A stretch of DNA of 64,000 nucleotides. Origin: Haladaptatus paucihalophilus DX253. GTDB taxonomy: Archaea > Halobacteriota > Halobacteria > Halobacteriales > Haladaptataceae. The translations under genes and the position numbers were made by a program. Positions 1 to 64,000 of the stretch are shown here, piece after piece. The notes under the pieces were generated by a model that was given only the letters and a program-made list of their open reading frames with translations, was not told the origin of the DNA and made no database searches. Every line of letters starts with the position of its first letter. Within the stretch, counting starts at the first letter, position 1. The DNA is taken from positions 590,962 to 654,961 of the forward strand of contig NZ_AQXI01000001.1 in assembly GCF_000376445.1 (NCBI RefSeq), in the 5' to 3' direction.

Positions 1-1
1 C

Positions 2-490
2 GGGCAGTTCATGCTCACGGCCGATGGCGTGAACGTCATCGAGTTCAACGCCCGGTTCGGCGACCCCGAGGCGATGAACACCCTGCCGGTTCTGACGACG
101 GACTTCCTCGACGTGCTCGTCGCGGCACGCGAGGGCGACGACTTGCCGAAACTCTCCTTCGCGCCGGAGGCGACCGTCTGTAAGTACGCGGTGCCTGACG
201 GGTATCCGACCGACCCTGAAGCGGGGGCGAAGGTGAAGATAACTGAGGAGAACGCGGGCGAGGCCATCCTGTTTTACGCCAGCGTCGACGAACGGGACGA
301 CGGAATTTACACCACCACGTCGCGCTCGTTCGCCGTCGTCGGCCGCGGCGAGTCCATCGCGGACGCCGAAACAATCGCAGAGGACGCCCTGTCGGTCGCT
401 GGCGAAGAGGGACTGCACATGCGCCACGACATCGGGACCGAGGAACTCGTACAGCGACGAATCGACCACGTACAGGCACTGCGTAACTGA
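2..490 (+). CDS. purD: Phosphoribosylamine-glycine ligase, C-terminal part (window-truncated)
   Basis: This is the last 162 residues of GAR synthetase, the ATP-grasp enzyme that joins 5-phosphoribosylamine and glycine in purine synthesis. The reading frame is already open at base 2, so the gene begins upstream of the window. The NARFGDPE segment near residue 17 is the conserved metal-binding loop of the PurD ATP-grasp fold. The region that follows (AVPDGYP, then a SVDERDDGIYTT stretch) matches the family's C-terminal domain that closes the active site. It ends in TAA, with about 70 bases before the next gene on the same strand. No frameshift is visible. The N-terminal domains cannot be judged. 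Confidence 0.93.
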   Translation, partial: GQFMLTADGVNVIEFNARFGDPEAMNTLPVLTTDFLDVLVAAREGDDLPKLSFAPEATVCKYAVPDGYPTDPEAGAKVKITEENAGEAILFYASVDERDDGIYTTTSRSFAVVGRGESIADAETIAEDALSVAGEEGLHMRHDIGTEELVQRRIDHVQALRN

Positions 491-559
491 TCGTAACGAC
501 CACACTACGGGACCGTCAATCGGCCCATACTCAAGCCGTTACATACGGACAGATATGGT

Positions 560-856
560 ATGAAACGAGAGCTGAACACGGACGAAATCTTCGAGGCACT
601 GGGGCATCGTCAGCGTCGGCATGTCCTCGACGTCCTCTTGAACTGCGACGGTGCGACGACCGTCTCCGAACTCGCCAACAAGACGAGTTCGAAAACCGAC
701 CGTCAGGTCGACCGTATCAAAACCGGTCTTCTTCACTCCCACCTCCCCCGTCTGGAAGGGATGGGAATCGTCGAATTCGACCGCGACGACGGTACGGTAA
801 CACCGACCGCGGCCGTCACCGACCTCGAACCATTCTTCGAACTGATAGACTGCTAA
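560..856 (+). CDS. Small winged-helix regulator, DUF7344-type
   Basis: A 98-residue haloarchaeal protein with one predicted winged helix-turn-helix. An opening helix with the pattern EALGHRQRRHVLDVLL leads into a SELANK recognition region, then HSHLPRLEGMGIVEFD, a typical wing in which the helix is followed by a beta hairpin. This architecture is shared with another protein in the window at 35052-35474. I infer a DNA-binding transcriptional regulator; the ligand and targets are unknown. It lies alone between purD and an acyltransferase, and starts 8 bases after an ATATGG stretch, so a short leader or leaderless transcript is plausible. Family naming is from memory. Confidence 0.75.
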   Translation: MKRELNTDEIFEALGHRQRRHVLDVLLNCDGATTVSELANKTSSKTDRQVDRIKTGLLHSHLPRLEGMGIVEFDRDDGTVTPTAAVTDLEPFFELIDC

Positions 857-937
857 CGGCTGGCGTGGAACCGTATTCGGTGCTCCGTAGACCGAGAGAA
901 AGGTAGGTTCAAGCTAATTCGAAAGCAAGTCGATGTC

Positions 938-1453
938 GTGAGCGACGACACGACCCGGCGCCACGAGCGAATCGCGCACCACACGACGCCCGGTGGCCTG
1001 AACTCCTTGCAGTACTGGACGAACGCCCGGAGTCCGCTTCGGGTTGCGATACACTACCTCGTCATCTGGCTCGTTCGGATCAATCCGAGCCTTCGGTTGA
1101 AGAGTTGGCTCCTCCGAAAAATCGGCGTCACGGTCGGCCGCGGGGTGTCGTGGGGACTGGAATCGACGCCCGACGTGTTCTGGCCCGACCTCATCACCGT
1201 CGAGGACCACGCCATCATCGGCTACGACGCGACCATCCTCTGTCACGAGTTTCTGCAGGACGAGTACCGAACCGGAGAGGTCGTCATCGGCGAGCGCGCC
1301 ATGATCGGTGCTGGCGCGATTATCCTCCCTGGCGTCGAAATCGGTGCGAACGCACAGGTCGCGGCCAATTCGCTGGTAACTCGGGACGTACCGCCGGGCG
1401 CGACCGTCGCGGGCGTTCCCGCGACGGAGATGTCGAGCGAAACCGTGGAGTAA
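938..1453 (+). CDS. Acyltransferase of the left-handed beta-helix (hexapeptide) family
   Basis: A 171-residue protein. Residues 60-165 show hexapeptide-type periodicity with isoleucine, valine and glycine ladders (ITVEDHAIIGYDATI, VVIGERAMIGAGAIILPGVEIG, then VPPGATVAGVPA), as in Maa/LacA/CysE-like O- or N-acetyltransferases. The closing GVPA motif is typical of acetyl-CoA-dependent members. The N-terminal 55 residues are helical and carry one hydrophobic stretch (YLVIWLVRINPSL), so weak membrane association is possible. Translation must start at GTG 938, because the nearby ATG at 933 is out of frame. The acceptor is unknown; sugar modification is the usual role of the fold. Confidence 0.8.
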   Translation: MSDDTTRRHERIAHHTTPGGLNSLQYWTNARSPLRVAIHYLVIWLVRINPSLRLKSWLLRKIGVTVGRGVSWGLESTPDVFWPDLITVEDHAIIGYDATILCHEFLQDEYRTGEVVIGERAMIGAGAIILPGVEIGANAQVAANSLVTRDVPPGATVAGVPATEMSSETVE

Positions 1454-1572
1454 TCGTCCGACGAACGAGTGTTGACGACTCCGCTCCATCGATTTCCGCT
1501 CTCGCTCTCCGCGCTTCGTCTTCCTGGCCGCGTTCTGTAGCTTTTTTACCTGACCGTGGCGAACGCCGTGGT

Positions 1573-1770
1573 ATGACCACGCTCTCGTTCGATGACGAAG
1601 GTGTCGATGTCGTCTACGAAGGAACCGAATTCCGCCTCTCCAAGGACCTCATCGAGGAGGCGACGGGGAAATCCTACTACGACGTGACCGACCACCAAGT
1701 CCTCCGTATCGTGGAGAAGGACCCCGCGATAGGCGGGCAGGCCCGCCGAATCGGCGACATCCTCCGCTGA
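1573..1770 (+). CDS. Small conserved haloarchaeal protein (DUF5800-like)
   Basis: A 65-residue acidic protein that I recognise as the widespread haloarchaeal DUF5800 type, for example from the EEATGKSYYDVTDHQVLRIV segment. No function is known. The ATG at 1573 is chosen because the frame upstream of it reads antisense-like arginine-rich sequence without conservation features. It is followed 42 bases later by a tiny membrane protein gene on the same strand, and the two are probably co-transcribed. There is no signal peptide, Cys pair or catalytic motif, so an inference beyond small cytoplasmic protein is not possible. Confidence 0.75.
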   Translation: MTTLSFDDEGVDVVYEGTEFRLSKDLIEEATGKSYYDVTDHQVLRIVEKDPAIGGQARRIGDILR

Positions 1771-1812
1771 CCACTCCGGTAGCGTTTAGACGGGGGAGAC
1801 GAAACGTTCGGT

Positions 1813-1950
1813 ATGAACCTTCCCGCCGATTTCGAACACCCCGCATGGATGACCGCGGCGAGCACGGTCGGCTCGTACCTGCTCATTCTCGTGTCGATGA
1901 CGATACTGCTGTTCGGCGTTCCCTACGCACTTTTTACGGCGCTGGTGTAA
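1813..1950 (+). CDS. 45-residue single-span membrane protein
   Basis: A short open frame with ATG at 1813 and TAA at 1948. It encodes a short soluble N-terminus (NLPADFEHPAWM) and one long hydrophobic helix (about residues 19-43, rich in Leu, Ile, Val and Phe). The composition is unlike a random frame in this GC-rich genome, and the gene sits just downstream of the DUF5800-like gene on the same strand. The function is unknown. Small single-span proteins of this kind are common in Halobacteria next to housekeeping genes. The call rests on composition and position only. Confidence 0.55.
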   Translation: MNLPADFEHPAWMTAASTVGSYLLILVSMTILLFGVPYALFTALV

Positions 1951-2078
1951 ATCGGGGTTCCTCGACGAGTGTTGAGACTCCGGAGCTGACGAGCGCGACG
2001 AAAACGAAATGAGAAAAACCGAACCGCAACTGTGTTACAGGAAGCTTTGAGTCCGGAGACCGGAGGAGGCCGACCGGC

Positions 2079-3296
2079 TCAGGCGAACGTCTTGGACACT
2101 TCGTCGTTCTCTTCTTCTTCCTGCTCTATCTTTGCTTGGGCGTCGACGAAGTCCTGCATCCTGATTTCGGTGCGGTCGTCGCGGATGGCGAACATCCCGG
2201 CCTCGGTACAGATGGCCTTGATATCGGCACCGCTTGCGTCGCCCGTCTCGACGGCGAGCTGTTCGTAGTCCACGTCGTCCGCGATGTTCATGTCGCGGGT
2301 GTGGATGCGGAAAATCTGCTCGCGGCCTTCCTCGCCGGGGTTCGGGACTTCGATGAGGCGGTCGAAGCGGCCCGGGCGAAGGATGGCGCGGTCGAGCATG
2401 TCGAAGCGGTTGGTCGCCGCGATGATGCGGATTTCGCCGCGGTCCTCGAAGCCGTCCATCTCCGAGAGCAGCTGCATCATCGTGCGCTGGACCTCCGCGT
2501 CACCGGACGTCTTCGAGTCGGTACGCTTCGACGCGATGGCGTCGATTTCGTCGATGAACAGCACGGCGGGTTCGTGCTGTCGGGCGACTTCGAAGAGGTC
2601 GCGGACGAGTTTCGCGCCCTCGCCGATGAACTTGTGGACGAGTTCGGACCCGGCCATCTTGATGAACGTGGCGTCGGTCTGGTTGGCGACTGCCTTCGCC
2701 AGCATCGTCTTCCCGGTTCCCGGCGGGCCGTAGAGGAGGACGCCGCTCGGCGGCTCGATACCGACCTTTTGGAACATGTCGGGATTTTCGAGCGGCAGTT
2801 CGACCGTCTCGCGGACCTCGTTCATCTGCTCTTCAAGTCCGCCGATGTCCTCGTAGGTCACTTCGGGGCTCTTCGTGACTTGCATCACGCGAGCGCGAAC
2901 GTCGGTTTCGTCGTCCAGCGTCTTCACGATAGAGAGGGAGTTGTTCACGGCGACGCGCGCGTCGGGGTCGAGTTCCTCGCGCATCTCCTCGGTCACTTCC
3001 GTGACTGCCTCTTGGTTGTTGCCGTGCTGTTTGATGATGACGCCTTCGTCGGTAATCTCCTGTACCGTGGCGACGAACAACGGCGACTGCTTCAGCTTCT
3101 TGTTCTCGTGGGTGAGCCGTTCGAGTTTCTGCTGATACTTGTTGTTCTCTGCGTTCGCATCGAGAAGCTTGTCCCGCATTTCCTCGTTCTGTGATTCGAG
3201 GACGTCGAGACGTTCTTGGAGAGCCTCTATTTGTTCCTGTTGGGACGTACTCTCCTCGTCGTAGGGGAGTTCTACGTCATCCACAGTGTCGGTCAT
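2079..3296 (-). CDS. pan: Proteasome-activating nucleotidase (PAN), AAA+ ATPase
   Basis: A 405-residue hexameric AAA+ unfoldase that feeds substrates into the 20S proteasome; the alpha subunit gene is at 45780 in this window. Residues 15-75 form the N-terminal coiled coil, followed by the OB-fold ring (VQEITDEGVIIKQHG). The ATPase domain has Walker A GPPGTGKT, Walker B LFIDEIDAI and the second region of homology ATNRFDMLDRAILRPGRFDR. The C-terminus ends TFA, so the proteasome-docking HbYX motif is degenerate (Phe at the penultimate site, no hydrophobic residue before it). ATG at 3296 is preferred over the in-frame TTG one codon upstream. A divergent wHTH gene starts about 143 bases away. Confidence 0.95.
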   Translation of the reverse strand: MTDTVDDVELPYDEESTSQQEQIEALQERLDVLESQNEEMRDKLLDANAENNKYQQKLERLTHENKKLKQSPLFVATVQEITDEGVIIKQHGNNQEAVTEVTEEMREELDPDARVAVNNSLSIVKTLDDETDVRARVMQVTKSPEVTYEDIGGLEEQMNEVRETVELPLENPDMFQKVGIEPPSGVLLYGPPGTGKTMLAKAVANQTDATFIKMAGSELVHKFIGEGAKLVRDLFEVARQHEPAVLFIDEIDAIASKRTDSKTSGDAEVQRTMMQLLSEMDGFEDRGEIRIIAATNRFDMLDRAILRPGRFDRLIEVPNPGEEGREQIFRIHTRDMNIADDVDYEQLAVETGDASGADIKAICTEAGMFAIRDDRTEIRMQDFVDAQAKIEQEEEENDEVSKTFA

Positions 3297-3439
3297 CAAC
3301 TCGGGATAAGGGCCTGTATCTTAAGAGGCTTCGGGTGACCGACCTGTTGCTACACCGCAACCACACGTGGATTTTAATTCCTTACAGTAATAAGAACGAA
3401 CAGGAAATATTATTACCCTGTATTCAAAACGGACATGTG

Positions 3440-3712
3440 ATGAGCGCCCCAGAGCTTTCACGAACGACCGAAAACCGGCTGCAAGATGTGGATTCGACCG
3501 CGGCCATCCGCGACCTGCCGCCGAGCGCGAAGCTAGTCGCAAAGGTATTGGAGTACAACGAGACGATGACCCAGAGCGAACTCGCGGACGAGACGCTGCT
3601 CCCGCCGCGAACCGTCCGCTACGCGCTGACCCGTCTCGAAGACGAAAACCTCGTGGACTCGCGGTTTTCCTTCTCCGACGCCCGAAAACGCCTGTACACG
3701 CTCGACCTCTAA
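3440..3712 (+). CDS. MarR/TrmB-like winged-helix protein
   Basis: A 90-residue single-domain winged helix. Helices around LPPSAKLVAKVLEYN and MTQSELADETLLPPRTVRYAL form the HTH, followed by LEDENLVDSRF and a wing with RKRLYTLDL. The pattern is that of haloarchaeal MarR/TrmB-type DNA-binding domains with no ligand domain. The start at ATG 3440 follows an AT-rich stretch at 3405-3420 that can serve as promoter. The upstream part of the same frame reads through non-conserved sequence, so a longer start is unlikely. It is divergent from pan; a regulatory link to pan is possible but only inferred from position. Confidence 0.8.
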   Translation: MSAPELSRTTENRLQDVDSTAAIRDLPPSAKLVAKVLEYNETMTQSELADETLLPPRTVRYALTRLEDENLVDSRFSFSDARKRLYTLDL

Positions 3713-3867
3713 CGTAGAGCGTCCGTCTCCGACTCCCGAGCGTTTATACCTCATGCCGCGGCCAACGACGGCCATCCGTGGCCATTTCGCTTTCCGCAAT
3801 TCCCTCGCGTTCGTCTTCCGCCTCGCCGAGGCGTGCCGTTTCTCCCCACTGTCTCACGCCGCCGCGC

Positions 3868-4944
3868 TCAGACCATCGCGTCGGGCGTGAGTTCCGGGTG
3901 TTCGCGGACGAAGGAGACCAGATTCCCGACGTAGGAACCGAACGCCGGACACTGAATCTCGCCATCGGTCGCGGTTTCGAGCGCGGCGACCGTGTTCTCA
4001 CACGCATAGCTCGTCGGGTGGTCGAAGTAATCGAGCGTCGCGGGTTCGATCTCCAGTTCCGGGAACCGGGAGAGCACGCGCTTCAGCGCACCTTTCGGAG
4101 TCGGCACCCGGACGACCCGTTTTCCGGTCGCCCGGCCGAAGGCGCGAAGCATCTCGTCCACGGTCAACGGGTTCGGGTCACAGAGTTGGTAGACCTCCCC
4201 GACCGACTCGTCGAGTCGGCTCAGTTCGGCGATGGCATCGACCACGAAATCCCGCGGGACGACGTTGACCTCGTACGCCGTCGGGTCGCCGAGAACGGGC
4301 GTGACCGCCACGCCGGGTTGGCGCATGAGCCATCGAAGCAAATAGTACGGTCCGTCGTACTTCTGTGTCTCGCCGGTTTCGCTGTCCCCGACGACGATTG
4401 CGGGTCGATAAATCGTCCCGGGCAATCCCGACTCCATCCGCTCCTGTACCGCAACTTCCGCGAGATACTTCGTCGTCTCGTAGTAGTTGTTGAACCGCTG
4501 CCCCTCGACGAGATGGTCCTCGGTGAACGTCCCGTCGTAGCGCCCGCTCACGTAGCACGTGCTCACGTACTGGAACCGCCGGAGGTTCTCACAGCCGTCC
4601 GCGAAGTCGAGGACGTTTTTCGTTCCCTCCACGTTGACGGCCATCCCGACCTCCCGACTCACCGCGAGGTCGTAGACCGCCGCGAGATGATACACCGCTT
4701 CGGTGTCGGTCTGCAACGATTCGACCGCCTCGCCCAATTCGAGGTCGGCCTCCGTGATGTCCCCGCCGACGAGTTCGACCTCTCCGTCGGCCGCGTGTGC
4801 GCGTTCGATTTCCCGCGCTCGCCGCTCGGCGGTTCGCCGATATTTGGGCTGGACGAGGCAGGTGACGTCGCTGCCACGGGCGACCAGCCGCTCCGTCAAG
4901 GCGGACCCGAGAAATCCGGGGAAACCGGTGAGGAAGACGCTCAT
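3868..4944 (-). CDS. NAD(P)-dependent SDR / thioester-reductase-like oxidoreductase
   Basis: A 358-residue extended short-chain dehydrogenase. The Rossmann motif TGFPGFLG is at residues 6-13, an acidic strand (GGDITEADLEL) follows, and the catalytic YETTK (YxxxK) lies near residue 160. Overall it resembles the reductase domain of fatty acyl-CoA and carboxylate reductases (NAD_binding_4 type) more than sugar epimerases. Its start codon directly abuts the stop of the upstream aldehyde dehydrogenase (zero spacing), so the two form an operon. A plausible joint job is interconversion of an acyl thioester or alcohol, aldehyde and acid. Substrate unknown. Confidence 0.8.
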   Translation of the reverse strand: MSVFLTGFPGFLGSALTERLVARGSDVTCLVQPKYRRTAERRAREIERAHAADGEVELVGGDITEADLELGEAVESLQTDTEAVYHLAAVYDLAVSREVGMAVNVEGTKNVLDFADGCENLRRFQYVSTCYVSGRYDGTFTEDHLVEGQRFNNYYETTKYLAEVAVQERMESGLPGTIYRPAIVVGDSETGETQKYDGPYYLLRWLMRQPGVAVTPVLGDPTAYEVNVVPRDFVVDAIAELSRLDESVGEVYQLCDPNPLTVDEMLRAFGRATGKRVVRVPTPKGALKRVLSRFPELEIEPATLDYFDHPTSYACENTVAALETATDGEIQCPAFGSYVGNLVSFVREHPELTPDAMV

Positions 4945-6507
4945 CTACCACCCCTCCTCGATTCGTTTGAACAGGCGCATCACGCCCGTCATCGCACGGG
5001 CGTACCACTTCGTCGGGACCCGGCGGGGCGGGGCGACCGAGGCGAATCGCTGTTCAGCGACCGTTTGCGACTCGGTGTACTTTCGAATCCCCTCCCGGCC
5101 GTGACGGCGGCCGATTCCCGAGTCTTTCATCCCTCCCATCGGCGAATCGACGGACGCCCAAATCGCGTGGTACGGGTCGTTGATTCCGACCGTCCCGCAG
5201 TCGATTTGGCGGGCGATTTCCCATCCGCGGTCCGAGTCCGTCGTCCAGACGCTCGCGTTCAGACCGCGGTCGGAGTCGTTCGCCAGCGCGATTCCGTCCT
5301 CGTCGTCCGAGAACCGGGTGACGGCGACCACCGGACCGAACGTCTCCTCGCGCGCCACGGTCATTTCTTCGGTTACTCCCGTCAGAATCGTCGGCTCGAA
5401 GAAGTACGGTCCCACGTCGGGACGGGCGTTCCCACCGACCACGGCCGTCGCGCCCTTGCTCACGGCGTCGTCAACGTGGTTCCGTACCTTCTCGAACTGC
5501 CGCTCGGAGACGAGCGACCCGACTTCGACGTCGTAGTCGAACGAGGGGTCCATCGAGAGTTCGCGCGTCCGCTCCACGAATCGAGGGAGAAACCGGTCGT
5601 ACACGCCGTCCTGCACGTACAACCGCTCGAAGGAGAGACAGAGCTGTCCGGCGTTGGTGAAACAGCCCCGAATCGCACCCTCGACCGCGGCGCTCACGTC
5701 CGCGTCGTCGAGCACGAGCATGGGATTCTTTCCGCCGAGTTCGAGCGAACATTTCACGAGATTCTTGCCAGCGCGTTCCGCGACGGTTCGTCCCGTCTCG
5801 GTGCTACCGGTGAAATTCACGAAATCCACGGCGTCGATGAGCGCCAGACCCACCTCGTCACCCCATCCGGTGACGACTCGAAAGGCGTCCTCCGGCAGTC
5901 CCGCTTCCCGGAGCAGTTTCGCGGCGAGGAGCGCGGTAAACGGCGTCTCCTCGGCGGGTTTCAACACGACCGTGTTTCCGGCGAGGAGCGCGGGAATCGC
6001 GTCCGAGACGGCGAGCGTGAGGGGATAGTTCCACGGCGTGATGACGCCGACGACGCCGACTGGCGTTCGGTACTCCATCGTCTTCGTGGCGAGCGGAATC
6101 GCCCCGTCCCGTCGCCGCGGCCGGAGGAATTCCTCGGCGCGAGCGGCGTAGTATCGCGCGTTGGTCGCAACGTCGAGAATCTCCTCGTAGCCGTCTCGTC
6201 TGGCCTTTCCGCTCTCGAGTACCATCACGTCGAGCAGTTCGGCCTGCCGGTCCAACACGAGGTCGTGGAACCGAGACAGGACGTCCGCCCGCCGCTCTAT
6301 CGACCACGACGACCACTCCGTCCGGGCCGTTCGAGCGCGCGAAACCGCCGCCGTCACGTCCCGCGGAGAACACGCCGGTACGTCGCCGATTCTCTCCCCG
6401 GTGAACGGTGCCTCGACGGACATCGAGTCGTCGCTTTCCTCGGCGGAAACGGAACGGCCGAGGTCACCGAGCGTGTCGGGAGGTATGTGAGACGCCTGAA
6501 ACGCCAT
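4945..6507 (-). CDS. NAD(P)-dependent aldehyde dehydrogenase (succinate-semialdehyde type)
   Basis: A 520-residue ALDH superfamily member oxidising an aldehyde to the acid. Visible motifs are the NPWNYPL-type segment (TPWNYPLTLA), cofactor loop FTGSTETG, catalytic Glu in LELGGKNP, and catalytic Cys in NAGQLC. The C-terminal EETFGPVV and GLNASVW segments match the family. The first 28 residues before an internal MSVEAPFTGER are poorly typical. A start at 6423 would leave a normal-length protein and a more comfortable 145-base divergent spacer to mre11, whereas the annotated start leaves only 61 bases. It is cotranscribed with the downstream SDR. Substrate is not determined. Confidence 0.88.
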   Translation of the reverse strand: MAFQASHIPPDTLGDLGRSVSAEESDDSMSVEAPFTGERIGDVPACSPRDVTAAVSRARTARTEWSSWSIERRADVLSRFHDLVLDRQAELLDVMVLESGKARRDGYEEILDVATNARYYAARAEEFLRPRRRDGAIPLATKTMEYRTPVGVVGVITPWNYPLTLAVSDAIPALLAGNTVVLKPAEETPFTALLAAKLLREAGLPEDAFRVVTGWGDEVGLALIDAVDFVNFTGSTETGRTVAERAGKNLVKCSLELGGKNPMLVLDDADVSAAVEGAIRGCFTNAGQLCLSFERLYVQDGVYDRFLPRFVERTRELSMDPSFDYDVEVGSLVSERQFEKVRNHVDDAVSKGATAVVGGNARPDVGPYFFEPTILTGVTEEMTVAREETFGPVVAVTRFSDDEDGIALANDSDRGLNASVWTTDSDRGWEIARQIDCGTVGINDPYHAIWASVDSPMGGMKDSGIGRRHGREGIRKYTESQTVAEQRFASVAPPRRVPTKWYARAMTGVMRLFKRIEEGW

Positions 6508-6568
6508 GTCGATGTAAACGCGGCAGTCACGGAAACAATTTATGAGGCGGGAACTTATCGCTGAACCA

Positions 6569-7990
6569 ATGACACGGGTGATTCACACGGGCGACACTCA
6601 CATCGGGTATCGTCAGTATCATTCGCCCGAGCGACGGGACGATTTTCTTGCCGCCTTCGACCGAGTTGTCGAGGACGCCATCGAGGACGAGGTGGATGCG
6701 GTCGTCCACGCCGGCGACCTGTTCCACGACCGCCGACCCGGACTCGTGGACCTCCACGGGACGATTTCGGTCCTCCGGAAGCTTCGTCGGGCGGACATCC
6801 CGTTTCTCGCTATCGTCGGGAACCACGAGAGTACGCACGGTCAGCAGTGGCTCGACCTCTTCGAGACGCTGGGACTTGCGACGCGGCTCGGACCGTCTCC
6901 CGTTCTCGTCGGTGATACTGCCTTCTACGGCTTGGACCACGTACCGGTCTCGAAGCGCGACGACCTCGAATACGAGTTCGAGGCGCACGACGCCGAATCC
7001 GCCGCGCTCGTCGCACACGGCCTGTTTCAGCCGTTCGACTTCGGCGATTGGGACGCCGAACACGTGCTGACCGAGGCGTCGGTCGATTTCGACGCGATGT
7101 TGCTCGGCGACAACCACAAACCGGGCAAAGAGCGCGTCGCCGACGCGTGGGTGACGTACTGCGGTTCGACCGAGCGCGCGAGCGCGACCGAGCGCGACGA
7201 CCGGGGATACAACATCGTCCACTTCGAGGACGACGTGACCATTACGCGACGCGGAATCGAAACCCGCGATTTCGAGTTCGTCTCGGTCACGCTCGCCGAG
7301 GGGGACGGCATCGACTTCGTTCGGGAGGCGATTCGAGAACACGACGTGGACGAGTCGGTCGTCCTCGTCTCCATCGAGGGCGAGGGAACCGACGTGACAC
7401 CCGCACGAGTCGAGGAGTTCGCGCTGGACGAGGGTGCGCTCGTCGCCCGTGTGACCGACCGGCGCGAAATCGATACCGAATCCGAGAACCACTCGGTTTC
7501 GTTCGCCGACCCCGACGACGCCGTACGAAAACGCGTCCGGGAGATGGGACTCAGCGAGGCGGCGAACGAACTGGACGAACTCGTTCGCGCCAGCAAGGTC
7601 GCAGATTCGAACGTTCGGGATGCGGTCGAAGAGCACGTCGCAACGAGGATTTCGGAAGATACCGCCGCGTTCGACCCGGCGGAGGCCGACGCGCCCGACG
7701 AAGACGGGCCGGAGACGAGCGACACTGCGGCCGAGGAATCGGACGCCGAGACGGTCTCGGTATCGGTGCGTTCGGAACCGGCCGACGACACGGACGCCGA
7801 AGACGATTCGGCGGCGGAGTCGCCGTCGGAGGATTCCTCCGCGGACGAGTCACGACCGGAGTCACCGCCCGCCGAGGCCGTGGCGGATTCCGACAGCGCC
7901 ACCGACGATGCGAACACAGCTAGCGACGAGTCTAGCACCGCCACCGACGACGGTGCTGACGGACAGATATCGATGGAGGATTACCTGTGA
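6569..7990 (+). CDS. mre11: DNA double-strand break repair nuclease Mre11
   Basis: A 473-residue Mn-dependent nuclease that works with Rad50 at DNA ends. Phosphoesterase motifs appear in order: GDTHIG, HAGDLFHD, GNHES, AHGLFQ and LLGDNHK, in the first 190 residues. The last 120 residues are a Ser/Asp/Glu-rich low-complexity tail that ends in QISMEDYL, which fits a PCNA-interacting (PIP) peptide pattern. The start is placed at ATG 6569 (MTRVIHTGDTHIG) because the family begins directly at this motif; an in-frame ATG at 6542 would add nine residues. The stop overlaps the rad50 GTG start by 4 bases, implying translational coupling. Confidence 0.95.
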   Translation: MTRVIHTGDTHIGYRQYHSPERRDDFLAAFDRVVEDAIEDEVDAVVHAGDLFHDRRPGLVDLHGTISVLRKLRRADIPFLAIVGNHESTHGQQWLDLFETLGLATRLGPSPVLVGDTAFYGLDHVPVSKRDDLEYEFEAHDAESAALVAHGLFQPFDFGDWDAEHVLTEASVDFDAMLLGDNHKPGKERVADAWVTYCGSTERASATERDDRGYNIVHFEDDVTITRRGIETRDFEFVSVTLAEGDGIDFVREAIREHDVDESVVLVSIEGEGTDVTPARVEEFALDEGALVARVTDRREIDTESENHSVSFADPDDAVRKRVREMGLSEAANELDELVRASKVADSNVRDAVEEHVATRISEDTAAFDPAEADAPDEDGPETSDTAAEESDAETVSVSVRSEPADDTDAEDDSAAESPSEDSSADESRPESPPAEAVADSDSATDDANTASDESSTATDDGADGQISMEDYL

Positions 7991-10653
7991 AATTCGAGCG
8001 CGTTCGTCTCTCGAACTTCAAGTGCTACGAGGACGCGGATCTCGCACTCGAATCGGGTATCACCGTCATTCACGGACTCAACGGGAGCGGCAAATCCTCC
8101 CTGCTCGAAGCGTGCTTCTTCGCGCTGTACGGTGCACGGGCGCTCGACAGGACGCTCGAAGATGTCGTCACCATCGGTGCGGAGGACGCGGAGGTCGAAC
8201 TCTGGTTCACCCATGCGGGCGGAAGCTACCACATCCACCGTCGGATTCGTGCGACGGGTGAGTCGGCCCAGACCGCCAAATGCGTCCTCGAAACGCCCGA
8301 CGGGAACATCGACGGTGCCCGCGACGTGCGCGCTCACATCGTCAACCTGTTTCGCATGGACGCGGAGGCGTTCGTCAACTGCGCCTACGTCCGGCAGGGC
8401 GAGGTGAACAAACTCATCAACGCCACCCCGGCACAGCGCCAAGACATGATAGACGACCTCCTCCAACTCGGGAAATTGGAGGAGTACCGGGAACGAGCGA
8501 GCGACGCCCGCCTCGGCGTCAAAAGCGTCCTCGACGACCGCCGCGGAAGCTACTCCGAACTCGAATCCCAAATCGAAGCGAAAGAGGAAAAGAACCTCCA
8601 CGGGTTGTTGAACGACCTCGAATCGGAACGGAACGAGACGGAATCGGAGATTGAGCGGTTCGAGGGGAACCGCGACGAGGCACGGCAGACGCTCGAAGAC
8701 GCGGAAGCCGTCCTCGAAACGTCGGAGGAGAAGCGGGAGGAACTGGACTCCCTCGAAACGGATATCGAGGCGCTTCAAGACGAGATAACCGAGACGGAAC
8801 GCGAACGCGAGGAGTGCCGAAAGCGGGCGAGCGACGTTCGGGAGACCATCGCGGAACTGACCTCGAAGGTCGAAACGCTGCTCGACGAAACGGACCTCGA
8901 AAGCGCCGACGAGGAGGCTCTCGACTCCCGACTCGAAGCGCTCGATGCCGAGGACGAGTCGCTCGCGGAAACGCTCGAAGACCATCGCATGAAGGCCCGG
9001 ATGTTCGACAATCAGGCGTCGAACCTCGGCGAGCGCGTGGCCGACCTCGAATCCCGGGCGGCGGAGAAACGAGAACGGGCGGACCGACTCGATACCGAAG
9101 TCGAGGAGGCGACGGCGGAACTCAAAAACCGCCGCGAGAAATTGACCGAAATCGACGACGAAATCGAGTCGTACCGCGAACGCTTCGCGGACGCGCCGGT
9201 CGAGTTCGGGGAGGCCGAAGACCATCTCGAATCGCTCCGTTCGGACCTCGAAGACTGCCGCGAGGAGGAGACGAACGTCCGTGCGAACCTTCGCACCGCG
9301 AAAGAGCAGGTGGCGGAGGCGGAACGCCTCCTCGACGCCGGGAAGTGCCCGGAATGTGGCCAACCGGTCGAAGAATCGCCGCACGTCGATACGATAGACG
9401 AAGACCGGGAGCGAGTGTCCGAACTGCGGGAGAACGTCGAAACGCTTCGTGAGAAACGGACGCGCCTCGAAGCGCGAATCGATGACGCTGAGGACCTCCT
9501 TACCGCGGAAAACCGCGTTCGAGAGCGCCGGAACAACCGGACGAACGTCGAACAACTGGTCGAGGACCGGGAGAGTGCGATTCGGGAGAAACGCGAGGAG
9601 GCCGAAACGCTTCGGGAAGAAGCGGAGACGCTCCAATCGGACGCGGCGGAGCGCAAGGAGTCGGCGGAGGAACTGGAGGAAAAAGCCGAAACGCAGCGGG
9701 AGGAGATAGAACGGCTGGAACGGGAGCGGGAGGCGGTGGCCGACCGTCGAACCCGAATCGAACGGATACAGACGGTACAGGAGAAGAAGGCGGACGCGGA
9801 GTCGGAACTGGACCGCCTCGCCGAAAAACGGAGTCATCTCGACGAGTTGAACGACCAGCGCCGCGAGAATCTCTCGGATAAACGCGCGCGTCAGTCGGAA
9901 CTCCGTGACGCATACGACGAGTCGGCGGTCGAGCGAGCCCGTGACAACAAACAGCGGGCGGAGAACTACCTCGAACAGGTTGCGGACAAACTATCGTCGC
10001 TACGCGAACAGCGGGACGACCTCATCGACCGGATCGGCGCGGTTCGCGGGGAAATAGAGGAACTGGAGGAACTCCGTGACCGCCGCGACGACATCGAGGA
10101 ACGGGTGTCCGCGCTGGAATCGCTGTACGACGAGGCCGCTGACCTCCAGTCGATGTACGGCGACCTCAGGGCGGAACTCCGTCAGCGAAACGTCGTGAGT
10201 CTGGAGCGGATGTTGAACGAGGTGTTCGACCTCATCTACCAGAACGACTCGTACGCCCGTATCGCGCTCGACGGGGAGTACCGACTCACGATTTACCAGA
10301 AGGACGGCGAACCCCTCGACCCCGAACAGCTGTCGGGCGGGGAACGGGCGCTGTTCAACTTGAGTTTGCGGTGTGCGATTTATCGCCTGCTCGCGGAGGG
10401 AATCGAGGGGAGCGCGCCGATGCCACCGCTCATTCTGGACGAACCGACGGTGTTCCTCGATTCGGGCCACGTCTCGCAGTTGGTCGAACTCGTCGAGTCG
10501 ATGCGGGAGTTGGGCGTCGAACAGATAATCGTCGTCAGCCACGACGACGAACTGGTCGGCGGCGCGGACAACCTCGTTCGCGTGGAGAAGGATTCGACGA
10601 CGAACCGGTCGCACGTCGAACAGCGAGAATCACTGCTCGGCGTCGCCGACTAA
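7987..10653 (+). CDS. rad50: DNA double-strand break repair ATPase Rad50
   Basis: An 888-residue SMC-like ATPase partner of Mre11. It has Walker A GLNGSGKSS near residue 35, Q-loop region VNCAYVRQGE, and two very long acidic coiled coils (about 170-450 and 460-720). The zinc hook CPEC sits at residues 454-457, followed by the signature LSGGERALF, Walker B ILDEPTVFLD and H-loop VVSHDDEL. Translation starts with GTG overlapping the mre11 stop (ATGA-like coupling in GTGA form). The 3' end overlaps by 24 bases the end of a convergent winged-helix gene. Confidence 0.96.
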   Translation: MKFERVRLSNFKCYEDADLALESGITVIHGLNGSGKSSLLEACFFALYGARALDRTLEDVVTIGAEDAEVELWFTHAGGSYHIHRRIRATGESAQTAKCVLETPDGNIDGARDVRAHIVNLFRMDAEAFVNCAYVRQGEVNKLINATPAQRQDMIDDLLQLGKLEEYRERASDARLGVKSVLDDRRGSYSELESQIEAKEEKNLHGLLNDLESERNETESEIERFEGNRDEARQTLEDAEAVLETSEEKREELDSLETDIEALQDEITETEREREECRKRASDVRETIAELTSKVETLLDETDLESADEEALDSRLEALDAEDESLAETLEDHRMKARMFDNQASNLGERVADLESRAAEKRERADRLDTEVEEATAELKNRREKLTEIDDEIESYRERFADAPVEFGEAEDHLESLRSDLEDCREEETNVRANLRTAKEQVAEAERLLDAGKCPECGQPVEESPHVDTIDEDRERVSELRENVETLREKRTRLEARIDDAEDLLTAENRVRERRNNRTNVEQLVEDRESAIREKREEAETLREEAETLQSDAAERKESAEELEEKAETQREEIERLEREREAVADRRTRIERIQTVQEKKADAESELDRLAEKRSHLDELNDQRRENLSDKRARQSELRDAYDESAVERARDNKQRAENYLEQVADKLSSLREQRDDLIDRIGAVRGEIEELEELRDRRDDIEERVSALESLYDEAADLQSMYGDLRAELRQRNVVSLERMLNEVFDLIYQNDSYARIALDGEYRLTIYQKDGEPLDPEQLSGGERALFNLSLRCAIYRLLAEGIEGSAPMPPLILDEPTVFLDSGHVSQLVELVESMRELGVEQIIVVSHDDELVGGADNLVRVEKDSTTNRSHVEQRESLLGVAD

Positions 10654-11064
10654 CGACGCCAGTCCGTCTTGGGCGGTGCCGGTCAAGCCGTAGCCGCGTT
10701 CGCCCGCGACGGTTCGCTCCTCGATGAGACCCGCCGCGCGAAACTCCGCGAGCAATCCGTGCAGGTCGCTTTCACAGAGGTCGTACGCCGAGACGAGCGA
10801 GCGGGCGGGAAGGGGACCACGGTCGTAGAATTCGACCAACAGGCCGAGCGCGCGCTCGTTCGGCACGGCGGTGAGAATCCGTCTGACCGGCGACGAGATT
10901 CGTCGTGCTGACGTTTCGAGCGGTGACTCGCCGTCCGCGGCATCGAGACGGTCGTTTTCGACGTAGCGCTCCTCTCCCGTTCGCGGGTCGCGGACGAGGC
11001 TCGAATCGCTCGACCGCTTGACCAGCAGATATCGTCGTCCCGATTCGTCACGGACGGTTCGCAT
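10630..11064 (-). CDS. Winged-helix protein convergent with rad50
   Basis: A 144-residue protein. The N-terminal half (RRYLLVKRSSDSSLVRDPRTG) looks like a small beta-rich element that reads as a ligand- or nucleotide-binding strand pair. The C-terminal half from residue 70 is a winged HTH (ALGLLVEFYDRGPLPARSLVS, then SDLHGLLAEFRAAGLIEERTV). The start is at 11064, since the upstream frame extension is low-complexity Ser/Arg. Its 3' end runs 24 bases into rad50 on the opposite strand. I recognise it as a haloarchaeal protein often seen near Rad50 but know no function. Confidence 0.7.
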   Translation of the reverse strand: MRTVRDESGRRYLLVKRSSDSSLVRDPRTGEERYVENDRLDAADGESPLETSARRISSPVRRILTAVPNERALGLLVEFYDRGPLPARSLVSAYDLCESDLHGLLAEFRAAGLIEERTVAGERGYGLTGTAQDGLASLVGDAEQ

Positions 11065-11089
11065 GGCTCGGGATAGCGGCGGCGAACGG

Positions 11090-11425
11090 TTAGTCCTTCT
11101 GGACGTTACGGTAGCGACGATAGCCGCGGCTGAACGCGAAGAGACCGATGACAACGAGTCCGCCGCCGAACGTCCACCGGCTTTGGAACGCGACGAGCAT
11201 GAGGCCGAGGCTGAGACAGAATAGGGCGATGTTGAAGAGAAGGACTTGCGACCAGAACTCCTTTTGTATCTCCGGGTCGGCGTCCACTGTGCTGTAGTCA
11301 CGTACCGACGGGGTATCGACGCGGAGACGCTCTGACGGGTCGTCTACGGTCGGAACCATGTCGGCTTCCGGAGCGTCTCCCCGGTTCTCGGAACCCTCAT
11401 CGTCGTGACCGAATTTGTCGAACAC
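11090..11425 (-). CDS. Small two-span membrane protein (DUF7322-like)
   Basis: A 111-residue protein with an acidic soluble N-terminus of about 60 residues and two hydrophobic helices (VLLFNIALFCLSLGLMLVAF, and FGGGLVVIGLFAFSRGY), closing with a basic RRYRNVQKD tail. Positive charges at the tail favour a cytoplasmic C-terminus. I chose GTG at 11425 (reading VFDKFGHDDEG) over the upstream ATG at 11494, because the extra 23 residues are Thr-rich and unlike the rest. Twenty-five bases separate it from the wHTH gene on the same strand, suggesting one transcript. Function unknown. Confidence 0.65.
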   Translation of the reverse strand: MFDKFGHDDEGSENRGDAPEADMVPTVDDPSERLRVDTPSVRDYSTVDADPEIQKEFWSQVLLFNIALFCLSLGLMLVAFQSRWTFGGGLVVIGLFAFSRGYRRYRNVQKD

Positions 11426-11521
11426 CGTGGTCGTAGTTCGTGTGTAAACGGCAAAAGCGTTCGGAGTCGATGCAGGCGTTCGATTGAGACGCACGATTCA
11501 AATATGATTGAGACGCTCGAT

Positions 11522-11707
11522 TCAGATATGTTTCTCTAGCGTGACCGTGCTGGACGCCTTAAGCCAACCAAGGGGATTGTTGGCGTCGTAGAATACGACA
11601 CCATCCTCCGTCTCATAGGCTTCGATCGAACTCATCGGTTCGTCGGGAACCGGGAGTTCGGTTTCTGCGCGGTCCAGCGTTCCGTCCTCTGTTGCACGGT
11701 CAGACAT
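11522..11707 (-). CDS. Small acidic haloarchaeal protein (DUF7331-like)
   Basis: A 61-residue protein with an acidic N-terminal half and a compact C-terminal segment containing YETEDGVVFYDANNPLGWLK, a signature I recognise from small haloarchaeal proteins of unknown role. It has no membrane segment, Cys or HTH. It lies between the membrane protein gene at 11090 and polB, on the opposite strand to polB, with 108 bases of divergent spacer that includes the polB TATA-like GGTTTTTA stretch. Function unknown. Confidence 0.65.
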   Translation of the reverse strand: MSDRATEDGTLDRAETELPVPDEPMSSIEAYETEDGVVFYDANNPLGWLKASSTVTLEKHI

Positions 11708-11815
11708 TGGCTTGACCTCACCCTGTGCTATGAGTTAACACATTAAATCTCTTTCCCCTTTCCCGACTGGCACAAACGGGAGGGTTTTTACCCGGAAGCG
11801 CCAAAAACAATCGAC

Positions 11816-14497
11816 ATGACTCAATCTGGGCTTGGTGACTTCGCGGGCGGGGAAGCGCGTCCCGCGGCAGAAGCCCACGCCGTTGCGGGGAACGAATCGA
11901 CGACGGCGAACGTCGTGGACGCCGATACCGACTGGCTCCCCGAATCGCAAGGAACCATCGAGCTGGCGGTGACGCAAGTCGATTACACTATCGACGGCAG
12001 TGGTGACGAGGAGGAACCCATCATCCACGTCTTCGGACGGACGCCGGATGACGAACAGGAGCACGTCCAAGTCGTCGGCTTTCGGCCGTACTTCTACGCA
12101 CCGACGGAGACGCTGAACGATGGTAAACTGAACGACGGGCGGATTACGGGGTCCGAGGAGGGCTACGAGAGCATCCGCGGCGAGCAGTTGACCAAGATAT
12201 TCGGACGGACGCCGCGGGACGTCGGTAACATCCGCGACGAGTTCGAACACTTCGAGGCCGACATCCTCTTTCCTAACCGCTTTCTCATCGACAAGGACAT
12301 CAAAAGCGGGATTCGGCTCCCCGAGCGCCGCCGTGAGGACGGAACTATCGTCGTGCAGGAGAACGAAGTCGAGGCGGCAGAGGTACAAGCGAACCTTCGC
12401 GTTCACACCTTCGACATCGAAGTCGACGACCGCTCCGGCTTTCCGGAGGACGGCGAGGAGCCGATCATCTGTCTCACGAGCCACGACTCCTACCGCGACG
12501 AGTACATCGCGTGGCTGTTCGACGCGCCGAATGGGGATGCGGACCTCCCTGCCGCACTCCCGGACTACGAACCGCTTCGGGGCGGCTCGGACATCGACGT
12601 TCGAACGTTCGAGACGGAAGAGGAGATGCTGGCGGAGTTCCTCGACTACATCGACGACACCGACCCCGACGTACTGACAGGGTGGAACTTCGAGGACTTC
12701 GACGCGCCGTACTTCCTCGACCGACTCGAACGGTTGGCGGGGCCGCACCACGACTACGACCTCGACTACAACCGACTCTCGCGCGTGAACGAAGTCTGGC
12801 GGAGCGACTGGGGCGGCCCGACGGTCAAAGGTCGCGTCGTCTTCGACCTGTTGTACGCGTACAAGCGGACTCAGTTCAGCGAGCTCGACTCCTATCGACT
12901 GGACGCGGTCGGCGAGACCGAACTCGGCGTCGGGAAGGAGCGCTACGCGGGCGATATCGGCGATTTGTGGGAGCAGAATCCGACGCGCCTGCTCGAATAC
13001 AACGTCCGCGACGTGGAACTCTGCGTCGAACTCGATAGGAAGCAGGATATCGTCTCCTTCTGGCGGGAAGTCGCGTCGTTCGTCGGGTGTAAACTCGAAG
13101 ACGCGACGACACCGGGCGACGCGGTGGACGTGTACGTCCTGCACAAGGCACACGGGCAGTTCGCGCTTCCGTCGAAGGGACAGTTCGAGGCGGAGGATTA
13201 CGAGGGCGGCGCGGTGTTCGAACCGATTACCGGCGTCAAGGAGAACGTCACGGTACTCGACCTGAAGTCGCTGTACCCGATGTGTATGGTGACGCTCAAT
13301 CTGTCGCCCGAAACGTCGGTGAATCCAGACGAGTACGACGGTGACACGTACGTCGCGCCGAACGGGAGCCACTTCCGGAAGGAACCGGACGGAATCGTTC
13401 GGGAAATCATCAACGAGACGTTGAGCGAGCGCGAGGAAAAGAAGGCGCTCCGGAACGAACACGACCCGAACAGCGCCGAGTACGAAATCTACGACCAACA
13501 GCAGGCAGCAGTGAAGGTCATCATGAACTCGCTCTACGGCGTGCTGGGATGGGAGCGGTTCCGCCTCTACGACAAGGAGATGGGCGCGGCCATCACCGCG
13601 ACCGGCCGGGAAGTCATCGAGTTCACCGAAACCGCGGCGAACGAAATCGACTACGAAGTGGCGTACGGGGACACTGACTCCGTCATGCTCGAACTCGGCG
13701 GCAACATCGAGAGGGACGACGCCATCGATCAGTCCTTCGAAATCGAGGACCACATCAACGCCCGCTACGACGAGTTCGCGCGCGAGGAGCTGAACGCGAA
13801 CGAACACCGCTTCCAAATCGAGTTCGAGAAACTGTACCGCCGCTTCTTCCAAGCGGGCAAGAAAAAGCGCTATGCTGGCTACATCGTCTGGAAGGAGGGC
13901 AAGGACGTAGACGACATCGACATCACGGGCTTCGAGTACAAGCGCTCGGACATCGCGCCCATCACGAAGGAGGTCCAGCGGGAAGTCATCGAGATGATCG
14001 TCACGGGGGAGGACTTGGACGACGTAAAAGAGTACGTCCACGACATCATCGAGGACTTTCAGGCCGGGAACGTCGATCTGAACGAAGTCGCCATCCCGGG
14101 CGGCATCGGGAAACGGCTCGATAACTACGACACCGACACGGCACAGGTGCGCGGCGCGAAGTACGCGAACCTCCTCCTCGGAACCAACTTCCAGCGCGGG
14201 AGCAAGCCGAAGCGCCTCTACCTGAAGAAGGTGCACCCGGCGTACTTCGAGAAAATCGAGCGCGAAAAGGAGTTGGACGCGCGGCCGGACACGCTGTACG
14301 GCGAGTTCAAACACGAACAGGACGTCATCTGCTTCGAGTACGCCGACCAGATTCCCGAAGAGTTCGAAGTCGATTGGGACAAGATGCTCGATAAGACGCT
14401 CAAAGGACCCATCGAGCGGGTTCTGGAGGCGCTCGACATCTCGTGGGAGGAAGTGAAGACGGGCCAGCAACAGACCGGCCTCAGTAGCTTCATGTAA
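11816..14497 (+). CDS. polB: Family-B DNA polymerase, intein-free
   Basis: An 893-residue replicative or repair DNA polymerase with 3'-5' exonuclease. Exo motifs are FDIEV, NFEDFDAPYF and YNVRDVEL. Polymerase motifs are DLKSLYPM, KVIMNSLYGVLG and YGDTDSV. The three usual intein insertion sites (within these last three motifs) are uninterrupted. The C-terminus ends QTGLSSFM, fitting a PCNA-interacting peptide as in other archaeal PolB enzymes. ATG 11816 follows a T-rich TATA-like element about 26-33 bases upstream, consistent with a nearly leaderless transcript. A T-run lies about 70 bases after the stop. Confidence 0.96.
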   Translation: MTQSGLGDFAGGEARPAAEAHAVAGNESTTANVVDADTDWLPESQGTIELAVTQVDYTIDGSGDEEEPIIHVFGRTPDDEQEHVQVVGFRPYFYAPTETLNDGKLNDGRITGSEEGYESIRGEQLTKIFGRTPRDVGNIRDEFEHFEADILFPNRFLIDKDIKSGIRLPERRREDGTIVVQENEVEAAEVQANLRVHTFDIEVDDRSGFPEDGEEPIICLTSHDSYRDEYIAWLFDAPNGDADLPAALPDYEPLRGGSDIDVRTFETEEEMLAEFLDYIDDTDPDVLTGWNFEDFDAPYFLDRLERLAGPHHDYDLDYNRLSRVNEVWRSDWGGPTVKGRVVFDLLYAYKRTQFSELDSYRLDAVGETELGVGKERYAGDIGDLWEQNPTRLLEYNVRDVELCVELDRKQDIVSFWREVASFVGCKLEDATTPGDAVDVYVLHKAHGQFALPSKGQFEAEDYEGGAVFEPITGVKENVTVLDLKSLYPMCMVTLNLSPETSVNPDEYDGDTYVAPNGSHFRKEPDGIVREIINETLSEREEKKALRNEHDPNSAEYEIYDQQQAAVKVIMNSLYGVLGWERFRLYDKEMGAAITATGREVIEFTETAANEIDYEVAYGDTDSVMLELGGNIERDDAIDQSFEIEDHINARYDEFAREELNANEHRFQIEFEKLYRRFFQAGKKKRYAGYIVWKEGKDVDDIDITGFEYKRSDIAPITKEVQREVIEMIVTGEDLDDVKEYVHDIIEDFQAGNVDLNEVAIPGGIGKRLDNYDTDTAQVRGAKYANLLLGTNFQRGSKPKRLYLKKVHPAYFEKIEREKELDARPDTLYGEFKHEQDVICFEYADQIPEEFEVDWDKMLDKTLKGPIERVLEALDISWEEVKTGQQQTGLSSFM

Positions 14498-14567
14498 TCA
14501 CGCGGTTCGTTTTTCACTCATCACGCGGCTGTGAAGCGAATTACCTCTCTTTCTATGTGGGAAACAA

Positions 14568-14578
14568 TTTTTTTCTTT
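14568..14578 (+). terminator. T-run after polB
   Basis: Seven consecutive T residues followed by CTTT, about 70 bases after the polB stop and before the suf promoter. Archaeal RNA polymerase terminates at such oligo-T tracts without needing a hairpin. It would separate polB from sufC. No stem-loop is obvious in front of it. Confidence 0.4.
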
Positions 14579-14642
14579 CCGAAAACCGATTGCACAGGAA
14601 TGCGAAACGGTTATGGGACGACCTACCCTTGCTCCAAACGAC

Positions 14643-14656
14643 TTAGGTGAACCTAA
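14643..14656 (+). promoter_or_regulatory. DtxR/IdeR/SirR-type operator before sufC
   Basis: A perfect 14-base inverted repeat TTAGGT-GA-ACCTAA ending 2 bases before the sufC ATG. It matches the TTAGGnnnnCCTAA core bound by iron-dependent DtxR/IdeR regulators and the related haloarchaeal Idr/SirR proteins. A TATA-like TTATGG lies at 14611-14616, so a bound repressor would sit at or just after the transcription start. A regulator of exactly this family is encoded at the end of the same gene run (18779). Confidence 0.7.
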
Positions 14657-14658
14657 CA

Positions 14659-15564
14659 ATGGCAACGCTCGAACTGAAAAATCTCCACGCGGAGGTCGTG
14701 GAAGAAGGCGAAAAGATCCTCAACGGCGTCGATCTCGAAGTCGAATCCGGCGAGATTCACGCCCTGATGGGACCGAACGGCAGCGGAAAATCGACGACAT
14801 CGAAAGTCATCGCGGGACATCCCGCGTACGAAGTCACCGAGGGAGAGGTACTGCTTCACCTCGAAGCCGACGAGTTCGAAGACATCGAGATTCCCGAAGA
14901 CATGCGCACGTGGAATCTCCTCGAACTGGAACCGAACGAGCGCGCGGCGCTCGGTATCTTCCTCGCGTTCCAGTACCCCGCGGAAATCGAAGGCGTCACG
15001 ATGTCCAACTTCCTCCGCACCGCGCTCAACGCGAAGCTCGAAGAGCGCGAAGACCTCTTCAGCGAGGAGGACGAAGCTGAGGAAGAAGAGGAAGAATCCG
15101 GCTACGACACCAGCCCGATGGAAGGCCCGGCGGACGACGGCGAAGTCGGCGTCGCCGAGTTCCAGGAACTCCTCAAGGAGAAGATGGAACTCCTCGACAT
15201 GGACGAGAAGTTCGCAATGCGCTACCTCAACGCCGGATTCTCCGGCGGTGAGAAAAAGCAGAACGAAGTGCTGCAGGCCGCCATCCTCGAACCGTCCATC
15301 GCGGTGCTGGACGAAATCGACTCGGGGCTGGACATCGACCGACTGCAGGACGTATCGAAAGGAATCAACGCACTCCGCGACGAACAGGGAACTGGCATCC
15401 TCCAGATCACCCACTACCAGCGTATCCTCGACTACGTGGAACCCGACACGGTCCACATCATGCTCGACGGCGAAATCGTCAAGGAAGGCGGCCCGGAACT
15501 CGCCGAGGAACTCGAAGACAAGGGGTACGACTGGGTTCGCGACCAGGTCTACGAGACCGCATAA
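14659..15564 (+). CDS. sufC: Fe-S cluster assembly ATPase SufC
   Basis: A 301-residue ABC-type ATPase of the SUF scaffold (SufBC2D), cytoplasmic. Walker A is GPNGSGKST (near residue 37), the signature is FSGGEKKQNEV, Walker B is AVLDEIDSGLD, and the H-loop lies in QITHYQR. It is about 50 residues longer than bacterial SufC owing to a central acidic insertion (EEDEAEEEEEES and neighbours, about 135-165), a common halophile feature. The ATG at 14659 is chosen because an alternative GTG at 14647 would fall inside the operator palindrome. It leads a sufC-B-D run. Confidence 0.95.
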   Translation: MATLELKNLHAEVVEEGEKILNGVDLEVESGEIHALMGPNGSGKSTTSKVIAGHPAYEVTEGEVLLHLEADEFEDIEIPEDMRTWNLLELEPNERAALGIFLAFQYPAEIEGVTMSNFLRTALNAKLEEREDLFSEEDEAEEEEEESGYDTSPMEGPADDGEVGVAEFQELLKEKMELLDMDEKFAMRYLNAGFSGGEKKQNEVLQAAILEPSIAVLDEIDSGLDIDRLQDVSKGINALRDEQGTGILQITHYQRILDYVEPDTVHIMLDGEIVKEGGPELAEELEDKGYDWVRDQVYETA

Positions 15565-15573
15565 GGTGTTAGT

Positions 15574-17004
15574 ATGAGTTCAGATCAGGATCACTTGAAA
15601 GAGACAGATACGGAAGAACGGTTCGAGTTCAAGAAAGAACAGCGGGCCGCGGTCAAGTCCGACAAGGGGCTGACCGAAGAGGTCGTCCGCCTCATCAGCG
15701 AGGACAAGGACGAACCCGAATGGATGCTCCAGCGGCGTCTCCGCGCACTGGAACACTACCAGAACATGCCCATGCCGACGGACTGGCCCGGCCAGCCCGA
15801 CCTTTCGGGACTCGATGTCGAGGAGATCGTCCCCTACATCCGCCCCGACGTCGACAAGCGCGGCGGCGCGGACGACTGGGACGACCTCCCGGACGACATC
15901 AAGGACACCTTCGACAAACTCGGCATCCCGGAAGCGGAGCGCAACGCGCTCTCCGGCGTCGGTGCCCAGTACGAGTCCGAGGTCGTCTACCAGAACATGC
16001 AGGAGCAGTGGGAGGAAAAGGGCGTCATCTTCTGCAACATGGACGAGGCGGTCCAGGAGCACGAGGACCTCGTTCGAGAGTACTTCATGACGAAGTGCGT
16101 GCCCCCGAGCGACAACAAGTTCGCGGCGCTCCACGGCGCGGTCTGGTCCGGCGGGTCGTTCGTCTACGTCCCCGAGGGCGTGACCGTCCAGATGCCGGTG
16201 CAGGCGTACTTCCGCATGAACTCCGAGGGGATGGGGCAGTTCGAGCACACGCTCATCATCGCGGAAGAGGGTAGCGAAGTCCACTACATCGAGGGCTGTT
16301 CCGCTCCCAAGTACTCCGCGTTCAACCTCCACTCCGGCGGCGTCGAGGTGTTCGTCGGCGAGGACGCTCACGTCCAGTACTCGACCGTGCAGAACTGGTC
16401 GAAGAACACGTACAACCTCAACACCAAGCGCGCCATCGTCGAAGCCGGTGGGCGCATGGAGTGGGTCTCGGGAAGCATGGGATCGAAATCCACCATGCTC
16501 TACCCGTGTTCCATTCTCAAGGGCCGCGGCGCGTCCGCGAACCAGATTTCCATCGCCTTCGCGGGCGAGGGGCAGGATATCGACACCGGCGCGAAGGTCT
16601 ACCACAACGCGCCGAACACCAACTCGACCATCGAGTCGAAGTCCATCAGCAAGGACGGCGGCCGCACGAACTACCGCGGCCTCGTCCACATCAGCGAAGG
16701 CGCGGTGGACTCGTCCACGTCGGTCGAGTGTGACGCGCTGATGTTCGACAACGAGTCCACGTCGGACACCATGCCGTACATGGAGATCAACGAGAACCGC
16801 GTCAACGTCGCCCACGAGGCGACCGTCGGGAAGATCGGCGACGAGGACGTCTTCTACCTCCAGAGCCGCGGTCTCGACGACGACGACGCGAAACAGATGA
16901 TCGTGAGCGGGTTCATCGAACCCATCACGGAAGAACTTCCCATCGAGTACGCGGTCGAACTCAATCGCCTCATCGAACTCGAAATGGAGGGCAGCCTCGG
17001 ATGA
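15574..17004 (+). CDS. sufB: Fe-S cluster scaffold protein SufB
   Basis: A 476-residue scaffold on which nascent Fe-S clusters are built with SufC and SufD. Family segments include AVWSGGSFVYVPEGV, the beta-helix core (EEGSEVHYIEGCSAPKYS, where the Cys is a candidate ligand) and the C-terminal helical part with YLQSRGLDDDDAKQM. The length and full set of blocks are normal. It begins 9 bases after sufC and its stop overlaps the sufD start (ATGA), so translation is coupled. Confidence 0.95.
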   Translation: MSSDQDHLKETDTEERFEFKKEQRAAVKSDKGLTEEVVRLISEDKDEPEWMLQRRLRALEHYQNMPMPTDWPGQPDLSGLDVEEIVPYIRPDVDKRGGADDWDDLPDDIKDTFDKLGIPEAERNALSGVGAQYESEVVYQNMQEQWEEKGVIFCNMDEAVQEHEDLVREYFMTKCVPPSDNKFAALHGAVWSGGSFVYVPEGVTVQMPVQAYFRMNSEGMGQFEHTLIIAEEGSEVHYIEGCSAPKYSAFNLHSGGVEVFVGEDAHVQYSTVQNWSKNTYNLNTKRAIVEAGGRMEWVSGSMGSKSTMLYPCSILKGRGASANQISIAFAGEGQDIDTGAKVYHNAPNTNSTIESKSISKDGGRTNYRGLVHISEGAVDSSTSVECDALMFDNESTSDTMPYMEINENRVNVAHEATVGKIGDEDVFYLQSRGLDDDDAKQMIVSGFIEPITEELPIEYAVELNRLIELEMEGSLG

Positions 17005-18209
17005 GCACGCAGGTTCACAGCACCCTCTCGGAGGAGACCGTCCGCGAGATTTCGGGCGACCTCGACGAACCCGACTGGCTGCTGGAAACGCGTCTCGAAG
17101 CGCTCGACGCGCTTTCCGAACTCGATATGCCCGACGTCATCCGGACGCCGGGACGCGATTGGACGAACCTCGACGCACTCGATTACGAGAGCTTCGTCGA
17201 CCCGCTGTCGGCGGCCGAGGAGAAAGAGCGCGTCGAACCCGAGGGCGTCTCCGTCCTCTCGCTGTCCGACGCGTTGGACGAACACGAGGAAATCGTCGAG
17301 GAGTACTTCGGCTCGGTCATCGACCCGCAGGAGAACTACCTGACGGCGCTGTCGGCGGCGCTGTTCACGTCCGGCACCCTCGTCTACGTCCCCGAGGGCG
17401 TCGACGCGGAGGACGTGACGATTCGGACGACGATGCAGAGCCAGTCGCTCTTCAACTACACGCTCGTCGTCACCGAGAAATCGAGTTCGGTGACGATTCT
17501 GGAGCGCCAGGAGAGCGAGGAACTGGACGGCGAACGCTACTACAGCGGGCTCGTCGAAATCGCGGCCGGCGAGAACAGCCACGTCCAGTACGGCTCCCTG
17601 CAGGACGTCGACGAGGAGACCTACACCTACACGCTGAAGCGCGGCACCGCCGCCGACCACGCCACCGTCAACTGGGTCGAGGGCAACATCGGCTCGCGGC
17701 TCACCAAGTCCTCCGTCGAGACGATGCTCGACGGCGAGGGCTCGGAGACGAAGACCGTCGGCGCGTTCTTCGGCCACGACGACCAGCACTTCGACGTCGC
17801 CGCTCGCGTCTGGCACAAGAACGAGCACACGACGGCGGACCTCGTGACCCGCGGCGTGCTCGACGACGAAGCGCGCTCGGTCTACGAGGGCGTCCAGGAC
17901 GTCGGCAAGGAAGCGTGGGACACGAGTTCCTACCAGCGTGAGAACACGCTGATGCTCTCCGACCGGAGCGAGGCCGACGCGTCGCCGAAGCTCATCATCA
18001 ACAACCACGACACCGAAGCCAGCCACTCCGCGACGGTCGGACAGGTCGACGAGGAAGACCTGTTCTACATGACTTCGCGCGGCGTGCCGGACGAACTGGC
18101 CAAGAACATGCTCGTGGAAGGGTTCTTCGTCCCCGTCTTGGACGAAGTGGAAGTCGAGGAACTCCGCGAGGACCTCGACGCGAAGATCGTCGAGCGCCTC
18201 GACTACTGA
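17001..18209 (+). CDS. sufD: Fe-S cluster assembly protein SufD
   Basis: A 402-residue SufB paralogue that forms the heterodimeric scaffold and helps iron entry. It has the shared beta-helix core (LVYVPEGVDAEDVTIRTT, VTILERQESEE) and the C-terminal family block HSATVGQVDEEDLFYMTSRG, where the His is conserved in SufD. Start ATG overlaps the sufB stop by 4 bases. The next gene (ferritin-like) follows after 72 bases that include a short TTAAG promoter-like patch, so it may be partly separate. Confidence 0.94.
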   Translation: MSTQVHSTLSEETVREISGDLDEPDWLLETRLEALDALSELDMPDVIRTPGRDWTNLDALDYESFVDPLSAAEEKERVEPEGVSVLSLSDALDEHEEIVEEYFGSVIDPQENYLTALSAALFTSGTLVYVPEGVDAEDVTIRTTMQSQSLFNYTLVVTEKSSSVTILERQESEELDGERYYSGLVEIAAGENSHVQYGSLQDVDEETYTYTLKRGTAADHATVNWVEGNIGSRLTKSSVETMLDGEGSETKTVGAFFGHDDQHFDVAARVWHKNEHTTADLVTRGVLDDEARSVYEGVQDVGKEAWDTSSYQRENTLMLSDRSEADASPKLIINNHDTEASHSATVGQVDEEDLFYMTSRGVPDELAKNMLVEGFFVPVLDEVEVEELREDLDAKIVERLDY

Positions 18210-18281
18210 CCTCTCCAGTCCGTTCTTTTTCGCGCGGTCACATCAGGGAGTGTTAAGTTTCCCCACCCCTTTTCCACAGCC

Positions 18282-18782
18282 ATGAGTGTGAGTCAGCGCG
18301 TCTCGTCGGACCGCCAACTCGCGCGCTTGCTCCAAATCGGCGTCGTATTGGAGGAAGTCGTCGAGGCACGGGCCGCGCGCCATTTCGAAACCCTCCCCTC
18401 CGAAGAGCAAAACGAACTCCACGAGGACGTTCGTGACCTGCTCGACGAGGCACGCGAGGAGTCCGCCGAACACCGGGAACGTCTCGAATCGCTCATCGAC
18501 GAACTCGATGCCGAGACGATTCCGTTCGAGGAAATCGAGCTACTGGTGGGCGAGCAGTACGCCCAAACGGCCCCGGACGACTTCGACGGCGTACTCTACG
18601 ACCAACTGCACGGCGAGGAGACGGCGTACAAGTTTTACGACGACCTCATCGTCGCCGTCGAGGCGAGCGATACCGAGTTCGGCGTCGAGCGCGAGCGGTT
18701 GCTCGAAACGCTCTCCGCGATTCGAGCGGAGGAAGCGGCGGGCGTCGAAGAAGTCGCGGACCTGATGGAGGCCAGCAAATGA
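18282..18782 (+). CDS. Ferritin-like / rubrerythrin-like four-helix protein
   Basis: A 166-residue, almost entirely helical acidic protein. The helices starting at residues 10, 40, 85 and 120 suggest a four-helix bundle. An ESAEHRERL motif gives an ExxH-like pair and a GEETAYKFYDDL helix offers another Glu, as in diiron ferritin-like domains. The expected second ExxH is not evident (AEEAAGVEEV lacks the His), so the diiron site may be incomplete or different. Its stop overlaps by 4 bases the start of the SirR-type regulator, which supports an iron-related role downstream of suf. Confidence 0.65.
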   Translation: MSVSQRVSSDRQLARLLQIGVVLEEVVEARAARHFETLPSEEQNELHEDVRDLLDEAREESAEHRERLESLIDELDAETIPFEEIELLVGEQYAQTAPDDFDGVLYDQLHGEETAYKFYDDLIVAVEASDTEFGVERERLLETLSAIRAEEAAGVEEVADLMEASK

Positions 18783-19207
18783 ACACAGCAGATCAATACC
18801 TGAAAGCGATCTACCTCGTCCAGCGAATCAATGACGGCCCGGCGGCGACCGGTGCCCTCGCGGACCGGCTCGGCGTGAGTCCCGCCAGCGTCAACGAGAT
18901 GGTCGGCAAGCTCCAAGAGCGCGGGCTGGTCGAACACGAGAAATATCGCGGCGCGACCCTCACTGAGGAGGGCGAAACGCGTGCCAGCGACGCCCTTCAG
19001 ACCTACTGTATCCTGGAGCGCTTCCTCGCCAACGTCCTCGAAGTGGACGACTTCCGAACCGAGGCGAAACAGCTCGAAAGCGTCATCGACGAGACGGTCG
19101 CGGACCGACTCGACACCATCATCGACCGCGAGCCACAGTGTCCGGACTGCTTCTACGCCGACGAGGACATGTGTGAGCATCTGGTCGAAGACGGATTCGC
19201 GGACTGA
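18779..19207 (+). CDS. Metal-dependent transcriptional regulator, DtxR/SirR family
   Basis: A 142-residue regulator with an N-terminal winged HTH (TADQYLKAIYLVQRI, then LGVSPASVNEMVGKLQERGLV) and the DtxR dimerisation/metal domain (ILERFLANVLEVD). It lacks a C-terminal SH3-like FeoA domain. The tail carries a CPDC...C.H cluster (PQCPDCFYADEDMCEHL) that could bind metal. Haloarchaeal relatives repress iron genes when metal is sufficient. It sits in the same run as sufCBD and the ferritin-like gene, and the operator at 14643 is of the type these proteins bind, so auto-regulated control of the run is inferred. Confidence 0.85.
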   Translation: MNTADQYLKAIYLVQRINDGPAATGALADRLGVSPASVNEMVGKLQERGLVEHEKYRGATLTEEGETRASDALQTYCILERFLANVLEVDDFRTEAKQLESVIDETVADRLDTIIDREPQCPDCFYADEDMCEHLVEDGFAD

Positions 19208-19320
19208 GCGCAGGCTATCGAATTTCACGACGAAGCGCATGCGTTACGTTCAAGTAGCCACCCGAATTACGTGACGACGTAGCCTTCATACGAGAGGGCA
19301 ACTACGCTCTGCAGTCCCGG

Positions 19321-19484
19321 GGTGTCTCGTCGAACGAAGTGAGACGAGGCTCGGAAGCCGACACATCGGCTTCCGGTGGTGAGCAGTTTCTTCGAAACTG
19401 CGAATCACACGGGATGAGCAGTCCCGTGGTGGTGAGCAAATCCATCGGATTTGCGAGGTACGCGGGACGACGAGCGAAACGAGG
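19321..19484 (+). repeat. Tandem hairpin repeats in front of tRNA-Gln
   Basis: A non-coding tract with several perfect stem-loops: 19353-19374 (9-bp stem, CACA loop), 19383-19401 (8-bp stem, TTC loop), 19408-19428 (7-bp stem), and 19436-19454 (8-bp stem, ATC loop). The units at about 19373-19414 and 19422-19467 share the frame TCC(C)GTGGTGAGCA - arm - nTC - arm - TGCGA...ACnCGGGA. Their arms differ but remain complementary (GTTTC/GAAAC versus AATCC/GGATT). The last unit's GGGAC can also pair with the tRNA's own GTCCC. No reading frame of note is present. Confidence 0.7.
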
Positions 19485-19586
19485 AGTCCCGTGGTGTAGC
19501 GGCCAATCATAATGGCCTTTGGACGTGACTGGTGTTCCAGTTACGGAAGACAGCCATTGACGGCGGTTCGAATCCGCCCGGGACTA
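19485..19586 (+). tRNA. tRNA-Gln (UUG anticodon) with intron
   Basis: It folds as a standard cloverleaf: acceptor AGTCCCG/CGGGACT with discriminator A, D-stem GTG/CAT, anticodon stem ATGGC/GCCAT with loop CTTTGGA (anticodon TTG), 4-base variable loop, T-stem GGCGG/CCGCC with loop TTCGAAT. The mature length is 73 after removing a 29-base intron at 19523-19551. All stems pair fully apart from one G-T in the D-stem. CCA is not encoded. It is preceded directly by the hairpin repeats. Confidence 0.92.
19523..19551 (+). other. Archaeal tRNA intron with canonical bulge-helix-bulge
   Basis: Exon 1 ends ...CTTTGG and exon 2 begins AGCCAT. Within the precursor, CTTT pairs with GAAG (4-bp central helix). 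The 3-base bulges GGA and ACA flank it, and the intron itself forms a 9-bp hairpin CGTGACTGG/CCAGTTACG with a TGTT loop. Cuts after the second base of each bulge give the splice sites listed, at the canonical position after nucleotide 37. The sequence shows this directly. Confidence 0.88.
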
Positions 19587-19786
19587 TAACATCCAGCGTT
19601 CTAGTTTTGATAGCGATATGAGTGGTCACTCGTAGTCTACGAACCGATTATAGAAGGTTCTATTTTTGAGGGCTCGAATAATTGTGAAACCATCTGACCA
19701 AGCTCCAAAAACCGACGTTACTGCCGACTACCATCGAACCCTCTCGAATCGACTCACAAAAAACCGCAACAATCCGCAAAACGTTC

Positions 19787-20410
19787 TCACTTCGAACTGT
19801 ACTGTATCGTTCCGGTCCACTTGCCGTAGATGTCGTCGGACTGCTTGTCCGCGTCGAGGAGGTAGACCGTGATGTTAAGCGTGCCGTCGTTGAACTGGTC
19901 GAAGGCACCCTGTTCGATTTCGACGGTGTAGGTTCCCGGGTCGTGCTGGAAGCGGACGTTGGTCCGGCCGACGTTTTTACCGTTGATTTGGACGAGGAAG
20001 TACGGGTCGCCGTCCACGAGCGGTTCGGGGTCGACGTTGGGGAGGCTGGTGTTCGCGGTGACTTCGACGTTGAAGTTGGAGTAGCCGTTGCCGCTCTTGG
20101 CTTTCACCTTGTCGACGAGCGTGACGCTCTTCATGCGATTCTCCTGATTGGTGTCCCGCTTGTCGTCGAGCGGGGTGTGCGGTTCTTTGGGCGGTGACCA
20201 CGACTCCACCGTGGTGGTGGTCGTGGTTGTGGTGGTCGTCGCGTCCGTCGTCGTCGCGCCACTCGCTGTCGTCGCCGTGGACGCACTCGTCGATGTCGGT
20301 GCGTCCGTCGTGGTGGTGGTGGTCGTCGTATCGGACCCGCCGAGTCCGGCGCAACCGGCGAGGAGGACGGCGAGCACGAGGACGACCGCTGTAGATCGAT
20401 GACGATTCAT
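19787..20410 (-). CDS. Secreted lipoprotein with Thr-rich linker
   Basis: A 207-residue exported protein. The signal sequence MNRHRSTAVVLVLAVLLAGC ends in an LAGC lipobox, followed by a roughly 50-residue Thr/Ala/Ser linker that is probably O-glycosylated and spans the surface layer. The C-terminal 110 residues look beta-rich (YFLVQINGKNVG, GTYTVEIEQGAF, GTLNITVYLLD), like a small immunoglobulin-type sandwich. The start at 20410 is chosen because it directly precedes the basic n-region; upstream codons lack features. Function unknown. It faces the tRNA convergently, with about 200 bases of AT-richer spacer between. Confidence 0.75.
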   Translation of the reverse strand: MNRHRSTAVVLVLAVLLAGCAGLGGSDTTTTTTTTDAPTSTSASTATTASGATTTDATTTTTTTTTTVESWSPPKEPHTPLDDKRDTNQENRMKSVTLVDKVKAKSGNGYSNFNVEVTANTSLPNVDPEPLVDGDPYFLVQINGKNVGRTNVRFQHDPGTYTVEIEQGAFDQFNDGTLNITVYLLDADKQSDDIYGKWTGTIQYSSK

Positions 20411-20552
20411 AGTTGTGTGTGTGTGACTATTTTCGTGAGAGCCCAAAAATCCTTTTACCGGTTTCAAGACCCTATTTCCTCGTATCAAGCCGTCCCCCAT
20501 TGAGGGTAACGTGGGAATACCTCCGAGAGGGGTAAGGGCAGCACGGACGTGT

Positions 20553-20813
20553 TCAATCGCACTCTAGCGATTCTTCGATTTCCGCGAGGACGGTACGAAT
20601 GCGCCGATTACTCCGCGCGTACGAAATCCAACCTCCGAGAAAGAAGAGCATACCGACGACGATGGCGATGGTACCGAGTTCGGTCGCAAAATCCTTGTCG
20701 CTGCAAAAGCCGACGATGACGGTCCCGAAGGTGAACATGGAGATGCCCGTTCTGATATGTGCCAGTATCGTCCGTTCGCGGGCGAGATGTGTCTGTTCTC
20801 GCGCGAGCCGCAT
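20553..20813 (-). CDS. DUF202 (YidH-type) membrane protein
   Basis: An 86-residue membrane protein with the family signature LARERTILAHIRTGISMFTFG and two further hydrophobic spans (ATELGTIAIVVGMLFFLGGW and the preceding helix), giving about three membrane segments. The ATG at 20813 is chosen; a GTG one codon upstream is also in frame. The function of DUF202 proteins is unsettled. It is a single gene between a lipoprotein and a small hypothetical on the other strand. Confidence 0.78.
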   Translation of the reverse strand: MRLAREQTHLARERTILAHIRTGISMFTFGTVIVGFCSDKDFATELGTIAIVVGMLFFLGGWISYARSNRRIRTVLAEIEESLECD

Positions 20814-21009
20814 CACCGCCCCGATTGGAGCTTCGAGTCGTCTGCTGTCATATCGCTTTCCTTGGACTCGAACGACAATACGTCGATTGGCAATGAGACG
20901 TTCTGAGGCGTCGCCGACTATCGAGAAGCGTCCGCTGTACGTTCTCAGTCGGCGACAAATAGAAACAAGACATATATCCTCGCGCTACTTCTGCAATATC
21001 TACCATCAA

Positions 21010-21237
21010 ATGAATAATATTATGCAGTACGAACAAAAGGGGCGATACGAAATGTCGGTTACGGACGCGAGCTTCGAGGAGGACGGATCGTTGTGCCTCT
21101 CGCTGCAGTTCGGACCACACGTACGGCCGCCGGTCGATAGACTGCTCACGACGGGATACGTCAAACTCAGCGTGTACGACGAGGGTGAGTTCACGGAGGA
21201 CGGGACGCTGACGTTGTACGGTCGCTCACAGCGGTGA
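21010..21237 (+). CDS. Small hypothetical protein
   Basis: A 75-residue product (71 if ATG 21022 is used) that I do not recognise. It contains alternating hydrophobic/polar strands (CLSLQFGPHV, YVKLSVYDEGEFT, GTLTLYGR), suggesting a small beta-barrel or sandwich. It is preceded by an AT-rich promoter-like region with ATATAT at about 20970. The composition is acidic and non-shadow-like. The frame upstream (20599 on) is antisense to the DUF202 gene and is excluded. Confidence 0.5.
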   Translation: MNNIMQYEQKGRYEMSVTDASFEEDGSLCLSLQFGPHVRPPVDRLLTTGYVKLSVYDEGEFTEDGTLTLYGRSQR

Positions 21238-21269
21238 GAGTCGAGGACGCGAAAAATGAAGCCTGAAAT

Positions 21270-21698
21270 TCAGAGTCGGTCTCGACCGTTACCGCCCGAG
21301 GTGAACCGACGAATGTCCATCTGCCGAATTACTCGTGCGACAGGTCGGAGATACCGACGAATGTCGAACCCGGTCCGTTGGTCCGCTTCTCGGCCCCGAG
21401 AACGGGTCGTTCGGGACGAATCCGAGCGGTTCGCGAGTCGTTTGGCCTTCCGTTGGATTTCAGGCGAAATGAGCGGTTCTTCCGGTGAAATGAGCCGCGA
21501 GAGCACCGCACAGATGGCGGCGATGACTACGAAATAGTAGCCGAACGTGGTCAGTATGTTCGCCGAAAAGAACGCCACGTAGATGCCGTTGATGAAGAAA
21601 AACAGTCCCACTAGTTGCAAACCCCTATTGAGATAGGAGGACGACGAACTCGTCGTCGTCGTTGATGTTCCGATTCCTTGGAGGCTTCTCGTACTCAT
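21270..21698 (-). CDS. Two-span membrane protein of unknown function
   Basis: A 142-residue product. A Ser/Thr-rich N-terminus of about 22 residues precedes two hydrophobic helices (LQLVGLFFFINGIYVAFFSA and TTFGYYFVVIAAICAVLSRL). A long Arg-rich cytoplasmic tail follows, which is unusual for a halophile (many Arg, few acids). The positive tail implies cytoplasmic orientation. No family was recognised. Gene composition is slightly less GC-rich than neighbours. It could bind nucleic acid or acidic partners through the tail, but that is speculation. Confidence 0.55.
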   Translation of the reverse strand: MSTRSLQGIGTSTTTTSSSSSYLNRGLQLVGLFFFINGIYVAFFSANILTTFGYYFVVIAAICAVLSRLISPEEPLISPEIQRKAKRLANRSDSSRTTRSRGREADQRTGFDIRRYLRPVARVIRQMDIRRFTSGGNGRDRL

Positions 21699-21866
21699 CC
21701 TCGCTCATCCTTTCGACGTGCGACGTAATGAAAGTCAGTCAGACACGTGTGTCGAACGTGATGTGACCGAACGCGTACCATTCTCTCCGATGTCTATATA
21801 TTTTATGGGTCTAGATATATATTGTGTGCGCTAGATTTATATCTCCTCCAGAAGACCGTACGCTTG

Positions 21867-22892
21867 ATGATCGAAGACGGGACAGCGGCGGGACTTCGGA
21901 ACGAGTCCCATCCGACCGAGGCCGTCAGCGAATCACCTTCCGAGAACGCGGATGCGGGTCCCCTTTTCGCCCGATTTTCCCATCCACGGAGCGCGACCCG
22001 GACGACGGTCGCCGTCGTCTCCGACGCCCACGTTTCGACCGAAAAGCGCGGCACGTGGAAAGTGTTCCATCGTACTCGAGACCGTTTCGAAACCGTCATC
22101 GCGGACGCGAACGCCCGCGAGGTGGATGCGGTCGTGTTCGCGGGAGACCTCACCGAGGACGGGTCCGTCGCCGACTTCGAAACCGTCAGGTCGCTCCTGT
22201 CCGACCTCGACGCACCTCACGTCGCCGTGCCGGGCAACCACGACGTTCCGAAGTCCTTCGACAGCCACGAGACGCCGCCGCTCTCGTCGTTCGAATCGGC
22301 GTTCACGCCCGACGGGTTCCCCTTCCACGAACGGGTCGGCGGCGTGGACGTCATCGGGCTGAACAGCGCTTCGACGCCCGACGGGACGCTTTCCGACTGC
22401 CACGACGGCCGTATCTCCGCCGACCAACTCGCGTGGCTGGACGACACGCTTCCGAAGACGGACGCGCCCATCGTCGTCTCCCACCACAACCTTCCGGGAC
22501 TGTGTGACGAGACGGACGCGCACTCGTGGCGCTCGTCGTTCCCGATTCGAAACGCGACGGACGTGGCCGACGTCCTCTCCGAACACGACGTTCCCCTGCA
22601 CGTCTCCGGACACTTACACGTCCCCGCAATCGCCGAGACGAGGGGGGTACGGGAACTCGTCGCGCCGTCGTTGTGTTCGTTCCCCCAGGCGTACCTCCTG
22701 TTCGAAATCGGCCCGCTCGGAACGGCGGTTCGCTTCGTCCCGACCGCCGACCCGGCGGGAACGAGGGAGGCCTACATGCACGCCAAAAAGGACTCCGCTC
22801 GAAGCGACGCGCTCGCGGAGATGACGCTCGACCGACTCGCGTCCCTTCCGCTCGAAAACGAGCCGTTGTTGGTTACGAACCGGTCCGCTTAG
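21867..22892 (+). CDS. Calcineurin-type metallophosphoesterase
   Basis: A 341-residue dimetal phosphoesterase with motifs in order: SDAHVS (DxH), FAGDLTEDG, PGNHD, SHHNLP and SGHLHVP. The fold is that of Icc/CpdA-like enzymes (cyclic nucleotide or phospho-ester hydrolases). The substrate is not evident. The N-terminal 40 residues are non-conserved. ATG 21867 is taken as start because the 15 codons upstream are promoter-like TATA sequence (ATATATTT, TATATATT near 21795-21825). It stands alone, convergent with alaX. Confidence 0.85.
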   Translation: MIEDGTAAGLRNESHPTEAVSESPSENADAGPLFARFSHPRSATRTTVAVVSDAHVSTEKRGTWKVFHRTRDRFETVIADANAREVDAVVFAGDLTEDGSVADFETVRSLLSDLDAPHVAVPGNHDVPKSFDSHETPPLSSFESAFTPDGFPFHERVGGVDVIGLNSASTPDGTLSDCHDGRISADQLAWLDDTLPKTDAPIVVSHHNLPGLCDETDAHSWRSSFPIRNATDVADVLSEHDVPLHVSGHLHVPAIAETRGVRELVAPSLCSFPQAYLLFEIGPLGTAVRFVPTADPAGTREAYMHAKKDSARSDALAEMTLDRLASLPLENEPLLVTNRSA

Positions 22893-22917
22893 GCGGCGGC
22901 TTTTCGGACGGACGACC

Positions 22918-23622
22918 CTATTCGAGGACGAATTTCAGTCGTTCCTCGTCGCTTCCCTTCGTCTCTCGACCCGTAATCCGGAACGCGCCGAGTTCGTCGG
23001 TTCGTTCGACGTGCGTCCCCGCACAGGCGGTTCGGTCGGTGCCTTCGATTTCCACGATGCGAATTCGTCGGATGCTTTCTGGAAGGAGGTGAATTCGCGT
23101 CCGTTCCGGGTCGAGGGACGCCTCGGCCTCGTCGCGGTCCATCTCGTACCAGTTGACGGCCAATCCCGCGTCGATGCGGTCGTTCATCACCGATTCGATG
23201 CGGGCGAACTCCTCGTCGGTGAATCGCTCGTAACCACAGTCGATGCGGGCACGGTCTTCGTACAACTGATTGCCCGTCGTTTGCGCGTCGTACTCCTCCA
23301 GCAACACCGCGGAGAGCAGGTGCTGGGCGGTGTGATACCGCATGTGGGCGTAGCGTCGCTCCCAGTCGATCCGTCCGGTGACGGTCGTCCCTTCCTCGGG
23401 TAGCGTCCCGTCGAGCGTGTGGTAGATGGTGTCTTTCTTCTGTACGTCGGTGACCGCCCACGTCTCGTCCTCGGATTCGAGCACGCCGGTATCGAAGGGT
23501 TGGCCGCCGCCTTCGGGGTAGAACAGGGTTCGGTCGAGCACGACGCGGTTACTCGTAACGCGTTCGACCGTGGCCTCGAATTCCCGCTCGCTCGTCGCGT
23601 CGAGATACAACGCTTCGGTCAT
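22918..23622 (-). CDS. AlaX-type alanyl-tRNA editing hydrolase
   Basis: A 234-residue free-standing homologue of the AlaRS editing domain, which hydrolyses mischarged Ser- or Gly-tRNA(Ala). The zinc-site motifs are HTAQHLLS (HxxxH) and CAGTHVERTDELG (CxxxH). The GGGQPFDTG loop near residue 40 is the beta-barrel domain found in AlaX-M/L forms, so this is the medium type with the Gly-rich domain. The start at 23622 gives a clean MTEALYLDATS N-terminus; an upstream ATG at 23640 adds six residues. Confidence 0.9.
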   Translation of the reverse strand: MTEALYLDATSEREFEATVERVTSNRVVLDRTLFYPEGGGQPFDTGVLESEDETWAVTDVQKKDTIYHTLDGTLPEEGTTVTGRIDWERRYAHMRYHTAQHLLSAVLLEEYDAQTTGNQLYEDRARIDCGYERFTDEEFARIESVMNDRIDAGLAVNWYEMDRDEAEASLDPERTRIHLLPESIRRIRIVEIEGTDRTACAGTHVERTDELGAFRITGRETKGSDEERLKFVLE

Positions 23623-23732
23623 ACACGTCGAATAGAACACCCGTCACTTAATCACCTCGTCGTAACGCTAAAGAGCGAATCGTGCGTTTGTATCAGTAAT
23701 GAGTACGAACGCTGAACAATGGAGGGAGTTTT

Positions 23733-24440
23733 GTGGGTGTCGAAATTAAAGGTTCTCCCGTCTCCCAATCGGAATTCGAGGACATGAAGACGTTTGTTTA
23801 CGAGTATCTCGCTGCAAGCGTGAAAAACGAGGAGAGCGGGGGTCGTATGCGGTGGTATCCGTGGCACTCCGCCGACTACCGGTACAACCACATCCTCAAC
23901 GTCGTGAACCTCGCCGAGACCATCGCGGAACGGGAAGGGGCCGACATCGACGTCGCCCGCGTAGCCGCGCTGTTTCACGACATCGCCAAACTCGACGCCG
24001 ACCAAGAAGTCCACGCGGAGGAGGGCGCGCGCGTCGCCCGCGAGTATCTGGAATCGCACGGCGAATTCCCCGAATCGTTCGTCGACCAGGTGTGCAAGGC
24101 GGTCGAAGACCACTCCTATCAGGGCGACCTCTCGCGCCTCTCGAAGGAGGCACAGAGCCTCATCGAGGCGGACATGCTGGATAAGGTCGGGGCGAACGGA
24201 ACCGCGCTGATGCTGTTGCGGATGGGATACGAGGCGCGGACGCACATGGCGGCCGCCGAGATGGTGGACCGCGTGCTCGAACGCGGCAAGGACGCCTCCT
24301 CCCGCGTCCAGAGCGAGACGGCACAGGACATCGCTCACCGTCGGCTCAAGCGCGTGAAGTGGTTCCGCGAGTGGCTCGAAGAGGAGGTTCCAGAAATGGA
24401 CGCCGAACCGTCCGGGTCGCCGCGCGGTGGACGACACTGA
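23733..24440 (+). CDS. HD-domain metal-dependent phosphohydrolase
   Basis: A 235-residue HD superfamily protein. The ligands are H in YRYNHILNVVNLAETIA, HD in ALFHDIAKLD, then VEDHSYQGDLSRLS and D in EADMLDKVGANG. Such proteins hydrolyse nucleotides or cyclic nucleotides; the exact substrate is not visible. The GTG at 23733 opens a conserved-looking MGVEIKGSPVS N-terminus; ATG 23784 would cut 17 residues. It lies convergent with the LysE gene, 30 bases away. Confidence 0.82.
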   Translation: MGVEIKGSPVSQSEFEDMKTFVYEYLAASVKNEESGGRMRWYPWHSADYRYNHILNVVNLAETIAEREGADIDVARVAALFHDIAKLDADQEVHAEEGARVAREYLESHGEFPESFVDQVCKAVEDHSYQGDLSRLSKEAQSLIEADMLDKVGANGTALMLLRMGYEARTHMAAAEMVDRVLERGKDASSRVQSETAQDIAHRRLKRVKWFREWLEEEVPEMDAEPSGSPRGGRH

Positions 24441-24470
24441 GGCGGCGGAAACGCAACCAGCAGTTTTCGG

Positions 24471-25127
24471 TCATACGAGCGTCGTTACGGAGTCGTAGAC
24501 GAAGGACACGCCAGCGAGCGCGAGGATACCGGCGCTCACGTACGCGACGGCGGGTGCGAACGAATCGACCCGCTTTCCGGCCGCCGATAGCGCCGCCGGA
24601 AATCCCGTAATCCAGCAGGCGATTCCCGCGAAGAAACCGACGATGATTATCGGCCCGCCGGTCGAAACCGTGAGGCTCCCCGGCAGTCCGGAGAGCACGT
24701 CGAACCGACCGGGGTCGAGCAGTCCGACCCCCGCCGTCAGCCACCAGATTATCTGATACGGGTTCGTGATGGCCAGCGCGAACGCTTTTCTGAATCCCTT
24801 CGCGTCCTCGTCCACCTCGTCGGTGGTGAACGTCGAGGTCGCGTCCTGTGCCGCGCCGTAGGCGAAGTACAGCATCAACAGCCCGCCGACGCCGACCATG
24901 AGTCCGCGAACGATCGGCGCTTCCCTGACGACCGCGATGACGCCCGCGAGCGCGAGGACGAAAAAACAGGCGTCGGCGGTCATCGCGCCGAGTCCGGCGA
25001 GGAATCCCGACCGCCATCCGCGGAGCACGCTCTCCTCGGCGATGACCGCGTTCATCGGGCCGGGGGGTGCGGCGAGCGAGAGCCCCAAAACGACGCCCGC
25101 AAGCCCCGAGACGAGCATCTCTATCAT
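24471..25127 (-). CDS. LysE-family amino-acid exporter
   Basis: A 218-residue integral membrane protein with about six helices. The LysE/RhtB hallmark PPGPMNAVIAEESVLRG lies at the end of helix 1, and the second motif AITNPYQIIWWLTAGVG lies mid-protein. It exports amino acids or related metabolites; the substrate is unknown. The start at 25127 places the first helix directly at the N-terminus. It is followed upstream by the GDT1-like gene on the same strand 39 bases away, so it may be the last gene of that run. Confidence 0.85.
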   Translation of the reverse strand: MIEMLVSGLAGVVLGLSLAAPPGPMNAVIAEESVLRGWRSGFLAGLGAMTADACFFVLALAGVIAVVREAPIVRGLMVGVGGLLMLYFAYGAAQDATSTFTTDEVDEDAKGFRKAFALAITNPYQIIWWLTAGVGLLDPGRFDVLSGLPGSLTVSTGGPIIIVGFFAGIACWITGFPAALSAAGKRVDSFAPAVAYVSAGILALAGVSFVYDSVTTLV

Positions 25128-25166
25128 CTGTCCACCACTTTGCGTGGGACGAGTAAAAGCGCGCGG

Positions 25167-25880
25167 TTAGAGGTAACCCGTCCATTCGGCGAACACGAGC
25201 GCGCCGAAGGCGAGGAAGACGACCGCGGCGAGGAGTTCGAGCCACTTCGTCGGGAGGACTCTCTCGAACCGTTCGCCGATAAACGCGTCGAGACCAGTTC
25301 TGAGGCCGAGCGCCGCGACGACGCCGACGAATACCGAGAGCGGCGAGTTCGGAAACGTCGTCGAGAGATTGATGGTCAGCAGTTGGGTCTTGTCGCCGAA
25401 CTCCGCGAACAGGATGAAGACGAAAGTCGTCAGAACCCCGCCGTACGCACCCATTCGAGTCAACAGGCCGTCTGGAAGGAGGGTACCGCTCATACCCACG
25501 TCCACTCCGCCGCCGGTGAGCAACGGACGGTCGTCGGATTCCTTCCCGAACGTCACAATCGCGCTCCTGAGCGTCCAGAGGCCGAAGAGGACGAACAAGC
25601 CGCCGGTCAGGAGAGTGATGGCGGCCCCCGGAAGAACCGTGACGATGACGTGACCGAAGACGATTTCGATGGTGCTCCAGAGGGTGAAGGCCGCCATCGC
25701 GCCCACGAACACCTTTTTCGCGTCGTAACGCGAGGCGAGCGTGACGACGACGAGTTGTCCCTTGTCCCCGAACGTGGCGAGCAAGTTGGCGAGGAACGCG
25801 GCCGCCAGCGGACCGTAGCCGTCGTAGCGCTGAATGACCTGCTGGAGACCGGTCGCTAACGGCGTCGCTGTTCCCACCAT
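25167..25880 (-). CDS. GDT1/TMEM165-family cation (Mn2+) transporter
   Basis: A 237-residue membrane protein with two UPF0016 repeats of three helices. Each repeat carries the ion-site motif: TFGDKGQL (residues about 37-44) and EFGDKTQL (about 168-175). The acid of the first repeat's usual E-x-G-D is Thr here, an oddity that may alter ion affinity. Family members export manganese or exchange calcium. The start at 25880 lies one base beyond the end of the upstream MntR-type gene, so they form an operon, strongly suggesting Mn-responsive export. Confidence 0.85.
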   Translation of the reverse strand: MVGTATPLATGLQQVIQRYDGYGPLAAAFLANLLATFGDKGQLVVVTLASRYDAKKVFVGAMAAFTLWSTIEIVFGHVIVTVLPGAAITLLTGGLFVLFGLWTLRSAIVTFGKESDDRPLLTGGGVDVGMSGTLLPDGLLTRMGAYGGVLTTFVFILFAEFGDKTQLLTINLSTTFPNSPLSVFVGVVAALGLRTGLDAFIGERFERVLPTKWLELLAAVVFLAFGALVFAEWTGYL

Positions 25881-25881
25881 C

Positions 25882-26553
25882 TCACGCGAGTTCTTCGACG
25901 ACGGCCCGGACGCGAATCGACCGGGCGATGGTTTCCGGAAGGCTTTGCTCACCACCGTCGACGGCGACCGTCACCATTCCGAAGGGGGCGATGTCCACGA
26001 TTTCGAGTTCGGTATCCGGCGTGATACCGGCGTCGGCCAGATACCGCAACTCCTCGTCGTCGCGGTCGCTCACGCGCGCAACGACGACGTGGGAACCCTC
26101 CTCGTGCTCGGTGAGGCGCGTGGTGTCGTCTTCGTCGATGGGCGAGAGGTTCGCGTCCGGGATGGGGTCGCCGTGGGGGTCAACCGTCGGGTTCCCGAGC
26201 GCGTCGGCCACCCGTCGTTCGAACTCCTCGCTGATGTGGTGTTCCAAGCGGTCGGCCTCCTCGTGGACTTCGCTCCACGAGTAGTCCAGATGTTCGGTCA
26301 GATAGGATTCGAGCAGGCGGTGGTGGCGGAGCACTTCGAGGGCGACCGTCTCGCCTTCGGGGGTGAGTTCCACTCCCTTGTACTTCTCGCGGTCGAGAAG
26401 TCCGCGGTCGGTCAGTTTCTCTATCATGCTGGTGACCGTGGGCGGTGTCACGCCGAGATACTCCGCTATCTCGGAGGTGGCGACCGGCCCCCCATCCTCC
26501 TTCTGAAGCGTATAGATGGCTTTCAAGTAGTCTTCCATCACGTCGCTTAGCAT
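25882..26553 (-). CDS. Manganese/iron-dependent repressor, DtxR/MntR family with FeoA domain
   Basis: A 223-residue full-length DtxR-type repressor. It has an HTH (MEDYLKAIYTLQKEDGG, LGVTPPTVTSMIEKLTDRGLL), a dimerisation/metal domain with HHRLLESYLTEHL and DRLEHHISEEFE (His/Glu ligands), and a C-terminal SH3-like FeoA domain (TPDTELEIVDIAPFG). The start is ATG 26553; a GTG lies one codon upstream. A palindrome 13-26 bases upstream is a likely auto-operator. Downstream and nearly abutting is the GDT1 transporter, which favours Mn as the sensed metal. Confidence 0.88.
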   Translation of the reverse strand: MLSDVMEDYLKAIYTLQKEDGGPVATSEIAEYLGVTPPTVTSMIEKLTDRGLLDREKYKGVELTPEGETVALEVLRHHRLLESYLTEHLDYSWSEVHEEADRLEHHISEEFERRVADALGNPTVDPHGDPIPDANLSPIDEDDTTRLTEHEEGSHVVVARVSDRDDEELRYLADAGITPDTELEIVDIAPFGMVTVAVDGGEQSLPETIARSIRVRAVVEELA

Positions 26554-26565
26554 CACTGGTCCGAA

Positions 26566-26579
26566 TTAGACAGTTCTAA
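26566..26579 (-). promoter_or_regulatory. Probable operator of the MntR-type gene
   Basis: An inverted repeat TTAGA-nnnn-TCTAA (14 bases) located 13 bases upstream of the ATG. It resembles the TTAGG/CCTAA layout of DtxR-family sites, with one arm base different from the suf site at 14643. This would fit a metal-specific variant recognised by the adjacent repressor. Direct sequence evidence is limited to the palindrome and its position. Confidence 0.5.
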
Positions 26580-26759
26580 ACCTTCAATTTGTCGTGTGTT
26601 CGGCGGTCGTCCTCGCGGAATGTGTCTCTCTGGCATGCGTCGCGTTCTCGTTTCAATCGTTCGGCGACGACGCTGCGTGAACGGAGCGCTCGCCGGAATC
26701 GAACTCCTGGAAAATTCGTGCCGGTCGGAAAGCCAATTCGTGAGAGTGGGTGCTCGCGT

Positions 26760-28016
26760 TTAGGGCCAGTTGCCGCTCTCGCTGTACGCGTCGATGACGC
26801 GCTGGAGGGAGACGACGTAAGCCGCGGTGCGGAAGTTCGGCAGGTCGTTCTCCTCGTAGGCGCTCGTCAGGTCGTCGAACGCGGAGACGATGATGTCTTC
26901 GAGTTCCTCGTTGACGCGCTCTTCGGACCAGTAGAAGCGCTGACGGTTCTGTACCCACTCGAAGTAGGACACCGTGACGCCGCCCGCGTTGGCGAGGATG
27001 TCGGGGAAGACGTACACGTCCCGCTCAGTGAGCACGTCGTCCGCGTCCGGCGTAAGCGGCCCGTTCGCGGCCTCGACGATGACGTCGGCCTGTACGTCCC
27101 GTGCGAGGTCGCCGTCGATGGCGTTTTCGAGCGCGGCGGGGACGAGCAGGTCCACGTCGAGGGTGAGGAGTTCCTCGTTGCTGAGTTCCGTTTCGGCACC
27201 CGCGTAGCCGACGACGCTTCCCGTCTCGTTCTTGTGGTCTTTCACGTCGCGGGCGTGGAGTCCGTCGGGGTTGTGGATAGCACCGCTGGAGTCAGAGACG
27301 GCGACGATGTTCGCGCCGAGGTCTTCGAGAAGCTTCGCGGAAATCCATCCCGCGTTCCCGTAGCCCTGCACGGCGACGGTCGCGCCGTCCATCTCCTTGC
27401 CGAGGTAGTCGAACGCCTCGCGGGCGGTGAGCATGGTCGAGCGCCCCGTCGCCTCGACGCGACCCTCGCTGCCACCGCTTTCGAGCGCCTTGCCCGTGAT
27501 GACGCCCGGTTCCGTGGTGTTTTCGAGCTTCTCGTACGTGTCCTTTATCCAGTTCATCTCGCGCTGGCCCGTGTTCACGTCGGGTGCGGGGATGTCTTGG
27601 TCCACGCCGATGAAGGGTCGGAGTTCCTTGGCGAACGAGCGCGTGACGCGCTCCAACTCCGCCTCGCTGTACTCGTCGGGGTCGATGATGATGCCGCCCT
27701 TCCCGCCGCCGTAGGGGATGTCGACGACGGCCGTCTTGTACACCATCCACCCGGAGAGGGCTTTCACTTCGTCGCGACTGACGTTGGGGTGGTAGCGAAT
27801 GCCACCCTTGTACGGGCCGCGGTCGCCGTTGAACTGCGAACGGAACGCTTTGAAGGTCTCGATGGAACCGTCGTCCATTTCGACGGAGAGGTTCGTTTCG
27901 AGTATCCGCTGGGGGTGCTTGAGCCGTTCGAGAACGTCGGGTGACGCGTCGAGGTACTCCGCCGCGTCGTCGATCTGTTCCTGCAAGCTCTCGAACGGAT
28001 TGGCTTGTTCGGACAT
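26760..28016 (-). CDS. gdh: Glutamate dehydrogenase (first paralogue)
   Basis: A 418-residue hexameric enzyme interconverting glutamate and 2-oxoglutarate plus ammonia with NAD(P). Substrate-site motifs are [13 protein letters not shown] and PYGGGKGGI with the catalytic Lys region, DIPAPDV, and Rossmann core [11 protein letters not shown]. The C-terminal [15 protein letters not shown] is family-typical. The start at 28016 ([14 protein letters not shown]) is consistent with haloarchaeal homologues. A paralogue of equal length sits at 29358; the two flank a CitE-type lyase. Spacing suggests separate transcripts. Confidence 0.94.
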
Positions 28017-28100
28017 CGTTTGCCAATCCCACCCACCCACTGTTAAGCATGACGAAATAAGAATGGGCTATTACCCCTAAATGAGATATAAGGGCACGGG

Positions 28101-28946
28101 TCAGCTGTCAGCCTGCGCGTACTCCATAATCCGCTCGGCTTGCGCGATGAGCGGCGCGTCTATCATCTCTCCGTCAACTCTGAACACTCCCCGTCCCTCC
28201 TCGTCGGCCGTCGCTTTCGCTTCCAGGACCGCCTCGGCCCACTCGACCCGTTCCGGGTCGGGGGTGAACGCCTCGTTGATGGGCGTCACCTGCGCGGGAT
28301 GAATCGCCATCTTCCCGTCGTAGCCGAGTCGGATTGCGAACTCCGTCTCCTCGCCCAATCCGTCGGTGTCGTCGATATCCGTGTACACCGTGTCGATTGC
28401 GTCCACGTCTTCCGCGCTCGCCGCGAGGACCACGTGTTCCCGAGCGTAGAGCACTTCGGTCCCCTCCTCGGTTCGGGTCGCTCCGATGTCCGCGGAGAGG
28501 TCTTCAGCGCCGAAGACGAGCGCGTCCGTCTCGTCCACGGCCGCGATTTCCGCCGCGTTGAGGACTCCGCTGGCGGTTTCGACCAGCGCGAGGATGGGGA
28601 CCCGATAGTCGTGTTCGTCGAGCAGTCGGGCCAGCGTCTCGGCGTCGTCCGCCGACCCCGTTTTCGGGAGCATGACGGAATCGACCGTTTCCGCGCCGTC
28701 CGCGATTCCGCGGAGGTCGTCGTCCGCCGCGATTCCCGTCGGGTTGACGCGGACGCACACCTCACAGTCCGGGTCGAATTCCGGGTCGGTGAGCACGTCA
28801 CGAATCGCGGTTCGAGCCTCCGCCTTCCGTTCGGGGGCAACGGCGTCTTCCAAGTCGAACACTATCACGTCGGCCCCCGCTCCGGGCGCTTTCCGCATCA
28901 TCTCGGGCCGGTCGCCCGGCGTGAACATGACGCTTCGTCGTGGCAT
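28101..28946 (-). CDS. CitE-type CoA-ester lyase (HpcH/HpaI family)
   Basis: A 281-residue TIM-barrel lyase of the citrate lyase beta / malyl-CoA / citramalyl-CoA lyase group. It has PRRSVMFTPGDRPEMM at the start, metal ligands in DLEDAVAPERK and ALVETASGVLNA, VFGAEDLSADIG, and a C-terminal KMAIHPAQV that contacts CoA. It cleaves a 3-hydroxyacyl-CoA (for example malyl- or citramalyl-CoA) to acetyl-CoA or glyoxylate products; the exact substrate is unknown. A single-hotdog MaoC hydratase is encoded at 32299, a frequent partner. Confidence 0.85.
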   Translation of the reverse strand: MPRRSVMFTPGDRPEMMRKAPGAGADVIVFDLEDAVAPERKAEARTAIRDVLTDPEFDPDCEVCVRVNPTGIAADDDLRGIADGAETVDSVMLPKTGSADDAETLARLLDEHDYRVPILALVETASGVLNAAEIAAVDETDALVFGAEDLSADIGATRTEEGTEVLYAREHVVLAASAEDVDAIDTVYTDIDDTDGLGEETEFAIRLGYDGKMAIHPAQVTPINEAFTPDPERVEWAEAVLEAKATADEEGRGVFRVDGEMIDAPLIAQAERIMEYAQADS

Positions 28947-29047
28947 ACAGGAGGCGACGCGTGGCGTCGATTTCAAGCCACCGAAGGTGCGGGCGGACCG
29001 TTCGTTCTCCCAGATATCTTTATTCCCCCTCCCGGCGGTGAACCGGT

Positions 29048-29233
29048 ATGTCACGAACGGACGAACCGGATGAACATTCGGAGGCGGATTCGGACGGCAA
29101 CATGGGAATGGGTATCGGACTCGGCGTCGCTCTCGGTGCCGGACTCGGCGTCGCACTGGACAACATCGCGCTCGGCATGGGAATCGGAATTGCGATAGGC
29201 GTCGCAATCGGGGCCGGACTGTCCAACCGGTAG
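29048..29233 (+). CDS. Small glycine-zipper hydrophobic protein
   Basis: A 61-residue product. The first 18 residues are acidic and soluble; the remaining 43 consist almost entirely of Gly/Ala/Ile/Met/Val with GxxxG spacing, in two halves (GMGIGLGVALGAGLGVAL and GMGIGIAIGVAIGAGL), which are near-repeats of each other. This suggests two tightly packing membrane helices or oligomeric assembly. ATG 29048 follows an ACCGGT patch. The function is unknown. It is read divergently from the CitE gene and lies convergent with the second gdh. Confidence 0.6.
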   Translation: MSRTDEPDEHSEADSDGNMGMGIGLGVALGAGLGVALDNIALGMGIGIAIGVAIGAGLSNR

Positions 29234-29357
29234 TCGCTGGGTGGAGCGCGCTTGCCGTGTCCGTCGGCGCGTCCGTGGAACCGTACACCCGACGATAAAA
29301 AGTGACCGTCTTCTCCGTTCGTATTCGACTCGATTCGATGCCCGAACTGAAACCGCG

Positions 29358-30632
29358 TTAGGGCCAGAGTCCGCGGGCCTTGTGGGCGTCCGCGATACGC
29401 GAGAGGCCGACGATGTACGCGGCGTCACGCCACGTCACGCCGCGCTCTTCGACTTCGGCGCGCACGCTGTCCCACGCGTTCAGCATCTCGGATTCGAGTT
29501 CCTCGTTGACGCGTTCGAGCGACCACTGACGGCGGTTGATGTCCTGCAACCATTCGAAGTACGAGACGGTGACGCCGCCCGCGTTGGCGAGAATGTCGGG
29601 GATGACGTGGATGTCGCGCTTCTCGAAGATTTCGTCCGCAGTGGTCGTCGTCGGGCCGTTCGCACCCTCGACGATGATGTCCGCCTGCACGTCGCGGGCG
29701 TTCGCTTCGGTCAGGACGTTGCCGATTGCCGCCGGGATGAGCACGTCCACGTCGAGTTCGAGGAGTTCCTCGTTGGGAATCGGCTCGTGGCCGTCGAACG
29801 TCGTGACGGCTTCCGGTTCCTCCTCGTGGGTCGGAATCCGGTCGATGTCGAGGCCGTCCTCGTCGTAAATCGCGCCGTTCACGTCGGAGACGGCGACGAC
29901 GTTCGCGCCCCATTCGTGAAGCGAGAGCGCCGCGTTCGCGCCGACGCTCCCGAACCCTTGGATTGCGACCGTCGTGTCTTCGAGCGGGTAGTCGTAGTAC
30001 TCACACGCCTCGCGGGCGATGATGGCGACCGAGCGGCCGGGCGACTCCTCGCGGCCGTAGGACCCGCCGATAACCGGCGGCTTGCCGGTGACGACGCCGG
30101 GTTGGGTTTCGCCTTCCTGCATCGAGTAGGCGTCCATGAACCACGCCATCGCCTGCGCGTCGGTTCCCATGTCGGGGGCCGGGATGTCGCGCATCGGGCC
30201 GATGAAGTCCCGCAGTTCCTCGGCGAACCGGCGCGTGAGTCGCTCTTTCTCCTCGTTGCTGAGCTCCTTCGGATTGACGACGATGCCGCCTTTGGCACCC
30301 CCGAACGGGAGGTCCATGACGGCGCACTTCCACGTCATCCACATCGAGAGGCCGATACACTCCTCCTCGGTCACGCCGGGGTGGTAGCGCATGCCGCCCT
30401 TGAACGGTCCCCGCACGCTGTCGTGCTGTGCGCGGTAGCCGGTGAAGATTTCCGTGTCGCCGTCGTCCCGCTTCAGCGGAACCGAGACGCGGTGCACTTG
30501 GTCCGGGTGCTTCAGGCGCGCGATGACGCCGGGGTCGACGTCGAGGTGCGCCGCAGCGCGTTCGAGTTGTCGTCGGGCCGTTTCAACCGCCGTTTCCGGT
30601 TCGTCCGTGGTCTGCTTCCCAGTAGATGCCAT
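29358..30632 (-). CDS. gdh: Glutamate dehydrogenase (second paralogue)
   Basis: A 424-residue paralogue of the enzyme at 26760. It carries the same motifs with lineage-specific changes: [32 protein letters not shown] and Rossmann [13 protein letters not shown]. The differing cofactor-site neighbourhood (GSVG versus GNAG) may mean different NAD/NADP preference or opposite physiological direction. The N-terminus begins [17 protein letters not shown]. It is flanked by a PQQ-type protein on the same strand, with a 150-base gap. Confidence 0.94.
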
Positions 30633-30782
30633 AGTGTGGACGCCTCCGACAGGCTTGCCCGTTTAGTCGGAAGCGACCGGAGAAAGACCTTACCATCCGA
30701 CACCGCGTCGCTATGCAATACCACGGCACGATGTTCGGGAAAGAACATGAAAGAGAGAGGGACACGCGCGAGGTGAGACGGG

Positions 30783-32132
30783 TTACGGGGGAAGGGCGTA
30801 GACCGTCCCGGCGACGTCCCCGACGTAGATGGCATCGCTCCCCACCGCTGGCGCGCCGACCAACGAATCGTGGGCCCGGAAATGCCACCGGAGACGACCG
30901 TCGGCCCGGTCGAGGGCGAGCAGTAGTCCGTCGTCGTTGCAGACGTACACCAGTTCGTCCGTGACGACGGGCGACCCCCACACGCGTGCGCCGGTTTGGA
31001 CGCGCCACCGAACGGCCCCGTCCCGCGCGTCGAGCGCCAAGACGCTCCCGTCCGCACAGCCGACGTAGACGATGCCGTCCCCGACGGCGGGCGACGACCA
31101 GATGCCGTCGTCGGCTTCGTACCGCCACTCCATCTCGCCCGTCTCGGCGTCGAGCGCGTAGATGCGGTCACCGTCAACGGTCCCGACGTACGCCGTGTCG
31201 CCGATGACCGCGGGTGCGCCAGCGATGGCGAGAGACGGCGCGAAGCGGAAGCGTTCGTCCCCGCCGTCCAGGTCGTGGGCGAACAGGCCGCCGTCGAGTC
31301 CGGTCGCGTAGAGGCTTCCGCCCGCGATTCGCACCGACGTGAGCGCCCGCGCCGGACTCCGGAACGACGCGGTTTGCTCGCCGGTCACGGCGTCGAGCGC
31401 GGACACCTGCCCGTCCCGCGCCGCGACGTAGAGCGTATCGCCGAGCAGTACCGGCGACACCTCCACGCCCGCGTCGGCCTCGAAGGTCCATTCCCGCGCC
31501 CCGCTCGCTCCGTCGAGGGCGAACAGGTTCCCGTTTCGGTCGCCGACGTAGGTCAACTCCGGGCCCGGCACCGGCGACCCCACCGCGTTGGCCGCCTGAA
31601 ACAGCCAGTCGCTCACGCCGTCCCGTCGGTCGATACGACAGACGAACCCGTTCTCGGTTCCGACGTACACGGACCCGTCCCTGACGACGGGCGAGGTTTC
31701 GACCGGACCGCCGACTTGGGCGTACCAGCGCGCGTGGGCGCGCCTGCTGTCGTCCGTCGGAGCTATCGGTGCCGTCCGCTCCGTCTCGACGTCGGAGGAG
31801 GACGTCCCGCTTTGGGTCTCCGGCTCGGCGTCGATACCGGCGTCGGCGGACGCTCGTGACGAATCCGGAGCATCGACACCGCCGTCGGATATGAACGTGG
31901 TTCGCCCCTCCGAGGACGCTTCGTCGGTCGTCGTAGACCGTTCGGACGACCATTCGACGCTCCGCGAAATCGTGGTCTCGCCGCGTCGAACCACCTGGTC
32001 GAACTGAAACTCGCCGGTCGCGTTTCTATCGAACGCGTCACGTCGTCCCGTCCCCCCGAACTCCGACGGTGTTCTAGTCTGTTTTCCGTCACGATTCCCC
32101 GCTGTCGTCCGTCGCGTGTCCTCTCCCTCCAT
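30783..32132 (-). CDS. PQQ-type eight-bladed beta-propeller protein
   Basis: A 449-residue protein. Residues 1-130 are disordered, Ser/Thr/Asp-rich and without a signal peptide. Residues 135-449 hold eight propeller repeats of about 38 residues, each with the pattern SPVV-dG-xVYVGtxDGxVxALD (for example ETSPVVRDGSVYVG and SSPAVGDGIVYVG). A lone conserved patch in the N-terminus, FDQVVRRGETTISR, resembles the linker before PQQ propellers in haloarchaeal membrane/kinase proteins. Role unknown; probably a cytoplasmic protein-binding scaffold rather than an enzyme. Confidence 0.8.
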   Translation of the reverse strand: MEGEDTRRTTAGNRDGKQTRTPSEFGGTGRRDAFDRNATGEFQFDQVVRRGETTISRSVEWSSERSTTTDEASSEGRTTFISDGGVDAPDSSRASADAGIDAEPETQSGTSSSDVETERTAPIAPTDDSRRAHARWYAQVGGPVETSPVVRDGSVYVGTENGFVCRIDRRDGVSDWLFQAANAVGSPVPGPELTYVGDRNGNLFALDGASGAREWTFEADAGVEVSPVLLGDTLYVAARDGQVSALDAVTGEQTASFRSPARALTSVRIAGGSLYATGLDGGLFAHDLDGGDERFRFAPSLAIAGAPAVIGDTAYVGTVDGDRIYALDAETGEMEWRYEADDGIWSSPAVGDGIVYVGCADGSVLALDARDGAVRWRVQTGARVWGSPVVTDELVYVCNDDGLLLALDRADGRLRWHFRAHDSLVGAPAVGSDAIYVGDVAGTVYALPP

Positions 32133-32298
32133 GTTTCATCACTGACTTGATGTTGGTCTGATTATCACTTCGTTCGAATACTATCTACTTTGTTATGAAC
32201 CGCTTACACCCGACCATCGGGCGTGCAACAGTCGAAACGGTCGTGACAATCGCCTCCAGACCGACAGGATTTTTCCCCCACTCATCGCAGGAGTTCGC

Positions 32299-32754
32299 AT
32301 GACGGGACTGTACTACGAGGAGTTCGAAGTGGGCCAAACCATCGAACACGAAAAGCGGAGAACTATCAGCGAGAGCGACAATCAGCGGTTCTGTGATATG
32401 ACGATGAACCAACAGCCGCTCCACTTGGACGCCGACTTCGCGGCGGACACCCAGTTCGGCGAACGGTTGGTCAACGGACTGTACACGATGAGCGTGGCGG
32501 TGGGCGTTTCGATTCCGGACACGACCGACGGCACCATCGTCGCCAACCTCTCGTACGATAACGTCTCACACCCCGAGCCGGTGTTCCACGGGGACACCAT
32601 TCGCGCCCAGTCCACCGTCACGGACAAGCGCGAGACGAGCGACGGCGAGCGCGGCGTCGTCACCATGAAGGTCGAGGTCTTCAAAGTCGATGGAGACGAC
32701 GAAACGCTGGTTTGCGAGTTCGAGCGGACGGTGCTCTCGCTCAAGAAACCCTAA
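32299..32754 (+). CDS. MaoC-family (R)-hydratase, single hotdog domain
   Basis: A 151-residue protein with the MaoC hydratase motif: DMTMNQQPLHLDADFAADTQFGERLVNGLYT, where the Asp and His of the N-QQPLHLD loop form the catalytic pair. Such enzymes hydrate an enoyl-CoA to a 3-hydroxyacyl-CoA. A partner CitE-type lyase lies at 28101 and a carboxylase at 33206, so hydration then cleavage of a branched dicarboxyl-CoA is a candidate route. The stop overlaps convergently with the next gene by 4 bases. Confidence 0.85.
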   Translation: MTGLYYEEFEVGQTIEHEKRRTISESDNQRFCDMTMNQQPLHLDADFAADTQFGERLVNGLYTMSVAVGVSIPDTTDGTIVANLSYDNVSHPEPVFHGDTIRAQSTVTDKRETSDGERGVVTMKVEVFKVDGDDETLVCEFERTVLSLKKP

Positions 32755-33095
32755 TGGAAGAACAGTGAGAGGTTCACGACCACGGCGAACAGCCACGGGA
32801 GGGCGAGGCCCGCCGGGACGAGCGCCACGTACTCCCGCGGAATCAACGTCCGCCCGACGAACCCCACGCCGAGCGCGAACGCCTTCAACCCGACGAGCGA
32901 GAGGAAGCCGAACTGGCCGAGTGCGTGGCGTGCGACCGGGTTCGATTCGGTGAGCCCCGCCTGCAACCCGGCGTACGTCGTGAGTAAATCCCCGACGAGT
33001 GCGAGGATGACGACGGCCCAGAGCAATCGCTCGATGCCGCCGAAATCGAACCAGTCCGTGCGCTGATACCGGTAGGAGAACTGCTGATGGCTCAT
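32751..33095 (-). CDS. DUF5658-like membrane protein
   Basis: A 114-residue protein with four predicted membrane helices (LLWAVVILALVGDLLTTYAGL, FGFLSLVGLKAFALGVGFV, VALVPAGLALPWLFAVV and a short final one). The GDLLTTY...NPVARHALGQFG pattern is typical of DUF5658, small integral membrane proteins of unknown role. The gene ends within the last bases of the MaoC gene on the other strand. Confidence 0.72.
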   Translation of the reverse strand: MSHQQFSYRYQRTDWFDFGGIERLLWAVVILALVGDLLTTYAGLQAGLTESNPVARHALGQFGFLSLVGLKAFALGVGFVGRTLIPREYVALVPAGLALPWLFAVVVNLSLFFH

Positions 33096-33205
33096 GGATG
33101 ATGGCGCGGGAATTCCACGTCATCCACACGCACGGCGGAACGGTGCTTTATTATGAACCGGCTTATCCGGCTTAGAGAGGGGCTAAACCCTCGAAGCCGT
33201 TCGGC

Positions 33206-34909
33206 TTACAAAATCGTACCGTGTTTCTTGTCCGGCAGGTCCTTCTCCAAGCCCGCGTAGAAGTCGTAGCGCTGGACGAGTTCCTCGCGGAGGGTGCTCG
33301 GCGGAACGATGTCGTCGATGACCATCTCGCTCGCCATACGGTGGACGTCGATGTCCTCGCGGTACTCCTCGCGGAGTTCCTGCTCGCGCTGGGCGCGTTC
33401 GTCTTCGTCGTCGATGGCGTTCAGTTTGTTCGCGTAGACGGCGTTGATGGCGGCTTCCGGTCCCATGATGCCGATTTCACCCGACGGGAGCGCGATGACG
33501 CTCTGCGGGTCGTAGGCCGGGCCGGACATGGCGTAGATACCCGCACCGTAGGCCTTCCGAACGACGACGGAGAGTTTCGGAACGGTGGAGGAAGAGGTGG
33601 CGTAAATCATCTTCTTCCCTTTTTCCAGAATCGCGTCCTTTTCCACCTGCGACCCCGCCATGAAGCCCGGCGTGTCACAGAGGTAGAGGAGCGGAATCTC
33701 GAACGCGTCGCACTTCCAGATGAACTCGGCGGCCTTCTCGGCGGCGTCGGGGAAGATGGCCCCGGAGCGCTGTGCCGGTTGATTGGCGACGATGCCGACG
33801 GGTCGCCCGTCGATTCGCGCGAAGGAGGTGATAATTTCGCCGCCGAAGTCCGGCCTGAGTTCGAAGTAGGAGTCCGCGTCCACCACGCGGTCTATCAGGT
33901 CGGTCATGTCGTAGGCGCGGTTCGGGCTGTCGGGGATTACCCCGTCGATTCCCTCGGGAGACAGTTCGGGGGCTTTCGGCTCGCTCCGCGGCGGTTTCTC
34001 GTGAGCCTTGTCGGGCAGGTACGTGATGAGGTCGGAAACGAGTTCGCGGGCGTGTTCCTCGTCGCGCGCCACGAGGTCGGCGCTCCCGGAGTGTTCGGCG
34101 TGCATGTTCGCGCCGCCGAGGTCCTGCATGCTGATGTCCTCGCCCGTCACCATCTGCACCATCCGCGGGGAGGCGATGGCCATCGCCGACATCTCCTCGA
34201 CCATGATGGTGAAGTCCGCGAAAACCGGGGTGTAGGCCGCCCCCGCGATACACGGCCCGTAGAGGACACAGATCTGTGGCACGCGACCGGAGAGCATCGA
34301 GTGGTTGTAGTAGTACTTGCCGATACCCTCGCGGTTGGCGAAGAACCCGGACTGCTGGTCGATTCGGCCGCCGGAGGAGTCCATCAGGTAGAGAACGGGT
34401 TTGCCGTTCTGGAGCGCCCGCTGTTGCATGCGGAGGAACTTCTCGACCCCCTTCGCTGCCATGCTTCCGGCTTTGACCGTGAAGTCGTTCGCCATGAAGT
34501 GGAGGTCGCGGTTCTCGAACTCCGCCGCACCGGTGATGAGACCGTCGGCGGGCAGTCGGTCGTCCGCGTCGAACTCGGCGAATCGACCATCTTCGAACTT
34601 CAGACCATCGTCCCCGAACCAGAGGTCGAGTCGGTCGCGGACGAACAGTTTGCCCTTCTCCGAGAGGCGTTCTTTGTACTTCTCTTTCCCGCCCGACTCG
34701 ATGTCCTCGATCTCTTCCCAGAGGAGTTCCTCGCGCTCCGTCGGCCCGAGGTCATCCTCCGGCGGCTCACCGGGGTCGCTCCACGTGGCGGTCGGTTCGT
34801 CCGCGTCGCCGACGAACACTTCCACCTCGCTGCCGACGTGCTTGGCGAGCGCGCTGGCGATTGCCGAGGCTTCCTCGTCGGTCGCCTCCTTACCGATACG
34901 AACTTTCAT
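33206..34909 (-). CDS. pccB: Acyl-CoA (propionyl-CoA type) carboxylase, carboxyltransferase subunit with N-terminal extension
   Basis: A 567-residue carboxyltransferase. The body from about residue 85 has the biotin carboxyltransferase blocks (ANREGIGKYYYNHSML, GPCIAGAAYTPVFADFTIM, GSADLVARDEEHARELVSDL, FAEKDAxAAD-like PGFMAGSQVEKDAI, GGAGIYAMSGPAYDP-like KAYGAGIYAMSGPAYDP). The first 45 residues (MKVRIGKEATDEEASAIASA) look like an added small domain, similar to acyl-CoA carboxylase epsilon subunits. It transfers carboxylate from biotin to propionyl/acetyl-CoA. No biotin carboxylase is adjacent. Confidence 0.88.
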   Translation of the reverse strand: MKVRIGKEATDEEASAIASALAKHVGSEVEVFVGDADEPTATWSDPGEPPEDDLGPTEREELLWEEIEDIESGGKEKYKERLSEKGKLFVRDRLDLWFGDDGLKFEDGRFAEFDADDRLPADGLITGAAEFENRDLHFMANDFTVKAGSMAAKGVEKFLRMQQRALQNGKPVLYLMDSSGGRIDQQSGFFANREGIGKYYYNHSMLSGRVPQICVLYGPCIAGAAYTPVFADFTIMVEEMSAMAIASPRMVQMVTGEDISMQDLGGANMHAEHSGSADLVARDEEHARELVSDLITYLPDKAHEKPPRSEPKAPELSPEGIDGVIPDSPNRAYDMTDLIDRVVDADSYFELRPDFGGEIITSFARIDGRPVGIVANQPAQRSGAIFPDAAEKAAEFIWKCDAFEIPLLYLCDTPGFMAGSQVEKDAILEKGKKMIYATSSSTVPKLSVVVRKAYGAGIYAMSGPAYDPQSVIALPSGEIGIMGPEAAINAVYANKLNAIDDEDERAQREQELREEYREDIDVHRMASEMVIDDIVPPSTLREELVQRYDFYAGLEKDLPDKKHGTIL

Positions 34910-35051
34910 GAATGTGAATCCGTGAGGCGATTTCAAACCGTTTTCCCTTTCTATCGCGGCAACATTTTCGCATCCGTCCCGAGGAAAAACGATGGGGAGA
35001 GCCAGAAGCGTCTGCGAGGGTAGGGGTAGCGCGGAGTGAAATCGAAGGCAG

Positions 35052-35474
35052 TTACTGGTCGGGCAGTTCCATGGCCGCGACGTGCTCCGCGTACTCTTCG
35101 AGTACGGGTTGACCCCAGTACCGAAGCGATTCACTCCGTGCATCGTAGTCGATGATGTTCGCGTCAGCGAGTTTCGGGAGGTGTGTGTGGTGAAGCGATG
35201 CCTCGACGCGGCGACGGTAGTCGTCAGGGACGTCGTTGGCCGATGTTTCGGTCTCCCACGTAACGACCTGTTCGACGAGATCAGAAAGCGTCGCTACGCC
35301 GTCCGCTGTCGTCGAGAGATAGTGGATGGCGTATCGTCGTCGCTTATCCGACAGCAGTTCGAAGATGTCATCGAACGACGGTCTGCTCACTGCTGGCTCA
35401 GCGCGAAGTACGTGGGATGGATGACTCGACGGACGGTTCCCCGAGTCGTCACGGTAGGGTGACTCGTTGCTCAT
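35052..35474 (-). CDS. DUF7344-type winged-helix regulator
   Basis: A 140-residue regulator with an N-terminal acidic tail of 30 residues, then the wHTH: FELLSDKRRRYAIHYLSTTA, LSDLVEQV, ASLHHTHLPKLADANIIDYD. It is the same domain as at 560, here with a C-terminal extension. Its gene is divergent from the giant repeat-protein gene, with 314 bases between, so it is a candidate regulator of that gene (inference from position only). Confidence 0.75.
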   Translation of the reverse strand: MSNESPYRDDSGNRPSSHPSHVLRAEPAVSRPSFDDIFELLSDKRRRYAIHYLSTTADGVATLSDLVEQVVTWETETSANDVPDDYRRRVEASLHHTHLPKLADANIIDYDARSESLRYWGQPVLEEYAEHVAAMELPDQ

Positions 35475-35788
35475 GCGACGCTCAAGAGCAGTTGACCAGC
35501 ATAGATAAAGAATGGTGAATCTAGACACCTAGAAAACTGGCAGCGAAAATGAAATCACCGGCCCCAAGAGTTTTATTTCTAATGAATTAGACACCGAATA
35601 GATTCGGGGTGGTGCGGTGACGGGATTCGATGCTTCGAAATCGAGATTACCGCGATAGTTCGCTGTGACTACTTTCGGTATTGGCGACTGCGACCCTTCG
35701 GGAATCCTCAACCGAGGTCGGTGGTTCGAAGAACGGAATTAACAATGCCATCTGTTAACATGGATTTCCGGCGTGCAGGTCGTATCTC
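35475..35788. other. Divergent intergenic region, 314 bases
   Basis: No reading frame was found. It is less GC-rich than its surroundings, with TTTTATTTCTAATGAATTAG near 35570. An inverted repeat TTAACA...TGTTAA at 35739-35758 with an 8-base spacer overlaps where the core promoter of the repeat-protein gene should lie. A second smaller palindrome TCGATGCTTCGA is at 35628. I see no RNA gene. Confidence 0.5.
35739..35758 (+). promoter_or_regulatory. Inverted repeat TTAACA/TGTTAA upstream of repeat protein
   Basis: Six-base perfect arms, eight-base spacer, centred about 40 bases before the ATG at 35789. The position suits a repressor site or an activator site over the TATA region. No matching protein is known; the divergent DUF7344 protein is a positional candidate. 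Confidence 0.35.
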
Positions 35789-38194
35789 ATGACTCGACGT
35801 ACACGCACCGGCCTCGCGGTTGGCCTCACCCTCCTTATCCTCGTCAGCACCGCGAGTCTCGGGGTCGTTTCGATTTCGAAACAGTCCGATGCGCCCCGCG
35901 ACCAATCGTCGGAATCCACACGAACGCTCCCGCTGTTATCGGCGAGCGGGAGTTCGGAGAGGCTCCTCCAGCAGACAGGAGCGAACCAGTCAGACAGTGA
36001 GCAGGCCGCGACCCGCGGGGCCGTTCAGGGGGCGGCGCTGGCACAGCGACAGGGCGTCACCATCACGCAACAGCAACGACAGGCCGCCATCGAAGGCGCG
36101 GCACAGGCGGTCTCCCAGAATCAGCAGGCGTCCGTCGCCCAAGTGCAGGCCGCCGCCCGCGGTGCCGCACACGGTGTCCTGCTTCAGAGTCAGCGGGTGA
36201 ACGTGACCCAGATTCAGTCGGTGACGCGCGGCGCGACGACCGGTGCGACCACGCAGGTACAGCAGGCCAACGTCTCCCAAGTGCAGGCCGCCGCGTTCGG
36301 CGCGGGTCACGGCGCGGCCGCAGGAAGCCAGCGGGCGACCGTCTCGCAGGTGCAGGCCGCCGCCCGCGGCGCTGCACAGGGAGCGGCGACCGGCGCAACC
36401 GGGAATCAAAAGGCCAGCGTCTCCCAGATTCAGGAGGCCGGGCAGGGGGCCGCGTTCGGCGCGCTCGACCAGCGACAGAGCGCCTCGGTCGAACAGATAC
36501 AGGCGGCGACCCGCGGAGCTGCGAGCGGGGCGGTCCAAGCCCAACGCGCGAACGCGAAGCAGGTGCAAGTCGCCGCGATGGGCGCTGCTCGGGGCGGCGT
36601 CACGCAACGTCAGCAGGTGAGCGTCGAACAGATACAGGCGGCGACTCGCGGTGCGGCGGCCGGTGCCGTCTCGCAGGTTCAGCAAGTGACCGTGACGCAG
36701 ATTCAGGTCGCGGCGCAGGGTGCCGTAAGTGGCGGACTCAAGCAGGTCCAGCAGGCGTCGGTCGAGCAGATACAGGCGGCGTGTCGCGGCGCGGCGGTCG
36801 GCGCGTTGAGCGTCACGCAGATACAGGTCGTCAGCATCGTTCAGATACAGATCGTCGCACAGGGGTCGGCACAAGGCGCGGTGCAGGGTGCCGTCCAGAA
36901 ACAGGTCGTGAACGTCCAGCAGATACACGCCGCCGCGAAAGGGGCGGCACAGGGAGGCATCACGCAGGTGCAGACCGTTCGAATCACGCAGATTCAGTCG
37001 GCCTGCCTCGGCGCGGCGTCGGGTGCCATCACGCAGAATCAGCGGGTGAGCGTCACCCAAGTGCAGGCCGCGGCGCGAGGGGCGTGTGCGGGCGGCGTCA
37101 CGGCGAGCCAACGCCAGCAAGTCTCCGTCCGGCAGGTGCAAGCGGCGACGAGCGGCGCGGCGGGCGGCGCGATTTCCCAGAGCCAGCAGGCGACCGTGAC
37201 GCAGATTCAGGCCGCGTCACGCGGAGCGGCGACCGGCGGAGTCACGCAAATCCAGCGAGCGAGCGTCCGGCAGGTGCAAGCGGCGTCGTTCGGCGCGGCC
37301 GCGGGTGCGACGCAGGCTGCCAAACAGCGGGACGTGAACGACGCGGGTCAGATACAACAGACCGCACGCTCCGGGATTTCACAGGCCGAAACCCGCCTCC
37401 AGACGGAGGAAAACGTCCCGCCGGAGACCCTCCGTGAAACCGCCCGAAGCGAGGCGAGCGGGGAACCGACGCCGACGCAACCGACCACGACGTCGGGTGC
37501 GACTACGACGACTCCGGCGGCAACCCCGACGACGACTTCGGCGACCACCACGACCACTTCGACACCGACGACCACGAACGTCACCACCACGACACCAACT
37601 GTCACGACGACCACACCCACCACGAACGTCACCACGACTCCGCCGACCCCGGCGACTACTACGACCGCTGCGCCGACTACGACCACCACACCGAACGCCA
37701 CGACGACCACGACAACTACGACCACCGCACCGCCGACCCCACCGCTCACGGTGAACCTGACGTGTACGAGAATCACGGCGAACGCGACCCAACCCGCGGA
37801 CTACCGGGTCGAGGCGGTGTTGGTGAACGCCTCGAACCCGCAGTCCGCCGTGCTGGTGACGCGGAACGTCTCGGCGGCGGACTTCGAGCGAGCGCCGAAC
37901 GGAACCACCACGTGGACGAACACGACGGCCGACCTCAACGTCTCCGGGTACGTCTTCGTCAACGCGACGGTCTTCGATTCGAACGGCCAGCAGGTCGCGA
38001 CGGCACAGCAGGACGACGTGCAGGCGTGCATCCGGCAGGTCGGCGGAATTCCGCAAACGACGGTGCCACAGACGACCGTCAGCGGACCGACTGCGACCGC
38101 CGGTCCGACCACGGTTGCGACGACGGGTCCACAAACGACGCCAGCAACGCCAGTAACGACGAGGCCAGTGACGAATACGACGGCCGGGACGTAA
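35789..38194 (+). CDS. Secreted giant repeat protein: 23-residue Q/A/G repeats, Thr-rich linkers, sequon-rich domain
   Basis: An 801-residue exported protein that I do not recognise. Residues 8-30 are a signal peptide or anchor. Residues about 95-510 form roughly eighteen repeats of 23 residues with consensus QxxsVxQ[IV]QAAxRGAAxGAxxQ; QIQ or QVQ recurs at 118, 141, 164, 187, 213, 236, 258, 281, 304, 327 and on to 495. The array has only about six acids against some 27 basics, the reverse of normal halophile proteins. Residues 560-650 are Thr/Pro mucin-like. Residues 654-745 form a beta-rich domain with eight N-glycosylation sequons and two cysteines. A Thr-rich tail follows. No C-terminal PGF sorting signal is visible. 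I infer a surface fibre or adhesin. Confidence 0.7.
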   Translation: MTRRTRTGLAVGLTLLILVSTASLGVVSISKQSDAPRDQSSESTRTLPLLSASGSSERLLQQTGANQSDSEQAATRGAVQGAALAQRQGVTITQQQRQAAIEGAAQAVSQNQQASVAQVQAAARGAAHGVLLQSQRVNVTQIQSVTRGATTGATTQVQQANVSQVQAAAFGAGHGAAAGSQRATVSQVQAAARGAAQGAATGATGNQKASVSQIQEAGQGAAFGALDQRQSASVEQIQAATRGAASGAVQAQRANAKQVQVAAMGAARGGVTQRQQVSVEQIQAATRGAAAGAVSQVQQVTVTQIQVAAQGAVSGGLKQVQQASVEQIQAACRGAAVGALSVTQIQVVSIVQIQIVAQGSAQGAVQGAVQKQVVNVQQIHAAAKGAAQGGITQVQTVRITQIQSACLGAASGAITQNQRVSVTQVQAAARGACAGGVTASQRQQVSVRQVQAATSGAAGGAISQSQQATVTQIQAASRGAATGGVTQIQRASVRQVQAASFGAAAGATQAAKQRDVNDAGQIQQTARSGISQAETRLQTEENVPPETLRETARSEASGEPTPTQPTTTSGATTTTPAATPTTTSATTTTTSTPTTTNVTTTTPTVTTTTPTTNVTTTPPTPATTTTAAPTTTTTPNATTTTTTTTTAPPTPPLTVNLTCTRITANATQPADYRVEAVLVNASNPQSAVLVTRNVSAADFERAPNGTTTWTNTTADLNVSGYVFVNATVFDSNGQQVATAQQDDVQACIRQVGGIPQTTVPQTTVSGPTATAGPTTVATTGPQTTPATPVTTRPVTNTTAGT

Positions 38195-38237
38195 CTCGTC
38201 GTCGCACGAGTGGGACGGGAAAAAACGGAGCGGAGCG

Positions 38238-39074
38238 TTACAGCGCCGATTCGAGGCGGTCGATGAGTTCCGCGTTACCGATGTGCAGCGGCACTCGCTG
38301 GTGGAGTTCCTCCGGCGTCACGTCGAGAATCGATTGCTCGCCGTCGGAGGAGCGGCCACCGGCGGACTCGATGATGTACGCCATCGGGTTCCCCTCGAAC
38401 TGGAGGCGGAGTTTTCCCTCGGGGCGCGATTCGAGGCCGGGGTAGGCGAACACGCCGCCGTAGGTCAGCACTTGGTTCACGTCGCCGATCATCGCGCCGC
38501 CGTAGCGCAGTTTGAGTTCGTCCTCGACGTCGCGGGCGTAGGCGGTGAACGCCTCGGGCCAGTCCGGGACGCGGCCGCCGAAGCCGTAGACCGTGGGGTC
38601 GTCCGGGAGCGTAACGTCCTCGGTAACGACTCGTTGTTCGCCGTCCTCTATGACGTACTCCGTCACGGACCCGTCGCGGGCGACCATCATCGTCGTGATG
38701 GGTCCGAAGAGGACGAACGCCGACGCGACGAGGTCCGTTCCCTTCGCCGGGAGCGGCACATCGTAGATTCCGACGATGGTCCCCATCGAGTTGTTCGATT
38801 TGAGGTTGGACGACCCGTCGAGGGGGTCGATGGCGACCGACAGTCCCTCGCCGCAATCGACGACGTGCTCGCGCTCCTCGCTGGCGAACTCGCCGACGCC
38901 CTCGATGGCGGTCAACTCGGCTTCGAGGTGCTCGTCGGCCCACACGTCCGCGGCCATCTGGATTTCCCCGCTGGGGTTCTCCTCGTCGGCCTTCCGACGG
39001 CGACCGGTGAGACCGCCACGGATTTCCGGCGCGGCGGCCGCGACGGTCGCGAGGATTGTATCAACCGTCTCCAT
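38238..39074 (-). CDS. fbp: Fructose-1,6-bisphosphatase, class 1
   Basis: A 278-residue enzyme that dephosphorylates fructose-1,6-bisphosphate in gluconeogenesis. Metal-site motif DPLDGSSN lies near residue 80, a catalytic Asp/Glu cluster ASEEREH precedes it, and the substrate region GDVNQVLTYGGVFAYPGLE and KLRLQFEGNPMAYIIE matches class 1. It follows fba with 2 bases between (fba first in transcription), so the two steps of triose-to-hexose synthesis are co-expressed. Confidence 0.93.
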   Translation of the reverse strand: METVDTILATVAAAAPEIRGGLTGRRRKADEENPSGEIQMAADVWADEHLEAELTAIEGVGEFASEEREHVVDCGEGLSVAIDPLDGSSNLKSNNSMGTIVGIYDVPLPAKGTDLVASAFVLFGPITTMMVARDGSVTEYVIEDGEQRVVTEDVTLPDDPTVYGFGGRVPDWPEAFTAYARDVEDELKLRYGGAMIGDVNQVLTYGGVFAYPGLESRPEGKLRLQFEGNPMAYIIESAGGRSSDGEQSILDVTPEELHQRVPLHIGNAELIDRLESAL

Positions 39075-39076
39075 CG

Positions 39077-39865
39077 TTAGAGCGCTTCGTCGGCCGTTGC
39101 GCCCTCGAAGATGACCTTTTCGAGCGCGTCGAGGATGCGCTCGGGGTCGTCACGCTGCCAGACGTTCCGTCCGACGGCGAGTCCGGAACCGCCAGCGTCC
39201 ATTACGGCTTCGACGCTGGAGAGGAACTCGTAGTCGCTGGTCTTCGACCCACCGCTCATGACGACGGGCATGTCGGCGGCGGATTTGACGGCCCATTCCA
39301 TCGACTCGCGCGTTCCGGGGTACTTGACCTTCGCCATGTCCGCGCCGATTTCGAGCGCGATTCGGGTCGCGTAGGCGATGACGCTCTCTTTGGTGTCGTT
39401 CTTGAGTCCCTGTCCGCGGGGGTACGACCACATGACGACGGGCATGTCGTATTCGCGGTGTGCCCGCTCCTGTATGTCGCGGAAGTCCTCGTACATGTCG
39501 CACTCGTGGTTCGAACCGGAGTAGACGGTGTAGCCGACGGCGTCCGCGCCGAGTTCGGCGGCGTAATCGACCGTCCAGTTCTGCGGCGAGTACGGTTCGC
39601 CCGTCCAGAGGTTGCTCGTCCCGTTGAGCTTGGCGAGCAGGTTCACGTCGTCGTCGTAGGAGGGGTAGTAGGTCTCGGCGATACCTTTCTGGACCGCGAG
39701 ACAGGTCACCGCATCGTGCGTCGCGGTTTCGAAGATCTTCTCGGGGTTAAGCGTGTCCGGGACGGAACCGAAGTCGGCGGAGGGTCCGTGCTCCAGTCCG
39801 TGGTCCATTGCGAGAATGAGTGCTTTGCCGTCTCGCGTGACTTGCGAGTCAGTCAGCGGAATCAT
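39077..39865 (-). CDS. fba: Fructose-bisphosphate aldolase, archaeal class I
   Basis: A 262-residue Schiff-base aldolase of the archaeal DhnA/FbaB type. It has AMDHGLEHGPSADF at the N-terminus, VIAYATRIALEIGADMAKVKYPGTRE where the Lys before YPG is the likely Schiff-base residue, and MSGGSKTSDYEFLSSVEAVMDAGGSGLAVGRNVWQ as the phosphate loop. Haloarchaea use it for gluconeogenesis or ketohexose catabolism. It leads an fba-fbp operon. The start MIPLTDSQVTRDG is typical. Confidence 0.92.
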   Translation of the reverse strand: MIPLTDSQVTRDGKALILAMDHGLEHGPSADFGSVPDTLNPEKIFETATHDAVTCLAVQKGIAETYYPSYDDDVNLLAKLNGTSNLWTGEPYSPQNWTVDYAAELGADAVGYTVYSGSNHECDMYEDFRDIQERAHREYDMPVVMWSYPRGQGLKNDTKESVIAYATRIALEIGADMAKVKYPGTRESMEWAVKSAADMPVVMSGGSKTSDYEFLSSVEAVMDAGGSGLAVGRNVWQRDDPERILDALEKVIFEGATADEAL

Positions 39866-39984
39866 CGTCCCGAACTGCGCCCACGACGTATATGAGTGTA
39901 CTGGTCGCGCGCAGAGCGGAATGCCCGTTTTCGGCCATCTCGGGAGTCCTATCGAGTATATTGAAGACTACAATAGTAGTAAAT

Positions 39985-40584
39985 TCACAGCAATTCGTGG
40001 GCCGAGTCGCGCCATTTAGTAACTCGATTCCGGTCGAACGAAAGCGAGTCGGCGACGCGCTCCGGGTTGGCGATGGCGAGGCTTCGAACCGAGGTGATGC
40101 CCGCTTCCGCGAGTTCGTCCGCGAGGCGGTCGTCGATTTCCGGCACGTCGGTTACGGGGTCGGGGCTACTTCGGTCGCGCCACGCCGCCTCCTCCGCTTC
40201 AGCCTCGCCGCTCCCGTCCGTCGTGGCGGTTTCGGGCGTCTCACGCTCCCAGTCGCCGGAACTGGCGGCAATCCACGCCCGCTCTTCGTCCTGGAGGCCA
40301 CGAACTTGCGTGGACCTGTCGGTCAGGTCGTTGCCGGATTCGAAGGACCACGACAGGGAGTGTTCGCGCCGCAGACGACCGGCGACGCCGGGATTGACGC
40401 CCGCTTCGCGGAGCATCTCGTAGGAGACGGTTCGGTTTTGGATGGCTTCGACGCCGAACGACGCGTCGTCGATAACCGCCGCCGTCGCTGGTCCGACGAA
40501 TTTCACGTCCGTCGTTTCGGTCACGTCCGCTTTGCGTGTCTCGTTTTCCGTCACGGCCCTCACCGATTCATTTCTTTCTCCCAC
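39985..40584 (-). CDS. Helix-hairpin-helix protein, DUF7409-like
   Basis: A 199-residue acidic protein with two helix-hairpin-helix elements: one near residues 27-60 ([20 protein letters not shown]) and one at 147-180 ([23 protein letters not shown]). A Glu/Asp/Ser-rich linker joins them. HhH motifs bind DNA or proteins nonspecifically, as in helicase and nuclease accessory proteins. Translation starts with GTG 40584. Fairly isolated; the hydroxyacyl-CoA dehydrogenase is read in the opposite direction. Confidence 0.65.
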
Positions 40585-40700
40585 TCGCTCATCTTGAATG
40601 TTTCGCCATCCGACCTGTTCGAATCGTTACTGTGTCAACATATTTCTTCCTTCGCTTTCGTTCCGCTATCCTTACAACCGTCCCCGGAGCACTCGCCACC

Positions 40701-41558
40701 ATGCGGACGCTTTCCGATATCGACAGCATCGGCGTAGTTGGCGCAGGTACCATGGGCAGCGGCATCGCGCAAGTCGCCGCCGAGAACGGGTTCGACGTGG
40801 TTATGCGCGACATCAAAGCGGAGTTCGTGGAAAACGGGTTCGACACCATCGAAGGGAGTCTCGACAGATTCGTCGGAAAGGAGAAGATGAGTCAGGAGGA
40901 GGCCGACGAGGTACTCGACCGAATCACGGGCACGACCGAACTCGACGACCTCGCGGACTGCGATTTCGTCGTCGAGGCCGCCGTCGAGAACATGGACATC
41001 AAACAGGACATCTTCGCGGAGTTGGACGAGGCGCTCCCCGAAGAGGTCGTGCTCGCCACGAACACCAGCACGCTCTCCATCACGACCATCGCCAGCGTGA
41101 CCGACCGCGAGGAGCAAATCGTCGGTCTGCACTTCATGAACCCCGTTCCCATCATGAAGGGCGTCGAACTCGTCGTCGGCGAGAAGACGGACGACGACGT
41201 GGTGACGCTCGCCCACGACCTCGCGGAGGAACTCGGCAAGGAGACGTGGGAGTCCGACGACAAACCCGGCTTCGTCACCAACCGCATCCTCATGCCGTGG
41301 ATCAACGAGGGCATCCGCGCCTACGACGAGGGCGTCGCCGACAAGGAGGACATCGACAAGGGAATGACGCTCGGAACGAACGTCCCGATGGGTCCGCTCA
41401 CGCTCGCCGACCACATCGGACTCGACATCTGTCTCGACGCCAGCCAGACCCTGTTCGAGGAACTCGGCGACCGATACAAACCCGCCTACCTGCTGAAGCG
41501 CAAAGTGGACGCGGGCGACCTCGGCAAGAAGACGGGGAAGGGCTTCTACGAGTACTGA
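40701..41558 (+). CDS. hbd: 3-hydroxyacyl-CoA dehydrogenase
   Basis: A 285-residue NAD-dependent enzyme of beta-oxidation or polyester metabolism. The Rossmann [11 protein letters not shown] is at residues 11-21, the catalytic His-Glu pair lies in [17 protein letters not shown], and [14 protein letters not shown] and the C-terminal [11 protein letters not shown] are family-typical. ATG 40701 is chosen; 55 upstream in-frame codons look like an AT-rich promoter region. The gene stands alone. Confidence 0.93.
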
Positions 41559-41604
41559 ACGGCGACGAAAACTGAACGGCGACGGAAAATGTGAGCCTGG
41601 AACC

Positions 41605-42450
41605 CTACCGACCGTTCCTGGTGGCGTTCTCCGGCGGTTCGAACGTTCCTTCTGGCAGGTCCTCGTTCACGGAGAGGTTCTCGTAGGTGAAGACGACCGT
41701 CGCGTTTTTGATGACCGCCCCGTCGTCCGACGTGGTTCCCTTCGTCGGTCGCCCGTTTTTGAGTTCGGCGAGCGTCCTCTCGAACGGTACCGGGTAGTCG
41801 GTCTTGCTCTTGACGAGCGCGCCCGATTCGGTGTCTATCCAGAACTTCGACGTGTACCACGAGGCGTTCTTCGGGTCTTTGGGATTGTCGAACTCGATGA
41901 CGTACACTTCGTGACCGAGGACGGTCGTCGTACCGCGGTACGAAAGCGAGTCGTCCTCGAAGGCGGCCTCGAACTCGTTTCGCGCCTCGTAGATACCGCT
42001 GATGAAGTAGTGCTTCGGGCCGCCGCTACGTCGGTTACCCACGCGGTACGTGCCGTTGGCTCTATCGTAGGTGATGAAACTCGTCTCGTTCTCGATGACC
42101 GTTCTCGAACGCGGCGAGAAGTACTCCCGTCGCTGGAGCATCGCCCCATCGACGTACTTCTTCGTGGTGTCTATCTTGCGCGTCCGGGAGTACGTGCTTC
42201 CGTTCGAAAGGTGATACGTGCGCTTCTCCACTTCGACGGCGTGGTACGTGCTGATGTTCCGCTGTTTCGCGCGGATGTCGTCCACGACCTCGTGGGCCTT
42301 GGCGTCGCTGAACGACGCGGTTTGGGTCGTTTCGGTCGTCTTCGTCGGCGACCCCGAACCGGCACCGTTGCTCGGCGCTTGGCCGACACACCCGCTGATG
42401 GCGGCGAGCACGAGACAAACCGTGAGGAGGACGGGAATCCGGGACCGCAT
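41605..42450 (-). CDS. Lipoprotein with LolA-like fold
   Basis: A 281-residue exported lipoprotein. Signal MRSRIPVLLTVCLVLAAISGC ends in a lipobox, with a short Thr-rich linker. The body has alternating strands (RTYHLSNGSTYSRTRKIDTTKKYVDG, TVIENETSFITYDRANGTYRVGN, GHEVYVIEFDNP, KFWIDTESGALVK) like the half-barrel of LolA/LppX proteins. Sequons NGS, NET, NGT, NAS, NAT and NLS are present. Haloarchaeal proteins of this kind bind hydrophobic or lipid-like molecules; the true ligand is unknown. Confidence 0.75.
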   Translation of the reverse strand: MRSRIPVLLTVCLVLAAISGCVGQAPSNGAGSGSPTKTTETTQTASFSDAKAHEVVDDIRAKQRNISTYHAVEVEKRTYHLSNGSTYSRTRKIDTTKKYVDGAMLQRREYFSPRSRTVIENETSFITYDRANGTYRVGNRRSGGPKHYFISGIYEARNEFEAAFEDDSLSYRGTTTVLGHEVYVIEFDNPKDPKNASWYTSKFWIDTESGALVKSKTDYPVPFERTLAELKNGRPTKGTTSDDGAVIKNATVVFTYENLSVNEDLPEGTFEPPENATRNGR

Positions 42451-42673
42451 CAGCGTTCACCTGCCGATTGGTTCGATTTCGACCGCGCGGAAGTCGTTTG
42501 GGAGTCGATTCGTTCGGTTCGGGGAGGGCGGCGTTCTGTCATTTATTGCAAGAACGAAAAATACAGCACAAAACCAGATAAGTCTGTCCGAAGATGTGGC
42601 TCTTCTGAAAGGAGTTCCCGTCTTGAGATTACCTCGTACCGGGGGCGAACTGATGCCGATGGACGGCCGAAAA

Positions 42674-43744
42674 TCAGGACAGGTGGAATGGCCGCTCGGA
42701 AATCGTTCGGCGCAAGTCGCCGAGAGCGTCGCGTTCGACGCCACCGGCGAGCGAGGAGATGAGAGCGTGCACTTCCTCGCGCGAGACCTTGATTCCCGCC
42801 CGGCGAAGCGCGTCCTCCGGGCGCTTTCGCACTTCGCGGAGAGTGCCGACTGCGAGGAGGTACGGAATCGTCCACGCGACGAGACGGTTGCCCCGTTCGC
42901 GCGGCATGCTCTCCAAATACGTCTGAGCGTCGTCGGTGAAACTGTGAGCGTGGTCGGCGGTTCGTTCGACGACGGCGGCAACGTCGTCGCTGTGTTCGGG
43001 GTCACAGAGGTCGTCCTGCGGAACGTCGGCGTCTTCGAGCCACGTCTCCGGCAGGTAGACGTTGTTCTCGTCGTGGTAATCGACGTACACGTCCTTGGTG
43101 ACGTTGACGAGTTGCAGGAGGAGGGCGAACGACTCCGACGTTTCGCGGAGGCGGTTCGCTTGTGCTGAATCCGCGTCCCGACAGACGAGGTTCGTGATGA
43201 GTTCGCCGACGGTTCCGGCGACGTAGTAGCAGTACTCCTCCAGTTCCGCGCGCGTCCCGATTCGAAGGCCGCCCTCGTCGGCGTGGCGTTCGACGAACAT
43301 CGCCATCCCGCCGACGAGTTCCCGAACGGGCGGTCGAACAGCGTTCCGGACGGACGGGGAACACGTGTCGAACGTCGCCACGATTCGGGGCGCGTGTGCG
43401 ACTACCGACCAATCGGCGTCGTCGCCGTCGTCGTCCGGTATCCACTCGTCCACGTCCTCACGGAACTCGTCTATCGTCGTCGAATCGGTCGGGTCGAGGA
43501 CGGCGTCGTACTGGTAGAGCAGACGCGTCTGCTCGGCGGGCGGAATGTGGCCCGCGTCCTCGATGGTATCGGCGACACGACAGAGGAGATATCCGACACA
43601 GATGGCATCGGCCATCGGCGCATCGAGGAGGTCGATGGTGATGGCAAACGTCCGGGAGACGCCTTGAACGGCCTGGTGGCACCACTCAAGGTCTGCCTCG
43701 GAGGGCGTGTCGGCGGTCGCGGAGGTCGGTGGGTGGCTGTCCAT
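42674..43744 (-). CDS. Squalene/phytoene synthase family protein (squalene synthase-like)
   Basis: A 356-residue isoprenoid synthase. The first Asp-rich motif lies in CRVADTIEDAG and the second in NVTKDVYVDYHDENNVYLP, together binding Mg-diphosphate. It condenses two FPP or GGPP molecules to squalene or (pre)phytoene; the DTIED form is closer to squalene synthases. Halophilic archaea use squalene as a membrane lipid and as a carotenoid precursor. The start at 43744 is chosen; an upstream frame is antisense to rnp3. Confidence 0.87.
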   Translation of the reverse strand: MDSHPPTSATADTPSEADLEWCHQAVQGVSRTFAITIDLLDAPMADAICVGYLLCRVADTIEDAGHIPPAEQTRLLYQYDAVLDPTDSTTIDEFREDVDEWIPDDDGDDADWSVVAHAPRIVATFDTCSPSVRNAVRPPVRELVGGMAMFVERHADEGGLRIGTRAELEEYCYYVAGTVGELITNLVCRDADSAQANRLRETSESFALLLQLVNVTKDVYVDYHDENNVYLPETWLEDADVPQDDLCDPEHSDDVAAVVERTADHAHSFTDDAQTYLESMPRERGNRLVAWTIPYLLAVGTLREVRKRPEDALRRAGIKVSREEVHALISSLAGGVERDALGDLRRTISERPFHLS

Positions 43745-43912
43745 TCTGTTACTGAACCTTCCGGCCTTTCGGGTTGAGACGCTAAAACCCCTTGGGCTTA
43801 CCTCTCCGGTGTCACTGGAACGGCTAATCAGTTCCGACTCAGACCGAGCGGTCCGCGTTCGCGGTCCGAGTCGCAAGCGCCAAGTCTCGCCGCCGCGGAC
43901 CCGAACACGAGA

Positions 43913-44617
43913 ATGTACGAGGGCGTCCACGCCGTCCCGGATGGGGAGGGTACCGTCGCACGCTTCGCCGCCACGGCCGCCGACTACGGGTTCGACGGCA
44001 TCGTCGTCCGCAACCACGGCGACTCCCGAGCCGAATTCGACGCCGAGCGGGTCAGCGACGCCTACGACGTGGACGTCGTTGACGGCCTCGAAATCCGCGC
44101 CGACAACCCGTCGCAGGCCAGCGGTCACGTCGGCAACTTCCGCCCGAAGACGACGATACTCCTGCTCCACGGTGGGACGAACAAACTCAACCGCTTCGCC
44201 GTCGAGGAGGAGCGCATCGACGTGCTGGCTCACCCGATGCGCGGCCGCGGCGATTTCAACCACGTGCTGGCGAAGGCCGCCGCCGAACACGGCGTCCGGG
44301 TGGAGTTCAACCTGTCGCGCATCCTCCGCGCCGACGGCGGGCCGCGGGTGCAGGCGATACAGGACCTCCGCAAACTCCGCGAACTGGTCGTCAAATACGG
44401 CGCGCCGTTCGTCGTCAGCGGCGACCCCACCTCGCACCTCCACCTCCGCGGTCCCCGCGAACTGAAAGCCGTCGGGGAAGTGGTCGGCTTCTCCCCCGAG
44501 CAAATCGAGGACGGGCTCCGGGAGTGGGGTCGCCTCGCCGAGCGAAACCGGACGATTCGCTCCGACGATTTCATTGCCCCCGGCGTGAAACGTGGCCGGT
44601 ATGAAGAAGACGATTGA
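43913..44617 (+). CDS. rnp3: RNase P protein component 3 (Rpp30)
   Basis: A 234-residue TIM-barrel protein subunit of archaeal RNase P (human Rpp30 homologue), partner of Rnp2/Pop5 encoded downstream. It starts MYEGVHAVPDGE and contains HPMRGRGDFNHVLAKAAAEHGVRVEFNLS and the SGDPTSHLHLRGPRE block. Its 3' end overlaps the following methyltransferase by about 17 bases. It begins the run rnp3-methyltransferase-rnp2-psmA. Confidence 0.92.
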   Translation: MYEGVHAVPDGEGTVARFAATAADYGFDGIVVRNHGDSRAEFDAERVSDAYDVDVVDGLEIRADNPSQASGHVGNFRPKTTILLLHGGTNKLNRFAVEEERIDVLAHPMRGRGDFNHVLAKAAAEHGVRVEFNLSRILRADGGPRVQAIQDLRKLRELVVKYGAPFVVSGDPTSHLHLRGPRELKAVGEVVGFSPEQIEDGLREWGRLAERNRTIRSDDFIAPGVKRGRYEEDD

Positions 44618-45206
44618 GGAACACGCGAACCGATTTTCCGACATCGCGGGCGACTACGACGATTCACAGGACAGCGAGGAGTACCGCGCCTGCGTCTCGC
44701 TCGTCGTGGATCACGCGGACCCCGGAGCGAACGATACCGTCCTCGATTTGGGGACCGGCACGGGCGCAATCGCCCTCGCTCTCGCTCCCGGCGCAGAGCG
44801 CGTTATCGGCCGCGACATCAGCGAGGGGATGTTGGACGAAGCGCGAACGAAGGCCGAGGAAAACGGCATCGAGAACGTCGAGTTCGGCGAGGGACGGTTC
44901 CGGGACCCGAACGTGGACGGCGAGGTCGATATCGTCGTCTCCAACTTCGCCATGCACCACCTCTCCGACGAGGAGAAGCGCGAAGCAATCGAGGCCATCG
45001 CGGAACTCGGCCCGAGAAAGTTCGTCCTCGGCGACGTGATGTTCTTCGGCCTCCCCGACCCCAAGGAACCGTTTTACAGCCCCGAAGTGGACGACCCCTC
45101 GACCGTCGGGCATCTGGCCGACGTGCTGACCGACAACGGATTCTCCCTGACCGCCGTCGAGCGGGTGCACGAACAGGTCGGCGTGCTGGTCGCCGAACGC
45201 ACCTGA
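44601..45206 (+). CDS. SAM-dependent methyltransferase, class I
   Basis: A 201-residue Rossmann methyltransferase with SAM loop DLGTGTGAIAL, then VIGRDISEGML, and VVSNFAMHHLSDEEK. A substrate cannot be assigned. It sits between rnp3 and rnp2, as an apparently co-transcribed conserved neighbour in Halobacteria, so a substrate among RNAs or translation components is a reasonable inference. ATG 44601 overlaps the rnp3 end; a GTG nine bases earlier is possible. Confidence 0.87.
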   Translation: MKKTIEEHANRFSDIAGDYDDSQDSEEYRACVSLVVDHADPGANDTVLDLGTGTGAIALALAPGAERVIGRDISEGMLDEARTKAEENGIENVEFGEGRFRDPNVDGEVDIVVSNFAMHHLSDEEKREAIEAIAELGPRKFVLGDVMFFGLPDPKEPFYSPEVDDPSTVGHLADVLTDNGFSLTAVERVHEQVGVLVAERT

Positions 45207-45295
45207 GGTCTCCGGAACCGGACTCGATTCTTACTACCCGACGCGAGAGCAGGCCATTCAAATCCACCGCCGCCCAACGTCCGTCAGAACCTCGA

Positions 45296-45775
45296 ATGAA
45301 ACACCTCCCGAAGCACATCCGGCCCCACTGGCGGTATCTCGCGGTCGGACTCGAAGCGTGGCCCGACGCGAACATCGACCGCCGGTCGTTCCAGCGGAGC
45401 ATCTGGTTCGCCGCGCAGAACCTCCTCGGCGACGCCGGAAGCGCGGACGCGGACCTGACGGTGTTCTCCTTCGATTTCGAGGACGGAGACGGTGAGGCGC
45501 TGGTTCGGGTTCGTCGGGGGCACACGGACGAGGCCCGGGCGGTGCTGGCCTGCATCGACGACGTGCACGGCGATTCCGTCGGCGTGTTCGTCCGCGGTAT
45601 AAGCGGGACGGTCCGAGGTTGTGAAGAAAAGTATTTAGGTCGCCAAAGGGAAGTTTCGGGCGAGAGAAGCGTCGTGTTCGCGGACGAAACCCGACCCGCC
45701 ATCACACGTGATGGCGCGCTCGACATTCAGGTCGATGACTCGTTCGTAGGCGCGACGGAACTCGATTTCGAGTGA
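45296..45775 (+). CDS. rnp2: RNase P protein component 2 (Pop5/Rpp14 family)
   Basis: A 159-residue protein that forms the Pop5-Rpp30 heterotetramer of RNase P. It begins with the family block MKHLPKHIRPHWRYLAVGLE, then RSFQRSIWFAAQNLLGDAGSADADLTVFSF and a beta-alpha fold. The C-terminal 60 residues are an acidic extension. It precedes psmA by only 4 bases, so the RNase P and proteasome genes are in one transcript. Conserved archaeal arrangement. Confidence 0.88.
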   Translation: MKHLPKHIRPHWRYLAVGLEAWPDANIDRRSFQRSIWFAAQNLLGDAGSADADLTVFSFDFEDGDGEALVRVRRGHTDEARAVLACIDDVHGDSVGVFVRGISGTVRGCEEKYLGRQREVSGERSVVFADETRPAITRDGALDIQVDDSFVGATELDFE

Positions 45776-45779
45776 TACT

Positions 45780-46538
45780 ATGCAGGGACAAGCCCAACAG
45801 CAGGCGTACGACCGCGGGATTACGATCTTCTCCCCGGACGGCCGTCTCTACCAAGTCGAATATGCACGGGAGGCCGTCAAACGAGGGAGCGCCAGCATCG
45901 GTGTCCGAACCGAGGGCGGCGTCGTCCTCGCGGTGGACAAACACACGCGGTCGCCGCTCATGGAGCAGACCAGCGTCGAAAAGCTCCACAAGGCGGACGA
46001 CCACATCGGTATCGCCAGCGCGGGCCACGTCGCCGACGCCCGCCAGCTCATCGACTTCGCGCGTCGCCAGTCCCAGATCAACCGACTGCGCTACGGCGAA
46101 CCCATCGGCGTCGAGACGCTGACGAAAGAAGTCACCGACCACATCCAGCAGTACACGCAGGTCGGCGGTGCGCGACCGTTCGGCGTCGCGCTCATCATCG
46201 GCGGCATCGAGAACGGCGAACCGCGCCTCTACGAGACCGACCCGTCCGGGACGCCGTACGAATGGAAAGCGCTCGCGGTCGGCGCGGACCGCGGCGAGAT
46301 TCAGGACTACCTCGAATCGAACTACAGCGAGGGCATGGACCTCGACGGCGGTATCGACCTCGCCCTGAGCGGCCTCGGAACGGTCAACGACGACCAACTC
46401 TCGGCGGATGGCGTCGGCCTCGCCACCGTCGATGTCGAAAGCGAACGCTTCCGAATGCTCGACGACGAGGAAGTCGAGAGCTACCTCGACGAACTCGACC
46501 TCCTCGAATCCGAGGACGAAGACGAGCCGGAAGAGTAA
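45780..46538 (+). CDS. psmA: 20S proteasome alpha subunit
   Basis: A 252-residue alpha-type subunit that forms the outer rings and docks PAN (gene at 2079). It starts MQGQAQQQAYDRGITIFSPD, whose N-terminal tail gates the pore. YQVEYAREAVKRGS and GVRTEGGVVLAVDK are typical. The C-terminus has an acidic tail. No active-site Thr, as expected for alpha. The beta subunit is not in the window. Confidence 0.95.
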   Translation: MQGQAQQQAYDRGITIFSPDGRLYQVEYAREAVKRGSASIGVRTEGGVVLAVDKHTRSPLMEQTSVEKLHKADDHIGIASAGHVADARQLIDFARRQSQINRLRYGEPIGVETLTKEVTDHIQQYTQVGGARPFGVALIIGGIENGEPRLYETDPSGTPYEWKALAVGADRGEIQDYLESNYSEGMDLDGGIDLALSGLGTVNDDQLSADGVGLATVDVESERFRMLDDEEVESYLDELDLLESEDEDEPEE

Positions 46539-46592
46539 TTTCGACGTTTTTCTCGGGAAACATCTTTTAGGTGGGCGCGTTTACCTTCGGGT

Positions 46593-47318
46593 ATGATATC
46601 ACTCGACGAGGCGGTGACGGCGCGTCTGGAATCGCACGGTGCTCGCTTCGAAGTGCTCGTAGACCCGGATGCGGCGCTCGCCATGAAACGCGGCGACTTC
46701 GACGGCGACATCGAGGACGTCATCGCCGCCGAGGACGTGTTCGAGAACGCGAGCCGAGGGGACCGACCGGCCGAGGAGGATTTGGAGACCGTCTTCGAGA
46801 CGACGGACCCGCTCGAAATCATCCCCGAAGTGGTCGAACGCGGTGAGATTCAGATCACGGCCGAGCAGCGCAGGGAGATGCAGGAACAGAAGCACAAACA
46901 ACTGGTCAACCGCATCACGCGCAACGCGGTCAACCCGCAGATGGACAACGCGCCCCACCCGCCGGAGCGCATCGAGAACGCGCTGGAGCAGGCCGGCTTC
47001 TCGGTGGACCCGATGGAACCCGTCGACCAGCAGGTGGACGACGCGCTCGACGCGCTCCGTCCGGTCATCCCGATTCGGTTCGACGAGGTGACCATCGCGG
47101 TGCAGGTGCCCGCGAACTACGCCGGGAGCGCACAGGCCCGAATCCGCCAGTTCGGGGATTTGGAGCGCGAGGAGTGGCAGAACGACGGGTCGTGGGTCGG
47201 CGTGATGACGTTCCCCGCCGGGATGCAAAACGAGTTCTACGACCTCGTGAACGAACACACGAGCGGTGAGGCGGAAACGCGCATCGTCAAGGACGAAGAC
47301 GACCTTCAGACGCGGTAA
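46593..47318 (+). CDS. Ribosome maturation protein SBDS/Sdo1 homologue
   Basis: A 241-residue protein of the Shwachman-Bodian-Diamond family, which with EFL1-like factors releases anti-association factors from the large ribosomal subunit. Visible features are an N-terminal FYSH domain (ARFEVLVDPDAALAMKRG, VIAAEDVFENASRGDRPAE), a central three-helix domain and a C-terminal ferredoxin-like RNA-binding domain. It follows psmA by about 54 bases, with a TTTTAGGTGG patch between. Conserved in archaeal exosome and proteasome gene runs. Confidence 0.9.
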   Translation: MISLDEAVTARLESHGARFEVLVDPDAALAMKRGDFDGDIEDVIAAEDVFENASRGDRPAEEDLETVFETTDPLEIIPEVVERGEIQITAEQRREMQEQKHKQLVNRITRNAVNPQMDNAPHPPERIENALEQAGFSVDPMEPVDQQVDDALDALRPVIPIRFDEVTIAVQVPANYAGSAQARIRQFGDLEREEWQNDGSWVGVMTFPAGMQNEFYDLVNEHTSGEAETRIVKDEDDLQTR

Positions 47319-47407
47319 CTCGCTCCGCCACGACCGGTTTCGTTTTTCGATAGCGCGGGCGACTCGGCGAACACAGTCTTTTGCGGAGTCGTCGTGTATT
47401 CGGGACG

Positions 47408-48505
47408 ATGGAGGTTCCAGAACGGCGGTCGCGGCTGGGTTGGTGGCTGCTCGCAATCGCGTTGGCGCTGGCGCTCGCGTTCGTCGCCTACGCCTTCGTC
47501 GGCACGCTCGTCCTCGGGTTGTTCGTCTACTACGGGTCGCGCCCGGTCTACCGACGGGTAACGACGCGACTCGAATCCGAAACGCTCGCGGCGGCGGCCA
47601 CGCTGTTTCTGCTCTCCCTCCCGGCGCTGTTCCTCGTCGGCTACACGGTCGCCGTCGGCGTCCGGGAACTCAGCGCGTTCACCGGGACGGGCATCGAAAC
47701 CTACTACTCGCGGCTGATTCCCGGTTCGACCGACGTTCCGGGGGTGCTCTCACATCCGCAACGACTCGTCGGGTCCGACCTCGGAACCGCTTGGAGCGAT
47801 TTCACGACCGCGGCGAAATCGGTCGGCATCATCTCTCGAAGCCTGCTCACGCTGTTTCTCTCCATCTCGTTCGCCTTCTTCGCGCTCCGCGACGACGACC
47901 GACTGGCGGCGTGGTTCCGCGGCGAGATGGGCGAGGACAGCGCCGTCGTCGCCTATCTCACGGCGGTGGACGAGGACCTCGCCATCGTGTACTTCGGGAA
48001 CGTCCTCACCGTCCTGCTCGTCGGCGTGGCGGCGACGGTCCTCTACAACGGGTTCGCCGCCATCGCTCCCGGTGCGGTGTCGTTTCCCATTCCCACCGTG
48101 TTCGCCCTGTTGACGGGGCTGGCGACGTTCGTCCCCATCGTCGTCGGAAAGCTGGTGTACGTCCCGCTCACGCTCTACTTCGTCTGGCAGGCGCTTCGGG
48201 TGAACACCCGTCTCCTCTGGTTTCCGGCGGTCTTCTTCGTCGTCTCGTTGCTGCTGTTGGACCTCCTGCCACAGACGGTCGTCCGGCCCTACATCTCGGG
48301 TCGGACGACCCACACGGGACTGGTGATGTTCGCGTACATCCTCGGCGGCGTCCTCTTCGGCTGGTACGGCATCTTCCTCGGGCCGCTAGTGTTGGTGTTC
48401 GTCGTGCAGTTCGCCGACATCGTGTTCGGCGACTTGGTGCACGGGCGGCGAATCACGCCGTCCTCGTCGCTCTCCATCGGGTCGAATCCGCCGGAAGAAA
48501 AGTAA
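47408..48505 (+). CDS. AI-2E (PerM/TqsA-type) membrane protein
   Basis: A 365-residue integral membrane protein with roughly eight helices: two near the N-terminus (LLAIALALALAFVAYAFVGTLVL), a cluster from 70 to 240, and a final pair (HTGLVMFAYILGGVLFGWYGIFLG). The long central loop and the closing GWYGIFLGPLVLV are features of the AI-2E transporter/PerM family. The signal exported is unknown; roles in solute or ion efflux are inferred for archaea. The start at 47408 avoids nine unconserved codons upstream. Confidence 0.85.
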   Translation: MEVPERRSRLGWWLLAIALALALAFVAYAFVGTLVLGLFVYYGSRPVYRRVTTRLESETLAAAATLFLLSLPALFLVGYTVAVGVRELSAFTGTGIETYYSRLIPGSTDVPGVLSHPQRLVGSDLGTAWSDFTTAAKSVGIISRSLLTLFLSISFAFFALRDDDRLAAWFRGEMGEDSAVVAYLTAVDEDLAIVYFGNVLTVLLVGVAATVLYNGFAAIAPGAVSFPIPTVFALLTGLATFVPIVVGKLVYVPLTLYFVWQALRVNTRLLWFPAVFFVVSLLLLDLLPQTVVRPYISGRTTHTGLVMFAYILGGVLFGWYGIFLGPLVLVFVVQFADIVFGDLVHGRRITPSSSLSIGSNPPEEK

Positions 48506-48522
48506 CCTCGTCGAGGAGCGAA

Positions 48523-48759
48523 CTACGCGTTCACTCGAATCTCGTCGTCGGTGACGGACGACACCATTTCCTCCTGCAGCGGGTAGGTGTCCTCGTCCCG
48601 GTCGCCCCACCCGAGTTTCGATTTCACCTTGTCGGTGACACCCGGGTTCGGGTCGACGTGGGCGGTGCCGTGCTGTACGTCGGCGACGATACCGACTTCA
48701 TCGCCCGATTCGTCCACGACTTTCTTCCCCTCGTCGTCGTCGGTTATCTCTGTTACCAT
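48523..48759 (-). CDS. PRC-barrel-like small protein
   Basis: A 78-residue acidic protein with the PRC-barrel pattern: KKVVDESGDEVGIVADVQHG, then hydrophobic strands and YPLQEEMVSSVTDDEIRV. Such domains bind RNA (RimM-like) or photosynthetic/other partners, and in haloarchaea are common stand-alone proteins near translation genes. It ends 18 bases from the AI-2E gene, convergent. Function unknown. Confidence 0.72.
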   Translation of the reverse strand: MVTEITDDDEGKKVVDESGDEVGIVADVQHGTAHVDPNPGVTDKVKSKLGWGDRDEDTYPLQEEMVSSVTDDEIRVNA

Positions 48760-48826
48760 CGCGTTCGTACACTCGTCGCTTCCGCTGGTACCAATCGTGG
48801 TTGCCCACGCAGGGGGCTTATTAGAA

Positions 48827-49075
48827 TCAGCCGTCGTCGGGGAGCAACGGATGCTCGTTCGGCGCGCGAGCGAGTTGTCGCTGGGCGGCGTCCCACTCCT
48901 CGAAGTAGCCGTAGTCGGTCATCGTGGACATGCCCGCGAGGGCGGCCCGGAGACTCAGGCCGACGAGCGGAATGTCGGCGACCGTGATGATGACGTCCGC
49001 TTGCAAAATAACGCCGTCTCTGAGTATCACGTCGAGCAGGTCCACGACGGCGTGGTCGTCCTTCGTCGGCTTCAT
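48827..49075 (-). CDS. gvpM: Gas vesicle minor structural protein GvpM
   Basis: An 82-residue GvpA/J/M family protein. The vesicle-shell core DVILRDGVILQADVIITVADIPLVGLSLRAALAGM matches the alpha-beta-beta-alpha of GvpA-like proteins, with a short polar C-terminus. GvpM is thought to seed vesicle assembly with GvpJ. The start overlaps the gvpL end by 4 bases. It is the last gene of the minus-strand gvp operon. Confidence 0.88.
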   Translation of the reverse strand: MKPTKDDHAVVDLLDVILRDGVILQADVIITVADIPLVGLSLRAALAGMSTMTDYGYFEEWDAAQRQLARAPNEHPLLPDDG

Positions 49076-49872
49076 GCGTCCAACTCCGGTGCGAACGAGT
49101 AGGGCGGCCACGGCCCCGTGAACCTGATTTCGACGCCCGGTTCCGACGCCACGTCGTCCAGCACGCGCCCGATTTCGTCCTCGTTCTCCTCGTGAGCCAA
49201 GAAGGCGACCTGCACGACTTCCTCGTTCGTCTCCGACCCGAGCACGTCCCCCGTCGAATCCATCGTCTCGAACGCCGAGACGAGCGGGTCGAGGTCGTCC
49301 CGAAGTCGGTTCGTCAGGTCGTCCTTCCGCGCCTGTCGGAGGTCGCGGAGGCGGTTGTCGTACTGCTTTTCGAGCAGGAACGCCGTTCCCTCGGTCGCGT
49401 CGTCGATTCGCTCGCGCAAGTCGGCCAACTCCGCGTCGTTCGATTCGAGTTCGTCTCGAACTCGGTCGTCGTCCCACGCGACGCCGACGCGGTACTCCCA
49501 ATGGCCCGCCAACTCGTCCAGATGGGACGCGAGCGTCTCGGATTGGTCCGCGAGCCACGCCGACACAGCGTCGTCGTCGCCCTTGAGAATCGTGTCGAAG
49601 CGGAACGGGAGCGGGGTGCCGAACGCCTCTCCGGCGGCGTCCACGACCGATTGGTGGGTCAGCAGCCACTCCCGAACCGTCCCGAGGTCGTCCGAGTCGA
49701 ACGGCGAATCACAGGGCTGGACGACCGCCCCCAAATCGCCGTGTTCGACGACGGAAACGGGGTCGCCCTCGATTCCGGCTTCCGAAAACTCGATGTCGTC
49801 AACGGTCCCTTCGTCGGCGCTCTCCACGACGCAGTAGAGGTACCGCCCCTCCTCGAAGGTCGGTTCAGCCAC
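49072..49872 (-). CDS. gvpL: Gas vesicle protein GvpL
   Basis: A 266-residue GvpF/L family protein: N-terminal RYLYCVVESADE, central helical region, C-terminal RFTGPWPPYSFAP, a conserved closing block. GvpL interacts with many Gvp proteins and is needed early in vesicle assembly. Translation begins with GTG at 49872 and overlaps gvpK by 8 bases. Length is normal for the family. Confidence 0.9.
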   Translation of the reverse strand: MAEPTFEEGRYLYCVVESADEGTVDDIEFSEAGIEGDPVSVVEHGDLGAVVQPCDSPFDSDDLGTVREWLLTHQSVVDAAGEAFGTPLPFRFDTILKGDDDAVSAWLADQSETLASHLDELAGHWEYRVGVAWDDDRVRDELESNDAELADLRERIDDATEGTAFLLEKQYDNRLRDLRQARKDDLTNRLRDDLDPLVSAFETMDSTGDVLGSETNEEVVQVAFLAHEENEDEIGRVLDDVASEPGVEIRFTGPWPPYSFAPELDA

Positions 49873-50182
49873 CGAATCCCTCCAGACCCGGTTCGCGGTT
49901 CGCCATATCGACCAGCGCGTCCGAAATCAGGTCGTCCAAATCGCCGCGGAGGTTGTCGACCCCTTCTTCGATGCCTTCTGATTCTTTCAATCGCTCCAGT
50001 TCGTCCTCGATGGCCGCCAACTGCGCCCCGAGTCGTTCGATTTCTTCCGGCGAGAGGTCGTCCTGTTCCATCCGCCGGACCGCCTCGCGCTCCATGGCTT
50101 CGACGAGCAATTCGACGACGGTGATGACGAGCGCGACCAGTCCCTTTCCGGCGTCGTCGCCGTCCACTTCAATCGCCGTCAT
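49865..50182 (-). CDS. gvpK: Gas vesicle protein GvpK
   Basis: A 105-residue protein with the GvpK core VALVITVVELLVEAMEREAVRRMEQDDLSPEEIERLG and a following helical stretch EEVDNLRGDLDDL-like. It is essential for vesicle formation in haloarchaea; the molecular role is unclear. It starts inside the gvpJ 3' end (14-base overlap), typical of compressed gvp operons. Acidic as expected. Confidence 0.9.
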   Translation of the reverse strand: MTAIEVDGDDAGKGLVALVITVVELLVEAMEREAVRRMEQDDLSPEEIERLGAQLAAIEDELERLKESEGIEEGVDNLRGDLDDLISDALVDMANREPGLEGFGG

Positions 50183-50606
50183 GCTCCGCCTCCGCCGTCT
50201 GGGTCTCTTCGTCGGTGTCTTCTCCCATCTTCGATTCCGTCTGCTCTTCGCTTCTCTCGTCCGCTTCCGCCTCCTCTTCGCTTCTCTCGTTCGACTCGGC
50301 GTCTGCTTCCGACTCCTCGTACTCGTCGTCGGGGTCGACGCCGACGGTCACGGTTTCCGACTCTGGCAGTTCCTCGACGTTCGCGGCCTCCTCGACGCGC
50401 TGCATGTCGGTGCCCTCCGGGAATTCGAGGCCGTACTGTGCGGCCGTCTCGAACGACGCGATGGCGGCCCGGAGTTTCACGCCGAGCAGTTCCGTCTCGC
50501 CCACCGTCACCACGATATCGGCGTTGATGACGACACCCTTGTCGAGGAGGAGTTCCAACATCTCCGCGAGGTCGGACTGGCTTCGGGTGGGACCGGTTTC
50601 ACTCAT
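50169..50606 (-). CDS. gvpJ: Gas vesicle minor structural protein GvpJ
   Basis: A 145-residue GvpA-type protein. The shell core DLAEMLELLLDKGVVINADIVVTVGETELLGVKLRAAI is followed by a 75-residue acidic tail with Glu/Ser repeats, as haloarchaeal GvpJ has. It is proposed to stabilise the vesicle tip together with GvpM. It overlaps the upstream and downstream genes by 8 and 14 bases. Confidence 0.92.
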   Translation of the reverse strand: MSETGPTRSQSDLAEMLELLLDKGVVINADIVVTVGETELLGVKLRAAIASFETAAQYGLEFPEGTDMQRVEEAANVEELPESETVTVGVDPDDEYEESEADAESNERSEEEAEADERSEEQTESKMGEDTDEETQTAEAEHDGD

Positions 50607-51351
50607 CGTCTTCCCCCTCGAATCGGTCGCCGTAGATTCGTTTCGACCCGCCGCCGGACGAGTGCCACCCGCTCTTCGGTACCGTCGAGTAGCGCGCGAC
50701 GCCGCCCATGTCCGACCGAGACCCCGCCATCGTGGAGTACGCGGACGGGTTCTCGGACGACGGCTGTCCCGCCCCGCCCATCGACTCGTTCTCCTCTTTG
50801 ACCTCCTGCAGGTCGTTTCGGGTGTCCATGAGTTGCTCGCGGAACTCGTCCACGCTCTCTTGCAACTGGTTCCGTAGTTTCGATTCGTACAGTTCGGACT
50901 GCACCTCGTTTTTGAGGTCGCCGTCCATCATGCCGTCTCCGTCGTCGTCCCCGTCCGAATCGCCGACCCCGACGTTTTCGAGCGCGTCGGTGAACTCGTC
51001 GCTCTCGTTCCACAGGCTTCGGACGTCGGTGGACGACCACAGTTCGCGGAACTCGACGGCGCGTATCAGGCTTCGAACGTCGATGAGTTCCCCCGGGTCG
51101 CCCTCGTCAACGGCGTCCGGGGTGTCCTCCAACTCGATGACGTCCGGGAGTTCGGACAGTTCGACGACCTCGGGAACGTCGGTGAGGTCGAGTTCGTCGA
51201 GTACGTCCTCGCCCTCGTCCAGCACGTCCCAGAGTTTTTGCGCTTCGCGCGAGACGTCCTCGAACGAGTCGGCCGCCTCGAACGCCGCCGTCAGCCCGTC
51301 GAGTCCCGACCGCACGTCCTCGGTGAACGCGTCGATTCGGTCGCTATCCAT
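50599..51351 (-). CDS. Acidic 250-residue protein in the gvpI position
   Basis: The gene sits between gvpH and gvpJ, where haloarchaeal clusters have gvpI, and overlaps both by 8 bases. Unlike classical GvpI (small and strongly basic), this product is 250 residues and acidic over its first 180, with a run of Val/Glu/Asp/Leu-rich segments (VPEVVELSELPDVIELED) and a coiled-coil-like helix (SELYESKLRNQLQESVDEFREQ). The last 50 residues turn Ser/Gly- and Lys/Arg-rich (KSGWHSSGGGSKRIYGDRF), which may be the only GvpI-like part. Function unknown. Confidence 0.7.
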   Translation of the reverse strand: MDSDRIDAFTEDVRSGLDGLTAAFEAADSFEDVSREAQKLWDVLDEGEDVLDELDLTDVPEVVELSELPDVIELEDTPDAVDEGDPGELIDVRSLIRAVEFRELWSSTDVRSLWNESDEFTDALENVGVGDSDGDDDGDGMMDGDLKNEVQSELYESKLRNQLQESVDEFREQLMDTRNDLQEVKEENESMGGAGQPSSENPSAYSTMAGSRSDMGGVARYSTVPKSGWHSSGGGSKRIYGDRFEGEDDE

Positions 51352-51766
51352 CGGGCACCCCCCGACCGATGCGCAGTTCGAGGATGTAGTTGTTGTACGA
51401 TGCGTTCGTGACTCGCGCGGCTTCCCAGTCGAGGGCGAGTCGTTTTATCGGTCGTTCGCCCTCGCGGACCTCCACGGTACCCGTCTCGGCGTCGAACGTG
51501 ACCCCGAGGTCGTCCTTCGAAACGCCGGGGAGGTCGATTGTGACGACGAGTTCGCCGTCCTCCTCCCGGGTGTTCGTCAGGTATTTCTGTTGCCGCTGTC
51601 GGGACTGGCTCCGTTGCTTGCGCGGAGCGCCCGATTCGATTGATCCGACGGAGATTCCGTAGTTGATTTTCCCCCGTGGCGTGTCGCGGCCGCCAGTGTG
51701 TGCGCGTGTCGTGTCGTCGTCCGAGAGTTCGTTGGCCAGTCTGACCAGCCGTTCGATGAGTCCCAT
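51344..51766 (-). CDS. gvpH: Gas vesicle-associated Hsp20-like protein GvpH
   Basis: A 140-residue protein whose C-terminal half (EDGELVVTIDLPGVSKDDLGVTFDAETGTVEV) is an alpha-crystallin/Hsp20-type strand pattern, preceded by a basic, Gln-rich stretch (RKQRSQSRQRQQKYL). GvpH is a gas-vesicle-locus protein with small-heat-shock character that binds other Gvp proteins; it is not in the minimal set. Its ATG shares one base with the gvpG stop. Confidence 0.82.
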   Translation of the reverse strand: MGLIERLVRLANELSDDDTTRAHTGGRDTPRGKINYGISVGSIESGAPRKQRSQSRQRQQKYLTNTREEDGELVVTIDLPGVSKDDLGVTFDAETGTVEVREGERPIKRLALDWEAARVTNASYNNYILELRIGRGVPDG

Positions 51767-52020
51767 TATCGTTTCACCTCGACTTTCCCGCTTCGCAGTC
51801 GTTCGTGGGCCGTCTCCGCGACGTCGAGTCGTGTTTCGAGGGTCGCTTTCCGCTCTTCGTACTCCTCGTCCGACAACTCACCGAGTTCGTACAGCAGGTG
51901 CGTCTCCTTGAGTTCGTCCTGAATGCCCGCAACGTCGTACATCTCGTCCACCGCCAGCGAGTGAAGCACGTCCACCATCGACACCAGCGGTTTGAACAGC
52001 AGGTCGTCGACGATGATCAT
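51766..52020 (-). CDS. gvpG: Gas vesicle protein GvpG
   Basis: An 84-residue helical protein beginning MIIVDDLLFKPLVSMVDVLHSLA, then an acidic coiled coil (ELGELSDEEYEERKATLETRLD). It is essential for vesicle assembly and is thought to act as an accessory/chaperone with GvpF. Start overlaps the gvpF stop by 4 bases. Confidence 0.88.
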   Translation of the reverse strand: MIIVDDLLFKPLVSMVDVLHSLAVDEMYDVAGIQDELKETHLLYELGELSDEEYEERKATLETRLDVAETAHERLRSGKVEVKR

Positions 52021-52643
52021 CGCTGGGCTCCGACGTGGATGTCCACGAAGTTGTACGGTGCCCACGGTCCCGTAAACTGGACGGTCAATTCCCCGTACTC
52101 GTCGCGTATCTCCCCCACTTCAGCCGCGAACGTCTCGCGGTCCTCGGTCGCCACGAGGTACGACCGGTTGAGGACGAGGCGGTCGCTGAACAGGTCGTCC
52201 TCCGTCTCGCTCTCGGCGACGGCCGCGAGTCGCTCGCCCACGTCCTCCCGAATTTCGTCGCGCGGCAACTCGTCGTCCTCCCCGGCCACGAGTTTGACGC
52301 CGAGTTCGACGTGTCCATCGACCTCGTTGAGCGCCTTCCTGAACGCGCGGCGTGCACCCCTGAGGACGCTCTTCAGGCTTCGGTTGTCTTTGAACGCCAT
52401 GCCGAACTGCATCGGCACCACGGCGTCCACGTCGTCACGTTCGAGGACGTCCCGAAGTACCTCGTCGTGCGTCTTGCTATCCTCGTCGGTTCGCTCGGGG
52501 TCGGTCGTGTCGATGTCCGAGACGACGGCGGAGAGCGACCGGTACGTTACCGTGTACACCCGGTCGGCGTCACCGACGGTTTCAGTGTCGAACTCGAAAT
52601 CGTTCTTCTCGACGACCCCGTAGACGTATCGGTTCGAACTCAT
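52017..52643 (-). CDS. gvpF: Gas vesicle protein GvpF
   Basis: A 208-residue GvpF/L family protein: NRYVYGVVEKNDFEF at the start, LSAVVSDIDTTDP, the helical VVPMQFGMAFKD region and the closing QFTGPWAPYNFVDIH block. GvpF is the Gvp most closely bound to GvpA during assembly. It leads the compact eight-gene run. A TATA-like TTATTAA lies 50 bases upstream (52693-52699 on the plus strand), giving a short leader. Confidence 0.9.
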   Translation of the reverse strand: MSSNRYVYGVVEKNDFEFDTETVGDADRVYTVTYRSLSAVVSDIDTTDPERTDEDSKTHDEVLRDVLERDDVDAVVPMQFGMAFKDNRSLKSVLRGARRAFRKALNEVDGHVELGVKLVAGEDDELPRDEIREDVGERLAAVAESETEDDLFSDRLVLNRSYLVATEDRETFAAEVGEIRDEYGELTVQFTGPWAPYNFVDIHVGAQR

Positions 52644-52692
52644 CGTTTCATGGAGACGGTGCTCCTACGACTGGCAACCGACGTGACGTGCG

Positions 52693-52699
52693 TTAATAA
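52693..52699 (-). promoter_or_regulatory. TATA-like element for gvpF operon
   Basis: TTATTAA on the minus strand, 50 bases upstream of the gvpF ATG. With archaeal TATA-to-start spacing of about 25 bases, transcription would begin near 52665. It is the only AT-rich patch in the 150-base gap. Confidence 0.45.
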
Positions 52700-52735
52700 G
52701 TCGTGTGGCGGAAAATGCAAGCATGCGCCGCTTTT

Positions 52736-52785
52736 GCCCCGTTTCGGCGGGTTGCTTGCGGCCCGACCGCTATTCGAAACGGGGC
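52736..52785 (-). terminator. Long stem-loop between gvp genes
   Basis: A perfect 11-bp stem GCCCCGTTTCG/CGAAACGGGGC with a 28-base loop, in the gap between the 226-residue gene and gvpF. No T-run follows, so intrinsic termination is uncertain; it might stabilise or process the message or separate the two transcription units. Confidence 0.4.
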
Positions 52786-52793
52786 CGCGGTCG

Positions 52794-53474
52794 TCACTGG
52801 GCGGCTTTTCGCTGGTCGAGTTCGTCCATCAGGTCGTTGGCCAGCGCTTCGAGGTCCTCGTTCGAGAGTTGGTCGAGTTCGATTCCGTCCTCGAAATCGG
52901 TCTCCTCGTCGGCGTCCTCGGCATCGCTCTTTCCCTGCCGATTTTCGGATTCCTCCTCCGACGCCTGTTTTTCTTCCGTTTTCTCTTGGTCCGTCGATGC
53001 CCCGTTTTCATCGCTGGACCGTTCGTCTTCGCTCTCGGACTCCCGGTCTTCGTCTTCGCTCGCCGTCCGTTCGTCGTCCTCGCTTTCGCTCCCGCCGATG
53101 CCGCTCGCGGTGGCGATTATCTCCGTCGCCTCCTCCTTGCTCACTTCGAAGGCGTCCTGCACGCGCTCTCGGACCAGTCGTTCGCGTGCCTCTTCTTCCC
53201 CGTCCGTCTCTTCACCCTCCGATTCGGCTTCGCCGTTCCCCTCGAAACGGGCTTCCAGGCGATTTCCGAGCGACTCCCCGACCTTTCGTCCGACCACCAT
53301 CCCGAGGCCGCAGCCGACGAGTCGTCCGAGGTCACGACCGACGGTTCCCCCGTTTTCGGCTTCCATTTCGGTGAGTTCGTCCACCAACTCTTCGACAGTT
53401 AGCTCCTCACCCACGTTCTGTTCGACCAGCTTTCGTACCGTTCCTGTTTCGTCTTCGGTCATGTCGTCCCCCAT
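52794..53474 (-). CDS. Acidic protein of unknown function in the gvp locus
   Basis: A 226-residue protein that I do not recognise. N-terminal 45 residues are helical (VRKLVEQNVGEELTVEELVDEL). Residues about 45-70 form a glycine-zipper hydrophobic segment (GRDLGRLVGCGLGMVVGRKVG) that could sit in a membrane or pack against shell protein. Residues 80-225 are a very acidic Glu/Asp/Ser/Gln tail ending in a short helix. It begins where the second gvpO ends, with no gap, so it is co-transcribed with a gas vesicle gene. An in-frame ATG at 53462 is an alternative start. Confidence 0.6.
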   Translation of the reverse strand: MGDDMTEDETGTVRKLVEQNVGEELTVEELVDELTEMEAENGGTVGRDLGRLVGCGLGMVVGRKVGESLGNRLEARFEGNGEAESEGEETDGEEEARERLVRERVQDAFEVSKEEATEIIATASGIGGSESEDDERTASEDEDRESESEDERSSDENGASTDQEKTEEKQASEEESENRQGKSDAEDADEETDFEDGIELDQLSNEDLEALANDLMDELDQRKAAQ

Positions 53475-53918
53475 TCAGCGTTCTTCCGTGGCGAATATCT
53501 CGCTCTGCGTTTCGACGCTTCCGCGGCGGTACCGCCCCGCACGACCGTAGCCGTGGACGGTCCCGTCCGATTCGAGGCTGATGACGTATCGTCCGAGGAT
53601 ATCCTGCGTATCCGGCACCGCGGTCCGCTCGACAACCTCGGCGACGACCCGCCAGCCGTCGTCGTCCTGTTCCCCGACTTCGACGATTCCGTCGAGCGGC
53701 GACCCGATGAGGTCCCCGGCGATGGCCCGTCCGATATCCCTCGCATCGTAGAGGTCGATGTCGCCGTCGGAATCGATTATCTCGTCCACATCGACCGTTT
53801 TGGCCGTCCCGGTTTGGCCCGACGAGTCGTCATCCTCCGTCTTCTCGACCGCCGCGGACAACCGGTCTACCACGTCGTCGAACTCGTCCGTCTCGGAGTC
53901 GCTCGTTGAGTCGGTCAT
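53475..53918 (-). CDS. gvpO: Second GvpO-type gas vesicle protein
   Basis: A 147-residue GvpO-domain protein. The region DLIGSPLDGIVEVGEQDDDGWRVVAEVVERTAVPDTQDILGRYVISLESDG aligns block for block with the GvpO at 54794, but it lacks that protein's N-terminal Cys/His motif and has a longer acidic start. ATG 53918 is chosen because the 32 codons upstream lack acidic GvpO character. It begins the minus-strand gvp region, divergent from gvpA. Confidence 0.85.
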   Translation of the reverse strand: MTDSTSDSETDEFDDVVDRLSAAVEKTEDDDSSGQTGTAKTVDVDEIIDSDGDIDLYDARDIGRAIAGDLIGSPLDGIVEVGEQDDDGWRVVAEVVERTAVPDTQDILGRYVISLESDGTVHGYGRAGRYRRGSVETQSEIFATEER

Positions 53919-54136
53919 CGTTCCCCGGAATCGAGTCGTGGCCGAGTACCATAGTTCGTTTGCCTGCAAGAACGGTGCCGATTTTGGACCGACGGAATAC
54001 CCATCAACCGGCACGGTCGTCTTCGGAGGGAATTTCGTGGATAACGGACGTTCTGTCCCCCTCTACTCCTATATTCGTCTCTACAATTTTGAAATATATA
54101 ATAAACTTTAATATAGATACGAAGATGATTTTATCC

Positions 54137-54144
54137 GGAGGTGA
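54137..54144 (+). promoter_or_regulatory. Perfect Shine-Dalgarno GGAGGTGA
   Basis: Eight bases fully complementary to the archaeal 16S 3' end, five bases before ATG 54150. Most genes in this window have weak or no SD, so this one stands out. An AT-rich TATA-like tract lies 15-65 bases upstream. Confidence 0.6.
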
Positions 54145-54149
54145 GAACA

Positions 54150-54209
54150 ATGCTTGGATTTAACCTTTGGGACGACTGCGTTCCTGCTGGAATCAGCTGG
54201 GCCTGCTAA
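54150..54209 (+). CDS. Tiny 19-codon open frame with strong SD
   Basis: It encodes a 19-residue peptide rich in Trp, Cys and small residues, with two Trp and two Cys, the last Cys at the very end, and a hydrophobic profile (two acids only). It is too short for usual gene calls. The perfect SD and good spacing suggest real translation, as a leader peptide, a small membrane-active or signalling peptide, or part of an attenuator: a hairpin follows 10 bases after the stop. Chance remains possible. Confidence 0.4.
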   Translation: MLGFNLWDDCVPAGISWAC

Positions 54210-54454
54210 AGGATGGGTTCCGGCAAACTGCCGGACTCCCGAACCGTATCGTTGATTTGACACTCGGTAGTGGGGCACTGCTACCAACTGTGGTTTTTTC
54301 GGAGGGGGAAAGAGGGATTTCTGACGATACATTGGAAGCGGATAGCGGACCCCGTGTCTCCGCGACGATGGCCGATGTGACGGTCGTTCGCTCGTCCTTT
54401 TCGAGCGGCGTCTCTCCGCTCCCGTTAAAAGTAACTTGCAGGGTCGGCCCGAAC

Positions 54455-54472
54455 GGTGAAATATCGTTCACC
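54455..54472 (+). promoter_or_regulatory. Inverted repeat upstream of gvpA
   Basis: GGTGAA-ATATCG-TTCACC, six-base perfect arms around an ATATCG centre that overlaps a TATA-like AAATATC, 41 bases before the gvpA ATG. A protein bound here would cover the core promoter. Classical gvpA activator sites lie upstream of TATA, so this would be a different arrangement. Confidence 0.4.
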
Positions 54473-54512
54473 TACACTACCCAAGGGAGGGATTCGGTTC
54501 CCCTGAACAACT

Positions 54513-54776
54513 ATGGTACAAGCAGAACCAAACTCGTCGAGTCTCGCGGACGTTCTGGACCGCATCCTCGACAAAGGAGTCGTCATCGACGTGTGGGCTC
54601 GCATCTCCGTGGTCGGCATCGAGGTGCTCACCGTCGAGGCGCGCGTCGTGGTCGCATCGGTCGATACCTTCCTCCACTACGCAAAGGAGATGGCGAAGTT
54701 AGAACGAGCATCCTCGGAGGACGAAATCGACTTCGAACAGGTCGAGGTCGCGTCCCCCGAGGCCAGTACGTCATAA
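54513..54776 (+). CDS. gvpA: Gas vesicle major structural protein GvpA
   Basis: An 87-residue shell protein that polymerises into the vesicle wall. The core [51 protein letters not shown] matches GvpA essentially throughout, with the hydrophobic beta strands and helix of the fold. A roughly 20-residue acidic/Ser tail is a haloarchaeal feature. It is the only gvpA here; gvpC is absent. It is followed 17 bases later by gvpO. Confidence 0.96.
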
Positions 54777-54793
54777 GAACGGCGTAAAACACC

Positions 54794-55273
54794 ATGTCCA
54801 AAGCAGACCAGTGCCGGGCGCTCACCGAGGACGGCGAGCGGTGCGCACACCCGGCACAGGACGACGGATTTTGCCACCAGCACGGCCCGGACGACGAGAC
54901 GATAGACGACGCCGACGAGGACGTCTCTGGAAACGACGGCGAGACGAGAGACGACCGGGAGGGAGACAAAAACGTGAGCGAGGATTCCGACGACGAAAAA
55001 GCGACAGGCAACGGTGAGTTCGACGTGATGGACGTCCGCGAGACGGTCGAGGACGTCGCCGACGATTTGGTCGGGCACCCGCTCGACGGAATCATCGAAA
55101 TAACGGACGACGGCGACGGCTGGGAGGTCGTCGTCGAAATGGTAGAACGGAGCGCGATACCGGACACCCAAGACATCCTCGGACAGTACGCGATTTCACT
55201 TTCCGAGTCGGGTGACGTGAGCGGGTACCGCCTCAGGGAACGATACCGCCGGGGGGACAGTCAGGAGTGGTGA
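54794..55273 (+). CDS. gvpO: Gas vesicle protein GvpO, halophile type
   Basis: A 159-residue protein. The N-terminus has a Cys/His motif (CRALTEDGERCAHPAQDDGFCHQH) that resembles a small zinc-binding site, then an acidic linker, and the GvpO domain (DLVGHPLDGIIEITDDGDGWEVVVEMVERSAIPDTQDILGQYAISL). GvpO is required for vesicle formation. It is co-transcribed with gvpA and ends 1 base from the convergent FUN14 gene. Confidence 0.9.
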   Translation: MSKADQCRALTEDGERCAHPAQDDGFCHQHGPDDETIDDADEDVSGNDGETRDDREGDKNVSEDSDDEKATGNGEFDVMDVRETVEDVADDLVGHPLDGIIEITDDGDGWEVVVEMVERSAIPDTQDILGQYAISLSESGDVSGYRLRERYRRGDSQEW

Positions 55274-55274
55274 A

Positions 55275-55595
55275 CTATCCCTTTCGGAAGCCGATCATGA
55301 ATCCGCCGATGAATCCGGCGCTCACGGAGAGCGTCGAGAGCAGCGTCGTCAGCCACGACGGGGGCGTCCCGTTTTCGGCGACCTGACCGGTCTTCAACAG
55401 TCCGGCCGAGAGTTTCTCCCAGTCTACCGTTAGTATCCCGCGCGATTCGAGGAACTTGAACAGGGCGAGTTCGAGGCCGACGATCACCGCGATGAGTTTC
55501 GCGACTTTCTTCGCGGCGAACCCGATGATGCCGCCGATGACGGCACCGCTTCCCAGTTGGAGTCCGAGTTGTTGAGGGTCTATCCCGACTTGCAT
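55275..55595 (-). CDS. FUN14-like membrane protein
   Basis: A 106-residue protein with a FUN14 (Pfam DUF1630-type) arrangement: GSGAVIGGIIGFAAKKVAKLIAVIVGLELALFKFLESRG and a second helix pair (LSTLSVSAGFIGGFMIGFRKG). In archaea these glycine-rich double-span proteins have unknown roles, sometimes near gas vesicle or redox genes. ATG 55595 is chosen; a GTG two codons upstream exists. Confidence 0.78.
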   Translation of the reverse strand: MQVGIDPQQLGLQLGSGAVIGGIIGFAAKKVAKLIAVIVGLELALFKFLESRGILTVDWEKLSAGLLKTGQVAENGTPPSWLTTLLSTLSVSAGFIGGFMIGFRKG

Positions 55596-55813
55596 CGTCA
55601 CACCCAGAACACTGATAGGTTAAATTTCTTGTGGTTTTGAACGAATACCAAACGAGAAGACGGCGGAAACGGCGGCCGATTCGATGGTCTCGTCCCGTCG
55701 ATGATTCGACACGCGACCGACATCACTCCGGGGAGCCAGTCGCTTCCCGAAACGATACCACCGACGCGCTCCCGATGGTTTTAAACAGATGAACGACCCG
55801 ATATAACATATCA

Positions 55814-56341
55814 ATGGCTTTCGAGGACCTGCTAAGCGACCCGGTGATTCAGAAATATCTTCACGAATTGGTCGGGCCGAAAGGAATGCCGGTCGCCGCC
55901 GCGCCGCCGGACGGTGAAGTGACCGACGAGGAACTCGCGGAGGAACTCGACCTCGAACTCAACGACGTTCGACGGGCGCTGTTCATCCTCTACGAGAACG
56001 ACTTGGCGAGCTATCGACGCCTCCGCGACGAGGATTCGGGGTGGCTCACCTACCTCTGGACGTTCGAGTACGACAAGATACCGGAGAACTTGGAGGAAGA
56101 GATGTACCGCCTCCTGGACGCGCTCCAGCAGCGTGAAGAGTACGAACGGAACCACGAGTTCTATCTCTGTGAAATCTGCTCGCTCCGGTTCGAGTTCGGT
56201 GAGGCGATGGACTTCGGCTTCGAATGTCCCGAATGTGGTTCGCCCCTCGAATCCATGGAGAACTCGATGCTCGTCGAGTCCATGGAGGACCGAATCGACG
56301 ACCTCGAAGACGAACTCAACGTCGAAACGCTCGGTGCATAA
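55814..56341 (+). CDS. tfe: Transcription initiation factor TFE (TFIIE-alpha)
   Basis: A 175-residue general factor that helps promoter opening with RNA polymerase. It has an N-terminal winged helix (DPVIQKYLHELVGPKG, VTDEELAEELDLELNDVRRALFIL) and a zinc ribbon CEICSLRF...FECPECGSPLE (four Cys in CxxC pairs). A coiled-coil linker joins them. Its stop overlaps the DUF2110 start by one base. A TATA-like TTTTAAA lies about 36 bases before the ATG. Confidence 0.92.
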   Translation: MAFEDLLSDPVIQKYLHELVGPKGMPVAAAPPDGEVTDEELAEELDLELNDVRRALFILYENDLASYRRLRDEDSGWLTYLWTFEYDKIPENLEEEMYRLLDALQQREEYERNHEFYLCEICSLRFEFGEAMDFGFECPECGSPLESMENSMLVESMEDRIDDLEDELNVETLGA

Positions 56342-57012
56342 TGGTCGTTCTCGCAACCAAAGTGTACGTCAGCGGCGACGCGAAACGACGCGCACTCGAC
56401 GGTCTCCAGTCCCTCGTCGAAAACGCGCTCGGCGACCTCGACGTCGAGTTCGACATCGGCGTCCGGCACGACGATTTCGTCTCCGTCACCGTCGAAGGAG
56501 AGGACGAAGTGGTCGCCCGGAACGTCCTCGCCGAGGAGTGGGGCGAAGTCACGCCGAACCTCCGCGACGGCGACACCTACGTCGGCACGCTTGAATCGTG
56601 GGACGACGACGGGGTCGTCCTCGACGCCGGACAGGAGGTTCGGATTCCGGCGGCCGAACTCGGCCTCGGTCCCGGCAGACCGGAACAGGTCGTCGAACGC
56701 TTCGGACTCGTCCAGCACATGCCGATGGAGTTCGTCTACGCGGACGACGGCTCGTCGCGCCTCTCGGACGACGAGCGTGACCGCCTGTTCGACTGGTCGC
56801 GCGGGAACGGCCGCGTGAACGTCAACAGCGCGACGCGGGGCGAGGTCCGGGCGACGGTCAACCGCGCCGGACACGCACAGGACATCGTGACCGTCGAGCG
56901 ACTCGGCGTGTTAGAACAGAGCATCGTCTGTACCGAAAACACCGACCCACCGGGACTACTCGCCAGCATCGGCGGCTACATCCCGGCCGAAATCCGTTGT
57001 GTAATTCCATGA
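56341..57012 (+). CDS. DUF2110 family protein
   Basis: A 223-residue protein that I recognise as the conserved archaeal DUF2110 type, often next to tfe. It has an N-terminal alpha/beta domain (MVVLATKVYVSGDAKRRALDGLQSLVEN), a central RNA-binding-like region (YVGTLESWDDDGVVLDAGQEVRIPAAELGLG) and a C-terminal part with HAQDIVTVERLGVLEQSIVC. The function is not known; translation or transcription accessory work is guessed from its neighbour. It overlaps the lipoprotein gene by 4 bases. Confidence 0.82.
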   Translation: MVVLATKVYVSGDAKRRALDGLQSLVENALGDLDVEFDIGVRHDDFVSVTVEGEDEVVARNVLAEEWGEVTPNLRDGDTYVGTLESWDDDGVVLDAGQEVRIPAAELGLGPGRPEQVVERFGLVQHMPMEFVYADDGSSRLSDDERDRLFDWSRGNGRVNVNSATRGEVRATVNRAGHAQDIVTVERLGVLEQSIVCTENTDPPGLLASIGGYIPAEIRCVIP

Positions 57013-57776
57013 GAAAACGGCTCGCCCTCGGGATTGGTCTGCTCTTCCTCCTCGTGGCCAGTGCCGGCTGTACTTCCGTGTTCGGGCCGGGCGAAATCAG
57101 CCAGCAGAAACTCTCGCGGAACGCGACGTACGACTGGGACACCCCACAGGACGTGACGTACAACGTCACGAGCAACCAATATCAGGCGGTCTACGAACTC
57201 GACAAGAAGGGGACCCTCGAAATCCACCAGGAGGAATCCTTCGGCGAGGAGGCACCCGTCGAGATTTCCGCCGTGCAGTTCCGCTACCCTAACCGCACCG
57301 TCGTCGACGCCGACCACATCGAGGTGAAGAAGACGAAATCCTCGACCATCATCAAACCGCCACAGGGACAGGGACAACTCGCGTACACGGCGTCGAGACA
57401 GGGCAAGACGTTCTACGTCCCGACCTACTTGAAGGAGAAGACGTACGAGGTGACCATCCCGCGCGGGATGCGGGTCGATACCTTCCTGTTGAGCGACGTG
57501 CGTCCCGGCGGCTACGAGACGACGATGGAGAACGGTCGTGAACACATCATCTGGTCGACTCCGGTGAAATCCGACAGCATCTCGGTCCGCTACTACCTCG
57601 GGCGCGACAAGTGGATATTCGCCGGAATCGTCGCGCTGGCGCTGCTCATCGGCTTGGTCGGGTTGGCCTACTACCGCTATCAGATTCGACAACTCGAACG
57701 CCAGCGGGAGGAGATGGGCCTGAACATGGACATCTCGGACGATGATGTGGGCGACGGGCCGCCGCCCGGAATGTGA
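57009..57776 (+). CDS. DUF5803-type lipoprotein with C-terminal membrane span
   Basis: A 255-residue protein. The signal LALGIGLLFLLVASAGC ends in a lipobox. A beta-rich extracellular domain follows (residues 40-190, with YDWDTPQDVTYNVTSNQYQ and YVPTYLKEKTYEVTIPRG), then a hydrophobic helix (IFAGIVALALLIGLVGLAYYRY) and a basic/acidic cytoplasmic tail. Having both a lipobox and a C-terminal span is unusual. Function unknown. Translationally coupled to DUF2110. Confidence 0.78.
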   Translation: MRKRLALGIGLLFLLVASAGCTSVFGPGEISQQKLSRNATYDWDTPQDVTYNVTSNQYQAVYELDKKGTLEIHQEESFGEEAPVEISAVQFRYPNRTVVDADHIEVKKTKSSTIIKPPQGQGQLAYTASRQGKTFYVPTYLKEKTYEVTIPRGMRVDTFLLSDVRPGGYETTMENGREHIIWSTPVKSDSISVRYYLGRDKWIFAGIVALALLIGLVGLAYYRYQIRQLERQREEMGLNMDISDDDVGDGPPPGM

Positions 57777-57810
57777 GAGCACTTTTCTTCATCGCGGTCA
57801 ACGGTTCGGT

Positions 57811-58512
57811 ATGAACGTTGCGCTGGTAACAGTCGGAGATGAGATTCTCTCCGGGGATACCGTCAACACGAACGCCGCGTGGTTGGGCGAGCGACTGACC
57901 GAGCGCGGCGTGGCCGTGGAGCGGGTGTTCGTCGTTCCGGACCGCGTGGGCGACATCGCCCGCGTCGTGAACGAAGCCCGCGCGGAGTACGACGCCGTGC
58001 TCGTCACCGGCGGCCTCGGCCCGACGCACGACGACCTGACGATGGAGGGCATCGCGGCGGCCGTCGGCGTTCCCGTCGAGGAGCACACGGAAGCCGTCGA
58101 GTGGATAGAAGCGCACTCGGATTACTCGCACGCCGACCTGACGTCGGGGACGACCCACCTGCCGAAAGGGTCGCGGATGCTGCCGAACGACGTCGGCGTC
58201 GCCCCCGGCGCGGAGATAGAGGACATCTACGTCCTGCCGGGCGTGCCGAGCGAGATGCATTCGATGTTCGAGCGAATCGCCGACGAGTTCGACGGCGAGC
58301 CGTACTACACCGAGACGGTTCCCGCGGGCGAACCCGAGAGCGCGCTGCTCGACCGATTCGAGACGCTCCGGGAGCGGTTCGACGTGAAAGTCGGGAGCTA
58401 TCCGGGCGACTACGTGCGCGTCAAAATCGAGGGGACGGACGAGAACACCGTCCAAAACGCCGCCGAGTGGTTGCGCGAGCGAGTCGAAGCGCCGGACGAG
58501 ACGAACGCCTAG
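57811..58512 (+). CDS. CinA-like / MoCF-domain protein
   Basis: A 233-residue protein with the molybdopterin-binding-like domain of CinA: VGDEILSGDTVNTN, VTGGLGPTHDDLTMEGIAAAVG, LPGVPSEMHSMFE. In bacteria this domain has ADP-ribose pyrophosphatase/NMN deamidase relatives; the archaeal stand-alone form's role is unsettled. ATG 57811 is chosen because it directly begins the MNVALVTVGDEILSGD motif; the frame upstream reads into the previous gene. Confidence 0.88.
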   Translation: MNVALVTVGDEILSGDTVNTNAAWLGERLTERGVAVERVFVVPDRVGDIARVVNEARAEYDAVLVTGGLGPTHDDLTMEGIAAAVGVPVEEHTEAVEWIEAHSDYSHADLTSGTTHLPKGSRMLPNDVGVAPGAEIEDIYVLPGVPSEMHSMFERIADEFDGEPYYTETVPAGEPESALLDRFETLRERFDVKVGSYPGDYVRVKIEGTDENTVQNAAEWLRERVEAPDETNA

Positions 58513-58528
58513 CGGTGAACCGCCTCGA

Positions 58529-58630
58529 TTATCTGTAGAAGTAGGCGAGCCACGCCACGGTGAACGCGAGTCCGACGACGAGAACGACGATACCTGCTTC
58601 ATTCGCGGGAACGGCTTCGAGTGGAATCAT
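58529..58630 (-). CDS. 33-residue membrane peptide
   Basis: A tiny open frame below usual length limits. It encodes a short polar start (MIPLEAVPANEAG), one hydrophobic helix (IVVLVVGLAFTVAWLAYFY) and a final Arg. Composition strongly non-random. Similar single-span peptides are conserved in Halobacteria, and this one sits convergent with the CinA-like gene, 17 bases away. Function unknown. Confidence 0.55.
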   Translation of the reverse strand: MIPLEAVPANEAGIVVLVVGLAFTVAWLAYFYR

Positions 58631-58789
58631 ACCCGGCGGTTGTCGGCGCTGTCTCTTAAGGTTTGAGAACTACACCCAGTGATGCCGTCGTTCGATGAGC
58701 GATAAACCCGCGGAAGGACGAGCACTGTACCGACCGAGGAATTCCCGCAAACGAACCGCTTTTGGGCGGACCACACCAACGCGAAGGCA

Positions 58790-59530
58790 ATGAACGTACT
58801 CGTCGTCGGGGCGGGCGCGATGGGTCGCTGGTTCGCCGAGGCGATACCGGGCGACATCGCGTTTGCCGACGCGGAACAGGGGGTTGCGGCGGAGGCCGCC
58901 CGAGCGGTCGGTGGACGAGCGGTCGCGCTGGACGCCGACGAATCATTCGATGTGGTCTGTCTCGCCGTGCCGATTCCGGCCATTTCGGCGGCCATCGCTG
59001 AACACGCGCCGAAGGCCGACCGGGCGATGCTCGACGTGAGCGGCGTGATGGCCGAACCGGTCGAAGCGATGGCCGAACACGCGCCGAACGTCGAACGGGT
59101 GAGCCTGCATCCGTTGTTCGGGGCGAACACCGCGCCGGGGAACGTGGCCGTCGTCGCGGACGAATCGGGACCGGTCACGAGCGAACTGTTCGACGCGATC
59201 GAAGCCCGCGGGAACACGCTGGTCGAGACGACGGCGGCGGAGCACGACGACGCGATGACGACGGTGCAGGCCGGGACGCACGCGGCGGTGCTCGCCTTCG
59301 CGCTGGCGGCGAACCCGGTCCCCGAGGGCCTTCGAACTCCCGTCTACGAGGAGTTGGCCGACCTCGCGGACCACGTAACCGACGGGGAACCGCGCGTCTA
59401 CGCCGACATTCAGGCCACCTTCGACGGCGCGACGGACGTGGCGGAGGCGGCGAAGCGACTGGCCGACGCCGACCCGGCAGAGTTCGAGCGGTTGTACCGC
59501 GAGGCGGCGGAGAGCGAGGTGGACGAATGA
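58790..59530 (+). CDS. tyrA: Prephenate dehydrogenase (TyrA)
   Basis: A 246-residue NAD(P)-dependent enzyme of tyrosine synthesis. The Rossmann GAGAMG is at the N-terminus, VSLHPLFGANTAPGN is the prephenate-binding His block, and ATTA-type helices complete the C-terminal dimerisation domain. It is shorter than bacterial TyrA because there is no mutase or ACT domain, as usual for archaea. It overlaps the following methyltransferase gene by 4 bases (ATGA). Confidence 0.88.
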   Translation: MNVLVVGAGAMGRWFAEAIPGDIAFADAEQGVAAEAARAVGGRAVALDADESFDVVCLAVPIPAISAAIAEHAPKADRAMLDVSGVMAEPVEAMAEHAPNVERVSLHPLFGANTAPGNVAVVADESGPVTSELFDAIEARGNTLVETTAAEHDDAMTTVQAGTHAAVLAFALAANPVPEGLRTPVYEELADLADHVTDGEPRVYADIQATFDGATDVAEAAKRLADADPAEFERLYREAAESEVDE

Positions 59531-61248
59531 ACGCAGAGCAGCGCGAGCAGGTGCTGTCGAACGCGAAGTACCTGCAGGACGTGCGGCCCGTGGACCCCGA
59601 GGAGATTTCCGAATACATCGAAGGTGAACCGCATCCCGCGGTCGTCCGGCAGGTGCTCCGCGAGGAGGCAGGAGCGCTCGGCTTCGTGGAGCGCGACGAC
59701 GGCACCTTCGAACCCGCATCCGACGACCCCGTTCGCCCCGAATTCCGCGGCGTCGAGTCGTTCCCCGAAACGTACGGTCGAAAACTGGAGGACCTGCTCG
59801 TCGCGGAGTTCGGCGCGGGGTGGCCGGACGGCGCGTCGGGCGACGAACTCCGGCGAACGATTCGACGGCTCAAGGAGGACTACTTCGCGCAGAACCCGGT
59901 CGAGTACGATTACCGCGTCGCGCTCGGCTACGCCATCTACCACCTGCCGGACTACTACGCCGTGGTCCAGTACGTCCTCTCGGAACTCGCGGGGCGGGGC
60001 CTGCTTCCCGGAAAACTTCGCGTGCTGGACGTTGGCGCAGGGGTCGGCGGCCCCGCGCTCGGCCTCCACGACTTCCTCCCGTCGGAGACGTTCGTGGAGT
60101 ATCACGCCGTCGAACCGAGCGACGCCGCGGACGTTCTCGCCGCGATGCTGGAGGAGACTGGCGAGAACTTCTACCCGACCGTGCACCGCGACACCGCGGA
60201 GGCGTTCGAACCCGAAGACGGCGAGGCGGAGTACGACCTCATCGTGTTCGCCAACGTGCTGAGCGAGTTGTCCGACCCGGAAGCGGTCGTTCGGAAGTAC
60301 CTCGACTACCTCGCGCCCGACGGGTCGATGGTCGCCATCGCCCCGGCGGACAAGAACGCCAGCATCGGCCTCCGGGAGGTCGAACGAAGCGTCGCCGACC
60401 GGACGACGGTGTTCTCGCCGACGCTCCGCCTCTGGCCCGGCGAGGAACCGAGCGACGACTGCTGGTCGTTCGACGTGAAACCCGAGTTGTCGGTCCCGCC
60501 GTTCCAACGCCGACTGGACGCGGGCGAGAGCGGTGACGGTGAGGGTGATGGCGACGATTCCGAGAGCGGCGCTGATGGTCGCTCCGAGGACGCCTCCGAA
60601 CACGTCGAACATCGTGGAATCGACGCCAGCAACTACGAGTTCGAGTCGGACGACGGTGCCAAGGAAACGAGCGAGCAGGGCATCGACGCGAGCGAATACG
60701 GACTCGATGCAAGCGAGTACGATGCCAGTGCCGGTGAACACGATGTCAGTTCCGGTGACGGACTCGACGCGAACGGGCGAGGGATGGATGCGAGCGGGCG
60801 AGGAACCGATGTGGCCGAACCATCGGAGACGGTGACGCTGGACGATATCGAGGGCGACGGCGAGTTCGTCAACGTGGACGTGCAGTTCTCACACGTCGTC
60901 CTCCGAACCGACGGAACCCGTCGGCGTGAGTTCACCGCGAGCAGGGCCGAATCCGCGAAGATGGCGGAGATGGAACGCCACGTCACTGAACGCGTGAACC
61001 TCGTCGCGGTGAAACTCAGCCACTCGCTGTCGGAGGATGGAGAAAACCCCGTGTTCAAGGTGAGCGACGGCAGCGAGGCGGTGGGGAACTTCGCGGTCCT
61101 GACGAAGGAAACGTCGCTCAATCGCGCGCTCCGCGAGGCGGCCTACGGTGCGCTCCTCTCGTTCGAGGACGTGCTCGTGCTCTGGAACGAGGACGAAAAA
61201 GCGTACAACCTCGTCGTGGACGAACGGACGGTCGTGGACCGCCGCTAG
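59527..61248 (+). CDS. Rsm22-like methyltransferase with acidic repeat insert
   Basis: A 573-residue protein. Residues 105-330 hold the Rsm22-family SAM-binding domain (YHLPDYYAVVQYVLSELAGRG, LDVGAGVGGPALGLHD, FANVLSELSDPEAVVRKYL). Residues 345-455 are a low-complexity acidic insert with degenerate (G/L)(I/L/M)DAS(E/N/G)(Y/R) repeats. Residues 455-573 are a compact beta-rich domain (FVNVDVQFSHVVLRTDGTRRREF). Rsm22 relatives act on the small ribosomal subunit. The GAGVGG loop is intact, so activity is plausible. Confidence 0.8.
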   Translation: MNAEQREQVLSNAKYLQDVRPVDPEEISEYIEGEPHPAVVRQVLREEAGALGFVERDDGTFEPASDDPVRPEFRGVESFPETYGRKLEDLLVAEFGAGWPDGASGDELRRTIRRLKEDYFAQNPVEYDYRVALGYAIYHLPDYYAVVQYVLSELAGRGLLPGKLRVLDVGAGVGGPALGLHDFLPSETFVEYHAVEPSDAADVLAAMLEETGENFYPTVHRDTAEAFEPEDGEAEYDLIVFANVLSELSDPEAVVRKYLDYLAPDGSMVAIAPADKNASIGLREVERSVADRTTVFSPTLRLWPGEEPSDDCWSFDVKPELSVPPFQRRLDAGESGDGEGDGDDSESGADGRSEDASEHVEHRGIDASNYEFESDDGAKETSEQGIDASEYGLDASEYDASAGEHDVSSGDGLDANGRGMDASGRGTDVAEPSETVTLDDIEGDGEFVNVDVQFSHVVLRTDGTRRREFTASRAESAKMAEMERHVTERVNLVAVKLSHSLSEDGENPVFKVSDGSEAVGNFAVLTKETSLNRALREAAYGALLSFEDVLVLWNEDEKAYNLVVDERTVVDRR

Positions 61249-61457
61249 TTCGCCTCGACGCACTCCCGGACGAAGTTGTAGTACGAACCGAACTTCCCCT
61301 CATCGTTCGGCGACAGCGGAATCCCGTTTTCCGCGAGCAGTTCGACCGTCTTCTTTGGCTCACACTCGAACCAGATGGACAGGATGTCTACGTTACGCTG
61401 CGCGTATTCGTAGTTGAGTTCGAGTGTGTGAGCGTCTGTGACATTTCCCTCCGCCAT
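61245..61457 (-). CDS. Small hypothetical protein
   Basis: A 70-residue product with an acidic/aromatic helix pattern (HTLELNYEYAQRNVDILSIWFE) and a C-terminal FGSYYNFVRECVEAN. It resembles no family I can name with confidence. It may be a small helical adaptor. Its 3' end overlaps the previous gene's end by 4 bases on the opposite strand. ATG 61457 is chosen; a longer start at 61496 would add a Cys-rich stretch. Confidence 0.5.
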   Translation of the reverse strand: MAEGNVTDAHTLELNYEYAQRNVDILSIWFECEPKKTVELLAENGIPLSPNDEGKFGSYYNFVRECVEAN

Positions 61458-61749
61458 GTCCGTTCGGATAGTGTGAGCCTCACAGCATAAATCCATGTGA
61501 TTCGTTAATTATCAATACTGTATTATAACAACGATTGGACACACTTGGCCCCTCTCGCTCCGTCTCGAAATACGCTCGAGACCGCTCGCTGCGGCGCTTT
61601 TCGGTCGTCTACCATCTCGTTCGTTCACCTCTCTTCCATTCCCCTGGAACTGTCCAACTCGTCGTTTTCACGGCCGGGTCGGACTCGCGTTGGGAGTGCT
61701 GGCACGCACCGAGCGGAGTACTTTTGCGTTCCCGTTCCAACTCCCCTGC
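61458..61749. other. Intergenic region before surE
   Basis: 292 bases without a credible gene. AT-rich at 61500-61530 (TTAATTATCAATACTGTATTATAAC), which could be the promoter of the 70-residue gene. The rest is a pyrimidine-rich tract (CCTCTCGCTCCGTCTCG). A TATA-like TACTTTTG lies 33 bases before surE. No RNA structure noticed. Confidence 0.45.
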
Positions 61750-62525
61750 ATGGGCGATTCGCTGGAAATTCTTCTGACGAACGACGACGGCATCGACAGT
61801 CCCGGTATCCGCGCGCTGTACGAGAGCCTCCAGGAAATCGGCAACGTGACCACCGTCGCACCCGCGACCGATCAGAGCGCGGTCGGTCGCGCGATGTCCT
61901 ACGAGGTCGAGGTCGAGGAGCACGAACTCGGCTACGCCATCACGGGCACTCCCACCGATTGCGTCGTCGCCGGACTGACCGAACTCGGTCCCTATCCCGA
62001 TATCGTCGTCTCCGGGTGTAACAACGGGGCGAACCTCGGCGCGTACGTTCTCGGACGCTCTGGAACCGTCAGCGCCGCGGTCGAGGCCGCCTTCTTCGAC
62101 GTTCCCGCCATCGCCGTCTCGCTGCACGTGCCGAACCACCTCTGGCCCTACGACACGACCGTCGAGGAGTACGACGTGGCGGCGAAGGCGACGACCTATC
62201 TCACCGAACACGCGCTCGACGCGGGCGTGTTCGAACAGGCCGAGTACCTGAACGTCAACGCGCCGATGTCGAGCGACGGGGCGACTCCGATGGAGGTCAC
62301 CCGCCCTCGCACGTCTACGACATGGACACGACCAACGAGGGCGGCGTCATCACGCTGCACGACCGGACGTGGGAACAGATGGGCGACGAGACGCTGCCGG
62401 ACGCCGAGGGGACGGACCGTCACGCGGTGTTCAACGGGAAGGTGAGCGTCTCGCCGTTGACCGCCCCGCACACGACGCGCCACCACGAATCGCTGGACGA
62501 ACTGGTGACGGAGTACCGGGTCTAG
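61750..62525 (+). pseudogene. surE: 5'/3'-nucleotidase SurE, frameshifted
   Basis: SurE removes phosphate from nucleoside monophosphates and is an acid-phosphatase-like survival protein. The N-terminal 184 residues are intact: LLTNDDGIDSPGI (metal DD), ATDQSAVGRAMSY, and VVSGCNNGANLG, all catalytic. At about 62304-62306 the frame shifts; the C-terminal part continues in the next frame (HVYDMDTTNEGG, ending ELVTEYRV) to 62525. Restoring one base gives a normal 258-residue protein. The shift is in a CCC run, so it may be a real mutation or a sequencing error. Confidence 0.85.
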
Positions 62526-62582
62526 CGCCACCGTTTTACCCGCTGGAGTCCAACCGGGCCTGATGACTGGGGGGTAAGAATC

Positions 62583-64000
62583 GTGAGTCGTACCGATATC
62601 GAACAGCTTGCGCTCGATGTCGTTCCCGTCAACGTCGCGGTGCTCGACGAGAACGGGGTCATCGTCGCAACGAACGACGCGTGGGAGCGGTTCGGCCGAG
62701 AAAACGGTCTGGCCGAGCCGACGATAGGGGTCAATTATCTCGACGTTTGTGACGGTGCGGACGAGCTGACGGCGGACGAAGCGGCGACGGGCATCCGCGC
62801 CATTTTGTCGGGGGATCGGACCGATTTTAGCCTCGAATACCCGTGTCACTCGCCGGACGAGCGGCGCTGGTTCGTGATGCGCGCAGCGGACGTGACGGAC
62901 GACGGCAATCGGTACGTCGTCGTGGCACACATGAACGTCACCGAGCGACACGAATCGAAGTCCGAAGTCGAGCGGTACGAGATGATCGTTCGCAACGTCC
63001 CGGTGATATTCTTCGTCATCGACGCCGACGGGACGTTCCAACTCGTGGAGGGGAGCGGATTGGAATCGACCGGGTTGGAAGACGGGGAACTGGTCGGCGA
63101 GTCCATCGACGACCGGTACAAAGACCACCCTGATATCCTCGAAAACTGCCGTCGCGCCCTGTCGGGGGAGCCGATTCAGACGACCAGCGAATTCGGGGGG
63201 ATTATCTACGACGTCGTGTATCAACCCGTGTTCGATTCGGCGGGCGACGTCGATCGCGTCATCGGCGTCTCGGTTGACGTGACCCGACGCGAACGTCACG
63301 AGGAAGCGCTCGCCGCGTTATCGGACATCACGCGGGAACTGCTGGAGACGGAAACCTCGGACGAGGTGTGTGCCGTCACGGTCGAAGCGGCGGAACGATT
63401 GCTATCCCTGCCGAGGACGCGCATCGCGCTGTACGACGAATCGACCGGCGCGCTCCGAACGAACGCGGAGACGACGGGTGCGGAGACGTTGCCGGACGAA
63501 CTGCTGGACGGCGACGGCATCGCGTGGCAGTCGTTCATCGAGAACGAGGCCGCATTCGACGACGAAATCGTCTCCCTCCCGCTCGGGACGCACGGCGTGT
63601 TCATCACCGAAATCTCCGGGAACGCGACCCTCGACATCGCGGAACTCTGTGCCGCCGCCGTCGAATCGGCGCTCGGACGAGCGGTCCGCCAGCGCCGACT
63701 GCAGGAACAGGACGCGACGCTCCGTCGGCAGAACGCGGCGCTCGAACGGCTCAACGAACTGAACGAGGGTATCCGACGCATCGACCGGGCGCTCGTGGAG
63801 GCGCGAACCCGCGAGGAGATAGAGTCCGCCGTCTGTAGCCGCCTGACGAGCGGCGGACCGTACCGCTTCGCGTGGATCGGCGTGGACGACCCGGCGACGG
63901 GACGGGTCGTCCCGCACGAATCGGCGGGAATCGAACGGGGCTATCTCGACGCGATAGCCATCACGACCACCGACGAGACGACCGACCCGGCCGGAACCGC
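62583..64000 (+). CDS. PAS/GAF sensor regulator, Bat-like, truncated by window end
   Basis: At least 472 residues, open at the right edge. Two PAS domains (about 10-120, VAVLDENGVIVATNDAWERFG; and 130-245, VIFFVIDADGTFQLVEG) are followed by a GAF-type domain (250-375), a coiled-coil linker (RLQEQDATLRRQNAALERLNELNEGI), and the start of the Bat-type domain (RRIDRALVEARTREEIESAVC, then PYRFAWIGVDDPATGRVV). This is the domain order of haloarchaeal bacterio-opsin activator (Bat) regulators, whose HTH_10 would lie beyond the window. Start GTG 62583. Confidence 0.82.
   Translation, partial: MSRTDIEQLALDVVPVNVAVLDENGVIVATNDAWERFGRENGLAEPTIGVNYLDVCDGADELTADEAATGIRAILSGDRTDFSLEYPCHSPDERRWFVMRAADVTDDGNRYVVVAHMNVTERHESKSEVERYEMIVRNVPVIFFVIDADGTFQLVEGSGLESTGLEDGELVGESIDDRYKDHPDILENCRRALSGEPIQTTSEFGGIIYDVVYQPVFDSAGDVDRVIGVSVDVTRRERHEEALAALSDITRELLETETSDEVCAVTVEAAERLLSLPRTRIALYDESTGALRTNAETTGAETLPDELLDGDGIAWQSFIENEAAFDDEIVSLPLGTHGVFITEISGNATLDIAELCAAAVESALGRAVRQRRLQEQDATLRRQNAALERLNELNEGIRRIDRALVEARTREEIESAVCSRLTSGGPYRFAWIGVDDPATGRVVPHESAGIERGYLDAIAITTTDETTDPAGT

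Follow-up and report, generated by a model that had tools for sequence, protein, structure and literature searches.

The locus studied here raises the question of why a haloarchaeal tRNA gene should be preceded by a row of hairpins that repeat, forwards and backwards, the beginning of the gene itself. In the 64,000-nt stretch of the Haladaptatus paucihalophilus DX253 genome that was analysed as a whole (the window), an intron-bearing tRNA-Gln(UUG) gene lies at 19485-19586 on the forward strand, as do all the window features given below (Rfam RF00005, 50 bits, E = 4.5e-9, with a 32-nt insertion). Its acceptor strands are at 19485-19491 and 19579-19585, and two tandem units are found directly 5' of the gene. 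ARAGORN with default settings overlooks this tRNA because of its intron, while in relatives the orthologous gene is called as tRNA-Gln ttg with intron i(39,29). An Rfam scan of positions 18000-21000 gave no match to families other than RF00005 at E values up to 1. Each unit consists of a copy of the tRNA's own first ~9 nt (X), a hairpin of the frame GTGAGC-arm-NNN-arm'-GCGA with tandem G.A mismatches at its flanks, the reverse complement of the acceptor 5' strand (X') and a linker that leads to the next unit or to the tRNA.

The sequence-only reading of this region had recognized two units sharing the frame GTGGTGAGC-arm-NNN-arm'-GCGA with differing, fully paired arms, and the compensatory arms are borne out here (GCAGTTTC/GAAACTGC at 19383-19401, GCAAATCC/GGATTTGC at 19436-19454). 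The hairpin array that it described is real but larger than claimed, spanning ~19313 to 19484 with stable hairpins throughout, and the copy of the tRNA's 5' end that opens each unit had been overlooked. The outer copy, X1 (AGTCCCGGG, 19313-19321), was identified by direct reading and repeat analysis (families D2/D4), and is followed by two additional hairpins: hairpin A (CTCGTC-GA-AC-GAA-GT-GA-GACGAG, 19326-19348), of the tandem G.A type from its sequence and folding, and hairpin B (CGGAAGCCGA/TCGGCTTCCG, 19352-19375), an inverted repeat that also folds. The hairpins of unit 1 (GTGGTGA-GCAGTTTC-TTC-GAAACTGC-GA-ATCA, 19376-19407) and unit 2 (GTGGTGA-GCAAATCC-ATC-GGATTTGC-GA-GGTA, 19429-19460) were delimited by sequence, repeats, folding and the covariance model described below, which matches them at G000:C1:610331-610374 (E 5.1e-9) and G000:C1:610384-610427 (E 2e-12), respectively. 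Between them lie the anti-copy X'1 (CACGGGAT, 19408-19415, from sequence and folding), which is complementary to both X1 and the downstream X2, so that either pairing is possible, and X2 itself (AGTCCCGTG, 19420-19428, read directly), whose identity with the tRNA extends to 19431 (AGTCCCGTGGTG at both 19420-19431 and 19485-19496). Unit 2 ends in the anti-copy X'2 (CGCGGGAC, 19461-19468, from folding), complementary to the 5' acceptor strand of the tRNA, and the linker GACGAGCGAAACGAGG (19469-19484, read directly). The GGGAC-type unit ends earlier described as able to pair with the tRNA are thus real, being located at 19408-19415 and 19461-19468. The predicted fold of 19312-19487 has an energy of -87 kcal/mol (z = -6.0), and none of 200 dinucleotide shuffles was equally stable. 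At another locus (L048), additional hairpins are nested inside hairpin A of the tRNA-Gln leader, in its loop region.

The flanks of the hairpins change with the tRNA that they precede. BLAST of the window stretch against its own genome returned short matches only, the two informative ones being tRNA-Gly leaders, and a plasmid search with the same stretch gave no match. The hairpin GGTGGTGAGCAAATCCNNNGGATTTGCGA also precedes both tRNA-Gly genes, (UCC) and (CCC), of this genome, where its flanks GCACCGG..CGGTGC correspond to the tRNA-Gly acceptor, the Gln flanks being AGTCCCG..CGGGAC. Upstream of 3 of the 47 tRNA genes of the genome, the tRNA start recurs as an exact 9-mer, compared to 2 of 2154 swapped tRNA/leader pairs. 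A looser copy/anti-copy test has a high background in the GC-rich Gly leaders (89/110 positive vs. 17.7% with shuffled acceptors), and therefore we have relied mainly on the exact 9-mers with the swapped pairs as control; of the 29 Gln leaders, 18 do not pass this loose test, some of them bearing diverged units. When contigs of GTDB genomes were scanned with the unit pattern, 68 matches in 65 stretches were retrieved. Three were bacterial and had no tRNA, and 62 of the 65 archaeal ones had a tRNA-Gly, -Gln or -Thr(CGU) gene downstream, counting two that the program called Glu and that start with the Gln acceptor. The remaining three archaeal matches are L142, where the tRNA runs into N, L167, and one of two matches at L166, where a tRNA-Ile called by the program overlies the unit and was treated as spurious. 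Depending on the tRNA, X/X' reads GCGCCG/CGGCGC, GCGGCG/CGCCGC, GCACCG/CGGTGC or GTCCCGTG/CACGGGAC, with single-base departures from the tRNA-matched flanks in a minority of the archaeal matches. A tRNA-by-tRNA survey of three genomes also revealed self-copies with a hairpin in front of Gly(GCC), Glu(CUC) and Glu(UUC).

Among relatives, the unit is precisely present or absent at one identical spot, and arrays of one to five tandem units were seen at their tRNA genes. In a Haloferax-like genus (g51), whose tRNA-Gly(CCC) has the acceptor GCGCCGA, the copies in front of the gene have the sequence GCGCCGATG, and there may be several of them in tandem. The PCNA of one genome of this genus (G299) matches PDB 3hi8/3ifv over its full length with two differing residues; these entries are from H. 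volcanii, so that the genus is presumably Haloferax. Up to about five tandem units precede tRNA-Gly(CCC) at L166 and L382-L398, and at L166 one anti-copy matches the altered copy of the following unit (CGATGC then GCATCG).

A covariance model was built from 107 units and at E <= 0.01 it found matches in 202 of 293 Halobacteriales genomes, representing 63 of 87 genera. The other 91 genomes had no match, and since the unit is missing at a given tRNA in many genomes it is dispensable. In a sample of 294 genomes of the phylum, matches appeared in 34, the sole one from another order being G459 (E = 0.008). All four matches in the H. paucihalophilus genome are upstream of tRNA genes, and so are 32 of the 34 loci derived from strong matches, in front of tRNA-Gly or tRNA-Thr; of the other two, one has a tRNA running into N and one was missed by the motif search. 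It is evident that these copy/anti-copy modules are real, order-wide and tied to tRNA genes; the unit type is found throughout the Halobacteriales, mostly at tRNA-Gly(UCC/CCC) and tRNA-Gln(UUG). The genome-wide search and the covariance model across Halobacteria had been proposed as checks in the sequence-only reading, and its hairpin units came through both, with other copies present in the genome and conservation in relatives. As to the explanations it offered (a structured RNA, a processing element or a small mobile repeat), a freely dispersed hairpin family is rejected for the scored unit, as strong matches to the unit model sit at tRNAs, and none of the three covers the copy/anti-copy architecture. 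A literature search on the hairpin sequence or on haloarchaeal palindromic repeats gave no lead.

Related tandem-G.A hairpins also exist away from the scored units. The core of a second such hairpin, GAACGNAGTGA, has 48 copies in the H. paucihalophilus genome compared to 7 for the reversed pattern (e.g., C1:319730, 974287, and 1281970), several of them just downstream of tRNA genes. Two other genomes contain arrays (L050-L057 in G021, L058-L064 in G024) whose tandem-G.A hairpins differ in their arms and have conserved linkers, with no tRNA noticed in the stretches inspected.

Selection for the structure, suggested earlier from the two window units, is supported by the enlarged set. In an ungapped 44-nt alignment of 107 units, 96.8% of the pair cells are standard and 11 of 14 pairs have changed on both sides, with 238 cells changed on both sides against a shuffled mean of 75 (reached by 0/500 shuffles) and 92.7% pairing in the basal helix, the X/X' stem before the tRNA; these values include many rows from stretches selected by a pattern that demands part of the stem, units collected with at most two mismatches allowed by the unit finder, and related sequences that are not independent. 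Among the arm pairs of 143 units, read on the tRNA-sense strand, there are 1096 Watson-Crick, 15 G.U, 2 A.C and 3 other pairs. The G.U excess over A.C (two-sided p 0.0023) speaks for selection on one strand, something that a mutation bias linked to transcription could mimic. The tandem G.A at the foot of the stem is retained by 140 of 153 units, and when the pattern-selected loci are left aside the figure is 71 of 81; repair by copying would erase it, and its retention therefore speaks for selection as well. A kink-turn, the tandem G.A being next to a bulge, was considered by hand and dropped, since NNNW, the strand that follows GA, is too variable for a C stem. An intron or bulge-helix-bulge reading was also set aside on visual inspection, in which no complementarity was seen between the two GGTGGT junctions of copy and tRNA.

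The pairing of unit ends with the tRNA, already proposed in the sequence-only reading, proves central to the system. Counting last units only, with two out-of-register units left out, X differs from the tRNA at 39 positions in 107 units, and X' is Watson-Crick to the tRNA at 36 of these and to X at 2. Seen from X, these departures make 14 G.U, 10 A.C, 13 other and 2 Watson-Crick combinations with X', with no G.U bias. At the 651 positions with X and tRNA identical, X' has 20 departures to G.U, 4 to A.C and 14 of other kinds. No double change of X and X' that re-forms a pair departing from the tRNA was found in the 107 last units. A fold of the linker that is flush with both X' and the tRNA strand is predicted in 47 of 96 cases from relatives, compared to 10% of shuffles; the linker of the window itself scores 0 in this test. 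As X' tracks the tRNA and linkers fold flush, X' appears to partner the tRNA strand at least as much as it does X. Altogether, the 5' hairpin and X' are likely under RNA-level constraint.

With regard to transcription, the leaders contain a promoter-like motif (NAA..CCTTA), whose end is 25-27 nt away from the tRNA in 11 of 16 Gly leaders that have no unit. In 22 unit-bearing leaders its distance to X is 25-26 nt (8 cases), 39-40 nt (7) or other (7), and its distance to the tRNA has a median of 103 nt, these being the leaders that could be assigned, with another 33 unassignable and motif-less ones skipped uncounted. We infer that this motif is the promoter. X is placed relative to it as the tRNA start would be, and thus the units are probably transcribed. 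On transcription, to which the sequence-only reading had tied its proposal, the published support comes from a relative, H. volcanii, for which a passage of a dRNA-seq study mentions an 'exceptionally long leader of 300 nt (tRNA-Gly CCC)' (PMC4983044). A passage of the same study reports no proximal start for tRNA-Gly(TCC) (PMC4983044). These two tRNA-Gly types are the ones most often unit-bearing in our data.

Folding predictions, made with 37 C parameters and leaving aside tertiary contacts, modification, transcription order and molar KCl, give X' two mutually exclusive partners. For 70 Gly pre-tRNAs, the predicted probabilities were 0.83 for X' with the tRNA and 0.89 for X with the tRNA 3' end, and the normal acceptor reached 0.05, compared to 0.96 for the tRNA alone. 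The median gap between the X.X'/acceptor state and the X'.tRNA/X.3'-end state was 3.2 kcal/mol, and when the transcript was truncated 24 nt after the tRNA start the values were 0.31 for X.X' and 0.53 for X'.tRNA. The window transcript (19312-19586) behaves in the same way in the model, with a probability of 0.88 for X'2 with the tRNA and 0.006 for X'2 with X2, and with the tRNA 3' end as the predicted partner of X1. The two exclusive pairings of X' are thus predicted to be near-isoenergetic, as a switch would require. The favoured fold leaves the tRNA unformed, so that either something in the cell must prevent it or the prediction is wrong.

From these observations, we propose that the array is made up of pre-tRNA leader modules, in which duplicated tRNA ends surround hairpins constrained as RNA, acting as a strand-exchange switch in maturation; we would give this reading a probability of roughly 0.45. 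The modules would have originated by insertion or template-switch events that duplicated the end of the tRNA gene and left the tRNA intact. They would be transcribed with the tRNA, X lying approximately at the transcript start, as the promoter-like motif and the published Haloferax data suggest, and today they would be constrained as RNA. The least certain step is the choice of X' between its own X and the tRNA 5' strand. With X' on X, the tRNA strand would be free for the acceptor stem and the precursor competent for processing, while with X' on the tRNA, X would pair with the tRNA 3' end and processing would be blocked. The leader would then work as a strand-exchange switch or as a folding guide in the maturation of these tRNAs. 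This is the function that we favour, unproven as it is, being the explanation in which X, X' and the linker all have a use, with a neutral by-product of end copying as a serious rival. Against it speak the many genomes that do without the unit at a given tRNA, the departures of X that have no G.U bias, and the lack of X-X' double changes that re-form a pair departing from the tRNA. The proposed arrangement resembles attenuator-type RNA switches, where one strand (here X') has two competing partners, one of them shared with a downstream functional part; it differs from them in that the output would be a tRNA acceptor stem instead of a terminator or ribosome site, and no ligand is known.

A stem with the tRNA's own sequence in front of a stable RNA also recalls the t-element, a tRNA-like unit cut by RNase P and tRNase Z, which here would give the tRNA a defined short leader. 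In haloarchaea, t-elements are substrates of both tRNase Z and RNase P according to published work (PMC4326828, PMC3296008), and X.X' does form an acceptor-like basal stem upstream of a tRNA. As with the t-element before the 5S rRNA of Haloferax volcanii, the case is haloarchaeal, and a stable RNA directly follows a tRNA-like stem, presumably within one transcript. However, the units have no T arm or 7-nt T loop, with 3-nt loops in 107/107 aligned units (the alignment was built from 3-nt-loop units only) and no TTCRA loop in them. Their basal stem copies the particular tRNA that follows, their anti-copy is also predicted to pair with that tRNA, and orthologues without a unit seem to mature without it. 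Identity with a t-element fails on the T loop; a role as a processing signal of this type appears improbable to us.

The 3' side of the tRNA genes has to be considered as well. Among 20 regions with mid-score matches to the model, 3 were ordinary 5' units, 12 were assigned by inspection to positions downstream of a tRNA on the opposite strand, and 5 had no tRNA. A total of 32 such mirrored units were found, in which tRNA and GTGAGC..GCGA frame are on opposite strands and the outer copy equals the tRNA 3' end; mirror units were seen downstream of tRNA-Ala, -Arg and -Gly at L452, L455, L457, L459, L461, L462, and L465-L468. In a census of the best-scoring tRNAs of each genome and of the tRNAs near them, the final 12 nt of the tRNA were present as a copy within ~250 nt downstream at 17 of 31 tRNAs in H. 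paucihalophilus, 15 of 30 in Haloarcula rara and 9 of 31 in Natrinema zhouii, compared to 1 of 31 in G459, outside the order, and at most 0.4% in swapped controls. The tRNA-Gln of the window has no such copy nearby. Most of these 3' copies are ~21 nt long, run from the T arm through the acceptor 3' strand, adjoin a T-run, and are preceded by a T-arm anti-copy (GGATTTGAA) and a hairpin core, often AGACGAGTCGCAYGCCCG...GGACCGTCT. Modules of this T-arm type were observed in the H. paucihalophilus genome at L002, L004, and L071-L110, with more in further genomes. In 69 folded 3' examples, the predicted probability of the acceptor was 0.90 with the outer copy and 0.06 with the tRNA's own end. Mismatches in the 3' anti-copies comprise 37 G.U and 5 A.C, with 26 of the 37 G.U at one end position and an interior ratio of 10:2. 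Copy, hairpin and anti-copy therefore form a general arrangement that haloarchaeal tRNA genes have on either side, with an orientation that follows the gene end, and this argues for a DNA-level origin whatever the present role.

One origin at the DNA level would be that the copies are remnants of integrated elements, att-site duplications left by tyrosine integrases. Both involve a direct copy of the tRNA end beyond the gene with the tRNA whole, and both have 5' and 3' versions. According to the literature on these enzymes, the preferred targets of archaeal integrases are tRNA 3' ends, with the 5' half as the target of pTN3-like enzymes, and part of the tRNA stays behind as a copy after integration (PMC8371274, PMC9897764). 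The copies described here are however tiny, 9-12 nt (5') or ~21 nt (3'), where one of these sources gives 40-60 bp as usual for att sites and also mentions a much shorter one, SNJ2 (PMC8371274). The anti-copy and the conserved hairpin core are foreign to att sites, the modules of only ~65-150 bp are too short for an integrase gene and carry none, and their occurrence at 29-55% of the tRNAs in the three haloarchaea is far more frequent. We consider this origin very improbable.

A weightier alternative is that only the DNA-level origin is real, with a hairpin-forming mobile cassette or replication template switching inserting repeatedly at tRNA gene ends, modules being tolerated because the tRNA stays intact and their pairing being kept by further switching instead of selection. 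The mirror-image 3' units fit it well; their frame on the opposite strand is not explained by a sense-RNA motif and counts against our leading explanation. Likewise in its favour, outer copies adjoin the promoter-like motif or the T-run as if these had been displaced from the gene, and units are gained and lost at a single spot and form tandem arrays. Template switching can moreover create and maintain RNA hairpins, including perfect ones with apparent compensatory changes from copying, as Monttinen and Loytynoja (2022, PMC8794818) describe. Compared to those hairpins, the units have a conserved tandem G.A core, a fixed place at tRNA ends and a sense-strand G.U excess. This excess (15:2 in the 5' arms, 20:4 in X', 37:5 in the 3' anti-copies), the persistence of tandem G.A inside covarying helices, which template repair should erase, and the spread over so many genera all speak against copying as the whole explanation. 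We regard it as a real possibility, tentatively to be placed below the leader modules acting as a strand-exchange switch. The broadest form of the RNA reading appears doubtful to us: order-wide cis RNA switches at both 5' and 3' ends of tRNA genes, in which copy and anti-copy of the terminus would let the pre-tRNA swap pairing partners, passing from a mature-like fold to a closed one whose acceptor is formed by the outermost copies or back, and would thereby control or check the maturation of particular tRNAs.

In a search of open-access papers, we found no report of a tRNA regulation by built-in competitors for the gene's own acceptor strands. If the RNA reading is true, the tRNA genes of a whole archaeal order bear such competitors. 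If only the DNA reading is true, haloarchaeal tRNA genes record an insertion that copies the gene end forwards and backwards and leaves the gene unbroken, and they would offer a test case for how hairpins and apparent covariation arise. Either reading may explain a loose end of Haloferax transcriptomics, the 300-nt leader of tRNA-Gly(CCC).

Follow-up and report, generated by a model that had tools for sequence, protein, structure and literature searches.

Apparently exported haloarchaeal proteins with arrays of a 23-residue Gln/Ala/Gly repeat, predicted to form one helix per unit

What fold, and what role, would a long array of short Gln-, Ala- and Gly-rich repeats have in a haloarchaeal protein? 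The question is raised by an open reading frame of 801 amino acids at 35789-38194 on the plus strand of the window, the 64,000-nucleotide stretch of the Haladaptatus paucihalophilus DX253 genome that was analysed. Its repeat unit has the consensus QxQx[VA]x[VI]xQ[IV]QAAxxGAAxGAxx, and 17 canonical units lie at 36116-37315 (aa 110-509), as delimited by the unit table, the shuffle test and the column statistics of 498 units. Two degenerate units precede them and one or two more follow, so that the number of about eighteen repeats given in the initial annotation is confirmed, and so is the regular period of about 23 residues: the spacings along the array are 23, 23, 23, 26, 23, 22, 23, 23, 23, 25, 26, 23, 23, 25, 23 and 23, exactly 23 in 11 of the 16 cases. 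The strict motif occurs 17 times, whereas 2000 shuffles gave 0.0025 on average and never more than 1. When the sequence is compared with itself at lag 23, 166 residues match; 500 shuffles reached at most 91, whatever the lag. Residues 62-515 contain 93 Gln, 109 Ala and 51 Gly. We regard a 383-aa open reading frame on the minus strand (35990-37141) as the array's antisense shadow.

The array is one part of a longer protein. The gene begins with a signal-type segment (about aa 1-35, 35789-35893) with a hydrophobic stretch at aa 7-31 that has an equivalent in the homologues examined, and the protein thus appears to be exported, in line with its earlier description as secreted. The two degenerate units form an N-terminal cap (about aa 66-109, 35984-36115) that is conserved in the alignment and has predicted helices at 69-87 and 94-109 with high pLDDT; a segment resembling it is also found in the Asn-rich paralogues treated below. 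On the other side of the canonical units there are degenerate helical units, or a cap, at aa 513-557 (37325-37459; predicted helices 519-539 and 545-557, block pLDDT about 90), a linker rich in Thr and Pro at aa 565-650 (37481-37738; pLDDT mostly below 50), a putative β-sandwich with two Cys at aa 654-752 (37748-38044; seven predicted strands, block pLDDT 86-96) and a tail, also rich in Thr and Pro and without a membrane anchor (38051-38191). Among 30 relatives the β-sandwich is restricted to Haladaptatus and Halomicrococcus. The span of 36002-37321 first assigned to the repeats therefore does hold the array, but the real feature is larger, including the N-terminal cap, the C-terminal degenerate units, the linker and the β-sandwich.

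Orthologues were found in all nine Haladaptatus genomes searched, eight of them in the genus being 66-78% identical over the repeat region, and 25 of 28 members of the family carry one. Of the 392 Halobacteriales genomes sampled, 121 have a relative, spread over 35 of 95 genera. When about 85,000 prokaryote species were scanned with two degenerate patterns, 40 relatives were confirmed, all of them haloarchaea and including Haladaptatus, Halorussus, Natrinema, Natrialba, Natronorubrum, Halobaculum and Halosimplex, and the matches in a phylum-wide sample were confined to Halobacteriales. The family is likely to be absent elsewhere, the pattern scan being one that sees part of sequence space only. 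Phage records and viral contigs that were searched gave no relative, and a plasmid search gave two copies on haloarchaeal plasmids, both annotated as hypothetical. There is mostly a single conserved repeat gene per genome, and the genome of the window has no second full-scale match to the protein. Compared with Haladaptatus sp. DYF46, the closest named relative, the repeat domain has a pN of 0.113 and a pS of 0.451, and hence is under purifying selection. For 15 of the 17 repeats the best match in that relative is the repeat with the same number, a share that drops with distance, which indicates that the array is old and fixed and does not expand freely or fast. One Haladaptatus orthologue (G007:C28:413213-414912) is split over two frames, corresponding to residues 2-478 and 476-563 of the query, which is either a frameshift or an assembly error.

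The initial annotation knew of no described family for these repeats, and this still holds: no family in Pfam, NCBIfam, PHROG or the PDB covers them in the window protein or its homologues, the homologues do not place them in a known family of surface proteins, and we found no paper on them in the literature. The defining traits are a 23-residue unit with Q-8, Q-6, Q0, Q2, A4, G7 and G11 and an N-terminal export-type segment, and the window protein has them. The nearest general likeness is to the α-solenoid families, e.g. TPR, HEAT and TAL effector repeats (PMC11514114), which share the tandem helical units predicted here but have two helices per about 34 residues and not one per 23, and the present repeats also differ from them in being packed by Ala and Gly, rich in Gln and apparently extracellular. 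Models of TPR, HEAT, ARM and TAL repeats gave no sequence match. Surface proteins of haloarchaea that contain DUF7282 (PF23951) or TSP3 (PF18884) are related in the sense that homologues of the window protein bear these modules C-terminally, although the window protein has neither and its repeat domain stands apart from them as a unit. Judged from sequence, the repeats form a new family of a general kind that is already known, the helical tandem-repeat surface proteins.

The fold was approached with AlphaFold2 (AF2) and with column statistics. The run on the whole protein, from an alignment of 32 rows that is least reliable in the middle of the protein, predicts 22 successive helices, roughly one for each unit, with block pLDDT mostly 74-94 at aa 60-220 and 75-91 at aa 400-560, falling to about 30 at aa 266-323, and with an overall pTM of 0.40. 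Five consecutive repeats modelled separately gave five helices at low confidence (pLDDT 52.7), so the models predict helices and not disorder. For the repeats an offset alignment was built from non-overlapping repeat windows. Position -3 is S, T, D or N in 80% of 786 units, and Pro in the same units is nearly confined to -7 to 0 and to 12, peaks at -2 (1.9%) and -1 (2.9%), in what would be the first turn of the helix, and is never found at 2-11; the motif itself served to pick the anchors behind these statistics, the units are related by descent and not independent samples, and this set was moreover selected by A4, G7 and G11 and a restricted set of residues at 5, 8 and 9, where the values are uninformative. 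Together, the two features are what a helix beginning directly after -3 would show. The variable positions 3, 6, 10 and 14 show helical spacing in 498 units, and in the copies of 25-26 residues those in excess of 23 were placed at the end of the helix or in the linker. Foldseek against the PDB and viral models found only generic helical proteins and repeats with low TM, among them weak matches to TAL effector repeats and to designed helical repeats. The models, the helix-cap residues and the proline placement favour one Gly/Ala-rich α-helix per unit with a short Gln-rich linker over a curli-like β fold, and the helix packing by small residues that had been suggested for the repeat agrees with these models.

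Conservation over positions -8 to 2 does however look strand-like. It alternates with period 2 (entropy power 0.52 at 170 degrees against 0.01 at 100), while the entropy over 3 to 14 peaks at a helical 96 degrees. This could mean that QxQxVxVxQIQ is a parallel strand with Gln and Val ladders and AAxGAAxGAL a return helix, the whole being a β/α solenoid, similar to leucine-rich repeats or a fibre-forming coil. The NQNVNINVIQNAAxGAAQGA-type repeats of the Asn-rich paralogues alternate more strongly still than the Gln-type units, and a family of this kind offers AF2 little to go on. On the other hand, the AF2 helix runs straight through -2 to 2, and a helix beginning there agrees with both Pro at -2 and -1 and the N-cap residues at -3. 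We regard a β or β/α fold, which had also been proposed at first, as unlikely, and less likely than an all-helical one.

The helical reading gains a possible function from the architecture of the homologues. In those examined the repeat domain is N-terminal, after the export-type hydrophobic segment, and the modules C-terminal of it vary by genus, some of the proteins also having a C-terminal membrane anchor. The repeats of Haladaptatus and Halomicrococcus are followed by the Thr-rich linker and the β-sandwich, those of Halorussus by copies of DUF7282, several of these proteins having a C-terminal hydrophobic anchor, and those of Natrialbaceae by DUF7282, sometimes with CARDB, and by acidic tails. 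TSP3 repeats and an anchor are found in Halorarius and Halobaculum, with CAP in one case, and a right-handed β-helix follows the repeats in Halosimplex. The Halorarius homologue with CAP (L106:8665-14088) has this SCP-like domain at about aa 1544-1648, before the membrane anchor, an unusual fusion. DUF7282, CARDB, TSP3, CAP and β-helix are typical extracellular modules, and we counted them in favour of a surface location. In the proteins anchored at the C-terminus the repeats would lie outermost, which would be the layout of a displayed surface domain.

We put even chances on the array serving the cell surface or matrix as a scaffold, structural or adhesive, and the packing mode, the location and the role that follow are what we infer for it. 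Each unit would have a helix of about 16-17 residues and a Gln-rich linker of 5-6 residues, the helix starting with the N-cap S/T/D/N and continuing as V/I-x-Q-I-Q-A-A-x-x-G-A-A-x-G-A-L. Neighbouring helices would run up and down, since such a linker is sterically too short to span a helix of 17 residues, and contacts between their Ala/Gly faces (A4, G7/A8, G11) could build up an array of elongated shape, its two edges lined by conserved Gln. This array would be displayed outside the cell, on a C-terminal stalk and anchor in some genera, and be either released or held by the signal segment in Haladaptatus and Natrialbaceae.

The surroundings of the gene point to no enzyme pathway, as no operon or conserved partner of that kind was seen at the loci compared, and no secretion, nucleation, csg-like or immunity partners stand beside it. 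The divergent neighbour in the window (35052-35528, minus strand) encodes a DUF7344 protein (Pfam PF24035, E 2.9e-27), and a DUF7344 gene adjoins the repeat gene at five other Haladaptatus loci; it is possible that its product regulates the repeat gene. The Haladaptatus flanks (carboxyltransferase, DUF7344, FBPase, aldolase) are housekeeping, and flanks differ between families. The repeat gene has apparent BioY/ECF transporter genes as neighbours in many Natrialbaceae, about 1-2 kb upstream (L085-L109, identified by eye). Both settings look related to biotin, but other genera lack this link, and it is probably a coincidence.

Curlin (CsgA) repeats (PF07012) are also exported, have a period of about 22-23 residues and carry Gln and Gly at fixed places. 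The window protein resembles them in apparent export, in period and in its fixed Gln and Gly, and differs in the spacing of conserved residues and in the lack of csg-like neighbours. Where curlin has strand-turn-strand units, AF2 predicts helices here, although conservation alternates over -8 to 2. It could accordingly be asked if the repeats assemble into an extracellular fibre, a functional amyloid of the haloarchaeal biofilm matrix analogous to curli. Regular Gln/Asn-rich repeats behind an export-type N-terminus would suit such a fibre, and biofilms of Haloferax volcanii have been reported to contain a matrix that is positive for amyloid dye, of uncertain identity and with a gene candidate that is only potential (PMC4180959). 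Haloferax is, however, not among the named relatives from the prokaryote pattern scan. The curlin Pfam model (S-x5-Q-x-G-x2-N-x-A-x3-Q) has no match at E<=1 in the window protein and 15 homologues, which bears out the earlier remark that the motif is not that of curli. With helices predicted, no secretion or nucleation partners adjoining the gene, and relatives whose C-terminal modules and anchors resemble those of displayed proteins, we find such a fibre improbable.

Haladaptatus species also have proteins of 600-780 aa made of NQNVNVNVIQNAAxGAAQGA units, found in several genomes (L069:6300-8132, L070:6653-8908, L072:7029-9362 on the minus strand, L073:6430-8295 and L074:7075-8880). They share the AAxGAAxGA core and the N-terminal cap with the Gln type, differ in their units of 21-26 residues with Asn in place of Gln, and are likewise uncharacterised. 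An hhalign comparison of the two types gave a probability of 100 and an E-value of 1.4e-38, values that low-complexity composition inflates. The Asn-rich units are 21 or 25-26 residues long, lengths about one helical turn apart, and some of the proteins have an apparent twin-arginine (Tat-type) leader. One paralogue (L014/L071, G003:C7:35038-36369) is interrupted by an in-frame TAA shortly after it begins and is, by its sequence, probably a broken copy; there are intact copies in the same genus. A bolder and rather doubtful idea is that both types make up a superfamily of exported Gln/Asn-ladder proteins specific to haloarchaea, which self-assemble in saturated salt to a fibre or sheet and are part of the proteinaceous biofilm matrix, with a fold unlike curli and known functional amyloids.

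The array in the window has 30 Lys and Arg against 9 Asp and Glu (aa 62-515), a basic excess that had been noticed at once and could speak for binding of DNA or acidic polymers. The net charge is +11 to +24 in the arrays of Haladaptatus and Halomicrococcus, but mostly about 0 to -36 in Natrialbaceae, a few being slightly positive, and several arrays of the Halorussus group are neutral to acidic as well, so that a positive net charge marks the first two genera and a few others and is no trait of the family. As the Gln/Ala/Gly frame stays constant while the charge varies between orthologous arrays, the main support for such binding as the core function is removed, and we give it little credence. 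The least credible reading, membrane-active glycine-zipper helices of a toxin- or pore-like kind, has the 3-7-11 spacing of Ala/Gly and one member's weak match to Gly-zipper_YMGG (E 0.037) in its favour, but the Gln/Arg-rich helices are too short and too polar to span a membrane, and a mostly single conserved gene without an immunity partner beside it is not what one would expect.

Of the sampled Halobacteriales genomes about one in three thus keeps a repeat domain that is apparently extracellular and that Pfam, NCBIfam and the literature searched leave without a name. Should it prove to be a scaffold of the surface or a protein of the matrix, the gene would be a ready genetic handle on adhesion and biofilm architecture in haloarchaea. 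An array with one helix for every 23 residues, packed by Ala and Gly, with Gln at its edges and working near salt saturation with no need of an acidic surface, would, if true, be a useful exception to the rule of the acidic proteome.
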